DNA from: Lucinisca nassula
Lineage: Eukaryota; Mollusca; Bivalvia; Lucinida; Lucinidae
DNA length: 64,000 nt
Direction: 5' to 3'
Assembly: GCA_963580285.1 (NCBI GenBank)
Contig: OY757011.1
Location: forward strand, 161,931,908-161,995,907
In this document: piece after piece, positions 1-64,000 of the stretch
Layout: each line of letters begins with the position of its first letter
Position numbering within the stretch: position 1 is the stretch's first letter
Program-made: the position numbers and the translations under genes
Notes under the pieces: model-generated
Database searches by the model: none
What the model was told of the DNA's origin: nothing
The model's input: the letters and a program-made list of their open reading frames with translations, nothing else

Positions 1-426
1 GACTGCTGAAAATGCCTCTTTGTTTTGCATTGTCAGCACCGTAGCGCCTTCAGTTTTGATCGTTTCTTCCTGAAACTTACATATAAGTAGGCTTTGGGGA
101 AAAGCTCCGATGTGTTCGAAAAGAGGCGAGGTGGGCATATTGTTCATAGAATAAGGTCCCTTTGATTGCTGAAAATGCCTTGTCACCATCTTTACCGTGT
201 CACCATCGTAGCCCCTTTAGTTTTGATTGAATTATGTAAGTAGGGTTGGGGACCAAGCTAGCCTGCGTTCGAAAACTAGCAAAGTCGGCCCATTAATCGT
301 AGAGTTATGTCCCCTTGATCGCTGAAAATACCCTTTTTTACCTTGTCACCACTAAAGACCCTTAAGTTTTTATCGGATCTCCTTGAACTTACTTAAAAGT
401 AAGTCAGAAAGTCAGCGCTAAAAGCT
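1..426 (+). repeat. Diverged tandem repeat D, about 3 units of ~150 bp
   Basis: Recurring phrases are tgctgaaaatgcc, ttgtcacca and cttgaacttac. Related units lie at 2736-2935 and, in reverse, at 25250-25650. No coding signal is seen. Confidence 0.6.
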
Positions 427-618
427 CCGATGACATCACGAAAACAGGCCTATATAATTTTGTCCCCCTTGAACCCAACTTTTATGCAGTAAAACTGGGG
501 TTTGCAGGGGTAAACATTATTTTTATTGTTTCGGTTCTAAAATAAAGATTATGGGCACTCGTTAGAACCGCCTCAATGAGGCCGCCTCAATATATTTGAA
601 TAGGCGTGTTTTCGTTAT
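427..618. mobile_element. M2 MITE, internally deleted
   Basis: The left end catcacgaaaacaggcc and right end ggcgtgttttcgttatgg are near inverted repeats. The gggttt-rich body and half of the central palindrome (gaaccgcctcaatgagg) are present, but the right half is deleted. Confidence 0.75.
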
Positions 619-629
619 GGAGTTCGACG

Positions 630-1812
630 CCTATTGCGTACTACAGGGTTACTGAAAATAACTAAGTCGGACCTTGTTCTTGTGAGCACTCTAGAGGCCA
701 CAATTTTGGTCCAATCATCAACAAACTTGGTCGGAATGATTGCCATGATAATAGCTCGGTCAAGTTCGAATATGCGTCATGTCTGGACAAAAAGTAAGTC
801 AGTAGGTCAAATCATGGAAAAACCTTGTGAACCCTCTAGAGACCACAGTTTTGGTCCAATCATCACCAAACTTGCTCAGAATAATCATCTTGACAATATC
901 TGGTTGAGGTTAGAATATGGGTTATTTCAGATTAAAAAGTAGGTCAGTAAATTATAGAAAAACATTTGTGCACCCTAGAGGCCGTAGTTTTGGTCCAATC
1001 ATCATCAAACTCGGTCAGAATGACCGTCTTGACAATATCTGGGTCAAGACCGAATATGGGTAATGTCGGGTCAACAAAAAGATCAGTAGATTAAATCAAA
1101 GAAAAACCTTGTGAGCACTCTAGATGTCACAGTTCTGGTCCAATCATTATCAAACTTGGTCAGAATGATCATGCTATTTGAATATGGGTCATGTCGGGTC
1201 AAATAAGTCAGTAGGTTAAATAATAGAAAATGATTGTGAGCATTCTAGAGGCCACTGGTTTGTTCCAATCATCATCAAACTTCAGAATTATCATCTTGAC
1301 AATATCTGTGCCAAGCTCGAATATGGGTAATGTCGGGACAAAAAGTAGATCAGTAGGCGAACTCAATGAAGAACCTGGTGAGCACTCTGGCGGCCGCAGT
1401 TTAATACCTGAGTCAAATTCGAACATGGGTCAAAAAGTAGGTCAGTAGGGCAAATCATAGAAAAACTTGTGAGCACTCGAGAGGCTACAGTTTTGGTCCA
1501 ATCATCAAACCCTGTGAGCATTCTAGAGGGCATAGTTTTGGTGCAATCTAATCAAATTTGGTCACAATTATATTCTTGACAGTATCTGGATCAAGTTCGA
1601 ATGTGGGTCATGTTGTATCAAAATGTAGTCAAGTAGGTCAAATCATGAAAAACCTTGTGAGCACCCTAGAGGCCACAGGCACAGATATGGCCCAATCATC
1701 AACAAAATTGCTCAGAATGATCATCTTGACAATATCTCGGTCAAGTTCGAATATGGATCATGTCGGGTCAAAAAGTAGATCATTAGGTAAAGTAACAGAA
1801 AAACCTTTTGAA
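630..1812 (+). repeat. Tandem repeat A, ~140 bp units
   Basis: At least seven diverged units carry ttttggtccaatcatca, cttgacaatatctgg, aatatgggtcatgtcgg and aaaagtaggtcagtaggt. The spacing of ggtccaatcatca is about 140-145 bp where units are intact. The family recurs in reverse at 49126-49370. It is non-coding, and the short ORFs inside are artefacts. Confidence 0.85.
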
Positions 1813-1848
1813 CCGTTTGAGATACAGCCTTCATATTTGGCATGTTAG

Positions 1849-2012
1849 AAGTCTCCGTGGTGTATTGGTTATGTTACTCGCCTTGTATACCAGGGGTCGC
1901 AGGATCGATCCCGGGTTTCTCCAGACTTTCGGATGAGTCTTTAAACCGAGGTCCCGTCTCGAGATGACCTTAGCTGTTGGTGAGACGTAAAACTCAAAGA
2001 CTCACTCACTCA
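1849..2012 (+). mobile_element. S4 tRNA-derived SINE
   Basis: The head is tRNA-like, with A-box-like gtgtattggtta and B-box-like ggatcgatccc. The body ends gacgtaaaactcaaa and is followed by a (CTCA)n tail. It sits inside a tandem-B unit. The flanks tatttggcatgt and tgtatggcatgt look like a slightly decayed target duplication. Confidence 0.8.
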
Positions 2013-2438
2013 TGTATGGCATGTAGGTTTCTTGTGACAAGGGCTTCAGACTCATGCAAAAGATTTTGACCTGTGACCTTGACCTTGACCTGTGACCTGC
2101 TTGATCATAACTTTTGAACCGTTTGACTTAGAGCCTTCATATTTCGATTCTGGTTCATGTCGGGTCAAAAAGTAGGTCATTACGTAAATTCATAGAAATA
2201 CCTTTAGAATCGTTTGTGATATAGCCTTCATATTTGGCACGTAGGTTCCTTGTGACAAGGGCTTCCCACCCATACAAAAATTTGACCCTTGACCTTGACC
2301 TGTGACCTCCAGTATCATAACTTTTAAACCATTTGAGATGGAGCCTTCATATTTGGCATGTTTGTTCATTGTGACAAGGGCTTCCTACACATACACACTT
2401 TTTGATCTGTGATTTTACCTTGGCCTGTGACCTGATTT

Positions 2439-2602
2439 GAGTGAGTGTTTGAGTTTTACGTCTCACCAACAGCTAAGGTCATCTCGAGACGGGACCTCGG
2501 CTTAAAGATTCATCCGAAAGTCTGGAGAAGCCCGGGATCGATCCTGCGATCCCTGGCATACAAGGCGAGTAGCACAACCACTACACCACGGAGACTTCTA
2601 AC
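2439..2602 (-). mobile_element. S4 tRNA-derived SINE, inverted copy
   Basis: This is a reverse copy of the SINE at 1849-2012. It starts with the gagtgagtg tail and ends with the head (ccactacaccacgg). It forms an inverted pair with the first copy, separated by about 430 bp. Confidence 0.8.
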
Positions 2603-2735
2603 ATGATGTATCATAACTTTTGAAGATACAGTCTTCATATTTGGCATGTAGGTTTCTTTTGACAAAGGCTTCCCACTTATACATAAAATTTTGACCTGTG
2701 ACCTTGGCTTGTGACCTACTTTATCATAACTTTTT

Positions 2736-2935
2736 AGATGAGTTTGAAAACTGCCAAGGTTGGAGTATGTCCCTTTGCTTGCTGAAGAAAGCCTATTTTG
2801 GCATTTTCATCGACATAAGTCTCTGAGTTTTGACTGGATCTTCCGAAACTTAGATATAAGTATTTTAGGGGCAAAAGCTTGAATGATTTTCCAAAACTGC
2901 CAATGTTGGCATATAAGATTTGGATATATTTTGAT
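2736..2935 (+). repeat. Tandem repeat D, single diverged unit
   Basis: It contains gcttgctgaagaaagcc and cttccgaaacttagatataag, matching the units at 1-426. Confidence 0.5.
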
Positions 2936-3094
2936 GTTTTTGATCCTATTTCCAAAGGCAAAGGCAAAGGCCCCCAAATACTGTCAGTCTAGCTCACCTG
3001 GATAGGACCCTATTACGTGAATGAAACAATGAAATTTGGTCAAAATTGGTATGGTGTACCATTGGCAACAGCTTACTGAAGGTGTAGTGGAGGC

Positions 3095-3144
<50 letters not shown>
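3095..3144. repeat. (GT)n microsatellite
   Basis: About 25 uninterrupted GT units. Confidence 0.95.
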
Positions 3145-3147
<3 letters not shown>

Positions 3148-3174
3148 GAAAATCGTCTTTTTTTCCTATTTCTG

Positions 3175-3290
3175 TTTTAAACATAGATTGTGGTGCTCGT
3201 TAGAACCACCACTGACGTGTTTGTTTGTTTGATTTGCGGTTTAACGTCCCCGTCAACACTGTAACGGTCATACCTTTATATAAGAAGAAG
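3175..3290 (-). mobile_element. M2 half core joined to R300 3' end
   Basis: Bases 3180-3213 match the left half of the M2 palindrome (agattgtggtgctcgtt). From 3214 the reverse of the R300 tail follows (gtttgtttgatttgcggt, taacgtccccgtcaac). It looks like R300 inserted in an M2 core. Confidence 0.6.
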
Positions 3291-3299
3291 AAATAATGA

Positions 3300-4060
3300 T
3301 AAACATGTTTACTCCGTTCAACCCCACTGCCAAGCCCACTTTTCTCTGGGCGTCCATCCATCGGGGCTTGGGTGTCATGACGTTGTGAAGTTGCATAAAC
3401 GTCAAGACGTTGTACCGATGTTGATGTGACGTTACGATTACGTCATGTGCGAGCTGGGTTCAGTGCTTTGTCTCTTTCACATTTTGTCAACTATTACCTA
3501 TTGATGTATAAGTTAATGAATTTCACTGCCAGAGGGTTTTGAAATATATATTCTGCTTGGTTTAAACCTGACAGAACTTACACTGTAATTATTGAAAATT
3601 GGTCAAATTTATTCGAAATAAAATTAGGCCGAACATTGAACTTGTGACACAATCTTGTAATTTGTGCAACTTTTGGGCATAAAAACTGCGTGACCGAAAT
3701 ACTGAAAATACCTCAAAAAGGAGTAATATATACTACTCAAAGTTTGATAGGGATCACTTTTTAATGCAAAATAATTTTAGATAAATTAATTAGCTGAATC
3801 CAAATTTGATACATAATGATAGAAAACATATTCTTCCCAAAGACTAGTGATTAATTTTGTCAACGGGCATTGCATTCAAGCGTGACATCAACAACCGTCT
3901 TGGCACCCACAAAATTTGTCGTAACACGAAAGGATTTGGACAATTGATTTTTCACAAATTTCCAAATTTGTTTAGACAAACGTGCCTAGTAACATGTATA
4001 ACGCCCAATGGCATCAATTACAGCACGACATCACATGCTCGTAATTAGAGTCTGAATCCG
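3300..4060. other. No gene recognised
   Basis: AT-rich sequence with only short frames. I see no known repeat family or domain here. Confidence 0.5.
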
Positions 4061-4246
4061 CATCTCGAAAACACGCCTATATGTTTTTGACCCCCTGTAA
4101 CCCCACTTTTATTTAGTAAAACTGGGGTTTACAGGGGTAAACCTTATTTTTCTTTTTTCTGCTCTAAAATATGGATTGTGGGTACTCGATTTTCATTTTT
4201 TCGGCGATAAAGGTGGCAATGTATTCGTATAGGCGTGTTTGCGTAA
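4061..4246. mobile_element. M2 MITE, core deleted
   Basis: Ends catctcgaaaacacgcc and ggcgtgtttgcgtaatg are inverted repeats. The palindrome is cut after gtgggtactcga. It abuts the Tc1 remnant on its right. Confidence 0.8.
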
Positions 4247-5168
4247 TGGGTTTTGTGGAATCAGCCTCCTTTCAGCAACCAATGCATCTTTGGGCTTCTG
4301 TAAAGTCCTCGGCTGCACAGGTCGGGCTGAAACAGCACGCTGTAGCATGTCCCATGCATGTTCAATCGGATTTAAGTCCGGTGGTCGAGCAGGCCTGTCC
4401 GTACGAAGGATTGTCTCGCGTCCCAGATAAGCATCAGTGACGTGGGCACGGTGGGGACGGGCATTATCGTCCATCAGAATAAAGTTCGGTCCGATAGCAC
4501 CGGCATATGTTGTCACAAACTGATCAAGAATCCCATTGCAGTACCTCACTGCCGTTAACTTTCCGTTTTCAATGACGTACAAATCAGTTTTATCGTTCAC
4601 GCTTATCCCAGCCCAAACCGTGGCTGATCCCTTTCCACAGCGATCGTATTCTGCCACATTCAAGTCATTGAAGCGCTGTTTACACATTCGCCACAGTAAC
4701 TGACGTTTATTAGTGAAGTCTAGACAGAATCTTGACTCATCACTAAACATTACTGGCGTCCAGCCACGAATCGTCCACCTGACGTGAGTTCTGGCGAAGT
4801 CCGACCGGTCTTGCACGTGTTGTCTCGTCAACAGAACACGTACAGTAGGCTTCCTGGCATTAAGTCCGAACTCGTGGAGCCTGTTTCTGACAGTTGGCGT
4901 AGAAATTCGTACTCCAGTTCCGTTCGTAAACTCGTTATTCAAACGCGTAGCGTTCAGGAACCGCGTTGACGTCGAGACTGAATCAACAAAAACGATCATG
5001 ACGTTGAGTTATAGTCCTTTCGCGACCCCCGCCGTGTCTGGGTGAAGGATTACCGTGGGTAATATGCCGACTCCACATTTGGGAAACCACGCTCTGAGAC
5101 ACATTCAGAATCCCAGCAACACGGCGTTGGGAGACGCCAGATTCCAACATTCCGACGCCACGGTTCAT
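4247..5168 (-). pseudogene. Tc1-type transposase, broken
   Basis: Two frames together cover most of a Tc1 transposase, which cuts and pastes its own element at TA sites in the nucleus. The frame at 5168-4983 carries the paired-like helix-turn-helix start (SQRRVAGILNVSQSVVSQ). The frame at 4999-4193 carries the catalytic domain: first Asp in PVMFSDESRF, second in FILMDDNARPHRA, Glu in PDLNPIEHAWD. Thirty-four residues separate the second Asp and the Glu, so it is DD34E, as in Tc1. A frame break separates the two parts. The C-terminal end of the open frame runs into the neighbouring M2 MITE, so the natural C-terminus is lost. No flanking inverted repeats were found. It is presumably inactive. 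Confidence 0.85.
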
Positions 5169-5374
5169 TTCTTCGGGGCCCAGACGGTTTCATAACTGTC
5201 TTCTAGGCATTTTAGAGTTTCACAAATCAAAAGAAATCTTTTTACGCTTAATAAAGGAACACTGACAAGTTTGATTTTTCTGTTGGAATGCAGTGTTATG
5301 CATGAATTCATTGGCGAAGTGTGAGAAGTGTGCAATTCCATGAGTACTAAATTGCACATGAGTTTAAGATATTT

Positions 5375-5643
5375 ATCAATATACAATTTTGACCCTCTTG
5401 AACCCCACTTTTATACAGTAAAACTGGGGTTTACCGTGGTAAATCTTATTTTTCTTATTTCTTGAATAACATATAGATTGTGGGCACTCGTTAGAACCGC
5501 CTCGATGAGGCGGTTCTAACGGGTACACACAATCTATATTTTGAGCAGAAATAAGAAAAAGTATCACAGTTTTTCATCTTAAAATTTTCGTTTTTTCGGC
5601 GGTAAAGTTTACAACGCTTTTGTATAGGCGTGTGTTCGTAATG
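5375..5643. mobile_element. M2 MITE, complete core
   Basis: The body aaccccactttta / aaactggggttta is followed by the full palindrome (ctcgttagaaccgcctcg and its complement) and the right end ggcgtgtgttcgtaatg. The left terminal repeat is worn. Confidence 0.8.
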
Positions 5644-5770
5644 CAATGCCAACAACTGCCAAGTGTGTCGAGCATGGAAAAATGTTTATATGCTAGGGGC
5701 CATGCAGGTCTTATAACTAGCAACTTTTTAGAAAAAAAAATGTTTGTCACTGACATCAATTCTCTTTTAA

Positions 5771-6082
5771 GATCGTCCCCGCCCATCGGGCCTTGAAGAA
5801 ATAGATGGGCTGCATGATGCTTCCACGCAGAGCTGAAACCGACCGCACATGAGTAATAGTAAACCGCTTAGAGGATCTAGGCCTGCCCAGGCAAAGCGGT
5901 GCGAGTCGGACCGTCCATGCTTATAAACCCCATTGGTTTCATTGGGCGACAGGGCTTGAGATGTCATTTCATCTCAATGTTGGGTAAAAGTCCTACAAAA
6001 TTGGAAGCAACGTCTCCAAAATGACCTATACAGTGTTGACGGGGACGGTAAACCTCAAATCAAACAAACAAACAAACAAGTT
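5771..6082 (+). mobile_element. R300 retroposon, near complete
   Basis: It starts cgcccatcgggccttgaag, contains ccaattttgtgggac in reverse, and ends ggacggtaaacctcaaatc followed by (CAAA)n. Multiple copies share the same 5' start, so this is probably the full unit. I see no clear pol III boxes. Confidence 0.85.
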
Positions 6083-6229
6083 ACAAGAACTCAAGGACAG
6101 ATCTCCCAACCCCGTAAAAACATGGCGGAAAGCATGTCAGGCATTTCCCTTCTCCTCGGACACCTTGAGAACGTGCTGTACGAATTCTCCAAAAAATTAA
6201 CAAAATTTAATCTGTTTCTCGATCCAGAG

Positions 6230-6335
6230 TCAAACAGGTGCAGACTGAAGGGCAAACAGTGTAGACCCTGACCAGACTGCTCCTACAGGAGCAGGAGCTG
6301 TCTGATCTGGCTCTGGCCTACAGGACCATTATGGT
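6230..6335. repeat. Palindromic fragment related to M1/M3 core
   Basis: It contains gcaaacagtgtagaccctg and the short inverted repeat gctcctacaggagc. The core motif gcaaacagtgtagatcc recurs at 30963, 34700 and 54180. Confidence 0.5.
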
Positions 6336-6394
6336 ATTTTCTGTATGCACTTGACATAACGTAAATAAATCATCCTTATGACATAGTGCATTCT

Positions 6395-6500
6395 TATGTT
6401 CTGGAGCAGAAATAATAAAAATAATGTATACCCCTGTAACCCCCTGTTTTCTCTGTATAAAGTGAGTTTACAGGGGTGTTCATTACTTGTAAATGTGATA
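6395..6500. mobile_element. M2-related fragment
   Basis: It shows gagcagaaataataaaaat, then accccctgttttctctgtat and gtttacaggggtg, which is the M2 flank order. Both ends are lost. Confidence 0.5.
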
Positions 6501-6559
6501 AAACGCGCACCCTGTCTGTCCAAAAATAACATCCTTTGAAAAATGGTGATTTATTTACT

Positions 6560-6900
6560 GTAAAACAAAACAATTTCGCTTAAAGGTGCATTATTGAGCT
6601 GTCGGAAAAAAAGTGCTTAATTTTTTTTTTACATATATCGGGTATTTTTTGTTTAAATAATACAAATGAATGAGTTTTATGTAATATTGCGAACAATTAT
6701 GATCACAGGTTAAGTTTTATGAGACGGTTTTCCTAACTATGCTACGAACACAGTTAGTCTATTTTTAATTTCGCGACAAAACTACAACGCGCGTGAATAA
6801 TGACGTCATGCGGTAAATACCCAGAAAGGTATGCAGGGATCATCTCAACATCGTTACACACAATTCGTAGATCGTAGTAAAGTGAAATTCTTTTAAACTT
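6560..6900. other. No gene recognised
   Basis: AT-rich. It includes aaaggtgcattattgagct, which recurs in reverse near 21755-21775 and may be the end of an undescribed repeat. Confidence 0.4.
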
Positions 6901-6939
6901 TTTATGCGAATTCCAATGTGTAAAATGGAATGCAATTCC

Positions 6940-6942
<3 letters not shown>

Positions 6943-6986
<44 letters not shown>

Positions 6987-7064
6987 TCTCTCTCTCTCTC
7001 AGCATGCCATGGCGTACACGTTCCCCAGTGCTCTCTCTCTCTCCCCCTCTCTCTCTCTCTCTGA
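6943..7064. repeat. (CT)n microsatellite, interrupted
   Basis: CT tracts flank a short unique stretch. ORFs predicted here (poly-Ser/Leu) are artefacts. Confidence 0.95.
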
Positions 7065-7130
7065 AAGTACTATGGCCAACATGTTGCTAAGTTTTTTTCT
7101 CTCATTCATTATGGGCTAAATGTTGAAACA

Positions 7131-7190
7131 GTGGGTCAACATCGGGCAGACAGCGATACGACGTCGCCATGTCGTATCGCTCTCGGTCAG
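7131..7190. repeat. Hairpin, copy 1
   Basis: Arms gacagcgatacgac and gtcgtatcgctctcggtc surround the spacer gtcgccat. It is a near twin of the hairpin at 7679-7727. Confidence 0.75.
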
Positions 7191-7208
7191 ACGCACCGTT
7201 CATGCGAT

Positions 7209-7218
7209 TTACTCTCTC

Positions 7219-7293
<75 letters not shown>
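7209..7293. repeat. (CT)n microsatellite
   Basis: A long CT tract with one AT interruption. It directly abuts the 3' side of the R300 copy that follows. Confidence 0.95.
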
Positions 7294-7298
<5 letters not shown>

Positions 7299-7545
7299 GG
7301 AGACGTTGTTTTCAATTTTGTGGGACTTTTACCCGACATTTGGATGAAATGTCATCTCAAGCCCTGTCGCCCAATGAAACCAATAGGGTTTATTAGCGTG
7401 TACGGTCCGCCTCGCACCGCGGTTCCTGGACAGGCTTAGATCGTCTAAGCGGTTTACCAGTACTAGTGTGTGGGCCGGATTCAGCTCTGCGTGGAAGCAT
7501 TTTGCAGCTCATATATTTCTTCAAGCCCCTATGGGCTCTGAAAGT
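7294..7545 (-). mobile_element. R300 retroposon, tail replaced by (CT)n
   Basis: The reverse R300 body runs from attttggagacgttg to ttcttcaagcccctatgggc. The usual gacggggacgttaaac tail is absent and the microsatellite starts in its place. Confidence 0.8.
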
Positions 7546-7570
7546 GCCATGTCCAACATGTTGCTCAGTG

Positions 7571-7571
<1 letters not shown>

Positions 7572-7645
<74 letters not shown>
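7572..7645. repeat. (CT)n microsatellite
   Basis: Continuous CT tract. Confidence 0.95.
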
Positions 7646-7649
<4 letters not shown>

Positions 7650-7667
7650 TGGGTTAGCGCACCACAT

Positions 7668-7730
7668 TGGGCCAACATCGGGCCGACAGCGATACGACGT
7701 CGCCATGTCGTATCGCTGTCGGCCCGGCGT
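7668..7730. repeat. Hairpin, copy 2, perfect 19 bp arms
   Basis: Arm gggccgacagcgatacgac at 7679-7697 and its exact complement at 7709-7727 or close by surround gtcgccat-like loop sequence. It lies between a CT and a CA microsatellite. Confidence 0.8.
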
Positions 7731-7740
7731 AGTTCAGATG

Positions 7741-7743
<3 letters not shown>

Positions 7744-7823
<80 letters not shown>
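7744..7823. repeat. (CA)n microsatellite
   Basis: About 39 CA units. Confidence 0.95.
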
Positions 7824-7843
7824 ATTACCTACATGCTGCTCAT

Positions 7844-7844
7844 T

Positions 7845-7879
<35 letters not shown>
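7844..7879. repeat. (CT)n microsatellite
   Basis: Short CT tract. Confidence 0.9.
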
Positions 7880-7880
<1 letters not shown>

Positions 7881-8182
7881 GCAGCGTTGTCAAACTTAGT
7901 TGCAGAGATGAATGCCTTGACCTGCTCCATCCTTCGAATGAGGATGTAAGGTGAAAATCTTGATCCTGCCCAAACAGCACCAAAAAGATTGTTTTTCTTC
8001 TACACTGTTTTTGTAGAAGTAAAAGCCATACAGGGCTACTGTTATTTGTTAACGGTATAAGACGGAAAATAAATATTCTATGTATATATCGTCGGGCCGA
8101 CGCTTGACCGACATTCTACGCTGACTGGGTGTCTTCCATTAAAGTTAAAAACCCCTACCTCAGTTTAGTTTTGTATTGGACT

Positions 8183-8268
8183 AACGGCCCAGTCAACACT
8201 ATTTTATGTCATTTTTGAGCCGGTCAGTTTACCTGTCCACACTTTTCCTGGGCAGGCTTATACGTAAA
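8183..8268 (-). mobile_element. S2 SINE, 3' part (split)
   Basis: It matches the start of the reverse S2 copy at 19970-20050 (cagtcaacact, gtcagttta, ttttcctgggcaggctta). It stops at tacgtaa, where the GC-rich element begins. The rest of the SINE resumes at 9386. Confidence 0.8.
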
Positions 8269-8436
8269 GCCACGGTCACAAATCACTATTCGATCCCCGC
8301 CCGACTACTCGGGGACTGCGATGGGGTGAGATTGGGCTGGAGTCCGGTCGGCGTCCCGCCGGATGTTGGGGCGTCGGTGGTGGTCGGGAGGGGCCCGGTT
8401 AAATTTTAACTCGTAGTTAAAATTCTCCCCGAAAAC

Positions 8437-8958
8437 TCACCGACTTCTAGGTCGGTGACACATCGATAAAAGTCGAGCAGAGCTCGTACCGACGTCGATG
8501 TCGATGGCATCGGCTGGCATCCGGTAGTCGTAAAGCGGACCCCGACCAATCAGATAATCGGGCAGTAATCGGCCGAGGCCCGACAGATGATCAAGCGGAA
8601 TCCGCTGGACGAATTCCGGTTTCGACTGGCGCCGCTCGATCGCTGATTGACGCTCGACTATATAAGGGCCCGATCTCCGATGGGTGCCAGTTTCTAGCAG
8701 ACCAGTAGGGAGCATTGTACATAAACATTTGATAACTGCCCATGCAAAGGACGGTACACGATCCATTGCTTCATCCACCATCAGCGGTAGCAGTTCTTCT
8801 CCCGCACACAAGGTTGCAAAGACCACATTGGCACGGTGCCGAGCCCTAAGCAGCCACTCCTGTAACCTCCGGATCCTTTCCTGGGGTGACGGTAGGTGCA
8901 GTGGTGGGATAAGAGGCATCTTGTTCCGCTTTTCTTCGAAAGTTTTCCTCGACGTCAA
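8437..8958 (-). CDS. Unknown 173-residue ORF inside the GC-rich element
   Basis: I do not recognise this protein. The frame is open for 173 codons from an ATG at 8958. The N-terminal third is basic and helix-like (RIRRLQEWLLRARHRANVV). The middle is hydrophobic (AWAVIKCLCTMLPTGLLE). The C-terminal third looks less protein-like. A TATA box stands about 65 bp upstream on the same strand. It lies wholly between the inverted ends of the nested element, so it could be the element's own product, a captured host fragment, or a chance frame in GC-rich DNA. It has no DDE or zinc-finger motif. Confidence 0.35.
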   Translation of the reverse strand: MTSRKTFEEKRNKMPLIPPLHLPSPQERIRRLQEWLLRARHRANVVFATLCAGEELLPLMVDEAMDRVPSFAWAVIKCLCTMLPTGLLETGTHRRSGPYIVERQSAIERRQSKPEFVQRIPLDHLSGLGRLLPDYLIGRGPLYDYRMPADAIDIDVGTSSARLLSMCHRPRSR

Positions 8959-9022
8959 GAAAAAGGATGTTCACCCACCAACAGAGCTGACCCATTTGTT
9001 GTATAGGCAGGAGAGGATGCAG

Positions 9023-9030
9023 TTTATATA
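9023..9030 (-). promoter_or_regulatory. TATA box upstream of the nested ORF
   Basis: TATATAAA on the minus strand, about 65 bp before the ATG at 8958. The spacing would suit pol II initiation near 9000-8990. A second TATATAAG stands on the plus strand near 8659-8666. Confidence 0.4.
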
Positions 9031-9385
9031 CCCCTGAACAACTGGACAATTCCCGGCTGGGGTAAACCCGTCCCTTGTCCGGCGGCCGGGAACTGGGCGG
9101 ACATCTGCGGAACATCGACCGATGCTCGGGGACTAGTAACAATCGCCGGGTATACGGTCGGTAACCTGCAGTGCACCGGCCTATTTCCGCCCGGCGTATA
9201 CGCCGATGCTTCCCCGCAAAACTTAGGCTGACACCGCCCGATTCCCGGCGGATGTCTCTCTAGGCCCCACACGGCATACGTTTTGCCAAAACCGAGCCAG
9301 ACGCCCATTTCTCGGCTTGGACTGCTCGGCCGACCACAACGTATAGTATAGCTCGGCCGGGGTACGCCGAATTTGTGACCGAGGC

Positions 9386-9596
9386 ATCAGCAGTTAACCA
9401 GTACAGTGCACACTCTTTCGCCGCTGACAACTGCCCTTCTTGAATCAGCGGATGCCCAGTGGTAGAGAATGGCCGTGGAAAATATTTCATGATCTATCTC
9501 CACGAAAGAATGTTGCCGACCCGGCAGGTACCGAACACGCGCCTTTCTGATCACCAGTCAGACGTTCATCCGACCGAGGTACTGAGGCCGATGATT
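9386..9596 (-). mobile_element. S2 SINE, head part (split)
   Basis: This is the continuation of the SINE cut at 8268. It matches 20047-20243, with agtgcacac, ctttcgccgctgacaactg and ttgccgacccggcaggta, and ends in the reverse A box (catccgaccgaggtactg). Confidence 0.8.
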
Positions 9597-9775
9597 ATCA
9601 TACGAGATATTTTGGCCAGCAATAATCAAGTGTATATAAATGTAAAGTGCAGATAACTCCATGTCAACAGACATACAACGTCTAAACAACGTCCAAGTCA
9701 ACAGACATACAACGTCTAAACAACGATGCATTGACGCTGACGCAGCAAAGTCGATGCAACAACGAAATTGACATA
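9597..9775 (-). repeat. 5' module shared with the S2 fragment at 11505
   Basis: The sequence directly upstream of the SINE head (gataatcatcggcc, ttggccagcaataatc, gttatctgcacttta on the minus strand) also precedes the truncated S2 head at 11505-11690. Here a 31 bp stretch (tcaacagacatacaacgtc...) is tandemly duplicated at 9663-9725. The full S2 copy at 19950-20245 lacks this module. Confidence 0.75.
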
Positions 9776-9851
9776 GCGTGTAGCATCGGCTCCGGAACTT
9801 GCTACTCAAAAGTACCAGATTAATGTGGAAAATGATCATACCGACGGTAAC

Positions 9852-10101
9852 GGGCCTCCGTGGCCTAGTGGTTAAGAGTGCTGACTCTTGAACATTAGGT
9901 CTCTCACCGCTGTGGTTCGAGTCTCGCTCGGGTCATATGTGAGACGCCAAGTTCTGCAACGGAAGGTAAGGTGGTTTTTCTCCGGGTACTCTGGTTTTCG
10001 CCCATCTCTGATTAACGATCGCTCGATACGGGTGAAATAATCTTGAAAGGGCCGTAAAACCAAAACCAAAAAAAAAAAAAAAAATAAAATAAAATAAAAA
10101 A
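9852..10101 (+). mobile_element. S1 tRNA-derived SINE, complete
   Basis: The tRNA-like head has A box tggcctagtggttaagag and B box ggttcgagtctc. The body includes ggtggtttttctccgggta and gattaacgatcg. The tail is gggccgtaaaaccaaaacc plus poly(A) with AAAAT repeats. Confidence 0.9.
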
Positions 10102-10179
10102 ATACGGACGGCAGGTAATGACCTAATTTGGCGTTATTACGTAAAGCTAGAACCTAAAACCACTTCCCATCACGTGAAC

Positions 10180-10450
10180 AAGTCCGTGAAATTAAGACCC
10201 CACTAAACCCCATTTTATATAAAGAAAACTGGGGTTTACGGGGAATAACATTAATTTCCTTAGTTCTGCTCCAAGACATAGGCTGTGGGTACTCGTTAGA
10301 ACCGCCTCAATGAGGCGGTTCTAACGAGCATCCAAAACCTATGTTTGGAGTATAAATAGGAAAAATTTCACAAATCTTCATCAGAAAAAGATGCCCTTTT
10401 TAAGGTTTGAGAAATTTACTATATCCCACGGATGTGTTATCCTAATGCCA
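10180..10450. mobile_element. M2b MITE
   Basis: It has the M2-type core (ctcgttagaaccgcctca and complement at about 10291-10324) and flanks (actggggtttac). The ends differ from M2: cacgtgaacaagtccgtg on the left and cacggatgtgttatcctaatg-like on the right. Confidence 0.75.
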
Positions 10451-10624
10451 TATTAACTGAACTTATTTTCTCTGAAATTCTTGTGCCGACATTTTGGAAA
10501 GCTTTGAAAAGGTTTGAGGGTCACTGACGAGGCCTTATTGGCCGAAACTAGCTATTCTGGCCCAGAAAACATGTACACTCCATATGTTCCAGTTTTGTGG
10601 TGCATTCCTTGCTTCCAAAGGATA

Positions 10625-10717
10625 TACACTTTCGGATGAGTCTTTAAACCTAGGTCCCGTCTCCGTATGGCCTTAGCTGTTGGTGGGACGTAAAACTCAA
10701 ACACTCACTCACTCACT
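10625..10717 (+). mobile_element. S4 SINE, 5'-truncated, with target duplication
   Basis: It begins tacactttcggatgag, ends acgtaaaactcaaa and (ACTC)n, and lacks the tRNA head. It is flanked by an exact 10 bp duplication, ccaaaggata, at 10615-10624 and 10718-10727. Confidence 0.85.
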
Positions 10718-10934
10718 CCAAAGGATAACCATTTCTAGAACATATTTAACGTCACTATAGCTGGTGTCTGGGAATGTGTGGAGGTCGTAAAATGTCTCCC
10801 TGCCCAACATCATAGTGTAGTTTATATTTTCTTGCCCTTCCAGTGGTGAATTTTGAAATTTTTTAGGGTCACTGATGAGGCCTAATTGGGCAAAACTAGC
10901 TAGTCTGGTCCAGAAAACATGTACACTGCATATG

Positions 10935-11180
10935 TATCCCCACGTTTTTCGAAGAAAAGTGGGGATATTGTTATCGCCTCCGTCTGTCCGTTCGTCCGTC
11001 CGTCCGTCTGTCCGGCTATCTCCTCCTACACCGTTCATTGGAATTCAACCAAATTTGGTGTGTGAGTTACATACATGAATGGCTTCTGCAAGAGCACATT
11101 GATTTTTGGACCAGCCCCCAAGGGTCCCGTGAAGCGGTCAAAACGTGGGGATTTGCGATGACGCGCCATCGACTGCGCGA
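10935..11180. repeat. CCGT-rich repeat with flank
   Basis: tccccacgttttt / aagaaaagtgggga forms a short inverted repeat. It is followed by (CCGT)n-like sequence and a flank (caaccaaatttggtgtgtga). Similar CCGT blocks stand at 41302 and 42020. Confidence 0.6.
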
Positions 11181-11404
11181 TCTAGTTTACAGTTTTGTGG
11201 TGTATTCCTTGTTTCCAAAGGACAACCCTTTCTAGAACATATTTTAGAAGTAAGTAGATGAGAGAAAGTACAAAAAGGGGACAGGGAATTATTGGAAGGT
11301 TGTGTGAGTGCTTTTCAGTTTAGACAACATGTACGATAGAAGTTGGTCTTCTGTCTTTCTCGACTGGTAGGCGAGTATCTCTAGCAATGTTAATAATAAG
11401 ACGA

Positions 11405-11895
11405 TTCATTACGATAACAGGTCCGTGCAATGAACGCCCCTTTAAACCCAACTTTATAGAGAGAGAACTGGGGGTTACAATATTTTGTAACTGGGTATAC
11501 AATTTGCTGCGTCAGCGTCAATGCATCGCAGTGATGTTGCATTGACGTTGACACGACGTTGTTTAGACGCTGTATGTCTGTTGACATGGAGTTATCTGCA
11601 CTTTATGTTTACATACACTCGATTATTGCTGGCCAAAATATCTCGTATGATAATCGTCGGCCTCAGTACCTCAGTCGGATGCGCGTCTGACTGGGTATAC
11701 AATATTTTTCTCTTTCCTGCTCCATGACATACGCCGTGGGTACTCGATAGAACCACTTCACTGCGACAGTTCCAACGAGCACCAACAGCCATGTTTGAAG
11801 CATAAATGAGAAAACTATCACAATTTTTCACCAGAAAAGTAAATATTGTTAAGATATGAAAGAATGCACAAAGTCATACGGGTGTAACATCGTAT
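11405..11895. mobile_element. M2b MITE, interrupted
   Basis: The left flank gataacaggtccgtgcaatg and right flank with the core (gtactcgatagaacc, ggttccaac-type complement) match other M2b copies. The middle is split by the S2 fragment at 11505-11690. Confidence 0.75.
11505..11690 (+). mobile_element. S2 5' module plus truncated tRNA head
   Basis: It is reverse-equivalent to 9560-9760, ending just after the A box (cctcagtcggatgcgcgtct). It is flanked by actgggtatacaat at about 11491-11504 and 11690-11703, a 14 bp target duplication inside an M2b MITE. The B box and SINE body are missing. Confidence 0.75.
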
Positions 11896-11899
11896 TGGC

Positions 11900-12465
11900 T
11901 AATAGACGATGATAATCAATTTGAAAAAAAAAAAAATAATAAATAATAATAATAATAATAAAATTCTTTCGTGGGAGAGCAGAAAACAAACTGTAGTAAC
12001 AATGTACATGTATTTTCTACAAGATGTGCCTTTTATAGCTAATGGTACAAGTCTACTGCACTATATGTGTGGCAGATAGTCGACGGAAAACAGAACCCTG
12101 ACACCAAACATAAACATTAAGTCGGAATAGGCCTCATGAATCATCAGTGTTTGGGTAAAAGTAGTTATATGTAGAACATAGAAGTGTAGGCAATGATCAG
12201 GAATCGACACAATTTACCCACAGCTCCCACCAGAGTTACCAAAGGGGAAAGAAACACAAACATGAAACAACAGACCCTAATGGAAACATCAATAGCGGAA
12301 AGCCAAAAGGACAGTTACTTTTCCACAAAATGGCCAATTCGATATCCAAAAATAAGTGATACAAACACTCAAAGACAAACCATAACAAAAATAAACAGCG
12401 ACAGAAGAACCGCCTTGGAGCGGTCAGTGAAACGAATTCCACTGGGCTGGGCGAGAGAGGGGCTT
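11900..12465. other. No gene recognised
   Basis: AT-rich with (AAT)n-like stretches near 11930-11960. The open frame at 12193-12468 has no recognisable domain. Confidence 0.4.
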
Positions 12466-12469
12466 TAAT

Positions 12470-12571
12470 CTTAAAGAATTTATCTAACCTGTTGTTTATG
12501 AGTGAAATGTATCTCTCGCTAAGCACTTTATTCATAGAAACAAATTTGTTTTCGAATATACAATATTTTGC

Positions 12572-12638
<67 letters not shown>

Positions 12639-13425
12639 TAATTGACCACTTCTGCTTTACCACCGTGTGAAAATAGTATTTTACGATCCTCTAGCGATAT
12701 TTCTGGATTTACATTTGTGGTCAACCATGATTAAAGTTCAGTCTAAAACGTTCTTACTTTTGGGCATCTAAGAAATAAATAATGGATTTTTTCTGGTTGT
12801 TCATTACAGTAACTACAACCCTGATTTTATTAATTTTAAATAGAAATGAATGTGTTACTAAATTTTTATTATTGATTTTGTATTGAAAGTCGCGTAGTTT
12901 TGTCTCGTGAAATGTCTTTAATGCTCTTTTTCCACCTTATCTCCTATCTCCGTTTGCCATTTTGTTTGTGTAATGTATTCGTTTACTCTAACCAAAATAT
13001 CATAAATAGTCTACTCCCTTTCTTTGAACTAATCAAGTCTTGAAAGTATATGTTACAAACTACATTTTGTTTAAATTTAACAGCAAATACACGATTCATG
13101 TGAATTTGATCTTTTCATACTTGAGAAATACTATTTACTACATGGTGGTAGTCTAAAAATGTGGCCCTTATATCATATTTCGCCTTTAACTGTTCAAAAC
13201 TATAAAATACCACTTCCTCACTAGTAAGATCGTAAATTGCTCTTATGCCCATATCGCACCTATTTCTTAAAAACAATTTCCCATTACCAATGTGGTCTTT
13301 ATGTCATAATGGGCATATAAGAATTTGCTTTAGGTTTTCTACGGGGACAGGTTTACAAAATTCCGACAAGCAGAAAATCCTTCAAAAAATGGATTTTTGT
13401 AGGTTGAAACTAAATTTCGCCGCAT
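12470..13425 (-). pseudogene. LINE C-terminal region remnant
   Basis: Translating the minus strand in shifting frames gives pieces typical of the region after the reverse transcriptase in APE-type LINEs: GIRAIYDLTSEEVVFYSFEQL, then a TKLRDFQYKI-like segment, and near 12500-12570 LAKYCIFENKFVSMNK. Several frameshifts, stops and a (GA)n insertion break it. The clade is not resolved. It is recognised by pattern only. Confidence 0.5.
12578..12636. repeat. (GA)n microsatellite
   Basis: Continuous GA tract inside the LINE remnant. Confidence 0.95.
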
Positions 13426-13479
13426 AAGATTTGGTTTGGACATACCTTATGATCACAAAATACTCAACAGCCTGGGAGC

Positions 13480-13945
13480 GCAGATCTTGTGACACTCATG
13501 TGATTCTGCTTGTTTATGACCTTACCAGATCATGATTAAATGGTCAACAAATAGATCTTATCTTGGGTTTAGCATGACCTTTGGCTAGGTGAATCACATG
13601 AAGCTTCTTCGCAAGCTACTGGTACATGGATTAACTATCCAGTGAATTAAGTCTTTTCTGATTGAGAGAAGTCAGACAGTTGCACTTGAATGTGAGTACT
13701 CAGATGAGGTTCCAGTTACTTCAGGTGTACCACAAGGATCAGTTCTAGGCACAATATTATTGTTATTATACCTTAACGACCTACCCGACAATGTGTGGTC
13801 CCGGGTTCGCCTATTTGCTGGTGACACTGGGGTGTACCTGACCATAATTCTCCCTGATTATTCGGTCACCCTCCAGAGGGACTTAGACCGCCCCATCATA
13901 GAATCTCACTGGGCCATGGAATCAAAACATAGAAAGGCGGCATAA
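13480..13945 (+). pseudogene. LINE reverse transcriptase fragment
   Basis: Plus-strand frames include VNHMKLLRKLLVHGL (the region after the first catalytic Asp), SGVPQGSVLGT and RVRLFAGDTGVYL. The last corresponds to the FADD active site with its first Asp changed to Gly. Stops lie between the pieces. CR1/jockey-like by motif, 5' and 3' truncated, inactive. Confidence 0.65.
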
Positions 13946-15080
13946 TGCTGCGTTTTACCAGATCTGCTCTTCTTGTTTAAAATGCTGGTATTTAAGTGTT
14001 AAACTAACAGTTTTAGATTACAACTAGGGTGAAAATTATTTTAGCTGCCCTTTATATTACAACGAAAGTAACCTTTTGTGAACCGAAAAGAAATTTATGA
14101 AAGTACTTTTATCTCAGGACATCTTAAGTTTCCTCAATACATTTGCACAAGAAAAATATAGATGAAAGATTTGCAAGTTGATTTTCCCCAAAATATAATC
14201 CTGATTTCCGTTTAAAAATCCATGTCCCACAAGAAAAAGGTTTGGAGGTATAAACGGTTATTACAGCAAGTACTTTCTTGCATTAGCAACATCCCTGTGC
14301 CTTTGAAAATAAATGAAATTCTGTATTTTTCACTTTTACCTGGAAAAAAGGAAACCGCTTTATAGACTTTTTAAAGTTACTAAAACAGCTGCAGATCAAT
14401 AGTTCACATCAAATACTAACGACTCGGTCAAAGCTATCTATCAAAAAGGCTACCTGAATTGAAAACCAGATTTTTTTTGACATGTTTATTCTCGATGGGC
14501 GCCATCATCTCCTTTTCTTGCGGTAAATCTGAAATGCTGAGATTTCATCAATTATGCCTTCCACATTTTATTTTCTCCATCATCAATGAAAATACCTTGA
14601 AAAGTCAGCTATGTAGCCTTCTTCCTGCGTATACCATAATGAAATCGCCTATCTTGGAAGCCTGTCATCACTGATAAATTAGTGTAGCTGTCAAATTGAA
14701 GAGATTTCCATCTTGCCAAATGCAAAAACGTATTCATACGCCTTGGAACTAATTCCCCCCCCCCCCCCCCCAAAAAAAAAAACAACAACAATAGTACACC
14801 ATTGCTTTAAATTTAAAACATAATATTCATATTTGAAACCGTCTTGCGCCTACTTTCACATACTTTCTAACATAATTTGTTCGTTAATTCATGAATAGTA
14901 TGCCTTCATTTCTGAACTAGTTTCTACGTGTAACATTGTCCTGTTTGTGTTGTTCACCCCTGTTCCCAAGTAAACAAGTTGAAAAGGGTAGATTTCTTTT
15001 TTAACTTCTTTCAGCAAAACATATTAAAAGCATTGGGCTTCTATGAAATTTTACCAACCCGCACATTGGTAAGTAGGTGA
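13946..15080. other. No gene recognised
   Basis: AT-rich. A poly(C)-poly(A) junction stands at 14755-14782. Short frames only. Confidence 0.5.
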
Positions 15081-15084
15081 CACA

Positions 15085-16173
15085 ACAGATCATTAATTGG
15101 ATTAGATAAATATGTCCAAACATCAATTATTTGTTTATGTGAAGAGAAAACAGCGTGTTTTTGTTAATGGTGAATCTTCAGTATGGGCGCCAGTTTTGTC
15201 TGGAGTCCCACAAGGGACTGTTCTTGGTCCTCTATTTTTCTCCCTTTACATCAATGATATTTCCTCTGACATTGACTCAGAAATAAGACTTTTCGCAGAT
15301 GACTGTGTTTGTTACCGGGAAATTAGAGATACAGATGACTCACTGAAACTTCAGGCTGACATAGATGGATTAGGATGTTGGGCCCGAAAATGGGGCATGA
15401 GATTTCAGCCAGTTAAATGCAATATTATGCAGATAACAAGGAAGAGATCTAATAAAGTTGAGGCTTCTTACACTTTAGAGGGAACGGTCCTCGAAAATGT
15501 GAATTCCATTAAATACCTTGGTGTGACAATCACTCACGATTTGAGATATGCAATATGTGTACAAAGGCGAACAGAACTCTTGGATTCCTGAGGCGAAATC
15601 TTCATCAGTGTCCCCAGGATGTGAAAGAGACAGCATACAGGGGACTTGTTCGCCCAATCTTGGAATATGGTAGTTGCATCTGGGACCCAAGCGGAGTAGT
15701 CCTAAATGAAGAAATTGAAAAAGTTCAGAATAGAGCGGCTAGATTTGTAACTGGAAATTACTGCTTTGAAACTGGGAGCATGACTGGAATTCTAGGAAAA
15801 TTAAGATGGGAGTCTCTCAAGAAAAGGAGAAGAGACAGTAGGCTCATACTCTTATACAAAGGTCTAAAGGGTGCTGCCAGCATTCCAACAGATGACCTTG
15901 TTCCCCCGGCTAGGCACTGTAGACAGCACCATTCAATGCCGTTTCAGACCCTTACTGCAAGAACGGATATTTATAAAGAATCGTTCTTCCCCCGAACCAT
16001 TAGAGATTGGAATGCCTTTCCGGATTCTATTATTTCGACGGCGGAAGGTGCTGATGATTGTGTAGCTAAGTTTACATCTTTGGTTAGAGCTAGGGACTAA
16101 CTTCCCATATCACAGGTCCTGGTGTATGAATGTCATTTGACGTGTCACCAGTAACAATTCTGATTCTGATTCT
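15085..16173 (+). pseudogene. CR1-like LINE, 5'-truncated reverse transcriptase
   Basis: This is the 3' part of an APE-type non-LTR retrotransposon. The first frame (15112-15591) holds SGVPQGTVLGPLFFSLYI, IRLFADDCVCY (intact FADD) and KYLGVTITHDLR. The second (15555-16100) holds RTLGFLRRNLHQCPQDVK, AYRGLVRPILEYGSCIWD and ends SLVRARD. A deletion near 15545 causes the frame change. A break also lies near 15140. The 3' end is a (GATTCT)n-type repeat at 16158-16173, as in CR1-like elements. The 5' two thirds are missing, as expected for target-primed truncation. Confidence 0.85.
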
Positions 16174-16320
16174 TATGTAACAAATCAATGGGTAAAAATC
16201 ACTGCTATAACATAGCAGTTATTGGAAGTGATCAGAAGCCTTTTGCACAAAAATCCTGGTGCTGAACAGGCTGCTTTCATTCTTTCAGTTCAAATATGGG
16301 GATAAACTGTTTTTATCTTA

Positions 16321-16362
16321 TTTTTTTTTTTTTTTTTTTTTTTTGGTTTTGGATTTTATTCC
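16321..16362 (-). terminator. Poly(A) tail and AATAAA of a retroposed transcript
   Basis: On the minus strand, AATAAA at 16360-16355 is followed about 10 nt later by 24 A. This looks like the 3' end of a polyadenylated retrocopy whose body extends to the right. The body is not identified and no target duplication was found. Confidence 0.5.
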
Positions 16363-17105
16363 AGTATCAAATCATCCACCCAGTAAACACAATCAATAAT
16401 ACAGTGAAACTTTGGTGCAGTGATTCATAAATTGTTATAAATTGCATGAATGAAATATATAAAATGAAATACTAAAAGCACCAAAGAAGGTCAATCATTT
16501 TACAAGCTAAATGCAAGAGATTGCAACACCTCAACCCAATCAGTGATCTTACTGCCAACTTGGTAGAACTGGTCATTTTTGGCTACCATACACTGAATTT
16601 AAAAATAGTACCAGGTGAAATAATTACATTTTTGGGGGGTGGGGGAGGAATCATTAATTTTCAGTACTATTTAGGTATTTTACTTGAAATTCCACTCTTG
16701 CAGTGCCTAAAGGCAACCTTTAGCCACAATTCTATGATAGTATTTTACACATTTTTGTTCTGTGGATTAAGATATCATTTTTGCAAAACCATGGAAAAAT
16801 GCAATAAATTACTAACATGGTGACTTTCCAATAAAAATATTTTGCTTTCATATTCTTACATTTACATGGACTACCATCTGATGAAAAATCTGTTTGGGTA
16901 ACTATTTGCAAATATGATTTTTTCAGTACCTCAAATGTAGTGAAATAACTGTATTGAGGAACCTTAAATCACCTTCTTTAAAGTAGCTTTTTGTTGTCTG
17001 TGGCGTTACTAAACCGTACAAATGTGAAATGGTTAGAATATACAAGATAAAAATTGCAACATGTGTGCACGTGGCCGATTTCGAAAAAACAAAAACAAAA
17101 ACAGA
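16363..17105. other. No gene recognised
   Basis: AT-rich. It may be the body of the retrocopy ending at 16321. The open frame at 16521-16823 has no domain I recognise. Confidence 0.4.
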
Positions 17106-17109
17106 AGAC

Positions 17110-17390
17110 CATCATGAAAACATTCCTATGCAATTTTGACCCTCTTAAACTCCACTTTAATCCAGTAGAATGGGATTTGTATGGGTGTACATTATTTTTC
17201 GCATTTCTGCCCAAAACATAGATTTTTGGTACTCGTCAGAAACCGCCTGGTCGAGACGGTTCCAACGAGTACCCAAAATCTATGTTATGAGCTGAATTAT
17301 GAAAAATAGCAGAATCTTTTATCTGAACATTTTCATTTTTTGGGTGGAAATATGTTCAATTTATTTGAAAAGGCATGTTTTCGTAATGCA
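17110..17390. mobile_element. M2 MITE
   Basis: The core gtactcgtcagaaaccgcc / ggttccaacgagtac stands at about 17229-17273. The right end is ggcatgttttcgtaatg. It is followed by a poly(A) stretch. Confidence 0.75.
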
Positions 17391-18285
17391 AAAAAAAAAA
17401 AAAAAAAATAAATAAAATAAAATAAAAAAAATAATAATAATAATAATGGCCTCACTCATAATCTTAAATAACTGGAGTATAGTATGCATATTACAGGACC
17501 TTCGTTTGAATAAACTCTCGTCAAAGGAATAAACACTTCTCAAAGCATAAACTAACGTCTATTCTAGTTGTAAGTTTTACAAGAACGAAGTAGAAACTAT
17601 TTCAGCTCACTGAAAAACAAACTTTATTTCGTAAACAAAAACAACAAAAAGAAAAAAAAAAAGAAAAAAAAAGAGAAAAACTTCCCATCACGAAAGGAAA
17701 GTTCCTTCCGTTGAATAGACCAATAGGGGACAGACTTTCTAAGTATTTTCAGTAATGAAACAAAGCGAAAGCAACGACAAAGAATTCTCAAAAGGAAATA
17801 TGGCCCTGGTGTAGATTTCACATCTCCATCTGTTTCATGCAAAAATAGATTGATTTACGATCAGCACTAGCATTATAATCGATCCCTATGTGATGAAACC
17901 AAACATGATAATAACCACGGCCTTTCCTTCCAAACGGTGTCAAAATGGTGTCACTAGTTTCCAAATTTGAAATTTTGTGACGCAAGTAACCGTACAGTTA
18001 ATTCAGCATTTTTTTTCCAAGTTGCCGTACTTAAAAAAATCCAAGTTGCCGTACTTGAAAAATCCAATATATATATTTCATCAGCCTAAATACTTTTGTA
18101 AGCCTTCATGAATGACGGTTAAACAAATAAAGCTCTTATATCTATCTCAAGACAGGGACATGGATCATTCACACAGAGCTCTTCGTCAATAACAAAACGA
18201 TCCGGGATTACGAAATTTCCTTAATAAAGCAGACCTTGATTCGAGAAATTCTAGGAATACTAGGTTTTACCAACCTCCCTTTTTT
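17391..18285. other. No gene recognised
   Basis: A-rich runs at 17390-17446 and 17635-17680. A short direct repeat (ccaagttgccgtacttgaaa) occurs at 18016-18060. Nothing coding. Confidence 0.5.
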
Positions 18286-18289
18286 CATT

Positions 18290-19310
18290 TCCAATATGCA
18301 TATGATCAGTAAGATAGACGATGTGAGCGGAAGATTGCGATTGAGCTGGACTAGTTTGTTTGTAGGGGTCCCAGGGGGTGGCAGCATATTCTAGTTTAGG
18401 TCTAACTAGTGACTTGTATGCTGTTGCCTTGATGTCCTTTGGGCATGCAGAGAGATTCCTGCGTAGGATAGGAAAGCAGCTGTTTGGCTGTCTGTCGTAG
18501 ATAGCATGTCATAGTCTAGCTACTAGACCTTGATGTCATATTTACCAATTACCAACCTTCATGTGTGTTTTTATCAAATATGAAACCTTGTTAGACTTTA
18601 ATCTTGTCTCAGACACCAAGGTCTAGTACAATGCGAATTTTACCTCGCAAGATCCTTGGTAAATGATTGATTACAGCTACAGTCATGAAATGTTTATTGC
18701 CTTTCTGTACCCCTTACCGAACACCAACTGATAAGGCAAACTGGCATTTTAGTCAGAGTATATCTTCCCAAGATCAAATAAGGGGTAGAAGAATATTACT
18801 TATTAACTTTAAAATATGATATCCGACTAGAAGCTAGTCTAAGCATGTCAGTGTGACTATTTCACACCAGTGTACTGTCTATAGCCAGGTTTTTGCTTTA
18901 CTTCTGGCAATGGATGTTGTATGATGACTCCATTATCTTGCTTTTGTTGCCGATTCTGATGTACTCAGATTAAGTCTTGTCTGGGTGAAAACGCATCTAT
19001 CAGTCTCTCTCCCATGCTTGTAAATAATTAAAGTCCTCTTGAGCGACAGCAACTCGGTACAACAGGCAGTGATCAGCGAACAGGGGAGACGCGTGGTGGC
19101 AAGTCGTTGATGTATATGAGGAAGAGGAGAGTGCCGAGCACTGTACTCTGTGGAACACCAGAAGTAACGGGCGCAGACGAAGAAATCCTCAATTACGACT
19201 TTCTGGTATCCATCAGCAATGAAATTGTGCGGAACCTCGTGAAAGGCCTTACTGAAATCTAGTAGGATGACATTTATGCGCTGTCAGTTGTTCATTCCGC
19301 CGGCTTGCTA
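18290..19310 (-). pseudogene. LINE reverse transcriptase remnant, interrupted
   Basis: The minus strand at 19290-19000 gives RINVILLDFSKAFHEVPHN (first catalytic Asp region) and pieces of the PQGTVLG and active-site blocks in shifting frames. At 18480-18310 it gives NLSACPKDIKATAYKSLVRP and LEYAATPWDPY. Between them about 400-500 bp is unrelated and may be an insertion, with ctagctactaga at 18511 and tagaagctagtcta at 18829 as weak inverted ends. CR1/jockey-like, dead. Confidence 0.65.
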
Positions 19311-19329
19311 TCAGCTGGTACTCACATGA

Positions 19330-19351
19330 CCCCCCCCCCCCCCCCCCCCCC
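19330..19351. repeat. Poly(C) run
   Basis: About 22 C in a row. A likely slippage or assembly weak point. Confidence 0.9.
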
Positions 19352-19435
19352 AGCAGGGAGAACGACCCAATGTACAACGAAAGAGCCGATTACTGTGCGT
19401 CTCATCCTGCAAACCTGGAGTTTATGTAATAAACT

Positions 19436-19606
19436 GAGCGTGACAGCTCAGTGGTTAAGCCCAGAGTGGTTAGTGCACTTGACTCAGATGCCAGAGGCCC
19501 TCGGTTCGACCCGGCGATGATTATTTCGGTGTCTGAACACCATTTACAGCGATGAATGTCAAAATGCGCACCGCCCTTTGGATCGGAACGTTTAACTGGA
19601 GGCACC
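19436..19606 (+). mobile_element. S3 SINE, 5' part (split)
   Basis: tRNA-like head with A box gacagctcagtggttaag and B box ggttcgaccc. The body has tttcggtgtctgaacacc and gggacgtttaactggag-type sequence. It stops where R300 is inserted and resumes at 19905. Confidence 0.8.
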
Positions 19607-19904
19607 GGCCCCCGCCCATAGGGGCTTGAAGAAATATATGGGCTGCATGATGCTTCCACGCAGAGCTGAATCCGGCCCGCACACTAGTACTGGTAAACCG
19701 CTTAGAGGATCTAAGCCTGTCCAGGAACCGCGGTGCGAGGCGGACCGCCTATGCTAATAAACCCTATGGGTTTCATTGGGCGACAGGGCTTGAGATGTCA
19801 TCTCATCTCAATGTCGGGTAAAAGTCCCACAAAATTGGAAGCAACGTCTCCAAAATGACCTTTAAAGTGCTGACGGGGACGTTAAACCTCAAATCAAACA
19901 AACA
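19604..19904 (+). mobile_element. R300 retroposon, complete, with target duplication
   Basis: The copy starts ggcccccgcccatagggg and ends acgttaaacctcaaatc plus (AAAC)n. The host S3 sequence aactggaggc is duplicated exactly at 19595-19603/4 and 19905-19914. This sets the boundaries of R300 and shows it moves as a unit of about 300 bp. Confidence 0.9.
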
Positions 19905-19950
19905 AACTGGAGGCGCCCTGTTCAGGGAGAGGCATCCCCTATGCAGGCTA
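19905..19950 (+). mobile_element. S3 SINE, continuation
   Basis: ggaggcgccctgttcaggg and catcccctatgcagg match S3 at 23950-23985. The SINE then meets the S2 tail. Confidence 0.75.
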
Positions 19951-20245
19951 ACTGTTTGTTTGTTTTGAGGTTTACGGCCAAGTCAACACTGTTAAGGTCG
20001 TTTTTGAGCCTGTCAGTTTACTTTTCCTGGGCAGGCTTATACGTAAGAGGTAACCAGGAGAGTGCACATTCTTTCGCCAGAAACTGACAACTGCCCTTCT
20101 TGAGCCAGCGGAATGGAGAGAATGACCGTAGGAAAGATTTCTTGATCAATCCCCGCGAAAGAATATTGCCGACCCCGGCAGGTATCGAACCTGCTTCCCC
20201 ATGATCAGCAGTCAGACGCGCATCCGACTGAGCTACCGAGGCCAG
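19951..20245 (-). mobile_element. S2 tRNA-derived SINE, complete
   Basis: Read on the minus strand, the A box is tagctcagtcggatgcg and the B box is ggttcgatacc. The tail is cttggccgtaaacctcaaa plus (ACAA)n. It is the reference copy for the split S2 at 8183-9596. Confidence 0.85.
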
Positions 20246-20327
20246 CGCAAGATTGATGTGTGCTGTAAATCTGCAAGTAATGGTAAAATGTGGCCGATCC
20301 CAGTATCAGTGAGTAGGTCCTGGTGCA

Positions 20328-20606
20328 CGTTTGTTTGTTTGGTTTGAGGTTTAACGTCCCCTTCAACACTGTAAAGGTCATTTTGGAGACGTTGATAACA
20401 AATTTGTGGGACTTTTACCAGACATTGAGATGAAATGACTTCTCAAGCCCTGTCGCCCAGTGAAACAAATGGACGGACTCGCATCGCTTTGCTTGCCCAG
20501 GCTTAGATCTTCTAAGCTGTTTACCAGTACTCGTTTGCGGGTCAGTTACAGCTCTGCGTGGAAGCATTATGCAGCCCATATATTTCTTCAAGCCCCGATG
20601 GGCGGT
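20328..20606 (-). mobile_element. R300 retroposon
   Basis: Reverse copy from gtttgtttggtttgaggt through taacgtccccttcaac to cttcaagccccgatgggc. There is a small deletion around 20470. Confidence 0.85.
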
Positions 20607-20664
20607 GCGAATATGGATAGTGTTTCTCTTTTGTTTCGGTATTAAAAAGTTCATGCTCGGCTCC

Positions 20665-20842
20665 CATGGCGGAGCTTGAAGAAATAGGTGGGCTGCATGA
20701 TGGTGCCAGGCAGAGCTTAAACCGACCGCTTAGGAGTATTGGTAAACCGCCTAAAGGATTCAAGCCTGCCCTGGCAAAGCGGTGCGAGTCGGGCCGCCCA
20801 TTCATATAAACCCTATTGGTTTCATTGGGCGACAGGGATTTT

Positions 20843-20873
<31 letters not shown>

Positions 20874-21240
20874 GTTACGGCCCTTTCAAGATTATTTCAC
20901 TCATATCGAGCCGATCGTTAATCAGAGGTGGGCGAAAACCGGAGTACCCGGAGAAAAACCATCTGACCTTCCGTTGCAGAACTTGGCGTCTCACATATGA
21001 CCCGAGCGAGGCTCGAACCACAGCGGTGAGAGACCTAATGATCAAGAGTCAGCGCTCTTAACCACTAGGCCACGGAGGCCCGTAAGCGACAGGGAATGAG
21101 ATCTCATTTCATCTCAATGTCGGGTATATAAAAGTCCCACAAAATTGTAAGCTAGGTCTCCATAATTACTTATACAGTGTTGATGGGGACGTTAAACAGT
21201 GTTAATTGGGACGTTAACCCTCAAATCAAACAAATCAAAA
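20665..21240 (+). mobile_element. R300 retroposon, interrupted by S1
   Basis: R300 sequence at 20665-20838 and 21086-21240 is colinear around the S1 insertion. The tail carries a partial duplication of the gggacgttaa block. Confidence 0.85.
20839..21085 (-). mobile_element. S1 SINE nested in R300, with target duplication
   Basis: The reverse S1 runs from poly(T)/poly(G) and ttacggccctttcaag to the head (ccactaggccacggaggcc). gcgacaggga is duplicated exactly at 20829-20838 and 21086-21095. Confidence 0.9.
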
Positions 21241-21489
21241 GGTTATTGCTAGTATCGTCTAATTCTAACAAATACCCACATCATACATGTACTCTCACAT
21301 GTATGCGGTTTTTGTGTATCTTTGAAACGACCCCATGTCAATTCTCATCGATTCAGAAATTCATCCTCAGATATTGACGGTAAAATTATCTTCTTGCCTG
21401 TAAATTGATGCGTTAGCATTTGATAACAGATTAACATGCATGATAGTATTGTGTCAGTGCAGTTGAAAGTCAAATACTTGTAATTTGGA

Positions 21490-21775
21490 CTAAAAATTCT
21501 ACTTTCCTCAGATGAACCGGAGGTCGCCATCTTATTGTTCGCCGCAGTGATGTTGCCCGGCTTTATGTCACGTGACAGGAATATTTTTAGATTGAAATTC
21601 CCAAAAACAACAAATAAACAAAAATGAAAACGACGATTTTCACAAAGTTCTGAAGTGGTATTTGGTTTCAGAAGATTACAAATGACAAAGCTACATGAAT
21701 AGAAGAAATAAAACCGAAAAACACGCTTTTCATTTTTGAAGCCCGATAGCTCAATAATGCACCTTAAAAAACAAC
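21490..21775. other. No gene; possible end of an unnamed repeat
   Basis: agctcaataatgcacctta at about 21748-21768 is the reverse of 6573-6592. Only this end is visible in both places. Confidence 0.35.
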
Positions 21776-22023
21776 AACAAAAAACAACTTACCCTTAAAT
21801 TACCTTCGAACTTCGAGGTATGGATTTTTGGTTCCTTTAACAGATATATGAAATCTGGTTTATAGACGTAACGATGAAATCTGGGTTAAAGATTTAATAA
21901 AATGATTATAAATTTAAACTTTCAATGGCTTTATTTGCTAAAATTGGAAATATATTGGTTTTCTGACAGAACAATTTGTGATCAAAGTGTTGAATATCGA
22001 TCATCAGGCAATAAACGAATATC

Positions 22024-22318
22024 CATCACGAAAACACGCCTATATCATTTTTGACCCCCTTGAACCCCAGTTTTATATAGTCAGTTTTATATAGTAAAAC
22101 TGGGGTTTACAGGGGTATACATTATTTTACTTAGTCATGCTACAAACAAAGATTGTGGGTACATGTTAGTACCGCCTCGCCGAGGCGGTTCTAACGAGTA
22201 CCCACAATCTATGTTTTGAGTAGAAATGTGAAAAAATATCAGATTTTTTATCTAAAACTTTTCATTTTTCGGTGGTAAAATTTTCAGTATATTTGAATAG
22301 GCGTGTTTTCGTATTGAA
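22024..22318. mobile_element. M2 MITE, complete
   Basis: Left end catcacgaaaacacgcc, right end ggcgtgttttcgtattg. It has a full palindromic core (accgcctcgccgaggcggt) and a short tandem duplication of cagttttatatagt in the left arm. Confidence 0.85.
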
Positions 22319-22339
22319 ACATCCTCTTTATGTTACAAC

Positions 22340-22590
22340 TTTACAGCATGTTAACAAGTTCGTGTAATTAATACCCTTGTAAAACCCACTGTATGTAAAG
22401 AAAAGCAGGGTTCACTGCGATATGTGTTTTTTTTTTTTTCAGTTATTTTTGTTCAAAATCATAGAATGTGGCTTGTCGCCTCGAAGGAGAGGGAGATGCT
22501 TACGAACACTCACGTTATGTTTATGTTCGAAGCAGAAATTGGAAAAAAAAATCAGATCTTTTCATTTGAAAACATTAAAAAAAAATCAAT
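22340..22590. mobile_element. M2b MITE, degraded
   Basis: Left flank gttaacaagttcgtgtaat and body order match M2b at 26225. The core palindrome is degenerate. Confidence 0.5.
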
Positions 22591-22595
22591 TTCTA

Positions 22596-22613
22596 CTCTC
22601 TCTCTCTCTCTCT

Positions 22614-22681
<68 letters not shown>

Positions 22682-22731
22682 AATCAGATTTTTTTCATTT
22701 TAAAACATTAAAAAAAAAATCAATTTCGACC

Positions 22732-22778
<47 letters not shown>
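22596..22778. repeat. (CT)n microsatellite, duplicated block
   Basis: CT tracts at 22596-22678 and 22734-22778 are separated by a near-duplicate of the preceding 50 bp (attaaaaaaaaatcaattt). Confidence 0.9.
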
Positions 22779-22978
22779 ACTACAGTCCGTATACTTTATA
22801 AAGGAAAACATAATTTATTACTCTCGAAATTTTTGCCTGCCCGGAAACCGAAATTGATTCTAAAACTTACTTCAGACGTGACACAAAACATGTAAATAGA
22901 TTCTCGAGTGAAATTCGAACAGTCATTATACAAACACTGTCACAGTGAACTGGGGAGGGGGATAGATTAAATTTTACA

Positions 22979-23245
22979 GCTTTCTTTCTTTCTGCGACCA
23001 TTACTCGCAAGTATACATAACATACACACCAGGTTTGCAGGATTAAAGTCTATACACAGTAATCGGGGTCTTTAGCCTGCACCCTGCACAGGGGGCCTCG
23101 ATCCAAATGACGATGCACTTTATGAAATTCATCCCTGCAAATGAGCGTGTTCGGACACCGAAATTTTACCGCCGCTGCCCGGGATCTAACCCGGGACCTC
23201 TAGTATCAGAGGCAAGTGCCCTGACCACTGAGCTATCACGCTATC
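22979..23245 (-). mobile_element. S3 tRNA-derived SINE
   Basis: Read on the minus strand: A box gatagctcagtggtcagg, B box gggttagatccc, then aatttcggtgtccgaacac. The body is shortened. Confidence 0.8.
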
Positions 23246-23389
23246 AGCTGCACATAATCATCATAGCCATCATATGTGCAAAAGTAAAGATTTTCTAAAA
23301 AAAAAAAAAGCAAACACACCATACTTTTCTTATTTCTGCTCAAACATTGATTGTTATAGAACCGACACAAATCTATCTTTTTTACTACG

Positions 23390-23552
23390 GCCCCCGCCCA
23401 TCGGGGCTTGAAGAAATAGATGGGCTGCATGATGCTTCCACGAAGGGCTGAAACCGACCGCACACAAGTACTGGTCTAAGCCTGCCCAGGCAAAGCGGTA
23501 AGAGTCGGACCGTCCATGCTTATAAATCCTATTGGTTTCACTGGGCGACACA
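23390..23552 (+). mobile_element. R300 retroposon, 3'-truncated
   Basis: It starts cccccgcccatcggggc and stops after cactgggcgacac. An internal deletion removes the aaccgcttagagg block. Confidence 0.8.
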
Positions 23553-23702
23553 CCTCTGTGTGTCTGCTGCAGTTTTTCTCGTTTTAATATATTCTTTTTT
23601 CAAGAAATGTGTGACGTCATCACATATGGCAAAGTTCACACAAATATAATCGAATCTCTTTAAAAAGTATGCACGTGAGATACTCTTATTTCTCCTCCAA
23701 GA

Positions 23703-24288
23703 CATGGTGGCCTAGTGGATAAGAGCGCTGACTCACAATCATTAGGTCTCTTAGATAAGAGCGCTGACTCACAATCATTATGGCGTGATAGCTCAGTGGT
23801 TAGGTGCACTTGCCTCTGATGCTAGAGGTCCCGGGTTCGATCCCCGGCAGCGGCGATAAAATTTCGGTGTCCGAACACGCTCCATTGGCATCATTTGCAG
23901 GGATGAATGTCATTAAGTGCACCGTCCTCGGATCGGGACGTTAACTGGAGGCCCCCTGTGCAGGGAGAACCATCCCCTGTGCAGGTTAAAGAACCCTACC
24001 ATAATTACATGATTACTGTGTAGGCTTTCATCCTGCAAAAACTCGAGTGTATCTAATATACACCTGCCTAGAATGTCCGCAAGGGCGTATGGCAGTATAT
24101 ATAGAAAAAGAAAGAAACAGCTGTGGGTTCGAGACTGGCTCTCGTCACATGTGAGAAACGAAAGGTCAGGTGGTTTTTCTCCGGGTACTCCTGTTTTCGT
24201 CCACCTTTGATTAACGATCGGCTCGATATGAGTGAAATAATCTTGAAAGGGCCGTACCCCCACCCCCCCCCCCCAAAAAAAAAAAAAT
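23703..24288 (+). mobile_element. S1 SINE, interrupted by S3
   Basis: The S1 head at 23703-23782 carries a partial tandem duplication (gataagagcgctgactcac twice). The B box and tail resume at 24113-24288 (gggttcgagactgg, gattaacgatcggctcg, gggccgtacccccacc). Confidence 0.8.
23783..24112 (+). mobile_element. S3 tRNA-derived SINE, complete
   Basis: A box gatagctcagtggttagg and B box gggttcgatcccc. The body includes gggacgttaactggagg and the tail region agaaaaagaaagaaa. The tRNA-like head does not close a proper acceptor stem, so it is a SINE and not a gene. Confidence 0.85.
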
Positions 24289-24353
24289 AGGTTTGTCCAT
24301 TCACCTTAAAAGTGCTCCGTTAAAGACCGTTATCTCCGAAATCGGATTAACGG

Positions 24354-24556
24354 ATTAACCCATTTTGTACCGGAAACCCCAAAAAGGGGACCCTGGCAAA
24401 CACTGCAGGCCCAGATCATACGCCGCAGAACGCAAAAAGTTAAGCCTTTTTTTTCAAATAAATCTGGAAGAAAACACAACCTGAATCCCTAAATTTTGAA
24501 ATGGACATGTGCTTTATATAAGGTGGAAGATTCCATTTGGTACAAAAAGGGTTAAA
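24354..24556. mobile_element. M3 MITE
   Basis: Ends taacccattttgtacc and ggtacaaaaagggtta are inverted repeats. The centre has gcaggcccagatcatacgcc. About 200 bp. Confidence 0.75.
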
Positions 24557-24771
24557 TGTCATAAAAGAAACCTGTTCTATCATTACAGCCGGGCCGATGA
24601 TAATGGCAACATATTAATGGACCCTTGAAGAAGTTAAGTGACTGCCGGTTGTCGTTGTAAGGGCTCAGTATTGTGACCCTAAATAAATATAGAAGATAAG
24701 CTTATCAACTGTGGTATACAAATACCAGGGGATAAACGGGTTGGGACCTTTTTATAGCCAAATCAACATAC

Positions 24772-25118
24772 AGTAGAACTTCGATGGCTCGAACACCGAT
24801 GGCTCGTTTACCATGGCTGAGTCGAACCCGTTCTTGAGTCCCTAGGGAATTTCTGTACGTAAGAAATAGGGAGAGTAAAATTAGGATATTTAAGTTTTTT
24901 ATCTTGCAAACGTATGCTGTGTGTACTCATTAAATTCGCCTCGATGAGGCGATTCTAATGAGTACACACAGCATACATTTTTCATTATAGAACACAGAAA
25001 AAATGTCCTAAAGTATGTCGTTATGCCTCCTGGCATTAGCCCTCAGTGGCTCGAACTACTCCTGTCTCGAACAGATTTTCATGGTCCCAAAGGTGTTCGA
25101 GCCATCGAAGTTCGACTG
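24772..25118. mobile_element. MP pogo-like MITE, 347 bp
   Basis: Ends cagtagaacttcgatggc and gccatcgaagttcgactg are inverted repeats, flanked by TA on both sides (24770-24771 and 25119-25120). This fits pogo/Tc1-mariner elements. The centre is a palindrome with cgcctcgatgaggcg that resembles the M2 core. Confidence 0.85.
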
Positions 25119-25249
25119 TACTATAAAGACAATTATGACAGTACAGCGACTGAATTTAGTATAATAGAAGAAATAATGAAAACAAATTAGATTAAAAAAA
25201 AAATAAGCGGACCATGATGGTCTTATATCACACACCTGAGCTAACAGAT

Positions 25250-25650
25250 TCAAAGTTTCAGGAAGTTCCAATCTTTACTGAAGGATTTATGCTGATGACA
25301 AGGTCAAAAACGCGCATTTTCTGCAATCAAGGGGATGTAACCCTATGAGAGATAGGCAGACATCACCAGTTTTCAAACTCATGCGAACTTTCATTCCCAA
25401 CCTACTTATATGCTAGTTTCAGGAAGATTTGATCAAAACTATAGGATTTATAGTGATGACAAGGTCCAAAAGCAAAGAAGGGGACTAAACTCTCTGAATA
25501 ATGTGCCAACAATGTTAGTTTTCAAACTTATTCAAGCTTTTATCCATAACTTACTTATATGCACGTTTCAGGAAGAGCCGTTAAAAACTTAGGATGATGA
25601 TAATGTCAAAAATGGGCATTTTCAGCAATCAAAGGGACATAACACTATGA
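25250..25650 (-). repeat. Tandem repeat D, about 3 units
   Basis: gatgacaaggtc, aaacttattcaagctttt and cagcaatcaaagggacat recur at about 142-159 bp. It is the reverse of the units at 1-426. Confidence 0.7.
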
Positions 25651-25662
25651 TATGATCATCAC

Positions 25663-25940
25663 GAAAACACGCCTATACAATCCTTACCGTCTTGAACCGT
25701 ATTTCTAGTAAAACTGGGGTTTACAGGAATAAACCTTACTTTTTCTTATTTCTGCTCTAAAATATAGATTGTGGGTACTGGTTAGAACCGCCTCATCGAG
25801 GTGGTTCTAACGAGTACCCACAATCTATATTTTAGAGCAGAAATAAGAAAAATAACACAATTTTTCATCTAAAACTTTTCTTTCTTTTTTGCGGCGGTAA
25901 AGTTTACAATGTATTTGTACAGGCGTGTTTTCGTAATGTA
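25663..25940. mobile_element. M2 MITE, complete
   Basis: Ends catcacgaaaacacgcc and ggcgtgttttcgtaatg with a near-perfect central palindrome. Confidence 0.9.
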
Positions 25941-26224
25941 AAAGAATGGAAGTCTCATTTCAAAGAAAGAAAAAAGAAGAGTCCATTTCAGCGTCGCAGG
26001 GGTGAAAGGATTAAGCTATCAATACTTACAATCTCCAGACTTTTTTCCCCTTTTTGTCTTTAGTCACGGAAAAATTACTCCCAACAAAATCACTCGAAAT
26101 AGCCCTCCCTTAATTCCACCTTGTAATGACTAACACAATACTACCCAATATTAGATATACTAAAATTACACTTTTTTCAATGGTCATTGATTATGTGACG
26201 ACCCACGAGAAAAAGAATTATAGC

Positions 26225-26485
26225 ATCCTGTTAACAAGACCGTGTATTGAACGCCCCTCTAAAATCTGGGGTGTACAGGGTATACTTTATATTTCTTATT
26301 TCTGCTCCAAGACATAGGTTGTGAGTACTCGTTAGAACCGCCTCAATGAGGCGGTTCTAACGAGCACCCACAACCCATGTTTGGAGTATAAAGAAGAAAA
26401 ATATAACAAATTTTCGTTAAAAAAAGTAGCAATTTTGCAGAAATGAAAAATGCACTACGTCACTCGGGTGTGTTATAGTAATGAG
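26225..26485. mobile_element. M2b MITE, complete core
   Basis: The left flank is gttaacaagaccgtg and the right flank is gggtgtgttatagtaatg. The core is ctcgttagaaccgcctca plus complement. Confidence 0.8.
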
Positions 26486-26524
26486 CATATCGGCCGTCTC
26501 GCAAGAGCCTTGACGGTTATTCGT

Positions 26525-26808
26525 CATGACGAAAACACGCCTATATAATTTTGACTCCCTTGAACCCCACTTTTATATAGTAAAACTGGGGTTTCTGGGG
26601 GTATACCTTATTTTTCTTATTTCTGCTCTAAAATATAGATTGTGGGTACTCGTTAGAACCGCCTCGATTAGCCGGTTCTAACGAGTGCCCACAATCTATA
26701 TTTTGAGCAGAAATTATAAAAATATCACAATTTTTTCTTCTTAAAATTTTCATTTTTACGGCGATAAAAGTGGCAATGTATTTGTATAGGCGTGTTTGCG
26801 TAATGCAG
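26525..26808. mobile_element. M2 MITE, complete
   Basis: Ends catgacgaaaacacgcc and ggcgtgtttgcgtaatg. Palindromic core with a few mismatches. Confidence 0.9.
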
Positions 26809-26944
26809 ACATATTTTAAGGACACGGAGGAAGTTCCAAATTCCAGTTTTCTGGCATTCGTTATACGTAATTCCAGATTTCTGATGCTTTTCAAGCGCTG
26901 CAGAAAGTTCTAGAACAGCTGGCAATCTGAATTTGTTTTATTAC

Positions 26945-27058
26945 TTTTCAGCGAAAATAAGGCTTGACATTTCATATGAATCGACTGTCCAGCAGACGAT
27001 TGACATGAAACTGGACATACGATTCAAATGAAATGTCAAGCCTTAGTTTAACTGAAAA
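26945..27058. repeat. Imperfect hairpin, 48 nt arms
   Basis: Arms at 26945-26992 and 27011-27058 (ggcttgacatttcat and atgaaatgtcaagcc at their heart) surround an 18 nt loop. A few mismatches. The size is in the range of a microRNA precursor or a small foldback element. Confidence 0.75.
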
Positions 27059-27060
27059 AA

Positions 27061-27846
27061 ATGGATAAAAAGTGCTTTTAAACTGTGGTCTGCCAAACGT
27101 GCTTAGCCATTGAATAGTTTAACGGCGACTCATTCATAAATTGTGAAACTCTAAGGAACCTTTTATCATAGATCGCCACATAAAAACCATGCCTCTATGA
27201 TTAACAATAATGACATGGATTAGGTTTCAAAATAGTTGAATTATGTATACGGTGAGTATTTCTGTTCGATATTGTATTTCTATAGCGTGGTTAAACAAAT
27301 AAGGAAGCTAACACATTTAATTACAAGGGTACCACGCCCATGTGAGAAAATGCGGTCTTTCATGGTAACAAAGTCCGTGTAAAAACGATTCTCTTGCACA
27401 TGCACATGATTGGATAACGTCAAAAATCTGCGACAGCCTATTCTGCGATCTAGTCAAATCCGACGTCATCACGTAACGTCGCTTTTCATTAGCGCTGCCA
27501 TTTGGTTTTACGCAGCTCCGTGTGCAAAATAGTAAAACTTTTATTCTAACACAGCGCGCCCATATAGGCAATGGAAAACAACTGTGTTTTATTCTACAAC
27601 AAATCACAGCAAGGGAGAGCGTGACGGGTGACGTCATTAAAACTGCAAATTTATGACGTCACTAGTCGATTTCCTTGACGTTAGACGGTGTAACGTCATT
27701 TTCTCGCATCGAAAACGTTAGAATAGGATATTAATACATGTGTTTCAGTCGATTATCTTAGCGGGATTTATTGTAACAATGGCGAAAAGTTGTGAGATTT
27801 TGAAGGCAACAACAGCATTATTGCCGATTTTCAGCCTGTTAGAATC
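27061..27846. other. No gene recognised
   Basis: Contains several TGACGTCA-like sites (for example gtgacgtcattaaaa and atgacgtcactag near 27630-27665). No coding signal. Confidence 0.4.
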
Positions 27847-28018
27847 GAAATAGATCAGCTCTATTTTGTGATTTGTTGAGTAATAAATCACAGTTTGTCG
27901 GTCAGTTGTAAGTAGACAAATCACGCGCGCTACGCGCTTGTGATTTGTCTACTTTACAACTGACCACCAAACTGTGATTTATTACTCAACAAATCACAGT
28001 TAGAGCTGATCTATTTCT
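27847..28018. repeat. Long foldback hairpin, ~83 nt arms
   Basis: Arms start gaaatagatcagctct and mirror at agagctgatctatttc, with about 90 percent pairing by eye and a short loop at gcgcgctacgcgc. Confidence 0.85.
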
Positions 28019-28139
28019 TAAACATTACAACCAACCAATAAGTTGGATAACTGTTGGGTGGGTGGGGGGGACGGGGGTAAAATGTCGCTTCAACGGTCGC
28101 AGATTATGTTTTACGGCTCCCCTAACGGGTCGCCGTGAA

Positions 28140-29290
28140 ATACCAATGTCCAGATCATAGGCTGCATTAGTTTCTGAAAAAATACATAGTTTTGATTTTT
28201 TTTCCAATACAAAAGCCAATGAGAACAAATTTGACCCTGACGTTAAATAGGTCAAGGTCATGCAGGGCTCATCATTTGAACACACTATATCGGTGGCTGG
28301 AGTCCCCAATCCAACAACCAAGTTTCATGATAACTGGTCCATTGGTTCCAGAGTAGATTTTGAAAGGTTTTTACCTTATATGGGCACGGCGGCCATATTG
28401 GTCATGTGACCACTCATATTAATTGATTTTCATTTTCTTGATCCCAAACACTTTTATATGAAATTTAATTACAAATGGCTCAGTGGTTTCTGAGAAAAAT
28501 AAGTTTTAATTTTCATATCTGAATGACCTTGGACCAAGGTCAAAGAATGACCTGGACCCTGAATTCTCATGTAGCCTTTCATCCACTCATTTAGCTAGCG
28601 GCATCTACCAATTTTCAGATAGGAGACTCCAATAGTTTCCGAAAAAAACATGGTTTTGACTTTCTTTCCATACAAAAGTCTATGTGACCAAATTTGACCT
28701 TGGCGTAAAAGAGGTAAAGGTCATCCGAGGGTCATCATTTGAAAAGTCTCCAATGTTACATACCAGGTTTCATGATAATCGGCCCTCTGGTTCGGGAGAA
28801 GACTTTTGAAGGGTTTTTACCTTATATGGGCATGGCGGCCATCTTGGTCATGTGACCAAACTCTTTTCAATTAATTTTCATTTCCTTGTTCCTAAAATTT
28901 GGTTATAAATTGCTGTGTGGTGCTAATTGCTGACCTTGACCTTGAATACCCATGTAGTTTCATCCGCTCATTTAGCTACCTACGAATTTTCAGATCATAG
29001 GCTGCACACAAACAATTTTGGCTTTTTTCCATACAAAAGTCTATGTGACCAAAATTAACCCTGGAGTAAAAAAAGGCCAAGATCATCCGAGGGTTACCAT
29101 TTGAATAAACTGCGATGGGTCCCGAGTCCCCAATGCTACATAGCAAGTTTCGTCGCAATCGACCCACTGGGTCTGGAGGAGAAGATTTTTTAAGGGTTTT
29201 ACCATATATGGCCATGGCGGCCATCTTGGTCATGTGACCTGGACCCTGCGTACAAACTTTCTTTCCCCCATCCCATGGATGCTCTACATG
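28140..29290 (+). repeat. Diverged tandem repeat, 3 units of ~380-450 bp
   Basis: ggcggccatcttggtcatg-type phrases stand at about 28389, 28835 and 29216. Each is preceded by ggtttttaccttatatgg and by a caaatttgacc / caaggtcat block. Short AGGTCA-like motifs are present. Confidence 0.8.
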
Positions 29291-29412
29291 AAATTACACT
29301 TCAATCGCCCAAGCGGTTTCAGAGGAGGTGTTTGAAAATGTTGACATACGACAGACAACGGAGCCTTGCCCCTATAATAAAACAGAACTGAGGCATAATC
29401 CATTTAACACTG

Positions 29413-29600
29413 AAATCATTAAATTACGAAAACATGCCTATTCAAATATATTGGGAAAATTTTTACACCAAAAATGATTTTTTTTTCACATAAAAAAATT
29501 CAAGTTTTTCCATAGAAATAAGAAAAATAATGTATACCTCATACAAATATAAAAGTGGGGTTTAATGGGGTCAAAATAATATAGGCGTGTTTTTGTGATG
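29413..29600. mobile_element. M2 MITE without the palindrome core
   Basis: Ends tacgaaaacatgcc and ggcgtgtttttgtgatg. The flank sequences are present but the central palindrome is missing. Confidence 0.75.
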
Positions 29601-29604
29601 ATTG

Positions 29605-29670
29605 GGCATTGGCAAACATTTCAGGCCCAGATTAGACGCCACAGAACGCGGCGTCAAACCAGGGCCTTTA
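29605..29670. repeat. M3-type hairpin fragment
   Basis: ggcaaacatttcaggcccag followed by cgccacagaacgcggcg, like 24395 and 33970. Confidence 0.55.
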
Positions 29671-29789
29671 ACTGGATCATGAAACAAATTTGTTAAAATT
29701 CTAGGAGAATTACAGCAAGTCAAGCAAGGTGGCAGAATTTTTAGGACTTTTACCGTGTGTTTTTACTGTTTGCAAAACGTTCAGTCATG

Positions 29790-29880
29790 TCTATTGCCAG
29801 ACGTCTGGCAAGTCTATTGCCAGACGTCTGGCAATAGCAGAAACTGGGTAAAAATGCTATTGACAGACGTATGGCAATAG
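29790..29880. repeat. Palindrome array, 43 bp unit (left)
   Basis: ctattgccagacgtctggca-type palindromes stand at 29790, 29814 and 29857. The last two are 43 bp apart, with spacer cagaaactgggtaaaaatg. It mirrors the array at 31257-31366. Confidence 0.85.
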
Positions 29881-30246
29881 CAGAAACTCGGTAAAAATGC
29901 CTGTAGAAGCCTGAGTTTTATATAGTGATCAGTGCGGAAATATACGAATATGACCAAAGAATATGTAAATGTCGCTGGTTTATGCTGAGTCTTTCATAGT
30001 CGAAATTCGAAAATTGGTGATTATTTTGCTGTTGTTCGCGTAGCCCATGGGTTTCAGTTTGTCCTTTCTTTTCTATATTAGATTCCGTTTAACTTTTTTT
30101 CTGATATCATATGAGCCGCGCCAAGCGAATTTGTGTCTTCGAGCATTCCGTCATGACAAATTTTAACTGCGCATGCCCAGCCATTCAGATGGGCCAGGGA
30201 TATGGCTTTCTGTCTGAAGATTCCTCTTGATTCACTACTTGTATGA

Positions 30247-30312
30247 GCGAGCAGCGAAGGTTCTGGCGAGACTGCGCGGATGCGCAGGCTCGCCTGAACC
30301 TTCGCTGCTCGC
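30247..30312. repeat. GC-rich hairpin, ~31 bp stem
   Basis: gcgagcagcgaaggttc pairs with gaaccttcgctgctcgc. The stem continues through ggcgag/ctcgcc and ctgcgc/gcgcag to a 4 nt loop. Confidence 0.85.
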
Positions 30313-30429
30313 AAAGGCGATAAGTACCAAAATCGCTTGACGGGGCCCATATTACTCTGTTTGTGTCTTTTCTCCCTATGACCAAAAGTTACATTTGAAG
30401 TCATTCAGTAGTCAGATTATGAAAAGCTT

Positions 30430-31073
30430 TTTTCTGCTTTTTACCTACGAACCTTCGTTGGATGGAAATATATGGGTGTGGGTACAAAAATGCGTCGGTA
30501 GAGCAACACTTTACCAAAACGGATGCTGAAGAAGCCAAACGTCTCTAAAACTGCATATGTTTCCGTGATTTTTGGCAATGAAACCGGTTTTTGTGGAAAA
30601 ATGTACACAAAAGCGAAACATGGTCTTTCTACTTTATTCAAGGCAGTTGGATTTATGTTCGACTGGAGGCAAGAATGGTGTTGGTTCGATATACCGGTTC
30701 GGCACGTTTTTTTCCATGGTAACAGTCCTCCTTCCGTTGGTCCAAGTGGGGCAACTGTAGCTAGCCGACAGACGGATGGGCGCTTAGTGTAATATATACC
30801 ATCAGTCGTCTCTAAGATGACTAAAATGTGATTAGGGCGTAAAACATCATTAGAAACAAACTATAATCACACAGATCAACGCACTTTCTGTCGTCCTAGT
30901 GGAAAAGAGCGCTGACTCTTAATTATTAGGTCTCTGACCGTTGTGTTTCGAGCCTGGCTTGCAAACAGTGTAGATCCAGATAAGACGGCAATATATCAAT
31001 ATCTCACTCAATATCGTTTTTCATAATTTATAAAAATAATATTGATAATATTGATATAATATAGTTTGTCAGT
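30430..31073. other. No gene; partial S1 head at 30895-30975
   Basis: gtcctagtggaaaagagcgc and gtgtttcgagcctggct match the S1 head, then gcaaacagtgtagatccag matches the M1/M3 core. Nothing else is recognised. Confidence 0.5.
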
Positions 31074-31093
31074 TCTCTCTCTCTCTCTCTCTC

Positions 31094-31183
<90 letters not shown>
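31074..31183. repeat. (CT)n microsatellite
   Basis: About 110 bp of CT with one C-rich interruption. Confidence 0.95.
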
Positions 31184-31185
<2 letters not shown>

Positions 31186-31256
31186 AATTTTATCTCGCCA
31201 TTTCCAATTTTCTATATCGTTGAACATCTGGCAATAGTATTTTAACCGATTTTGTT

Positions 31257-31366
31257 CTATTGCCAGACGTCTGGCAATAGCACATTTCCCGACTTTGTGC
31301 TATTGACAGACGTCTGGCAATAGTACATTTCCCGACATTGTGCTATTGAGAGACGTCTGGCAATAG
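31257..31366. repeat. Palindrome array, 43 bp unit (right)
   Basis: 24 bp palindromes start at 31257, 31300 and 31343, exactly 43 bp apart, with spacers cacatttcccgactttgtg and tacatttcccgacattgtg. A decayed half copy stands at 31225. Confidence 0.9.
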
Positions 31367-31722
31367 ACTCTTCCTTTTCTAAATTAAACATATGTCACTT
31401 CATGCAACACGACAATTTTCTGCAAATGAAAGTTTGGCAATTAGAAGAATGAGCTTTGGTTGCGCTCATGTCAAGCATGGCGGCGCTTGAGGTCTTTCCA
31501 AGGCGATTTTACTATACTGCCAGTACGGTCAAGGATTTGAGGCTACGCTAAGATTACGTTAACTATGGTGCAGTTGCCTAAGCTGCTTGCCTTTGGGCCA
31601 TTTCTAAACAAAAAAAAAAACAACAAAAAAACGGCGGTTTAACTGGTTAAGCAGCACGAGAATATGGATGGAATGGCTCCAGTGGCTATGCTTATGAATC
31701 ATAGACTGATCAGGTTGGGTGA

Positions 31723-32062
31723 TGTGTGTGTGTGTGTGTGTGAATTCGGGTTTAACGTCGCTTTCAACAATTTTTCAGTCATATCACGACGGTGTCTGGT
31801 TGCGACAGGGAGCTCAATGCTCACGTTTATAGTGCTGCCTCACTGAAGTATCATGTCCCAGACACATTACATGATACCACACCCAGTCACATTATCCTGA
31901 CACTGGATCGACCAGTCCTAGCTCTACCCCGTAAATCTGAGCGCCAAGCGAGGAGCAGCTAGTACCATTTTTAACGACTTTGGTATGTCGCGGCCCGGGA
32001 TCGAACCCGAGACCTCCCGTTCCCCGGAGCGGACACTCTACCAACTGAGCTATCGGGGCCGG
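31723..32062 (-). mobile_element. S5 tRNA-derived SINE, complete, with target duplication
   Basis: Read on the minus strand: A box gatagctcagttggtagag, B box gggttcgatccc, tail cgacgttaaacccgaattc plus (CA)n. The flanks tcaggttgggtga at 31710-31722 and 32063-32075 are an exact 13 bp duplication. About 340 bp. Confidence 0.9.
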
Positions 32063-32185
32063 TCAGGTTGGGTGACGAGATCCAAGCCAGACAGAACATT
32101 CTAGGTCCGTCCTCTGGCGGTTCTAACGTGTACCCACAATTTATGATTTGCAGCGTTAGAAATAGTAAGAATAACGTATATCCCT

Positions 32186-32486
32186 GTTTGTTTTTGTTTG
32201 TTTGAGTTGAGGTTTAACGTCCCCGTCAACACTGTAAATGTCATTTTGGAGACGTTCCTTCCAATTTTGTGGGACTTTTACCCGACGTTGCGATGAAATG
32301 ACATCTCAAACCCTGTCGCCCAATGAAACCAATAGGGGTTATAAGCATGGACGGTCCGACTTGCACCGCTTTGCCCGGGCAAGCTTAAATCCTCTAAGCG
32401 GTTTACCAGTACTAGTGTGTGGGCGGATTTAGCTCTGCGTGGAAGCATCGTGCAGCCCATATATTTCTTCAAGCCCCGATGGGCTT
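32186..32486 (-). mobile_element. R300 retroposon, complete
   Basis: Reverse copy from the (TTTG)n tail and taacgtccccgtcaac to cttcaagccccgatgggc. Confidence 0.9.
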
Positions 32487-32524
32487 CATATATTCCCGTA
32501 ACCCCAATACATAGTTTACATGTT

Positions 32525-32691
32525 GTTCGTTACGTTTGCTTGAGTGGAGGTTAAACGTCCTCGTCAACACTTTTTAGGGCATTTTGGAGACCATATTTCC
32601 AATTTCCCTACATTGATATGAAATGATATCCTACAGCCCAAACGAACCGCTAAAATTTATATGCAGGGACGGTCCGACTCGCGCCATTTTG
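32525..32691 (-). mobile_element. R300, diverged, split
   Basis: gaggttaaacgtcctcgtca and cggtccgactcgcgcc match R300. It breaks at tcgcgccattttg, which is repeated at 33131-33143, where R300 sequence resumes to about 33205. Confidence 0.65.
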
Positions 32692-33130
32692 GGCGTGGTT
32701 AGGTGAGGCAAACGTAACGTTTATCTTGCGTCACTGGGACGTCCATCTGATATTGGCTTACAGTTGGACAAGTTGTCTACAGTTCCGTTCATTTTCCTTT
32801 TTCTCCTCTGTCCCTCACTATCATCTCCTCTACTATCTCTTCTATCTATTTTCTCCCTTTCTTTGGGATACGATACAAAATGACCCATAAAAGTTGACGT
32901 GGTGTTAAACCAAATACAATCAATTAATCCTTGTCCTGCTGATCCCGGATATGCCTTATTTTCCAAACAATGAAGATCCAGATCAGACGAAGCCATCTGA
33001 TCAGGATCTACATTGTTTGCCATCCAGATTGTGAATTTGTTGCAATAATTTGCATCAAGTAATCTGATTGGTAGATAATCGGTAGTGGGTGTGGCATATA
33101 TGAATATTCAGCAGGACAAGGGTTAATAAA
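32692..33130 (+). mobile_element. Composite insertion with 13 bp target duplication
   Basis: The 439 bp between the two tcgcgccattttg copies holds an unnamed part ending ggtgttaaaccaaatac and then an M1 MITE. The tail resembles the other SINE tails, so the first event was probably a retroposon. Confidence 0.55.
32924..33127. mobile_element. M1 MITE
   Basis: Ends ttaatccttgtcctgctga and tcagcaggacaagggttaa are inverted repeats. The centre has agatccagatcagac / ctgatcaggatctaca. Copies at 34575-35045 and 44690-44850. Confidence 0.8.
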
Positions 33131-33206
33131 TCGCGCCATTTTGCCTGTATAGGCTTACACCGTCTAAGCAGTTTATAGTACTCATGTTTGGTCGGCTTCA
33201 GCTCTG

Positions 33207-33832
33207 GGCGCCATCGGGGCTTGAAGAAATAAACTGGGCTGCATGATGCTTCCACAAAGAGGTGAAAACGACCGCACATAAGTACAGTAGAACTTCGATG
33301 GCTCGAACACCGATGGTTCGTTTACCATGGCTGGGTCGAACACGTTCTTGAGCCCCTAGGGAAATCCTCAAGATAAGAAATGGTGGGGGATGATAAAGGA
33401 GATATTAGTCTTTTATCTTGCAAATGTATGCTGTGTGTACTCATTAGAATCGCCTCGGTGAGACCATTCTAATGAGTACACACAGCAAACATTTTCATTA
33501 TATAACATCGAAAGATGTTCAAAAGTATCTCGGTATGCCTCTTGGCAGTAACCTTCAGTGGCTCGAACTACCGCTGTCTCGAATACATTTTCATGGTCCC
33601 AAAGCGGCTCGAGCCATCGAAGTTCGACTGTACTGGTAAACCGCTTAATGGTTCTAAGTCTGCCCAGGAAAAGTCGTGTATGTCCATGCCCATACACATT
33701 ATTGGTTGCATTGGGCGGCAGGGCTTGAGAGGTCATTTCATCTCATTACCGGAAAAAAAGTCCCACAAAATTGGAAGCAACGTCTCCAAAATGACCTAAT
33801 AAGTTTGACGGGGACATAAACCACAAATCAAC
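33207..33832 (+). mobile_element. R300, interrupted by MP
   Basis: R300 at 33207-33284 (catcggggcttgaagaaat) continues at 33631-33832 (ctggtaaaccgctta to gacggggacataaacc). Confidence 0.8.
33285..33630. mobile_element. MP pogo-like MITE nested in R300
   Basis: 346 bp with ends cagtagaacttcgatggc and gccatcgaagttcgactg, TA at 33283-33284 and 33631-33632. It has the same central palindrome as the copy at 24772. Confidence 0.9.
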
Positions 33833-33835
33833 CAA

Positions 33836-33905
33836 AACAGCTCTGCGCGGAAGCACCATGCAGTTCAGTCTATTTCTCAAAGCCCCGACTGAAGGCGGGT
33901 GCGAC
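33836..33905 (-). mobile_element. R300 5' fragment
   Basis: agctctgcgcggaagcac and ctcaaagccccgact match the reverse R300 5' end. Confidence 0.65.
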
Positions 33906-33922
33906 GCTAGCATTATATAGGA

Positions 33923-34158
33923 TAACCCAATGCATGTGAGAAACCCCTAAAGAGGTGCCTTGGTGAAAAGTGCAGGCCCAGATCAGACGCCGCAGGGTGC
34001 GTCTTCTGATCAGGGCCTGCACTATTCGCTAACAGAATTTTCCATAAAAAATGGAATAAAAATGGGAAAAATAGGCCTAACACCCCTTGTATGACAAATG
34101 GACTTGTCCAACATATAGCAGTGGAAGAGTCCACCAGTATACAATGGGTTAATTGTAC
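33923..34158. mobile_element. M3 MITE with internal hairpin
   Basis: Ends taacccaatgcat and atacaatgggtta. The core agtgcaggcccagatcagac pairs with gtcttctgatcagggcctgc. Confidence 0.7.
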
Positions 34159-34574
34159 ACATATATCATTGCCACGCTTACCTGGAAACTTTAAGCATTT
34201 ATCCATGACACAAATATTGCACATAGCAACATGCTCAGTTTTCAACATTGATTCTTAAAACAATACCCTGCCTTCTCCTGTGTCCTGATTGGGATAAAAA
34301 AAAATCGATCTTTACCTGTAACCGATGTTCATACATAAAACATTAGTGATTATACATACCCTAGGCAGAAAAGTATTGATCCTCTGTGAGGCAACCTACT
34401 TTATCTTGAAACAATCTGTATGATTCACGATCAGAATGATTTGCAATCAGTACGTAGTAGCTGTTTTCCATCAATATCTGGGTCATCCACTGTATTACGG
34501 GAAATGAATATAACTTCAGGGGAGTCACGTTTTCAAAACTATAGCCTGGAAGTTTAAAACTATCACATTCAAAT

Positions 34575-35045
34575 GTTGTCCTGTTGAATAAGTTAGTTAA
34601 GCCGCACCCACTTCGGACTTTCATCCAATCAGAATTCTTGATGTAATTTATTCCTACAAAGTCACGAAGTGAATCTCAAGCAGTGTATATACAGATCAGA
34701 TGGATCTGTATCTACACTGTTTGCAAAGGTAGAGAGTATCCCGGGGCTTGAAGAAATAGATGGGCTGCATGATGATTCAACGCAGAGCTGAAACCGACGG
34801 TACATGGGTACTGGTAAACCGCTTAGAGGATCTAAGCCTGCCCAGGCAAAGCGGTGCGAGTCCATGCTTATAAACATATTGTTTTTGGGGGCGACAGGGC
34901 TTGAGAAGTCATTTCATCTCAATGTCGAGTAAAAGTCCCACAAAATTGGAGGCAACGTCTCCAAAATGGCCTATACAGTGTTGACGGGGACGTTAAACCT
35001 CAAATCAAATAAAGAGCGTATCCCGGGTTCAGCAGGTTAAGGGTT
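34575..35045. mobile_element. M1 MITE, interrupted by R300
   Basis: M1 features before the break: gtcctgttgaataag, cgcacccacttcgg, gtgtatatacagatcag. After it: ttcagcaggttaagggtta. The split is at gtatcccggg. Confidence 0.75.
34746..35017 (+). mobile_element. R300 nested in M1, with target duplication
   Basis: The R300 body runs from gcttgaagaaatagatggg to gggacgttaaacctcaaat. gtatcccggg is duplicated exactly at 34736-34745 and 35018-35027. Confidence 0.9.
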
Positions 35046-35049
35046 AGCA

Positions 35050-35450
35050 ATCATGCTATCAAAGTTAATATCTTGTATCACTGGGGCTTATAATCAGATA
35101 CCATTTGTCACACATCTTTGTTTGTTACCCAATATATATCCAATAACTTCAATCTTGATCCCATTTGTATAACAAATATATACATTGTTTTTGAACATGT
35201 TAAACCGTATTCTATTCTGTGACAAATCAAATCGAGTCTAAGCCAAAATATTTTGTCTTCATTGTCAATAAGGGTACACTCTAAAAGGAAAAAAATCCTC
35301 CTATGAAGCAAATTCTTTTCTTTAAGAGCAGAGCCATGACCAATCTAGGAATACAAACAGGAAGTCCTAAAAGTTCTTCCTAGTTAAGGGGAAAGGATAC
35401 ACCAATAGGGGAGGCAACTCCTCCCCAAAAAAATTGTCTCCCATGTCATT
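35050..35450. other. No gene recognised
   Basis: AT-rich with short frames only. Confidence 0.5.
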
Positions 35451-35452
35451 AG

Positions 35453-35520
35453 GATGATGATGATGATGTTTTCGAGTTTAACGACGCGCCAACCCTCTTT
35501 GTGGGCCATAAGCGTCAATC
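35453..35520 (-). repeat. 3' end and (CAT)n tail of the minus-strand LINE
   Basis: On the minus strand the sequence ends gtcgttaaactcgaaaac followed by (ATC)n, a typical 3' end for an I/Nimb-like LINE. Confidence 0.75.
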
Positions 35521-38500
35521 GGTTAATGATCAAAAACTATGTAGAATTATGAGGAGAAGTCAGAATGATAATGTATAAAATCTGGAATAAAATTAAATCT
35601 TTTGAAAAAGAAAAGTCCAATTTCTTTTAAGAATAAGATAATATTATCAAGAGGTACATCTTGAAACAATTGTTGCAAAGTGTCAGCTTTGAAGTATAAG
35701 CTACGGTACTGTGAAAAGTCTACGGTGAATGGCTGATCACATCCAACACAAGAAGGCTGATCATCACCATTAAAATTATAAGAATGGGTAACTCTTGTAT
35801 GGCCAATGCGCAGTCGCGATAATACTACGTCCTCTTTCCTGGAAAACTGTGGAGGAGAGCATTTTGTTCCAACGACAGGTTTAATGGCATGAAGTTTGTT
35901 ATTTATTGCACGGTCCCATTCGTCTTGCTATTCCGACAAGATGTATCTGTAGATAAATGGTTTAAAATTATTAAAATTGAATTTTAAAAACAGATGGATC
36001 AAGATTGAGCAATTCCTTTGCTTTCTTGTCAGCATATTCATTGCCGACAATGCCGATATGACTAGGAAGCCAACAAAACAAGATTTGGTGTGTTTTAGAA
36101 ATTTCATGATGCTTTTCGATCAATTTTTGTATTTGAGGGTTTTTCGATGATGAATGGTCTAAAGCCTTAAGCACAGAAAGTGAATCAGAAAATATAATTG
36201 CTGTTTGAATTGTTGAAGAGCTGATAAAATCTACACCTAGGTATATTGCTTTGGCTTCAGCTGTAAAAATAGATGAACCATCTGGAAGGCGTAAGGTTTT
36301 GTGCGTATCTTTAGAAACATACGCTAAACCAACTTTTTCTCCTTCTTTGGAACCATCAGTATAGACTTGCTGGTAATCATCATAACGTGACTGCAGTACC
36401 GGAAAGTTTTGTTGGAGTAGTATTGGATTTGATTCCGATTTTTCGACATCATGTAAGTCAAACAGAATAGAGGGTTTTTAATTCACCAAGATGGAACTTC
36501 GGCAGTTTTATGTCTTTGAATATTTTTTAAGCTCGATACCTGAATTTTCTAGCAGTGGTGATATACGTAATCCAAAAGGTTTGATTACTGTGGATTTAAT
36601 TTCATACTTGCTACAAATTCAGGTGGAAATGAAATTCTGAAAGCCGTATTAGATGGATTAGCAGCAAATCTGATAGCATACTGAAGAGAAAGTTTTTCTT
36701 TGCGCGAAGTTAAAGATGGTTCACCTGCTTTCACATAAAGGCTAAATACGGAAGAAGTACGAAAGGCTCCCATAGCCAGACGAAGGCCTTGGTGATGGAT
36801 AGTATCCAAAGAGTTTAAATAGGACTTTCTGGCAGAACCATAAACAACAGACCCATAATCTAATTAAGATCTTATTAAAGACCGGTACAGATGTAATAAG
36901 GTATACCGATCTGCTCTCCAACTTGTATGGGCTAAAACCTTCAGAAGATTCAAAGCTTTTAAGCATTTCGCTTTAAGATATTTAATGTGGAGAATAAAAG
37001 ATAACTTTTGACCAAATATGACCCCTATAAATTTGGCTTCTTCAACAATAGGAATTTGTGATCTGTATAAAAACAGGGAAGGATGTTCGTGTTTTTTCCG
37101 TAGCTTACAAAAATGAACACACTGCGTTTTCGACTTGGAGAACTTGAAACCATTTTTATCAGTCCATTCTTCTATTCTTTTTAAATTTTGTTGTAACTTT
37201 CGCTCAATTGTTTTCATATTTTCTAACAGTAACATATACAAAAATTATCAACATACAACGGACAATCTGTTTTGTCGTCCAAACATTGTACAATATTATT
37301 TATTTTGATGTTAAATAGCGTAGTTGAGAGAATACTACCTTTTGAGACACACTGTTCTTGTTCATAGAGATCTGACAGGGTAGATCTAACACGCACCTGA
37401 AATGCGCGCTCACCTAAAAAGCTTTCAATAAAACTGGGAAGTTTTCCCCTTAATCCGAAATTATGGAGATCTTTCAATATCCCATAACGCCATGTGGTAT
37501 CATATGCTTTCTCCAAATCGAAAAAGATATCTACTACTTGTTCTTTGTTAATAAAAGCATTACGTGTAAACGTTTCTAGTCTTATTAATTTGTCGTTGGT
37601 ACTACGTTCCGAACGAAAACCTGACTGATATTCTGAAATGAGATTGTTGGACTCTAAGTACCAAACTAATCTCTTGTTTATCATTCTCTCCATTAATTTA
37701 CACAAACAACTTGTCAAAGCTATCGGTCAATAATTCGTAGGTTCTGCATGATCTTTTCCCTGGTTTTGGAATTGGTACAACTGTAGCTAAACACCAGCTC
37801 TCAGGACAGACCCCCGTTTCCCAAATATTATTAAAGATATCTAAAAGTGTTGAAAGAGAACTTTTTGGTAGATGCTTAAGCATCTGATAGTGGATTTCAT
37901 CGGGACCGGTTGCCGTATCATGTGATTTTTCAGTGGCTTCAACTAGTTCGGATAAGTTATAAGGTTTGTTGTATTCTTCGTGATTGAGGGATTTAAAGTT
38001 TAGATTTCTTTTCTCTTGGTCCTTTTTGAAATTTCTAAAAGTGTCAGAATAATTTCGCGATGATGAATTTCTCAAGAATGTGCTACCAAGAGTATCTGAA
38101 ATATCTTTCTTAGTTGAAGCTTTAGTGTCAAAACCTGTATTTAAGTGTGTGTAACCAGGGGACTTTGTTTTTCCTGATATTTTTCGTACCATATCCCAAA
38201 CATTTTTAATGGGGGTTTTGTAGTTTAATTTTGAAACATATTCCCTCAGTGACTTTCGTTTTGAAGCTCGGATTGTTCGCCGATCTTTAGCTCTAAAAAC
38301 GTTTACGTCAGTTAGTTTTTCCGTAGATGGACTTTTGCAGAACTTATTTAAAGCTTGTTTGCGTTTCTTGATAGCTTCTTTACATTCATTATCAAACCAA
38401 GGCTTCCTTTTCTTAATATTTGTAGAGGTCTTCTGAGTGCATTGTTCTGATATTTTAATAAGCGAATCTGTGCAGTCAGGATTCATTAAAGTGGTCAATT

Positions 38501-39350
38501 GGTACCTCTTCTTCGAATAAATTTTGGAACAAATCCCAGTCGGCTTTATTCATTTTCCATTTCTGATTACAGTCTGCATCGTTTACGCTCTCAATTATTA
38601 TAGGGAAGTGAACACTTCCGCACTGATCATCATAGACAGACCAGTCATAGTCTAAGAAAAGGTATGGGTGACACAAAGAGAGATCTAAAGATGACAAATG
38701 ACCTGTTGCAGGGTGAAGATAAGTATAAGATTTATCATTCATCAAGCAAAGACCGTTCTTTGCAATAAAATCTTCAATAAGTGCTCCTCTGTTGTTGTTA
38801 TCTTTACAACCCCATAGAATGTTGTGACCATTGAAGTCGCCAACTAAAATTTATGGTGATGGAAGTTGATCCAGCAATGCTTCAAGTTCGGGTTCTAAAG
38901 AAAATGAAGGAGGTATATATAGAGAGCAAATTGTAGTTTCTTAATCCAGAGAAACCGATACTGTGACAGCTTGTAGTTCAGTTTTTAATGTGATCTCTCT
39001 TTGTGGTAAACAAGATTTAACAAGATCTGAACTGCCACCAGATGCTCTGTTACCATCAGAATAGATATAGTTATATGTATTGAAACCCAAGATATCGATG
39101 TTGCCATCCGTTTATGAAAAGTTTCTTGCAAACAAAAAACCGATGGGTTTAATAAAAAAGAAGTAATAATAGTTCATCATAATTTTATTTTAAGACCTCG
39201 ACAATTCAATTGTATTATTTTGTGTTTAAGATCCATTTTTATGGAGAGATATTTACATGACTAGAAACTGATGCGTCGTTTTCGACGAAATTACCTACTT
39301 TGAAGTAGGTATTCTAATTATTTTGCTACTCTTGTGAGGGCTGGTTGGAG
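35521..39350 (-). pseudogene. LINE ORF2: endonuclease, reverse transcriptase, RNase H (dead)
   Basis: ORF2 would nick target DNA, copy the element RNA by target-primed reverse transcription and remove RNA. In order on the minus strand: APE endonuclease pieces with GDFNGHN near 38870-38850 and CGSVHFPI near 38620, where the usual SDH Asp is Val. Next come the thumb/RT region at 38498-37698 (TGPDEIHYQMLKHLPKSS) and RT at 37717-37223, with FFDLEKAYDTTWRYGILKDL and YVDNFCICY, where the second catalytic Asp is Asn. A C-terminal region follows at 37241-36585 and an RNase H end at 36174-35971 (CWLPSHIGIVGNEYADKKAK). The RNase H domain and RT motifs suggest the I superfamily (Nimb-like). Frame breaks separate every block. 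Confidence 0.85.
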
Positions 39351-39362
39351 CATCCTGATCAT

Positions 39363-40600
39363 TCATTGATTCTTAATCGTCCTCGTCAGGCGGTAGCCCT
39401 GCTTGTGAATAATGTATTCGGATAGGATCTTCCGATCCCTTACTGGTTTTACCTGAGTCGAATTTCTCTTTAACATGCGGCGCTGGCTTCGGTACGGTCG
39501 CTGTCGACCGATCCGGAGTAACCTGGATTGCGCCATTTGACAAATTGGTTGAACTTTGTGGTCAGGAGTAGATTTACTCCATGCACCAGATTTGTTCAGT
39601 TCGGCAATGTACGATTCAGTAGTCTGCATTGCACTGTGTTCGACTTTTACACCAGCACCCTTTGTGATGCTGGCGTAACTGGGGGTCCATGTTGTGTATC
39701 GCTCTTCAACAATTTTCCGCGCTTCTGAGAAAGTTATCGCTCTTTGGTATTTGACAGTGAGTATTTCTTTTTCTTTTTTCCATGCCGGACAATCTCGAGA
39801 GAAAACAGCATGTTTGCCACCACAATTGACGCACTTGGCCTCATTCTTACAGTTTTGATGTATATCAACATGTTTTTCTTCACCACAGTTTGGACAGAGT
39901 TGTTTCTTCTGACATCTGCTTTCGTGGTGACCAAAAGCCTGACAATGGTAACATCTGAGAGGGTTTGGTATATCCACATCTACGTTAACAGAAAGATATG
40001 CTACTTTGATTTTATTGGGCAGAACTGGTGTATTAAAACACGTAGGTACTCGTTGGCTTAAATACACCACTCCTACGAACTTGGATGTTACGTACACCAA
40101 TGACGCCTACAGATCTCAAGTTGTCAATTATCTCAGCATCGCTGCAAGGACGGAGCTCTGGGCTGCGGATAACACCTTTACATGAATTAAGTGTATTTTG
40201 CAGAGATACTTTGACTTTGAGATCGAAGAGCTTTGTGGTACCAAGCAGGCTTACATCCTGCTGTTCTCTCTCGACTTCTATTTGATCACATGACTTATGC
40301 TTTTTTCATGCTTTTGGGATGTCCGGCAATGGACACTATACTCTTTTCGATAACGAAAGGCGATAAACTGGACACAGTTCGTGTATCCTCAACTGACGTC
40401 ATTACCAAGAAGCGTGAAAAACTTCAAGAGCTTCGCTGCTGCAGACTGCTGACTAGACTGCTGATTCGACTGCTGACTAGATTGCTGACTGGGTTCATCC
40501 GATTCGGATGACTCATCTTTTTTACGTTTGGTAGCGTTCCAGTTATTTTTTCCATTCCCCATAAGGAATATATCAGAGGTTCGTCCCAAGCGCTCTCCGC
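39363..40600 (-). pseudogene. LINE ORF1: RNA-binding zinc-knuckle protein (broken)
   Basis: ORF1 proteins of these LINEs bind the element RNA. The frame at 40100-39363 (245 codons) has CYHCQAFGHHESRC (a CCHC knuckle) and then two more Cys/His clusters, CPNCGEEKH and CVNCGGKHAVFSRDC. The N-terminal part is in another frame at 40589-40389, with a Ser/Gln-rich run (SSQQSNQQSSQQS). A stop and a frame change between them show decay. It lies just upstream of ORF2 on the same strand, as expected. Confidence 0.8.
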
Positions 40601-40924
40601 CCTCCTTGGAGCCCTACAAGGGAACACCATAATGGCGTGGTTATCCGACTCGCCGATTGACCGCGTCGGACCGCACGGTCACCCATCTACACCGAAAAGA
40701 CAGGCCAAAAATGCGTGTTGGGTACCTGAAGCACCGCAACCTCAGGTAACCCTCAACCTCCAAGATCCCTTCTTCCGGCTTACAGGACGCCACCCAAGGC
40801 AAACGAATGGTACTTCCTTTAGCTCTATCCAGTGGGCACAGAGACCACAGCGGCAATGTGCCCAACGAGAATTGAGCCTCCAGAGCCACGGCAAGGCAGG
40901 AAGTCTAATACCTGGGGGAACCCA
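40601..40924 (-). other. Likely 5' UTR of the minus-strand LINE
   Basis: GC-richer, non-coding sequence directly upstream of ORF1. The 5' end is not fixed. An S1 fragment begins at about 40925. Confidence 0.5.
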
Positions 40925-40985
40925 GAGCAGTGAGAGACCTTTTGGCTAAAGGTCAGCACACTTAACCATTAGGTCATGGAGGCCC
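40925..40985 (-). mobile_element. S1 SINE head fragment
   Basis: cagtgagagacc, cacacttaaccattagg and tcatggaggcccg match the reverse S1 head. Confidence 0.7.
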
Positions 40986-41261
40986 GCTGGGCCAGGATCA
41001 ATGCCCGCATTCTTTTGTCGGGCTCCTCTCATTTCAAGATGACCAGACTCTTGGTGCTTCTAGCTAAACTTAATAGCAACTTAAATGTGATCCCACACAT
41101 TTTAACTATAAGATCGTGTGCCACACCATTACTTTCGAACCGTATTAAATTTCCCAAACGAACTGGGGATACTTATTGTTTTGCTGAGTTTCTTCTTCTT
41201 CTTCTTCAAAACATCGACCCAAAACATCCACAGGGCGCATGACAAAATCGGCTCAAATTTT

Positions 41262-43170
41262 TGTCGCACCTGCTTTAGCAGGAAGACATAGGCGTGCAAG
41301 TCTCCGTCCGTCCGTCCGTCTGTCCGTCCGTCCGCACGCACGTCCGTCCGTCCGTCCGCCCGTAGGTTGTCCGTCCGTCTTTCCGTCAACATTTTACACT
41401 GGGTGTCTTGTCATCGCAACTCCTCCTACAGTTTCATACCGATTATTTTCAAACTTTGCATGTGTTTTTGCCATGGTATGAGGATGCGCATGTGGTTTGG
41501 ACTTTATCGTCCGATCAATTTTTGTCACTTTTTCCACATTGTGAACTTAGTCATTTTTTAACCTACAATTGATATATGATAGGTACCTCTTGTCATCGCA
41601 ACTGCTCTTGCAGTTTTATACCGATCATTTTGAAACTCAGCATGTGCTTTCGGCATGGTATGAGGATGTGCATGTGGTTTTGACATAATTCTCAGAATAT
41701 TGTTTTCACTTTTTGCGCGTTTTGAACTCAGTCATTTTTAAGCTTCAATTGTTATACGATAGGTACCTCTTGTCATCGCAACTCCTCTTGCAGTTTTATA
41801 CCGATCATTTTGAAACTTTTCATGTGCTTTCAGCATGGTATGAGGATACGCATGTGGTTTGGACTTTATCTTCGAATCAATTTTTATCACTTTTTCCACA
41901 TTGTGAACTTAGTAATTTTTAACCTTCAATTGATATATGATAGATACCTCTTATCATCGGAACTGCTCTTGCAGTGTTTGTCGCACCTGCTTTAGCAGGA
42001 AGACATAGGCGTGCAAGTTTCCGCCCGTCCGTTCGTCCGTCCGTTCGTTCGTCCGTCCGTTCGTTAGTCCGTCCGGTTGTCCACCCGTCTTTCCGTCAAC
42101 ATTTTACAGTGGGTGTCTTGTCATCGCAACTCCTACAGTTTCATACCGATTATTTTGAAACTTTGCGTGTGTTTTTGCCATGGTATGAGGATGCGCATGT
42201 GGTTTGGACTTTATCGTCCGATCAATTTTTGTCCATTTTTCCACATTGTGAACCTAGTCATTTTTAACCTACAATTGATATATGATAGGTACATCTTTTC
42301 ATCGCAATTCCTCTTACAGTTTTATACCAATCATTTTGAAACTTTGCGTGTGCTTTCGCCATGGTTTGAGGATGTGCATGTGCTTTCGACATAATTCTCA
42401 GAATATTTTTTTTCTCACTTTTTGCACATTATGAACTAAGCCATTTTTTATGCTTTAGTTGATATACAATAGGTACCTCTTGTCATCGTAACTCCTCTTA
42501 CAGTTTTATACCAATCATTTTGAAACTTTGCGTGTGTTTTCGCCATGGTATGAGGATGTGCCTGTGGTTTGGACTTTAACTTCGGATCAATTTTTATCAC
42601 TTTTTCCACATTGTGAACTTAGTCCTTTTTTAACCTTCAATTGATATATGATAGATACCTTGTCATCGCAACTCCTCTTACAGTTTTATACCAATCATTT
42701 TGAAACTTTGCATGTGCTTTTGCCATGGTATGAGGATGTGCATGTGATTTCGACATAATTCTCAGAATATTTTTTTTCGCTTTTTGCGCATTGTGAACTT
42801 AGTCATTTTTAACCTCTAATTGATACATGTATATGATAGGCACTCTTGTCATCGCAACTCCTCTTACAGTTTTATACCAATCATTTTGAAACTTTGCATG
42901 TGCTTTTGCCATGGTATGAGGATGTGCATGTGATTTCGACATAATTCTCAGAATTTTTTTTTTTTTTTTTTTTGCTTTTTGCGCATTGTGAACTAAGTCA
43001 TTTTTAAGCTTCAATTGATATACAGCAGGTACCTCTCTGTCATCGCAACTCCTCTTACAGTTTTATACTAATCATTTTGAAACTTAGCTTGTGTTTTCTC
43101 CATGATATGAGGATGTTCATATGCTTTGTATATTATTCTTGGATCATTTTAGTTCATTTTATCACATTGT
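41262..43170 (+). repeat. Tandem array, ~181 bp unit, with CCGT blocks
   Basis: atggtatgaggat recurs near 41476, 41657, 41836, 42182, 42547, 42726, 42915 and 43102. The lead sequence tgtcgcacctgctttagcag plus a CCGT block occurs twice, at 41262-41390 and 41978-42100, so the array is made of two larger blocks. Frames inside are not genes. Confidence 0.9.
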
Positions 43171-43434
43171 GAAATTAGTCAGTTTTTACCTCACATATAT
43201 AGGCTATGGATTCTTCTCAAAGCCCTATATTCATCTCTTCTGTCTTAAGTAAACTTTTATTTTTTGTGTTGGGCATGTGTGGAGCAGGTGCGACATCAAC
43301 TTCACCGAAGTTGAATTTCTGGTGTTCGGAAAAGTCTCTATAAACCCTTGACAGAATTTTCTGAAATTTGGGGGATATGATGAATACCAGTATGAAGTTT
43401 TGCAAGAGAGTTTCAAATGGTCGCCCGAATGCGC

Positions 43435-44420
43435 CGGGCCATGCCTAACCCCATCAATGTCATTAAAGGCTTAATATCTCAGAAACCTTTCAGATCCCTA
43501 CCCCTAAACCATATATATCCTTGTTCCTTATGATAAGACACGTTCAGTGACACCTACCATGGGATACCTTGGGATATATCAGGACCATGCCCCATCCCTC
43601 CACTTCATATAAGGCCATATATCCGAGAAACCATTCAGATCCCCACCCTAAACCATATATATCATTGTTCTTTATGATAAGACACGTTCAGTGACACCGA
43701 CCTTGGGGTCCCTTGGGATATGTAAGGGCCATTCCCCACCCCTCCACCTCATATAAGGCCATTAGAAACCATTCAGATCCCCATTCTGAACCATATACAT
43801 GTATATCCTTGTTCCGTATAATAAGACGCGTTCAGTGACACTTACCTTGGGATATGACAGGGCCATGCCCCACCCCTCCACCTCATATAAGGCCATATAC
43901 ATGTATCTCAGAAACCGTTCAGATCCCCACCCTTAAACCATATATATTTTTGTTCCTTGTGACACGACATATTCAGTGACACCAAGAAAGGGGTCCCCTG
44001 TGATGCGCCAGATCCATGCCCCACCTCCTCCACTTAATAAAATGCCTAATATCTCAGAAACTGTTCAGATCCCCAGCATATACTTAATATCTACTATCAG
44101 AAGAAAAATTCAGTGACACCAACCTTGGGGTTCCCTGTGATGCGATGGGGCCATGTCCCTTCACCTCATTAATGGCCTAATACTCTGAAATCGGTCAGAC
44201 CCCCAACACTAATTCAAATATATTCCGGTTCCTTAAGATAAGATGCATTTAGTGACAACAACCATTGGGTCCTCAGGGTGCCCAAGGCAATGCCCCACCC
44301 CTCCACTTTATAAAAAGGTCATATATCTCAGAAACTATTCAGGTCACCACCCCATAACTATATATTCTTGATCCTTATGATAAAAATTATACAGCTGCAT
44401 CAACCTAGGTATGCAACGAC
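43435..44420 (+). repeat. Tandem array, ~142 bp unit, about 7 copies
   Basis: gttcagtgacacc recurs about every 138-145 bp from 43541 to 44248. catatatccttgttcct and atctcagaaacc also recur. Confidence 0.9.
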
Positions 44421-44689
44421 TGATCCCAGTCCACACAGTCTCCCTAAGCTCTAGCTCATGAGCCAAGCCCATGTTTTACAGATAACGCCCTGATGTCTCA
44501 GCCAGGATTTCATAGATGGTCAGTGATAGTCACGTGGACAATCGCTGAGAAACTTCCTGATCATCGGGTCGATTGATTAACAATCAATCACAAAACAGTG
44601 GTTTATTTATTCATTTAATCATTTATTTATGCATTTCCATTTTTACGGCCCCAACAGACAGTAGTTATTGTAATAGCTTGTCAACCCTT

Positions 44690-44852
44690 ATCCCACTGAA
44701 ATATCAAGTTAGCCACATCCATTTCTGACTTTGAACCAATCAGATCACTTGAAGTTAATGTCAAACAGCATAGATTCAAAAGCCATCTGATTTGGATTTA
44801 TACTGCCTGTAAAGATATGGGTTGTGCACAGCAGGTTAATAGATATTATTAG
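44690..44852. mobile_element. M1 MITE, diverged
   Basis: tcaacccttatcccactgaa on the left, gcacagcaggttaata on the right. It shares aaccaatcagatcacttga and ccatctgatttggat with other M1 copies. Confidence 0.6.
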
Positions 44853-45117
44853 AAATCACTCTTAACTGATATCTGACAGCTCATTCAGTATATGCATTTT
44901 ATCACATGACGTCGCGTCTGAGAGTGTAATAACGCCATGTAATATTTTCGAAAAACCACTAGTGGATTAAATATGCAAAATAGCTAGATACATGTACGAC
45001 GTTCTCAACGGCGTCGCGTTTACTAATGGCGGAAAATTGACATTTTTGTAAACAATCGCGAATAAAATGGGTTTTAAATGTCATATGATAAATAGAATCT
45101 TGCATTCGTGCTCATGT
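44853..45117. other. No gene recognised
   Basis: AT-rich. Nothing supported. Confidence 0.4.
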
Positions 45118-46400
45118 ATTATTGAATTTATTAAACTCGTTGAGGAAAAGAGTTAAAATACTCGGCATTTTATCCCTTTTCCTCAACTCGTTTAATAAAT
45201 TCAATAATACATGAGCACTCATGGAAGATCCTCTATGTCAACAATTTATTAAACGAGTTGAAGAAAAGGGATAAAAAGCTCGGCAAAGCCTCGCATTTTA
45301 TCCCTTTTCCTCAACTCGTTTAATAAATTCAATAATACAAGAACACTCATATAAGATCCTCTATGTCAACAATTGAAGGGGTTAGTGCAAGAAGTGGCCC
45401 AAGTCCATTTTTGGAAAAATCTGGGATATTATCATTTTCAGATACATCATATCAAGACCTACAATCTGATATATAGTTTGTTATACCTTTTTTCTTTACT
45501 GACATTAAAAATGACGGGTAATAAAATTTTTGGTAGGGTCCTTAGTCCAATGCCGTATTGTTGGTGCAAGAAGGGGTCTAAGTCCGTTTTACCACATAAA
45601 ACTTTTGAGTTTCTACTGTATGTATTGTCCATTTGTTTCAGATTTGTGTTGTAATAAACTAATAGAGAGTCGTGATACGATAAAATATACATGTTCAACT
45701 AAATGACATAGGTTTCTGCTTTTAATAGAGAAAACTATGTTGTATTTGTTTAGTGCAAGAAGGTGCCTAAGTCCAATAAATCCTGGACTTAGGCCCCTTC
45801 TTGCACTAAACCATTATTGTAACAAATGAATATCTGCGATATACTCAGAACTATTTATGCGGTTTTTTGCACCATTTCAGATGACACGATAACACATCAG
45901 AAGAATTTATTTAAATTCAAGTATGAAAAATATGAAAATTTTGCAAAATATTTTGTTTTTCGCGTTTTTCTCGAAATTATAAAAATGTGACTTAGTCCCC
46001 TTCTTGCACGAACCCCTTCAATTTATTAAACTCGTTGAGGAAAAGGGATAAAATACTCGGCAAAGCCTTGCATTTTATCCCTTTTCCTCAACTCGTTTAA
46101 TAAATTCAATAATACATGAACACTCATGTAAGATCCTCTATGTCAACAATTTATTAAACGAGTTGAAGAAAAGGGATAAAATGCTCGGCACAGCCTCGCA
46201 TTTATCCCTTTTCCTCAACTCGTTTAAAAATTCAATAATACATGAACACTCATGTAAGATCCTCTATATCAATAATTTATTAAACTCGTTCAGGAAAAGA
46301 GATAAAATGCTCGGCAAAGCCTCGCATTTATCCCTTTTCCTCAACTCGTTTAATAAATTCAATAATTCATGAACACTCATGTAAGATCCTCTATATTTTT
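45118..46400. repeat. Tandem array of hairpins, ~124 bp unit
   Basis: At least five units. Each folds: aatttattaaacgagttga, then a purine-rich arm, ggataaaatgc, a short loop, gcattttatcc, ttttcctcaactcg and tttaataaatt. Units are joined by acactcatgtaagatcctct. The array is split by the TIR element at 45375-46019. Confidence 0.9.
45375..46019. mobile_element. TIR element, 645 bp, AATT target duplication
   Basis: Ends gaaggggttagtgcaagaag and cttcttgcacgaaccccttc are inverted repeats of about 30 bp. AATT flanks it at 45371-45374 and 46020-46023. The motif tgcaagaaggggcctaagtc is present about five times: at both ends, near 45563, and as a tight inverted pair near 45752-45812. No transposase is encoded. 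Confidence 0.85.
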
Positions 46401-46497
46401 AATAGAGAAAGTAGACAGACGTTTTGCAGTAAGTGGAATTTGTTAATTTAATTGCAGCCGCTCATTAGAACCACTAATTAATGTGCCCAAACATTAA

Positions 46498-46740
46498 AAA
46501 AAACACGCCTTTTCAAATATATTGGTAAAATTTTACCAACAAAGAATGATTTTTCTTTTCAGATAAAAATCCTGATATATTTCATATTTCTGCTCAAATC
46601 ATAGATTGTGGGTATTAGTGTGTGTGTGTGTGTGGGGGGGGGGGTCGGTTCTGATGTCAGATGAGTACGCACAATCTATGTTTTTGAGGAGAAATAAGAA
46701 AAAATAATTAACACCTTTGTAAACACCATTTTCTCTAAGA
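46498..46740. mobile_element. M2 MITE with microsatellite in the core
   Basis: aaacacgccttttcaaat on the left and the core cacaatctatgtttttgagg. A GT/G run at 46617-46643 interrupts the palindrome. Confidence 0.65.
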
Positions 46741-46792
46741 CTGAGATAACACACCCATGATAAATTATGCAGTCTTTCATTACGCAAACACG

Positions 46793-47026
46793 CCTATACA
46801 CATACATTGCCACCTTTATCGCCGAAAAAATGAAAATTTTAAGATGAAAAATTGTGATATTTTTCTTAATTCTGCTCAAAATATAGATTGTGGGCACTCG
46901 TACCAACAATCTATATTTTAGAGCAGAAATAAGAAAAATCAGGTATACCCCCGGAAACCCCAGTTTTATTACATAAAAGTGGGGTTCAAGGGGGTCAAAA
47001 TTATATAGGCGTGTTTTCGTGATGTA
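46793..47026. mobile_element. M2 MITE, core deleted
   Basis: Ends cattacgcaaacacgcc and ggcgtgttttcgtgatg. The palindrome is reduced to gggcactcgtaccaacaat. Confidence 0.85.
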
Positions 47027-47059
47027 CATCTCCCAAACAATTATTTTTCTGATGGATAT

Positions 47060-47550
47060 TTTTGTGATAGTTTTCTTATTTGTACCTCAAACATAGGTTG
47101 TGGGTGCTCGTCAGTAGCCATGAGTACCCACTAATGTGTTTGCTTGTTTTTGTTTGATTTGAGTTTAAAATCCCCGTCAACACTGTATAGGTCATTTTGG
47201 AGACGTTGCTTCCAATTTTGTGGGACCTTTACCCGACATTGAGATGAAATGACATCTCAAGCCATGTCGCCAAATGAAACCAATAGGGTTTATAAGCATG
47301 GACGATCAGACTCACACCGCTTTTCCTGGGCAGGCTTAGATCCTCTAAGTGGTTTACCAGTACTCATGTGTGATTGGTTTCAGCTCTGCGTGGAAACATC
47401 ATGCAGCCCATCTATTTCTTCAAGCCCCGATGGGCAGGGGTCACCAACTAACAGGTACTCACAACCTATGTCTAGAAATAAAAATAAGAAAAATAATGAA
47501 AGTTTTTTCATTGAAAGTGGGCTTTATAGGTGTGTTCATCACAAGGAACC
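47060..47550. mobile_element. M2b-like MITE remnant, interrupted by R300
   Basis: cctcaaacataggttgtggg before the insertion and aggtactcacaacctatg after it read as one core. The right part continues to about 47550. Confidence 0.55.
47136..47440 (-). mobile_element. R300 retroposon
   Basis: Reverse copy from gtttttgtttgatttgagt to caagccccgatgggcag. Nearly complete. Confidence 0.9.
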
Positions 47551-48970
47551 TACATGCCAAACATGAAGGCAATATCTTAAATGGTTCAAAAGTTATGAGA
47601 AAGAAGGTCAAAGTCACAGGTCAAAATTTTTGTATGGGTGGAAAGTCCTTGCCACAAAGAACATACATGCCAAATATGAAGGAAGGCTCTACCTCAAATG
47701 GTTCAAAAGTTAAGATAAAGAAGGTCACATGTCAAGGTCACATGTCAAGGTCACAAGTCATTTTTGTATGAATAGGAAGCCCTTGTCATAAGGAATTTAC
47801 ATGACAAATATGAAGGCTCTATCTCAAATGCTTCAAAAATTATGACAAACAAGATGTGTTTGTGAAACGCAGGTGCCCCCGGACAGCGCATGTTAAATAT
47901 TAAAGCAGTATCACGTATGGCTAATGTTCAAGTCTTAAAAGAGTAGGTCAAGGTCACAAGGTCAAAAATTATGAAATCGTTGGAAAGGTCTTGTGACATA
48001 GAATGCACATGTGAAATATAAAAGCCCTATCACTTACCAATCGAAAGTTATGGCCAATGTTAAAGTTTTCAAAAAGTAGGTCAGGGTAAAGGTCACGAGG
48101 TCAAAAATTATAGTACCAATGAAAAGGTCTTGTGAAAAAGAATGCATATGTGAAATATGAAAGCCATATCACTTACCAATCGAAAGTTATGGCCAATGTT
48201 AAAGTTTTTAAAAAAGTAGGTCAAACGTCAGGTCAAGGTCACGAGGTCAAACATTATGGTACCACTAGAAAAGGTCTTGTGACAAGGAATGCACATGTGA
48301 AATATGAAAGCCCTATCACATACCAATCGAAAGTTATGGCCAATGTTAAAGTTTTTAAAAATTTTGAAAAAGTAAGAAAAAGGTCAAGGTCAAGGTCACG
48401 AGATAAAAAATTATGGTACCACTGGAACGGTCTTGTGATAAGGTATACACATGTGAAATATGAAAGCTTTATCTATTACCATTCAAACGTTATGCCCAAT
48501 GTTAATGTTTTTGTAGACAGACTAACGGACAGACAGACAGACCAAAAACTATATACCCCCCCCACCCGAATCTCGATTCCGGGGGCATAAAAAGGTCAAA
48601 GGTCAAGGTCATAAGACAAAAGTTTTGTATGGGTGGGAAAACCTTGTCACAAGGAACATACATGCCAAATATGAAGTCTATTTATCATATGGTTCAAAAG
48701 TTATAATCAAGTAGGTCACAGGTCAAGGTCACAGGTCAGTTTTTTTATATGAGTGGGAAGCCCTTGACACAAGGAACCTACATGCCAAATATAAAGGCTC
48801 TATCTCATATGGTTCAAAAGTTACGATAAAGTAGGTCACAGGTCAAGGTCACAGGTCAATTTGTTTTATGTAAGTGGGAAGCCCTTGTCACAAGCAACTT
48901 ACATGCCAAATATGAAGGCTCTATCTCAAACAGTTCAAAAGTTATGACAAAATAACCTACTGATCTACTT
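47520..48970 (-). repeat. Tandem repeat B, AGGTCA-rich, interrupted
   Basis: Units carry acatgccaaatatgaagg, tggttcaaaagttatga and aaggtcacaggtcaaggtca. The inner block 47848-48592 differs and is listed separately. Confidence 0.85.
47848..48592 (+). repeat. Inserted array C with mirrored ends
   Basis: About five ~145 bp units (cgaaagttatggccaatgtt, aggtcttgtgacaaggaatg) lie between caggtgcccccgga and attccgggggcata, which are inverted to each other. This looks like an element carrying its own tandem array, placed inside repeat B. Confidence 0.65.
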
Positions 48971-48993
48971 TTTGATTCGACATGACCCGAACA

Positions 48994-49120
48994 TTTTTTT
49001 TTTTTTTTTTTTTTTTTTTTGGTTTTACGGCCCTTTCAAGATTATTTCACTCATATCGAGCCGATCGTTAATCAGAGGTGGGCGAAAACCGGAGTACACG
49101 GAGAAAAACCACCTGACCCA
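48994..49120 (-). mobile_element. S1 SINE, 5'-truncated
   Basis: Poly(T) of 26, ttttacggccctttcaag, then ccgatcgttaatcagagg to aaaaaccacctgacc. The tRNA head is missing. Confidence 0.85.
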
Positions 49121-49370
49121 TATTCGAACTCAACTGAGATATTGTTTAGATGATCATTCTAAGCAAGTTTTATGATGACTGGACTAAAACTGTCGTATTA
49201 GAGTGTTCACAACGTTTTTCTATGATTTGACCTGCTGACCTACTTTTTGACCCGACATGACCCATATGCAAACTTGGCCCAGATATTGTCAAGATGATCT
49301 TTCTGAGCAAGTTTGATGATGATCGGACCAAAACTGGGGCCTCTAGTGTGTTCACAAGGTTTTTAGCTCA
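49121..49370 (-). repeat. Tandem repeat A, about 2 units
   Basis: tacttttgacccgacatg-type, ccagatattgtcaagatg and gatgatcggaccaaaactg are the reverse of 630-1812. Confidence 0.8.
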
Positions 49371-49830
49371 CCTGTCAAGTAGTGACAAGGTGAGCTTTTG
49401 TGATCACATTTTGTCCGCCGTCCGTCGTGCGTGCGTCCGTAAACAATTTCAAATAAGTATATCTCCAATACCCCATGGCCGATCTTGATCAAATTTCATG
49501 AGAAGCATCATAAGGTAGGGGGAAAGGCTGCATAAGGTTTTTGGGCTGATCAGATTGGAGTTCTGGTTGCCATGGAAACAAAAAGGTTCCAAAGACTTAT
49601 AATAGGGAAAACGACGTCTCCACTTTTTCTCGGCCATTTCTGATCCGATCTTCATCAAACTTGCAGATAACCAGGAGGGGCTTCCAGTCTACGTCGAGTT
49701 CGAATTTGGGCTGCACGGGACAAACAGGTTTGGAGTAACCTGCCCTTGAGCATAAATATAAGTGAAAAATGGTGTCTCCAGCTTTTCTCAGCCTTTTATG
49801 ATCTGATCTTTTTGTAAGCATTCATATGCG
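49371..49830. repeat. Dispersed repeat starting agctcacc
   Basis: agctcacctgtcaagtag / gacaaggtgagct is a short inverted repeat, followed by tccgccgtccgtcgtgcg. The rest repeats loosely at about 155 bp (ccgatcttgatcaaatt, ccgatcttcatcaaac). I recall similar repeats as common in bivalves. Confidence 0.65.
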
Positions 49831-49929
49831 CATGCGTGAAATATGGCGGCAGGAAAATTTTGCGCTCTCATAAAAATTGTGTTTGTAAACGTTTTCTGGG
49901 TTTAATAATTGCTGGAAATGGACAATGTT

Positions 49930-51090
49930 AGCTGGAATAAGTTAGTGTAAGCCCCGGGCTAGATGACGGGCGACAAAAAGAAGGAAGAAAAAAAGAAGGA
50001 AAAACGTAAAAAACACCAGAGTTCGTCGGAAGCAAACAATGATACACCGGACACAAAGCGGTTCTATATAGACATGAGCGGTGGTCAACAACCACAGGCA
50101 AGTGCAAACTTTATGTATACGGGATATGCACAACCAAATATGCCTTATGGCCAGCCGTTTTACGCGTCCCCACCCCCTCCCCGGTCGCCCCCTCATTGCC
50201 ACAGATGCAGCAGATACAGTCGTCACCGTCAGGCCCAGCGCCTCAGGTGCTGGGTATGTTGTCGGGAGGAGATTTGGTCACAAAATTATTCGAGCGATTG
50301 GATATGATGGATAAAAAGCTATGTGCTGTGGACAAAAAAGTGTCTCAGAAGTTATTCAGACTTCACTGACAAAAGTAACGGTACAAGTCAATTCTATGTC
50401 CACTAAGGTTGACAATATGGATACACAGTTGACTGACCTGAAAAATAGTCGTGAGTTTGATTCGAAAACATTAGAAGAAATGAAGAAAAAATAGAATGAT
50501 ATGGATAAATTGATCAAAATGATGCAAAAAAATGAGGCCGAGCAAAAAGAGAGGCTACTTGATTTACAGTGCAGGCAAATGCGTGATAATTTGATTTTTA
50601 TGGTATCATAGATGAACGTTATGAGGCCTGTGCTGAGAAACTGTATACACTATTTGACAAAGATTTGAAAGTTATGACTGCCAGAGAGATCAGACTTGAT
50701 AGAATACATAGACTAGGTAGATATAACCCTACTAAGACAAGGCCCATTGTTGCAAAATTTTCCTATTATCCTGAAAGAGAAACTGTTAGAAAAGCTGCCA
50801 AAAATCTTGAGGGGACAAATTACTCCATAAGTCAGCAGTTCCCAAAGGAAATAATGACAAGAAGAAAAAATCTCATCCCTACACTGAAAAGTCTGAAGGA
50901 TGAGGGTCACAGGGCATATATCTCAGTCGATAAACTGTATATGGACGGCCAGCTGTACATGGGAGAGCTTGTACAGCCACAGCAACATCGTAGCAGTGAA
51001 ATGTCAAACCGCGGTCGGGGGCGCGAGCAGGGTCTAGGCCATCGCAGCAGGGGCAGGGGTCGAGGCTGGGGCAACAGATATGAGGCCTAA
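49930..51090 (+). pseudogene. LINE ORF1, broken
   Basis: The frame from 49963 starts with a Lys/Glu-rich stretch and a Pro/Tyr/Gln-rich region. A frame change near 50180 is followed by a coiled-coil-like stretch in another frame. From 50665 to 51090 an RNA-binding-type domain reads IRLDRIHRLGRYN, RPIVAKFSYYPERETVRKAA and an RG-rich C-terminus (RGRGREQGLGHRSRGRGRG). This layout matches ORF1 of APE-type LINEs such as L1/Tx1-like ones. The clade is uncertain. It sits directly upstream of ORF2. Confidence 0.7.
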
Positions 51091-51274
51091 GGCAGCAGAA
51101 ACCGGGACACACAGAGTCGCAGCCCGGAAAATGATCGTTCTCAAAGTCGGGATAGTATCCGGGGTCAAGGTCACGGGTCAGTCGAATCAATGGAAACAAA
51201 CGTGCACCAGGGTGAAGGTCAGGGCGAAGGTCAAGGTCAGGGAGATGGTTCTGCTTAGGACAGTTATGAGGGTG

Positions 51275-52566
51275 AAATCCATATTCTAAGTTGGAACATT
51301 GAGGGTCTAACCGATTTAAAGAAAAATTGTGCTGATTTTTCAAATTTTATCACTCAGTATGATTTGATTTGTCTTTACGAAACTTGGACGAAAAAAAGTT
51401 CAAATGTCAGTTTAGATGGTTATAGCAAAATTATACATTCTTAAAGGCGTTTTCAAAATCGAAGAGCAAAACGCGCTAGCGGTGGAATAATCATTTACAT
51501 TAGAGATGAAATAAAAAATGGTGTGGAATTAGTAAAAAAATGATAATGACTCGATCGTATGGATTAAACTTGATAAGCAATATTTTTGTACCCAAAATGA
51601 CAGATATATTGTGGCAGTTTACATTCCTCCGGAAAATTCACCATTACACGATATCTACAACATAAATTTAATGATGCTTAATTATTGCAAAATATAGTTC
51701 AGGAAGATATTTCTGTAGACAGAATGGTCGACAATTTCTCAACTTTTATTACAGATAGGGCTAATATTTTTTTCAAGAAAACTACTTTGTTGAAAGCAGG
51801 TAATATTTTTACATGCTCCAATAATCGAGAAACGAAAACATGGTATGACCAAAACTGCTATACTAAGAAACAAAAATTACAAGAATGTATACGTAATTTT
51901 GATTTGAGTTAAACGGAAGAGAATCGAAAGAAAGTTTTTGACTGTAGAAAAGATTACAAATATTTTTGTAGAAAATGCAAACACAATTTTAATCGAGATA
52001 GATGTAACCAGATGAATGAAATGAGAAAGAAAAAACCGAAAGAATTTTGGAAAATTTTCAAACAGAAAAAATGTGGCGAAAGAACTAATTTAACAGAAAA
52101 TGATTTTCATGCATATTTTAAAAAATTATCGACAGAAATATCCGAAAATTCGTCTGAAGAAGTTAAGTATTTTTTGCAAAATTTTGAGATGCATGAGAAA
52201 ACCAGCACATTGCCGGTGCTAGATGAGCCAATTTCGCAGGAAGAAATATTGGATGCTATACGAAATCTTAAGAACAATAAATCAAGTGGTATCGACGACA
52301 TTTTAAATGAGTATTTTGAAAAAGCGACAGAAATTTTGATAGAACCTCTTCATATTTTGTTCAACAAAATTCTAAATAGCGGGTCATTCCCAGCTCAGTG
52401 GGCAACAGGTCTGATTGTTCCCATACATAAAAAAGGAAGTTACGACGATACAAACAACTATCGTGGAATAACATTGATAAGTTGTTTCGCAAAATTATTT
52501 ACCACTGTCTTAAATAATCGTTTGAAAAAGTGGGCAGATGAAAATGACGCCAGTACAGACGCGCAG
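51275..52566 (+). pseudogene. LINE ORF2, endonuclease and partial RT, 3'-truncated
   Basis: The endonuclease start is at about 51285 (LSWNIEGL, YDLICLYETW), interrupted by stops and an apparent deletion near 51540-51700. Then come a linker and RT blocks at 52012-52608: KNNKSSGIDDILNEYF, SGSFPAQWATGLIVPIHKK and NNYRGITLISCFAKLFT. The element stops at about 52563, before the catalytic FADD block, where LTR-element sequence begins. Losing the 3' end is unusual for a LINE and points to a later rearrangement. Confidence 0.75.
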
Positions 52567-52583
52567 TCCCATCCTCGTCGCCA
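52567..52583 (-). promoter_or_regulatory. Primer binding site, tRNA-Ser(GCU) type
   Basis: On the minus strand TGGCGACGAGGATGGGA matches the complement of the last 17 nt of tRNA-Ser(GCU) with CCA, as I recall that tRNA. It stands 2 nt from the LTR end, as usual in LTR elements. Confidence 0.65.
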
Positions 52584-52585
52584 TT

Positions 52586-52826
52586 TGTTGTGCAGTAAAC
52601 TCACCTGAACATCAGGTCACGTAAGCTGTGCTCTGTAAGGGTAGGTGTTGTCGCTTGTAGCTGTAGTCGTCTAATGCATTGTACACGTAGCAGATAGGCC
52701 CAAGAATCTCGTGGCAAGAGTTGGTCACATGTTCCGATGGGTTACGGACTATACCGACGTCTTGTTAGTGCCATATCCCTCCTTTTCCGGACTCTTAGGG
52801 TCGAAGGTGGATCTACCGGCACAACA
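52586..52826 (-). mobile_element. LTR, 241 bp
   Basis: It begins and ends with the 8 bp inverted repeat tgttgtgc / gcacaaca. On the minus strand it is preceded by GGGGGAGAG (polypurine tract) and followed by the primer site. Having both neighbours means it sits between two internal regions, as in a tandem or circle-derived junction. The left internal region is lost. Confidence 0.7.
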
Positions 52827-52835
52827 CTCTCCCCC
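52827..52835 (-). promoter_or_regulatory. Polypurine tract
   Basis: GGGGGAGAG on the minus strand directly before the LTR. It would prime second-strand synthesis. Confidence 0.6.
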
Positions 52836-54009
52836 TATTACAAAAGACTCTAACACGCATTTAAAATAAATGCTAGATTTCAAATGCTAGGCGACTTATT
52901 TAGTCTTAATAAAATGTTATTAACCTTAACTAATTAATATAACTTTAAAGAACCCCTACTTTAATCTTTATTAGTTGTAAGATTTAGAATTATAGTCAGA
53001 AATGGCCCTTACAGAGACAACTAATTATGTGATGAAGAAAGTTTTCAGTCAGCTTCTATGTGATCATATAGAGATGTGGAATACCTTAGGATTAACAAAT
53101 AGTCAGCTTCTGTGTGATCATATAGAGATGTGGAATACCTTAGGATCAACAGATAGTCAGACTAAATGAATAGCACGAAAACCACCACCAGAGAACATAA
53201 TACATGTAGCATTCAACGGAGAATATTCCCTTAACATTTACAACATCCTAATTAGTACGCACAAAATAAGATGCACCGCCACTGGACTTGGATTACCTCT
53301 GACCAACCACAACTTCCCGAAACAGGGTTTATTTTATGCATATATGCCAACCGAAGTCCATCACCGAAACTCAACATGTGGGGATCACTGATGAAACTCA
53401 GCTAACCGGAAGCAACCGGTCTGGACCAAGAGGAAATGTCCTAATAAGTTCCAGTTCTCTGGAACACTCCCAACTCCCAGAGAACGAACCTTTCCCAAAT
53501 GACATGAATATTTCTAAAGCTTATATTAATATATTGATAGCCCAGTGACAATCCATCTGTAATATTTTACTGCAGTACCTATACATATATATATATACAC
53601 AAAATTCTACACAGTCGAAAAGCTGTTCCTCAGACATAGGAACTTCCCTGAATCCTATGATACAAATTATGAATATAGCCACTTCATGCCATAGGCCATA
53701 TGAGAATTCAGCCCCACACTTACAAGCAAAATATAATACAATGTGTATTGCTGAAAAAATATATCAGTGTAAGACCTGAAGACTTGAGACCTTTGGACAG
53801 AAAAAATAAGCTGCAACCACTCGTGGCCTATACTAGAACAAAGTGTAGAAAACGACCAATAGTATAGTCAAGATATTGACTAAATATAAAACTTGAAAGA
53901 CTACTTTAAAGCTAGAAATAGCATTCTCTTAAGAGCCACTACCATGCACATGCTTTACACCATTTTGTTCATGTACGAATAAGATGAATGATATTTTTCC
54001 ACTTTTAAT
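52836..54009. other. AT-rich non-coding stretch with a tandem duplication
   Basis: A 54 bp unit (gtcagcttctatgtgatcat, gagatgtggaatacctta) is repeated at about 53048-53101 and 53102-53156. Otherwise nothing is recognised. It may be internal to the minus-strand LTR element. Confidence 0.6.
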
Positions 54010-54205
54010 ATTCATGTGAACCCGATTATTCATCAAAGGTTAGCGAACACTGGAGTACCTGAAGAAAAAACACTGGCCTTTCCAATGCAGAATCTGGCAT
54101 TCAGCACATGGCCCAGGCGAGGCCAGAATCCACAATGGGAATTGACCTATAAGGAAGAGTGTAGATTGCAACCAGATTGCAAACAGTGTAGATCCTGATC
54201 AGACT
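54010..54205 (-). mobile_element. S1 SINE remnant plus M1/M3 core fragment
   Basis: catcaaaggttagcgaacac, ctggagtacctgaagaaaa and gcccaggcgaggccagaa are decayed S1. gcaaacagtgtagatcctg at 54180 is the palindromic MITE core. Confidence 0.55.
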
Positions 54206-54720
54206 ACCCGTTTTGGGCCCCCGGCACCAAATTGGTCAGACAATTATAAAGATAACAAAAATGACATTGCTCCCCTATGTTACAAACATTATATATATAG
54301 CATGCGCATTTCATAGTGAATCCTAAAACATGCTCATACAAGGAGGGTGCAGCTCCAAACCACTACAGTGACAATTTACAAGTATCACTTACTGTTATTT
54401 AGATTTCAGAACTGCAACAGAAATAAAGGAAGGAGTTAGCTTAGCAAACAGTTATATAATCCATGCCAGGGTAGCGAGTCTTAACGAGCTAGCTTACCCT
54501 TAACATACCTCATTTTCCTTTCAAGTAACAAGCCACACTTACAATATTTTAGATGTTTTTAGAGTCAATGCAAATTAACGCGATGTGTATTCAATGTAAA
54601 ATGAAGACTGACTGAATCTGAATCCCAAAAATAAACAATCAAACATGTCAAGTCTTCCGCGAACTGGCTGCATAAAACCAAATAGGGTTTAACAGTGGCT
54701 ATATCATGAATAGCGTGAAA

Positions 54721-55845
54721 TTACCAGGGCAAGTTGTACAACCTGGCTGCATTATTATTGCACTTCCACACTAACTCTGTAACAGTAATGTTCAATGATC
54801 TAGCAGCATCATTTGCTACTTTATGGACAGCCCAGGGGAATTTGCCTAAATATCCAGCGTCCGACTCAAGCAAAATACGCTTCGAGAAATCCTGTGTTCT
54901 CAGAGCAGACATAGTTACCGGGTCATCAACAGTCACAGGGGAAATACTAAAGTAACAGTTGGGTAAAGAAGTATACCACTGAATATACTCCTCCTTCCCA
55001 ACAAAACAATGGCGGTGAATTGGGTGTCGAAGCATGTCCATTTCTGTGAGGATCTTTAGAACCTCCTCAGCAGCTTCACCAGTACCACTATCTCGTATAT
55101 GCAATACCAGTACTTTATTCGTTTCTTTAGCAAGCTGAAAAGCCAGTCGAAGGAATCCACGCTGTCCCTGGACCTTTTGATCATAACAGTATTTCGGGTT
55201 ATGACAGCCATGTCTACACTGTGTGGTCAGGTCCAAGCCAACCTCGCCGACTCCAACGGCCTCTGGATGTGCATCCAACAAACTCTTCAGTCTGCCATAT
55301 AGCTGGTCAACTTGATTATTTGAGATCATGTGTGGGTGGACCCCTAAGGTTATTCTTAACCCCTGGTCATCCCCCACATGATCAGATAGAAGATGCCACT
55401 TTTTAGGGAACACATAGTTTGCCACAGCAAAAGGAATACGTATAGGGAGAGATTCCGAGTACTCCAGGTCTGACAATGAATGGTTTTGACGACCAAAGTA
55501 GCTATCCAGGTGAAAATGGGTATCAATGATGCCCCTCTTTACCACAGGATGCCCTAATTGCGGATCGGAACCATTAGCCAAAGAATACCTGGCGTAATTC
55601 TGAAGCCTAGCCATTGCCTGACAGTTGAGGTGGGAGGTGAGTCGAGACATTGTTTCAGGGTGTATCAGGCAAATGAGTCGTTTAGGGGGAATCACCATGT
55701 ACTCACCAGGTTGAAGTGGCTCCAACCCAGCTCTCTGGTCGTACTCTGAGGAAGAAATATTCTTCCTCCGAGAATTTAACGGTAGAGGGAGCCAGCCCCT
55801 GAATTGCAGCACAGCCCAGCAACTCAATGGGGGACCCCAGGCCAA
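54721..55845 (-). CDS. TatD-family metal-dependent hydrolase (nuclease-like), intact domain
   Basis: TatD proteins are TIM-barrel metal hydrolases, several with DNase activity. Numbered from the open frame start (TTG at 55845; first ATG is residue 50, at 55698): metal-site IIDTHFHLD with His110 and His112, GVHPH at 169-172, GEVGLD with Glu201, LVLHIRDS with His249, IHRHC with His279 and LLESDAGYLG with Asp329. All expected catalytic positions are present. A Cys-rich insert (C210, C214, C220) follows the Glu. The C-terminus NNNAARLYNLPW is family-like. No introns or stops break the domain, unlike every other frame nearby except the gag. It lies antisense to the gypsy element and in the same direction as the LTR at 52586. 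It could be a gene carried by an LTR element, a retrocopy, or the last exon of a host gene. Confidence 0.75.
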   Translation of the reverse strand: MAWGPPLSCWAVLQFRGWLPLPLNSRRKNISSSEYDQRAGLEPLQPGEYMVIPPKRLICLIHPETMSRLTSHLNCQAMARLQNYARYSLANGSDPQLGHPVVKRGIIDTHFHLDSYFGRQNHSLSDLEYSESLPIRIPFAVANYVFPKKWHLLSDHVGDDQGLRITLGVHPHMISNNQVDQLYGRLKSLLDAHPEAVGVGEVGLDLTTQCRHGCHNPKYCYDQKVQGQRGFLRLAFQLAKETNKVLVLHIRDSGTGEAAEEVLKILTEMDMLRHPIHRHCFVGKEEYIQWYTSLPNCYFSISPVTVDDPVTMSALRTQDFSKRILLESDAGYLGKFPWAVHKVANDAARSLNITVTELVWKCNNNAARLYNLPW

Positions 55846-56141
55846 GTTCCCGACTGAGGAACAGAAATAACCCGCTCATCGGCAGAAACCAGGCCTGCGG
55901 CAGATATTCCCCACCGAAAACCTGGTGCCAGCCATGCACCTTCTGGCACTCACTCCCGCTCCCTGTTAACATATGGCAATCTACGCATGAAGTGGGAGAG
56001 TCCAGATACCAAGGTAAATGGCCCTTTTAATAACAAGTGCTTATGAACATAGGGGTAGTATGCCCTGCAGACCTGACAATGGTCATAGAAACAACCTTGT
56101 TCTGTTAGTTTTTGATGGCATCCTGGAACAATATGAATCAC
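55846..56141 (-). pseudogene. N-terminal extension of the TatD ORF in other frames
   Basis: Upstream on the same strand a frame at 56141-55950 has Cys/His pairs (CHQKL, CFYDHCQVC, YVHKHLL), zinc-finger-like. A frame at 55972-55703 reads EYLPQAWFLPMSGLFLFL and overlaps the TatD frame. Together they suggest a longer original protein with two frame changes. This is inference from protein-like composition only. Confidence 0.4.
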
Positions 56142-56789
56142 TGGGAGTAGAAAAAGTCACTCATATTAAAAACTTGTCTTTGGATCCATTTCCATGCAGG
56201 CGCGTGCATAAACATATATACATATGTTTGATCATAATGATCCGATCTATGAGGGTGTGAACACAGACCAGACCACTCACAGTCACACATATGACTTTTT
56301 ACAAAATGAGATATGGCATGACAGATGATGACAGATAGACGGAAAAATGTATGTAAGCACTCTACCACATTACAATGCAGACCCAAAGGTCCAGAACTGA
56401 ATGAGGAAAATGCCAGATGAACAACACCCAGAGTCAACCAACTGCATAAAATATCCATATGAATCAATGCATCATTAAAATTATGCCAAGGACGATGCAC
56501 AAAACATTTCATCCATATGAAGCCAGGCAAAAGAGTAGTTAGTTGAACCAATCCAAAATTCAACCGCATCTCTTTATAGAAAACAGCCGATAAGACAGAA
56601 AATGGGTATCATCGGCCATAATACATTTTCATTCATATGTCCAGGAGTATGAGGTCTGAACTGACAAATGACATGGAGTTTCACAGCTCTGCCAGAGTAG
56701 TTGCCAAATGATAATGATAATGTCACAAAATGGAGTACGAACATGTGGCACTTGATCAGGAACTAGTAATGCAGTTACAAAGCACTAGC
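56142..56789. other. No gene recognised
   Basis: The minus frame at 56569-56138 has no domain I know. Confidence 0.4.
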
Positions 56790-57475
56790 ATGGAACAGCC
56801 CCAGATCAACCACCACATTTACAAAGTGATGACAGAAATATGAAAATTGTGACACGAGGGCAGATGATGCCCACGCAGCTACAAAGCACCATGTGCAACA
56901 TCATAACCAATGTCTCTCAGCAAATATGAGAAAAGATGTCAACAGAAAGGACAACGCCCACACAGGTACAAAACCTATTGCGAAACGTCACTCAAACTGA
57001 TGTCATATAAGGAAACATGAAAATACATGTCACCAGAATAGATGACGCCCACACAGGTACAAAGAACTATTGTGCAACGTCACCAAAACCGGTGCCATGT
57101 AGGAAACATGAAAATGTATGCCACCAAGATGGATGACACCCACACAGACAAAGAACTATCGCGTGATGTCACCCAAAACTGATGTCATGTAGAAAAACAA
57201 AAATGCATGCCACCAGGATGTATGACGCCCACACAGGTACAAAGAACTATTGTTTGACGTCACTCAAACTGATGCAATGTAGAAAAACAAATATATGTCA
57301 CCAGGATGTATGACGCCCACACAGGTACAAAGAACTATTGTGTGACGTCACTCAAACTGATGCAATGTAGAAAAACAAATGTATGTCACCAGGATGTATG
57401 ACGCCCACACAGGTACAAAGAACTATTGTGTGACGTCACTCAAACTGATGCCATGTAGGAAAACACATCACTTTC
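56790..57475 (+). repeat. Tandem repeat, ~88 bp unit, about 8 copies
   Basis: gacgcccacacaggtacaaa recurs. The last units are 88 bp apart. The three right-most clear units each carry TGACGTCA, at 57255, 57343 and 57431. Left units are more diverged. Confidence 0.9.
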
Positions 57476-58037
57476 ACGTCAATGCTCAGGCCACGTAGAG
57501 ACATACGAATAGCTTTTTATGAGTAACAGACTACGATCCAAGATACAAATTTCCTTGACAGAAAAATGCTTCCGAGGCGACAGAATTCCCCAATAATGCA
57601 TCCAGCCACAGCACACAACTTGTCAGTGTTACGGGCCCAAAAAGTGAAGGGATAACATTAAGCATTGCTAGCCAAAGAGATAACATCCAAGAATCACTGC
57701 AGTGTGCATGCTTCACAAACAGAAAGGGCAAGCAAATAGATTCTAGTCTGTAATTTAGATATTATCTTTTTCTAATGCTTGTCTCATATAATAAATATTG
57801 CTGTCAAGTGTGAATGCAGAGCATTTTAATAGTAATTAGCATTCTAAACAGAACAGAATCTACCACAAATAAAAATACAAAAATACATCATAAAGGCAAA
57901 ATCAAATATCACACATGTGCACTTGATGCACAGCATGATAAAATATCACCCTGGCACACTAAATGTACCAGCATGACAATACATTAATACAATCATCACA
58001 CATGTTAACATACATAGAACAAAAGGAAAATTAATTT
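57476..58037. other. Leader or flank upstream of gag; LTR not found
   Basis: AT-rich. It should contain the 5' LTR end and primer site of the plus-strand gypsy element, but I see no convincing pair. tttgtggcagaaacc at 58035 is only a weak primer-site candidate. Confidence 0.4.
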
Positions 58038-59894
58038 GTGGCAGAAACCGTTGAGGTCAAATGCATTTTATTTGGTATGACACCAAATATGGGGTTTATA
58101 CCACAAAAAATATCACATAATACAATGACGTTGCCAACTTATACCTGTCAACACCCAAATGTGGGTCCCTTGACTTCACTACAAACAGTGTCTACACCAT
58201 CTTCAATAGACATTAAACCTAAAACTTCACAACAAATTGTGATTGACAAAATTACAACAGTTATTCCAAAAGCTGCAATATATCCCCCTACAAGTGCAGC
58301 AAATCAATACCAAACTAATCAAATTAAAAATGACACTACTGTTTCGACAGACTCAAATAATGCACAAGTTTTATTTTCGGCGAAAGCGGGTGACAGGGGT
58401 AATACACAAACTGCTAATACAATCAATTTGACTACCATTGCATGTACAAATAGTACACCCACAGCTTATGCATCTCAACTAGATGCAAATATGGAAATAG
58501 TGAATGATCGAGGTCGATCTAGAACAAGAAATCTGTCAACAACTGCTAGTCGGAGTAGAAGTAAATCTCCCGCGCCTCCGAGACTCCAGTTATTTTCTGG
58601 AGATCCCGAAGGCCTATCATGGTCATCTTTTATAATGAAGTTTGACCGTGTGGGAATAAGACGTGGTTGGTCTGAAGACAAAAAATTAAACAGATTATAT
58701 GACTGTTTGACAGACAAGGCTCTTGAATATGCAAGTAAATCCGAGAATAAAGAAAATTTCTCAAAGTTAAAACAAGAATTAGCCTTAAGATTTGATTTCA
58801 AAGAAGAACCTATAGCCGCTAGACAACGTCTTCATCTTGCGAGGCAAAATGAAGATGAAACACTTGAAACTTTCCTCCAGCGCATACTTCAAATTGCGAT
58901 GGATGGATATAAGGATGAAACATCTACTATATGGCAACAATTGGCAACAGACGCATTTTTACGTGGATGCAGACATAAAGATGCAGCCATGATTGTAATG
59001 AATGAAAGCCCAAAATCAGTGCATGAAGCGTGTAAGCGCATCAAAACAATTATTGCTAACAAAAAGGCTATTTCAAGTGGGAAAGTAACTTTCCAAGAAA
59101 AGGCTTTTTCTTTTCAAGAGGAAACGAGGGTTTCTAATATTGAAAAGAAGGTAGATGATTTAGTCCATCTGATAAAGACCACACCCAGTTTTTATAGATC
59201 TCCCTCAAATTCTCCAGCTCGGTACCCATCTGGCTCACAGAACCAAAATTGGCCCAGGCAAAGGTCTCCAGATGTATACCGAGGTGGGTCCCCTCGTGGT
59301 AGACAGTCATATGGTTATAGGAATTCGCCATCAAGACAAGAAATGCCTTATAGAGGCGATAGAACATTCAATTACTCCAATAGAAGTCCTAATAGGGTGA
59401 ACGGTGGAAGCAACTATACTATGGGTGATAGGTATCACCGAGGCTATAGTCCTCCATCAGGTCCTGCATATGCACCCATTCCTTCAAATAGAGTGAACGG
59501 TGGCAGTAACTATACTATGGGTGATAGGTATCACCGAGGTTATAGTCCTCCACCAGGTTCTGCATACACACCTATTTCTCCAAATCAGTATCCTCCGAGA
59601 TACCCATCTCAGCAGTATGTATATGATGGGTATCCATCATCTGATACTGTTGGAAATAGAGACTACAGACGAGATCATTTGTCTCAAGGGTATCAAGAGG
59701 GAAATAAACAGAGCTTTAACATTAAATCACAAAATCGAGATTCGGTTGCGGGAGTCGATAGGTCATATCTATCGAATACGCCTAGAAGCCCCGAGGCTTT
59801 TGTTCGGTCCGTATCCGGTCAAGATTTTGGATCTCAAGATATCCAGGAGGATTTAAACAAGGACGGACTAGGTCCAAGGGCGACGGAAGCCTAG
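58038..59894 (+). CDS. Ty3/gypsy Gag polyprotein
   Basis: 618 codons are open. The first codon of the frame is GTG; ATG codons follow at residues 14 and 18. Residues ~190-340 are a typical retrotransposon Gag core (LQLFSGDPEGLSWSSFIMKF, LYDCLTDKALEYA, ETLETFLQRILQIA), which would assemble the particle. No CCHC zinc knuckle is present. Instead the C-terminal third is Arg/Tyr/Gly/Pro-rich and holds two copies of a 32-residue repeat (NRVNGGSNYTMGDRYHRGYS) from a 96 bp tandem duplication. It ends in TAG at 59892. The -1 frameshift signal at codons 606-607 leads into pol. The frame is intact, so Gag could still be made. Confidence 0.9.
   Translation: MAETVEVKCILFGMTPNMGFIPQKISHNTMTLPTYTCQHPNVGPLTSLQTVSTPSSIDIKPKTSQQIVIDKITTVIPKAAIYPPTSAANQYQTNQIKNDTTVSTDSNNAQVLFSAKAGDRGNTQTANTINLTTIACTNSTPTAYASQLDANMEIVNDRGRSRTRNLSTTASRSRSKSPAPPRLQLFSGDPEGLSWSSFIMKFDRVGIRRGWSEDKKLNRLYDCLTDKALEYASKSENKENFSKLKQELALRFDFKEEPIAARQRLHLARQNEDETLETFLQRILQIAMDGYKDETSTIWQQLATDAFLRGCRHKDAAMIVMNESPKSVHEACKRIKTIIANKKAISSGKVTFQEKAFSFQEETRVSNIEKKVDDLVHLIKTTPSFYRSPSNSPARYPSGSQNQNWPRQRSPDVYRGGSPRGRQSYGYRNSPSRQEMPYRGDRTFNYSNRSPNRVNGGSNYTMGDRYHRGYSPPSGPAYAPIPSNRVNGGSNYTMGDRYHRGYSPPPGSAYTPISPNQYPPRYPSQQYVYDGYPSSDTVGNRDYRRDHLSQGYQEGNKQSFNIKSQNRDSVAGVDRSYLSNTPRSPEAFVRSVSGQDFGSQDIQEDLNKDGLGPRATEA
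59392..59583 (+). repeat. 96 bp tandem duplication inside gag
   Basis: Two in-frame copies (59392-59487, 59488-59583), with gtgaacggtgg and actatactatgggtgatagg in each. The differences are few, so the duplication is fairly young. Confidence 0.85.
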
Positions 59895-59898
59895 TCCG
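59852..59898 (+). promoter_or_regulatory. -1 ribosomal frameshift signal, gag to pol
   Basis: TTTAAAC at 59852-59858 is in the correct gag phase (T TTA AAC, codons 606-607). A 5 nt spacer follows, then a perfect 9 bp stem: CGGACTAGG at 59864-59872 pairs with CCTAGTCCG at 59890-59898, with a 17 nt loop. The gag stop TAG lies in the 3' arm. After slippage the pol frame is open from CAA at 59858 onward with no stop. Confidence 0.85.
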
Positions 59899-62800
59899 AT
59901 CAGAGTCAAGTCGCCATTGTGAGGTCCTTGAGGTATCCCTACCAAGCCAAAGAAATTTAACTGCATCGGTGAAAACTCTTTTAAATGGAAAACCAACTTC
60001 AGCAATCCTAGATACAGCTGCCATGGTGACACTGGTTAGGGATGACTATTTAACCTGTATGAATAATTCTGAGCAGCTGGGTCCTGTTTGTGTTCTGACA
60101 GGGATTGGCGCAGATCCGGTGCAGGGTCGGATTGTGCATAATGTGCCAATCACTGTCGGATCCCAAACTTTCTTGCATACAGTCTGTGCAGCCCCAGTAA
60201 AGGATACTTGTCTGTTAGGTCTTGATTTTTTGATGGCCACTGCCAGTGTCCTTGATCTTGGAAATGAGACATTGACAATTGGGGAGGATGTTATTCCTGT
60301 TAGTGTTACCGTGGCCCCTGACTATCAGATTTCCAAGGTCACTGTCGTGAGACGTACAGTGATCCAGCCCAATTCTGTAGGCTTCATTAAAGCTGAATTA
60401 GATACCCCTATTGAGGGATCCTATATTGTTGAATGTCCTATGCAAAATGCTCTGTCGTCTCGGGTATACGGCAAGGGTAAACATATTACCTTAAAGGTAG
60501 TCAATGATTCAGATACATATATAACATACAAAAAGGGAAAGAAAATAGGGCATGCCGAACCGGCTGTGGAAATTTCACCACATATTGAACAGGCTAAGGT
60601 TTTTCAGTGTAATAATGGGAATAGCGATGAAATGCAGCCACAGGAGCCAATGGCAGATGAGAATATTGACATGCCTTCTCATGTCAAACAAATGTATTTT
60701 GACAATATTTCTGGGTTGTCTGATGAGCAAAAATCTAAATTTAAAAACCTGGTTTCTGATTATGCTGACATTTTTTCAAAAGACGATTTTGATTTAGGTT
60801 GTTTAAATTCTGGAGTGGAACATAAAATCCAAACATTTGATGAAGTCCCTATTAATGAAAAATTTCGGAGAACACCACTTCAGTTTCAAAAACAAGAACA
60901 AGAGTACATTGAAAAACTATTAAAGCAAGGTGTTATAGAACATTCAGTGTCTGAATGGTCGGCAGCCCCCGTTCTGGTCCGAAAGAAAACAGGAGAACTT
61001 AGATATTGTATAGACTATCGTGCCCTCAATGCAAAAACTTATAAGGATAATTACTCTTTACCTTTGATTGAGGATTGTCTTGATTCCTTGTATGGTAAAT
61101 GTGTGTTTTGTGTTCTGGACCTGTCGAGTGGTTACTATCAAATTCGCCTGGAGGGCAGCTCCAAGCACAAAACTTCATTTAGCACACGTTTTGGCAGCTT
61201 TCAATGGTCACGTTTGCCCATGGGGCTCTGCACTGCGCCAGCCACATTTCAGCGGGCCATGCAACTCGTACTCCGGGGCTTGACCTGGCAGGAGGTCATA
61301 GTTTACCTGGATGATGTAATTGTCCTTGGAACAGATTTCAATGACACATTGTTGGCATTAGAAAAGGTTTTCACTCGCTTCCGTGAGCATAACTTGAAAC
61401 TAAAACCCAGGAACAAGTGGAGTTTCTTGGTAAATTGGTTAGTGGAAACGGTGTATCAATATCCCCGGACAAGTTAGATGCTGTGAAAGAATGGCCCATT
61501 CCAACAAATGTAAAAGAACTCCAATCCTTCCTTGGTTTTATGAACTACCATAGGAATCATATTCAGAATTTTGCCCAGGTCTCAGCTGACCTATATACCC
61601 TTATAACGGTAGAATCTTTCATTTGGAATGACAAGCATCAGTCATGTTTTGATAAGCTGAAAGAATTGGCAATATCAGCCCCAATGCTTTCTCATCCGTC
61701 ACCTGACGGATTGTTTGTAATGGATTGTTTGTAATGGATTGTGATGCCAGTGATCGTCAGATCGGCGCAGCTTTATATCAGTTTCAGGAAGGTATCTTAA
61801 AGCCCATCTGCTTTGCCAGTCATGTTCTTTTAAAACAGCATAGAAACTATTGTACCACCCGGAAGGAATTATTGGCTGTAGTAAAGTTCTGCCGTCAGTT
61901 CCGACACTATTTGCTGGGCCGATTCTTCTTAATTCGCTCAGATCATAATTCCCTAGTTTGGCTGACCCGTTTCAAACATTTGGAGGGACAATTAGCACGT
62001 TTTCTCGAGGAACTGTCCCAGTATAACTTCAAACTGATTCATAGAAAAGGGGTAGACCATTTGAACGCCGACGCCCTCAGTCGCATTAGTGATCCTTTAG
62101 AGGAATGTGACTGTTACAGGGCTGGACAGAATCTGTGTGATCTCCCCTGTGGAGGTTGCCATTATTGTACGCGGGCACATAATCAGTGGTCTCGTTTTAA
62201 TGAGGACGTTGATGATGTTGTCCCTTTGGCAGTGCGTAGTGTGGACGCCGTGGGGGTTGACCATACGCCAATTATGTCTTGTACACACTCAAACTGGGTA
62301 GATAGCCTTTCTTCCTTCGAGCTAAGAAGGGCTCAGATTGATGATCCGAACATAGGCATTGTCATGAATTGGTTAGAACACTCTTACGAGCCTACCACTC
62401 GTGAACTTCAGCTCACTGATCCCGAAACCAGAGCCCTTTGGCTATCTAGGGATTATTTGAAACTACGGGATGGAGTTTTGTACTATTCCTGGGCAAACCT
62501 TGAAGGCCGCTCTGATTGCTTTGTCGTTCCTACGGAACTCCGGCCTAGAGTCTTATATCATTCTCATGACTCAAAAGGTTCGGGTGGACATCTTGGCCAA
62601 AAGAAAACTTTAGATAAGTTGAAACAGAGATTTTATTGGTATGGTATGTCCAGGGATAGTGACCTATATATCAAACAGTGTTCGACCTGTAATAAGAACA
62701 AAAAGGGGAATCGGACACCCAGGAGTGCTCTTGAGAGCTTTCATGCTGGATATCCCATGGAACGTGTCCATTTGGATATCCTTGGTCCTATAAATCCAAG

Positions 62801-63965
62801 GAGTAAATCAGGCTCTGCTTATGTTCTGGTCATGGTGGACCAATTCACAAAATGGGTTGAACTTGCACCTTTACCAGCCCAAAATGCAGAATTGACAGCA
62901 ATGGCATTTTTGAAACATTTTATTGTTACTTTTGGTTGTCCATTAGAAGTACATACAGATCAAGGTAGAAACTTCGAAAGTGATCTGTTCCTTGCTTTTT
63001 GTAAGGTACTAGAAATTACAAAAACCAGGACTACCCCATATCATCCCTCTGGGAACGGCCAGGTAGAGGTTTTTAACCGTGTCATTCTGCAAATGATTCG
63101 ATCATACGTCTCCCGGGGTGTAAAGGACTGGGATGAGCACCTTCCCCTTATTGCTATGACCCTACATTCTATGAAAAACAGGTCAACAGGTTTTTCTGCC
63201 AATATGCTTATGTTGGGGAGAGAAGTTCTGCAACCAATAGATCTGATTTTGGGTATTATAAAACCCACTCCCCAGGACCCTCCAACTTGGGTCCACAATC
63301 TGACCCGTAATCTCTCAAACGTTCACCAATTGGCCAGGGAGAAGATTGGTAATACTCAGCTGCGCCAGAAGAGGGATTACGATTTAAGGGTATTTGAAAG
63401 GTCCTATAAGGAAGGAGATGTGGTCTATTTACGAGACTCATCAACCCAAATAGGGATAAGTTCAAAGATGAGACCACCTTGGATTGGTCCATATTTAATT
63501 ATAAGGGCTCAGCCTCCGGTCTATACTCTCCAGGGAAAACGTCGTGTGCAAATTGTTCACCATGACCGGATAAAACCTTGTAACGACTCCTCTTATCCTT
63601 TATGGTTGCAGAGAAAGAGACATGTCTTACTTAATATAGCACCTTTGGGTGATGAGGAGGATCAGGACATGGAGTCTGAGGAACCAATTCAGGATGACTC
63701 CCCTAGTATTGGTTTGTTTGATCCAGATCAAACACTCCCATATATGTTGGGAAGTGGTTCAGATATGACGTTGCCTTATATGTTTGGTGAACCATATTTA
63801 GCCCCAAATTCTGAAGATACTGATGTCAGCGATACTGACAGCCCCACAGATGTAACACTTGGCGACTCTGACTCTGATTCTGGCGGGGTTTTAGTCACAC
63901 CGTCAGGACCACAGACTACTAGAACAGGTAGGAAAATAAAATTGCCTGCCAGATACAGGGATTAG
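59858..63965 (+). pseudogene. Ty3/gypsy Pol polyprotein, two lesions
   Basis: Pol is reached by -1 frameshifting; no ATG lies near its start. In order: aspartic protease with AILDTAAMVTLV at about 60005-60040 (DTAA where DTGA is commoner); reverse transcriptase from about 60890, with ELRYCIDYRALN, LPMGLCTAPATFQ and VYLDDVIVLG near 61300; RNase H with FVMDCDASDRQIGAALY near 61735 and IRSDHNSLVWL; integrase with an HHCC head (CSTCNKN) and core residues in VHLDILGPI, VHTDQGRNFES and NGQVEVFNR; and a GPY-type C-terminal module (PPWIGPYLI). A short deletion near 61408 and a 14 bp duplication at 61709-61736 each shift the frame, so a full Pol cannot be made. The stop is at 63963. The 3' LTR must lie beyond the window. 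Confidence 0.9.
61709..61736 (+). repeat. 14 bp tandem duplication disabling pol
   Basis: gattgtttgtaatg occurs twice in a row (61709-61722, 61723-61736). It shifts the frame at the start of RNase H and makes a stop. Confidence 0.9.
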
Positions 63966-64000
63966 GGGCCAGATTGTTCGTCTGTTCATGGACGGATAGT

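Follow-up and report, generated by a model that had tools for sequence, protein, structure and literature searches.

A conserved candidate −1 ribosomal frameshift signal at the gag/pol junction of a Ty3/gypsy-like retrotransposon clade in the bivalve Lucinisca nassula

Among 51 animal LTR elements surveyed in 2003, 28 carry pol in the −1 frame, many of them with classical heptamers (PMC5009743). For the SARS-CoV-2 frameshift element, the authors propose that termination allows the RNA structure to refold (PMC8168617). In molluscs, MolGy1 and MolGy2 are abundant Gypsy clades (PMC6238403). The window, a 64,000-nt stretch of the L. nassula genome (contig OY757011.1, positions 161,931,908 to 161,995,907, forward strand), contains a gag/pol junction from a clade of Ty3/gypsy-like retrotransposons. 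By comparison of related loci, we identify there with high confidence a canonical signal for programmed −1 ribosomal frameshifting. Searches of an open-licence library listed no account of this clade's signal, which does not show that none has been published.

The element occupies the last 6 kb of the window. Pfam models for the reverse transcriptase (RT), RNase H, integrase zinc-binding and integrase core domains score above threshold, two protease models score just under their cut-offs in pol, and no Pfam model matched the gag of this copy. The pol domains are ordered protease, RT, RNase H and integrase, and the best solved relatives of the RT include Ty3 Gag-Pol (7q5b, the second best solved match), placing the element with Ty3/gypsy and in keeping with the gypsy gag/pol junction named in an earlier sequence-only reading of this DNA. 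The element and its junction comprise the following features.

58035..59894, + strand: gag open frame, 619 aa stop to stop (ORF list)
59786..61477, + strand: pol open frame, −1 to gag, with aspartic protease and RT (ORFs, Pfam, structure matches)
60011-60019, + strand: protease D-T-A motif, within the pol frame
61393..63965, + strand: remaining pol, with RNase H and integrase, split over two additional frames (ORFs, Pfam)
59852..59858, + strand: slippery heptamer UUUAAAC, phase U UUA AAC (sequence, ORFs)
59859..59863, + strand: spacer AAGGA, 5 nt, fixed in length and variable in sequence (sequence, locus alignment)
59864..59872, + strand: stem 1 5′ arm, CGGACTAGG, its outer base 59864 not kept as a pair (sequence, alignment)
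59873..59878, + strand: loop 1, variable (alignment)
59879..59884, + strand: putative stem 2 5′ arm, GGCGAC, inside the hairpin loop (alignment)
59890..59898, + strand: stem 1 3′ arm, CCTAGTCCG (sequence, alignment)
59892..59894, + strand: gag stop UAG, in the stem 1 3′ arm (ORFs, alignment)
59910..59915, + strand: putative stem 2 3′ arm, GUCGCC, coding in the pol frame only (alignment)
59911..59922, + strand: alternative local hairpin, 59911-59914 with 59919-59922, competing with stem 2 (folding, alignment)

The gag codons begin at multiples of 3, so that the heptamer is read T TTA AAC, a site of the form X XXY YYZ in the 0 frame that lies in the 109-nt overlap of the gag and pol open frames. 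The sequence-only reading had described a heptamer in phase with gag, followed after a spacer of 5 nt by a perfect stem of 9 bp that holds the gag stop in its 3′ arm, and each of these is exact, base for base. It had also described a −1 frame open into protease without a nearby start, and indeed the earliest pol-frame ATG is at 60023, 171 nt from the first base of the slippery heptamer and shortly after the D-T-A motif. The usual spacer is about 5–9 nt, and here, too, the spacer is followed by a conserved RNA structure. In both stems, moreover, the 5′ arm serves as coding sequence in two frames, which counts against the interpretation as a signal.

The window copy of the element is broken, its pol reading frame shifting near 61411 and again near 61725. 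In five copies from its own subfamily the gag open frame runs to 933–950 aa, compared with 619 aa in the window (other copies are shorter), and the match of two further copies (L015, L016) to the window reaches only as far as 58075; for these reasons the window gag looks N-terminally truncated and the copy 5′-truncated. No LTRs were recognised among the self-comparison matches listed for the window, nor in the 1.5 kb beyond it. No relatives were found in collections of viral and bacterial genomes, from which records near the source genome are possibly excluded. In a database search, close relatives of the window pol bear the names of bins of Candidatus Thiodiazotropha, a clam symbiont.

Several other features of the window and its surroundings were recorded. 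The gag tail contains a direct duplication (59391-59489 and 59487-59585, 89% identical) that is present in other copies too. A tandem array with units of roughly 88 bp lies 5′ of gag at 56869-57465, and the same array occurs, inverted, just past the window end (L111). It is also found after the 3′ end of pol in L012 and L018, and for that reason appears to belong to the 3′ end of the element; the window may thus hold two facing arrays. On the minus strand, an open frame of 384 aa at 54721-55875 carries a DNase domain of the TatD family (PF01026) and may represent a host gene or else a retrocopy. A dispersed repeat of about 300 bp recurs in both orientations, 88-91% identical, at 5777-6078, 19610-19907, 32185-32484 and 47137-47440.

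In the window taken alone, the heptamer occurs 21 times on both strands against 20.6 expected, which is unremarkable. Of 2000 dinucleotide shuffles, 5 produce a Watson-Crick stem of at least 9 bp at a suitable start; counting G-U pairs lengthens the stem to 10 bp, which 12 of the 2000 attain. The folding energy of the hairpin is ordinary (z −1.19; 22 of 200 shuffles fold equally well). The 6-bp complementarity of the loop is not significant, since 147 of 2000 shuffles attain it, or 3.2% once pairs are weighted by their hydrogen bonds, and another loop pairing, of 7 bp, exceeds it once G-U is allowed. The real evidence for the proposed signal is conservation among relatives, not folding energy.

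To compare relatives, we searched the 2.93-Gb genome (696 contigs). A search with the junction DNA returned 19 places including the window's own, 16 of which keep TTTAAAC; among the exceptions, L017 has a mutated slip site, L018 ends short of it and L019 belongs to another subfamily. A protease search returned at least 134 matches (150 of 704 candidates scored), in which the subfamilies are about 74, 72, 65, 64 and 54% identical to the window protease, decayed pieces about 41-53% and the next families at most 35%. Junctions were taken from 90 of the 134 matches: 30 extracted with the protease search itself and 60 added afterwards, the latter nearly all clade loci selected for a match starting at the first protease residue. 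The clade set comprises 71 loci (L020-L089 and L108), the window copy included.

In 65 of the 71 clade loci, a TAG in phase lies precisely 40 nt from the start of a TTTAAA[C/T] heptamer. The retained loci were chosen by slip site and stop, and conservation there is by construction: the slip site is UUUAAAC in 42 of the 65 and UUUAAAU in 23, and the stop is UAG in all 65. Among the six misses, the 5′ part is replaced in L026 and L078 and the slip site is mutated in L088 and L108, while L085 and L087 are not alignable at the junction and, with 41% protease identity, are of uncertain membership. The sequence-only reading would have been contradicted by intact relatives that lack the heptamer or stem, or that use another frame relation; the search for them leaves 65 of 71 clade loci with the arrangement it described.

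Outside the clade, none of 19 far loci (L090-L107 and L109; protease at most 35% identical) has a TTTAAA heptamer with a stop at +40 within 541 nt, and two of them hold a TTTAAA heptamer elsewhere. Three loci with gag and no protease match (L113-L115) lack the heptamer in the next 1 kb; their match to clade copies runs up to a break, and we therefore read them as deletion derivatives, not as counter-examples. Damage to single clade copies was also seen: stem pairs are broken in L011, L015, L036 and others, L049 has a pol-frame stop soon after the slip site, and L029 has a 2-nt deletion further on. In L072 (G000 C1, about 57.379 Mb) there is no pol-frame stop upstream of the slip site, with frames of 1459 aa for gag and 1456 aa for pol, as if an upstream change had put gag and pol into one frame.

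The 65 loci reduce to 38 distinct stretches of fixed length, in which stem-1 cells are paired in 91.2% of cases, compared with at most 44.7% in slid controls. The outermost pair, 59864:59898, is kept in only 16 of the 38, and the conserved stem 1, as judged from this alignment, is accordingly 8 bp; all eight core pairs are kept in 58 of 65 loci. The perfect 9-bp stem of the sequence-only reading thus stands for the window, whereas its ninth pair is not a property of the clade. Specifically, at 59871:59891, 32 sequences have GC, 5 have AU and 1 has no pair; at 59872:59890, 17 have GC, 15 GU and 6 CG; and at 59870:59892, 24 have AU, 13 have GU and 1 has no pair. These counts overstate independence, since the copies are related. 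The double-sided changes, G-C to A-U and G-C to C-G, are confined to subfamily B and subfamily E, respectively, and for that reason probably represent two events. They show the kind of compensatory change, alongside a kept heptamer, that the sequence-only reading had proposed to look for in related elements.

Furthermore, in eight representatives of seven groups, 24 of 24 inner cells pair, compared with 21.4 expected on shuffling (p 0.016). Mean identity among these representatives is 0.92 in the slip site, 0.88 in the stem-1 core and 0.92 in stem 2, and 0.42 in the spacer, 0.36-0.63 in the loops, 0.41 upstream and 0.62 downstream. The conservation of the signal indicates selection.

In the window frame, the codons for GLG form the stem 5′ arm, while the last gag codon and UAG lie in the 3′ arm. 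Among 34 Gag relatives in the protein database, which were compared as proteins, LN stands precisely at −13 in 15, equally far from the stop as in the window; LNx[DSEN]GL[GSV]xPATNx fits 8 of these 15 tails exactly and the rest differ slightly. All 15 tails permit both inner stem pairs, GLG occurring with a last residue of T, P, A or S, GLV with H and GLS with A, and the three tails that join GLV to H imply a U-A pair. When the last residues were shuffled over the 13 distinct tails, this fit was reached in 0.47% of trials (p 0.005), the tails being related. P0132, with GPG and a last residue of A, is incompatible with the stem's Leu codon. The remaining 19 relatives end otherwise, several looking cut or out of frame and some having LN at −2, −8, −10 or −15. 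The end of a Gag protein can in this way reveal an RNA stem through residue coupling.

The N-termini of P0121, P0123 and other Gag relatives resemble by eye a helix-hairpin-helix domain; the window copy is without this part. Another Gag relative, P0153, is labelled PF12836.

The sequence-only reading had described the stimulatory structure as a single stem; given a conserved second stem, what looks like a simple hairpin may instead be a pseudoknot. In the 38 sequences, the cells of stem 2 (GGCGAC with GUCGCC) are paired in 97.8% of cases, compared with at most 55.7% in slid controls, and the stem has six pairs in 60 of 65 loci and five in the other five. The single-coded third positions of its 3′ arm stay pairable (59911 is T in 38 of 38; 59914 is C in 34 and T in 4). 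We therefore consider the stimulator probably an H-type pseudoknot. It would combine an 8-9 bp stem 1, a 6-nt loop 1 and a 6-bp stem 2 with a 5-nt stretch separating the 5′ arm of stem 2 from the 3′ arm of stem 1, and a last loop of 11 nt.

It is rather unlikely, though by no means far-fetched, that the stimulator is instead stem 1 alone, with at most the small local hairpin at 59911-59922, GUCGCC being kept as coding sequence for the protease N-terminal linker or as part of that hairpin. Stem 2 is fully paired in 33 of the 38 sequences and the 4-bp local hairpin in 37, and minimum-energy folding places this hairpin in six of seven subfamily representatives; moreover, stem 2 shows no double-sided change among the 38, and a single subfamily-F sequence loses a stem-2 pair yet retains the local hairpin. 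However, the local hairpin makes no use of the loop arm GGCGAC, whose conservation matches that of the slip site (0.98, compared with 0.65 and 0.57 in the adjoining parts of the loop). In addition, 59910-59915 is the sole stretch downstream (59899-59939) that pairs fully with GGCGAC in any sequence, and does so in 33 of 38, while changes in the 3′ arm of stem 2 are mostly C to U, with G-U pairing retained. These observations favour the pseudoknot.

The frame relation narrows the routes by which pol could be reached. In subfamily B, 7 of 8 loci have a pol-frame stop beginning 3 nt 5′ of the slip site, and in subfamily D all 13 loci have one beginning 6 nt 5′ of it; the frame change in these elements must therefore fall between this stop and the gag stop some 40 nt later. 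All 8 loci of subfamily B carry a further TTTAAA heptamer in phase, 21 nt upstream of the main one, and a shift there would be blocked in 7 of the 8 by the pol-frame stop beside the main slip site. If pol were instead expressed by internal initiation, by reinitiation after gag or from a spliced pol RNA, the heptamer would be incidental. Some database relatives do start with Met near the protease start (e.g. P0001 and P0002), in what look like gene-caller starts, but the window has no pol-frame AUG between the slip site and the protease active site, 64 of 65 loci lack one in the short pol-frame stretch of about 37 codons after the slip site, and it would be left unexplained why slip site, stem and stop keep a constant phase and spacing, making these routes very unlikely.

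More improbable still is a chance arrangement in a decayed element: the apparent 5′ truncation and the two breaks in pol would suit dead sequence, but subfamilies with a protease identity to the window of about 54-74% retain the signal, which is predicted in the database Gags as well. Readthrough of the gag UAG, the use to which Moloney murine leukemia virus puts a gag UAG followed by a pseudoknot (PMC3835772), has a negligible chance and is refuted by the frame relation, since pol lies in the −1 frame and readthrough would miss it, the same spacing being found in related loci.

Programmed −1 frameshifting thus accounts best for the junction, and the conserved signal is very probably functional. 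We propose that ribosomes translating gag would pause at the downstream RNA structure and that, at U UUA AAC, both tRNAs would re-pair one base back on UUU AAA. A fraction of ribosomes would then continue into protease, RT and integrase to make a Gag-Pol fusion, while the others would terminate, after 11 further codons, at the UAG within that structure's first stem. On the proposal made for SARS-CoV-2, the terminating ribosomes would let the structure refold; we infer both the slippage and the refolding. A further idea, somewhat less likely than not, is that the UAG itself is a selected part of the stimulator, coupling termination to refolding for the next ribosome. The stop would then always be UAG at the fixed +40, since it must both end gag and pair with CUA or CUG.

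The kind of mechanism is standard and well known, and the signal is a well-supported example of it. The sites of PEG10 and PNMA use other heptamers. These genes, which are of Ty3/gypsy origin, resemble the present element in combining a frameshift site with a pseudoknot stimulator, which in the present element is putative; unlike it, they are domesticated host genes (PMC5009743). The clade offers a clean natural series, with several subfamilies in one genome in which the positions of slip site, spacer and stop are fixed and the stem changes are compensatory. Membership in the coronavirus frameshift elements is ruled out, with retrotransposon pol downstream and no Rfam match (none at E up to 1 across 59700-60100).

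The closest likeness is nevertheless to the ORF1a/1b element of SARS-CoV-2, which shares U_UUA_AAC, a 9-bp stem 1 and, probably, a pseudoknot stimulator. The two elements are unrelated, and the likeness is therefore convergence. They differ in that the SARS-CoV-2 stop lies five codons downstream, whereas here it follows after 11 codons, in the 3′ arm, and in that SARS-CoV-2 has a third stem, none being in evidence here (PMC8168617). The sequence-only reading had singled out the stop codon within the stem, which is present, although the design was already known from SARS-CoV-2 (PMC8168617). Were the stop within the stem under selection, the clade would allow an independent check on the proposal that frameshifting is raised by a stop close by, through refolding of the structure. 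A retrotransposon lineage would in that case have independently reached the stop-in-stem design described for SARS-CoV-2.
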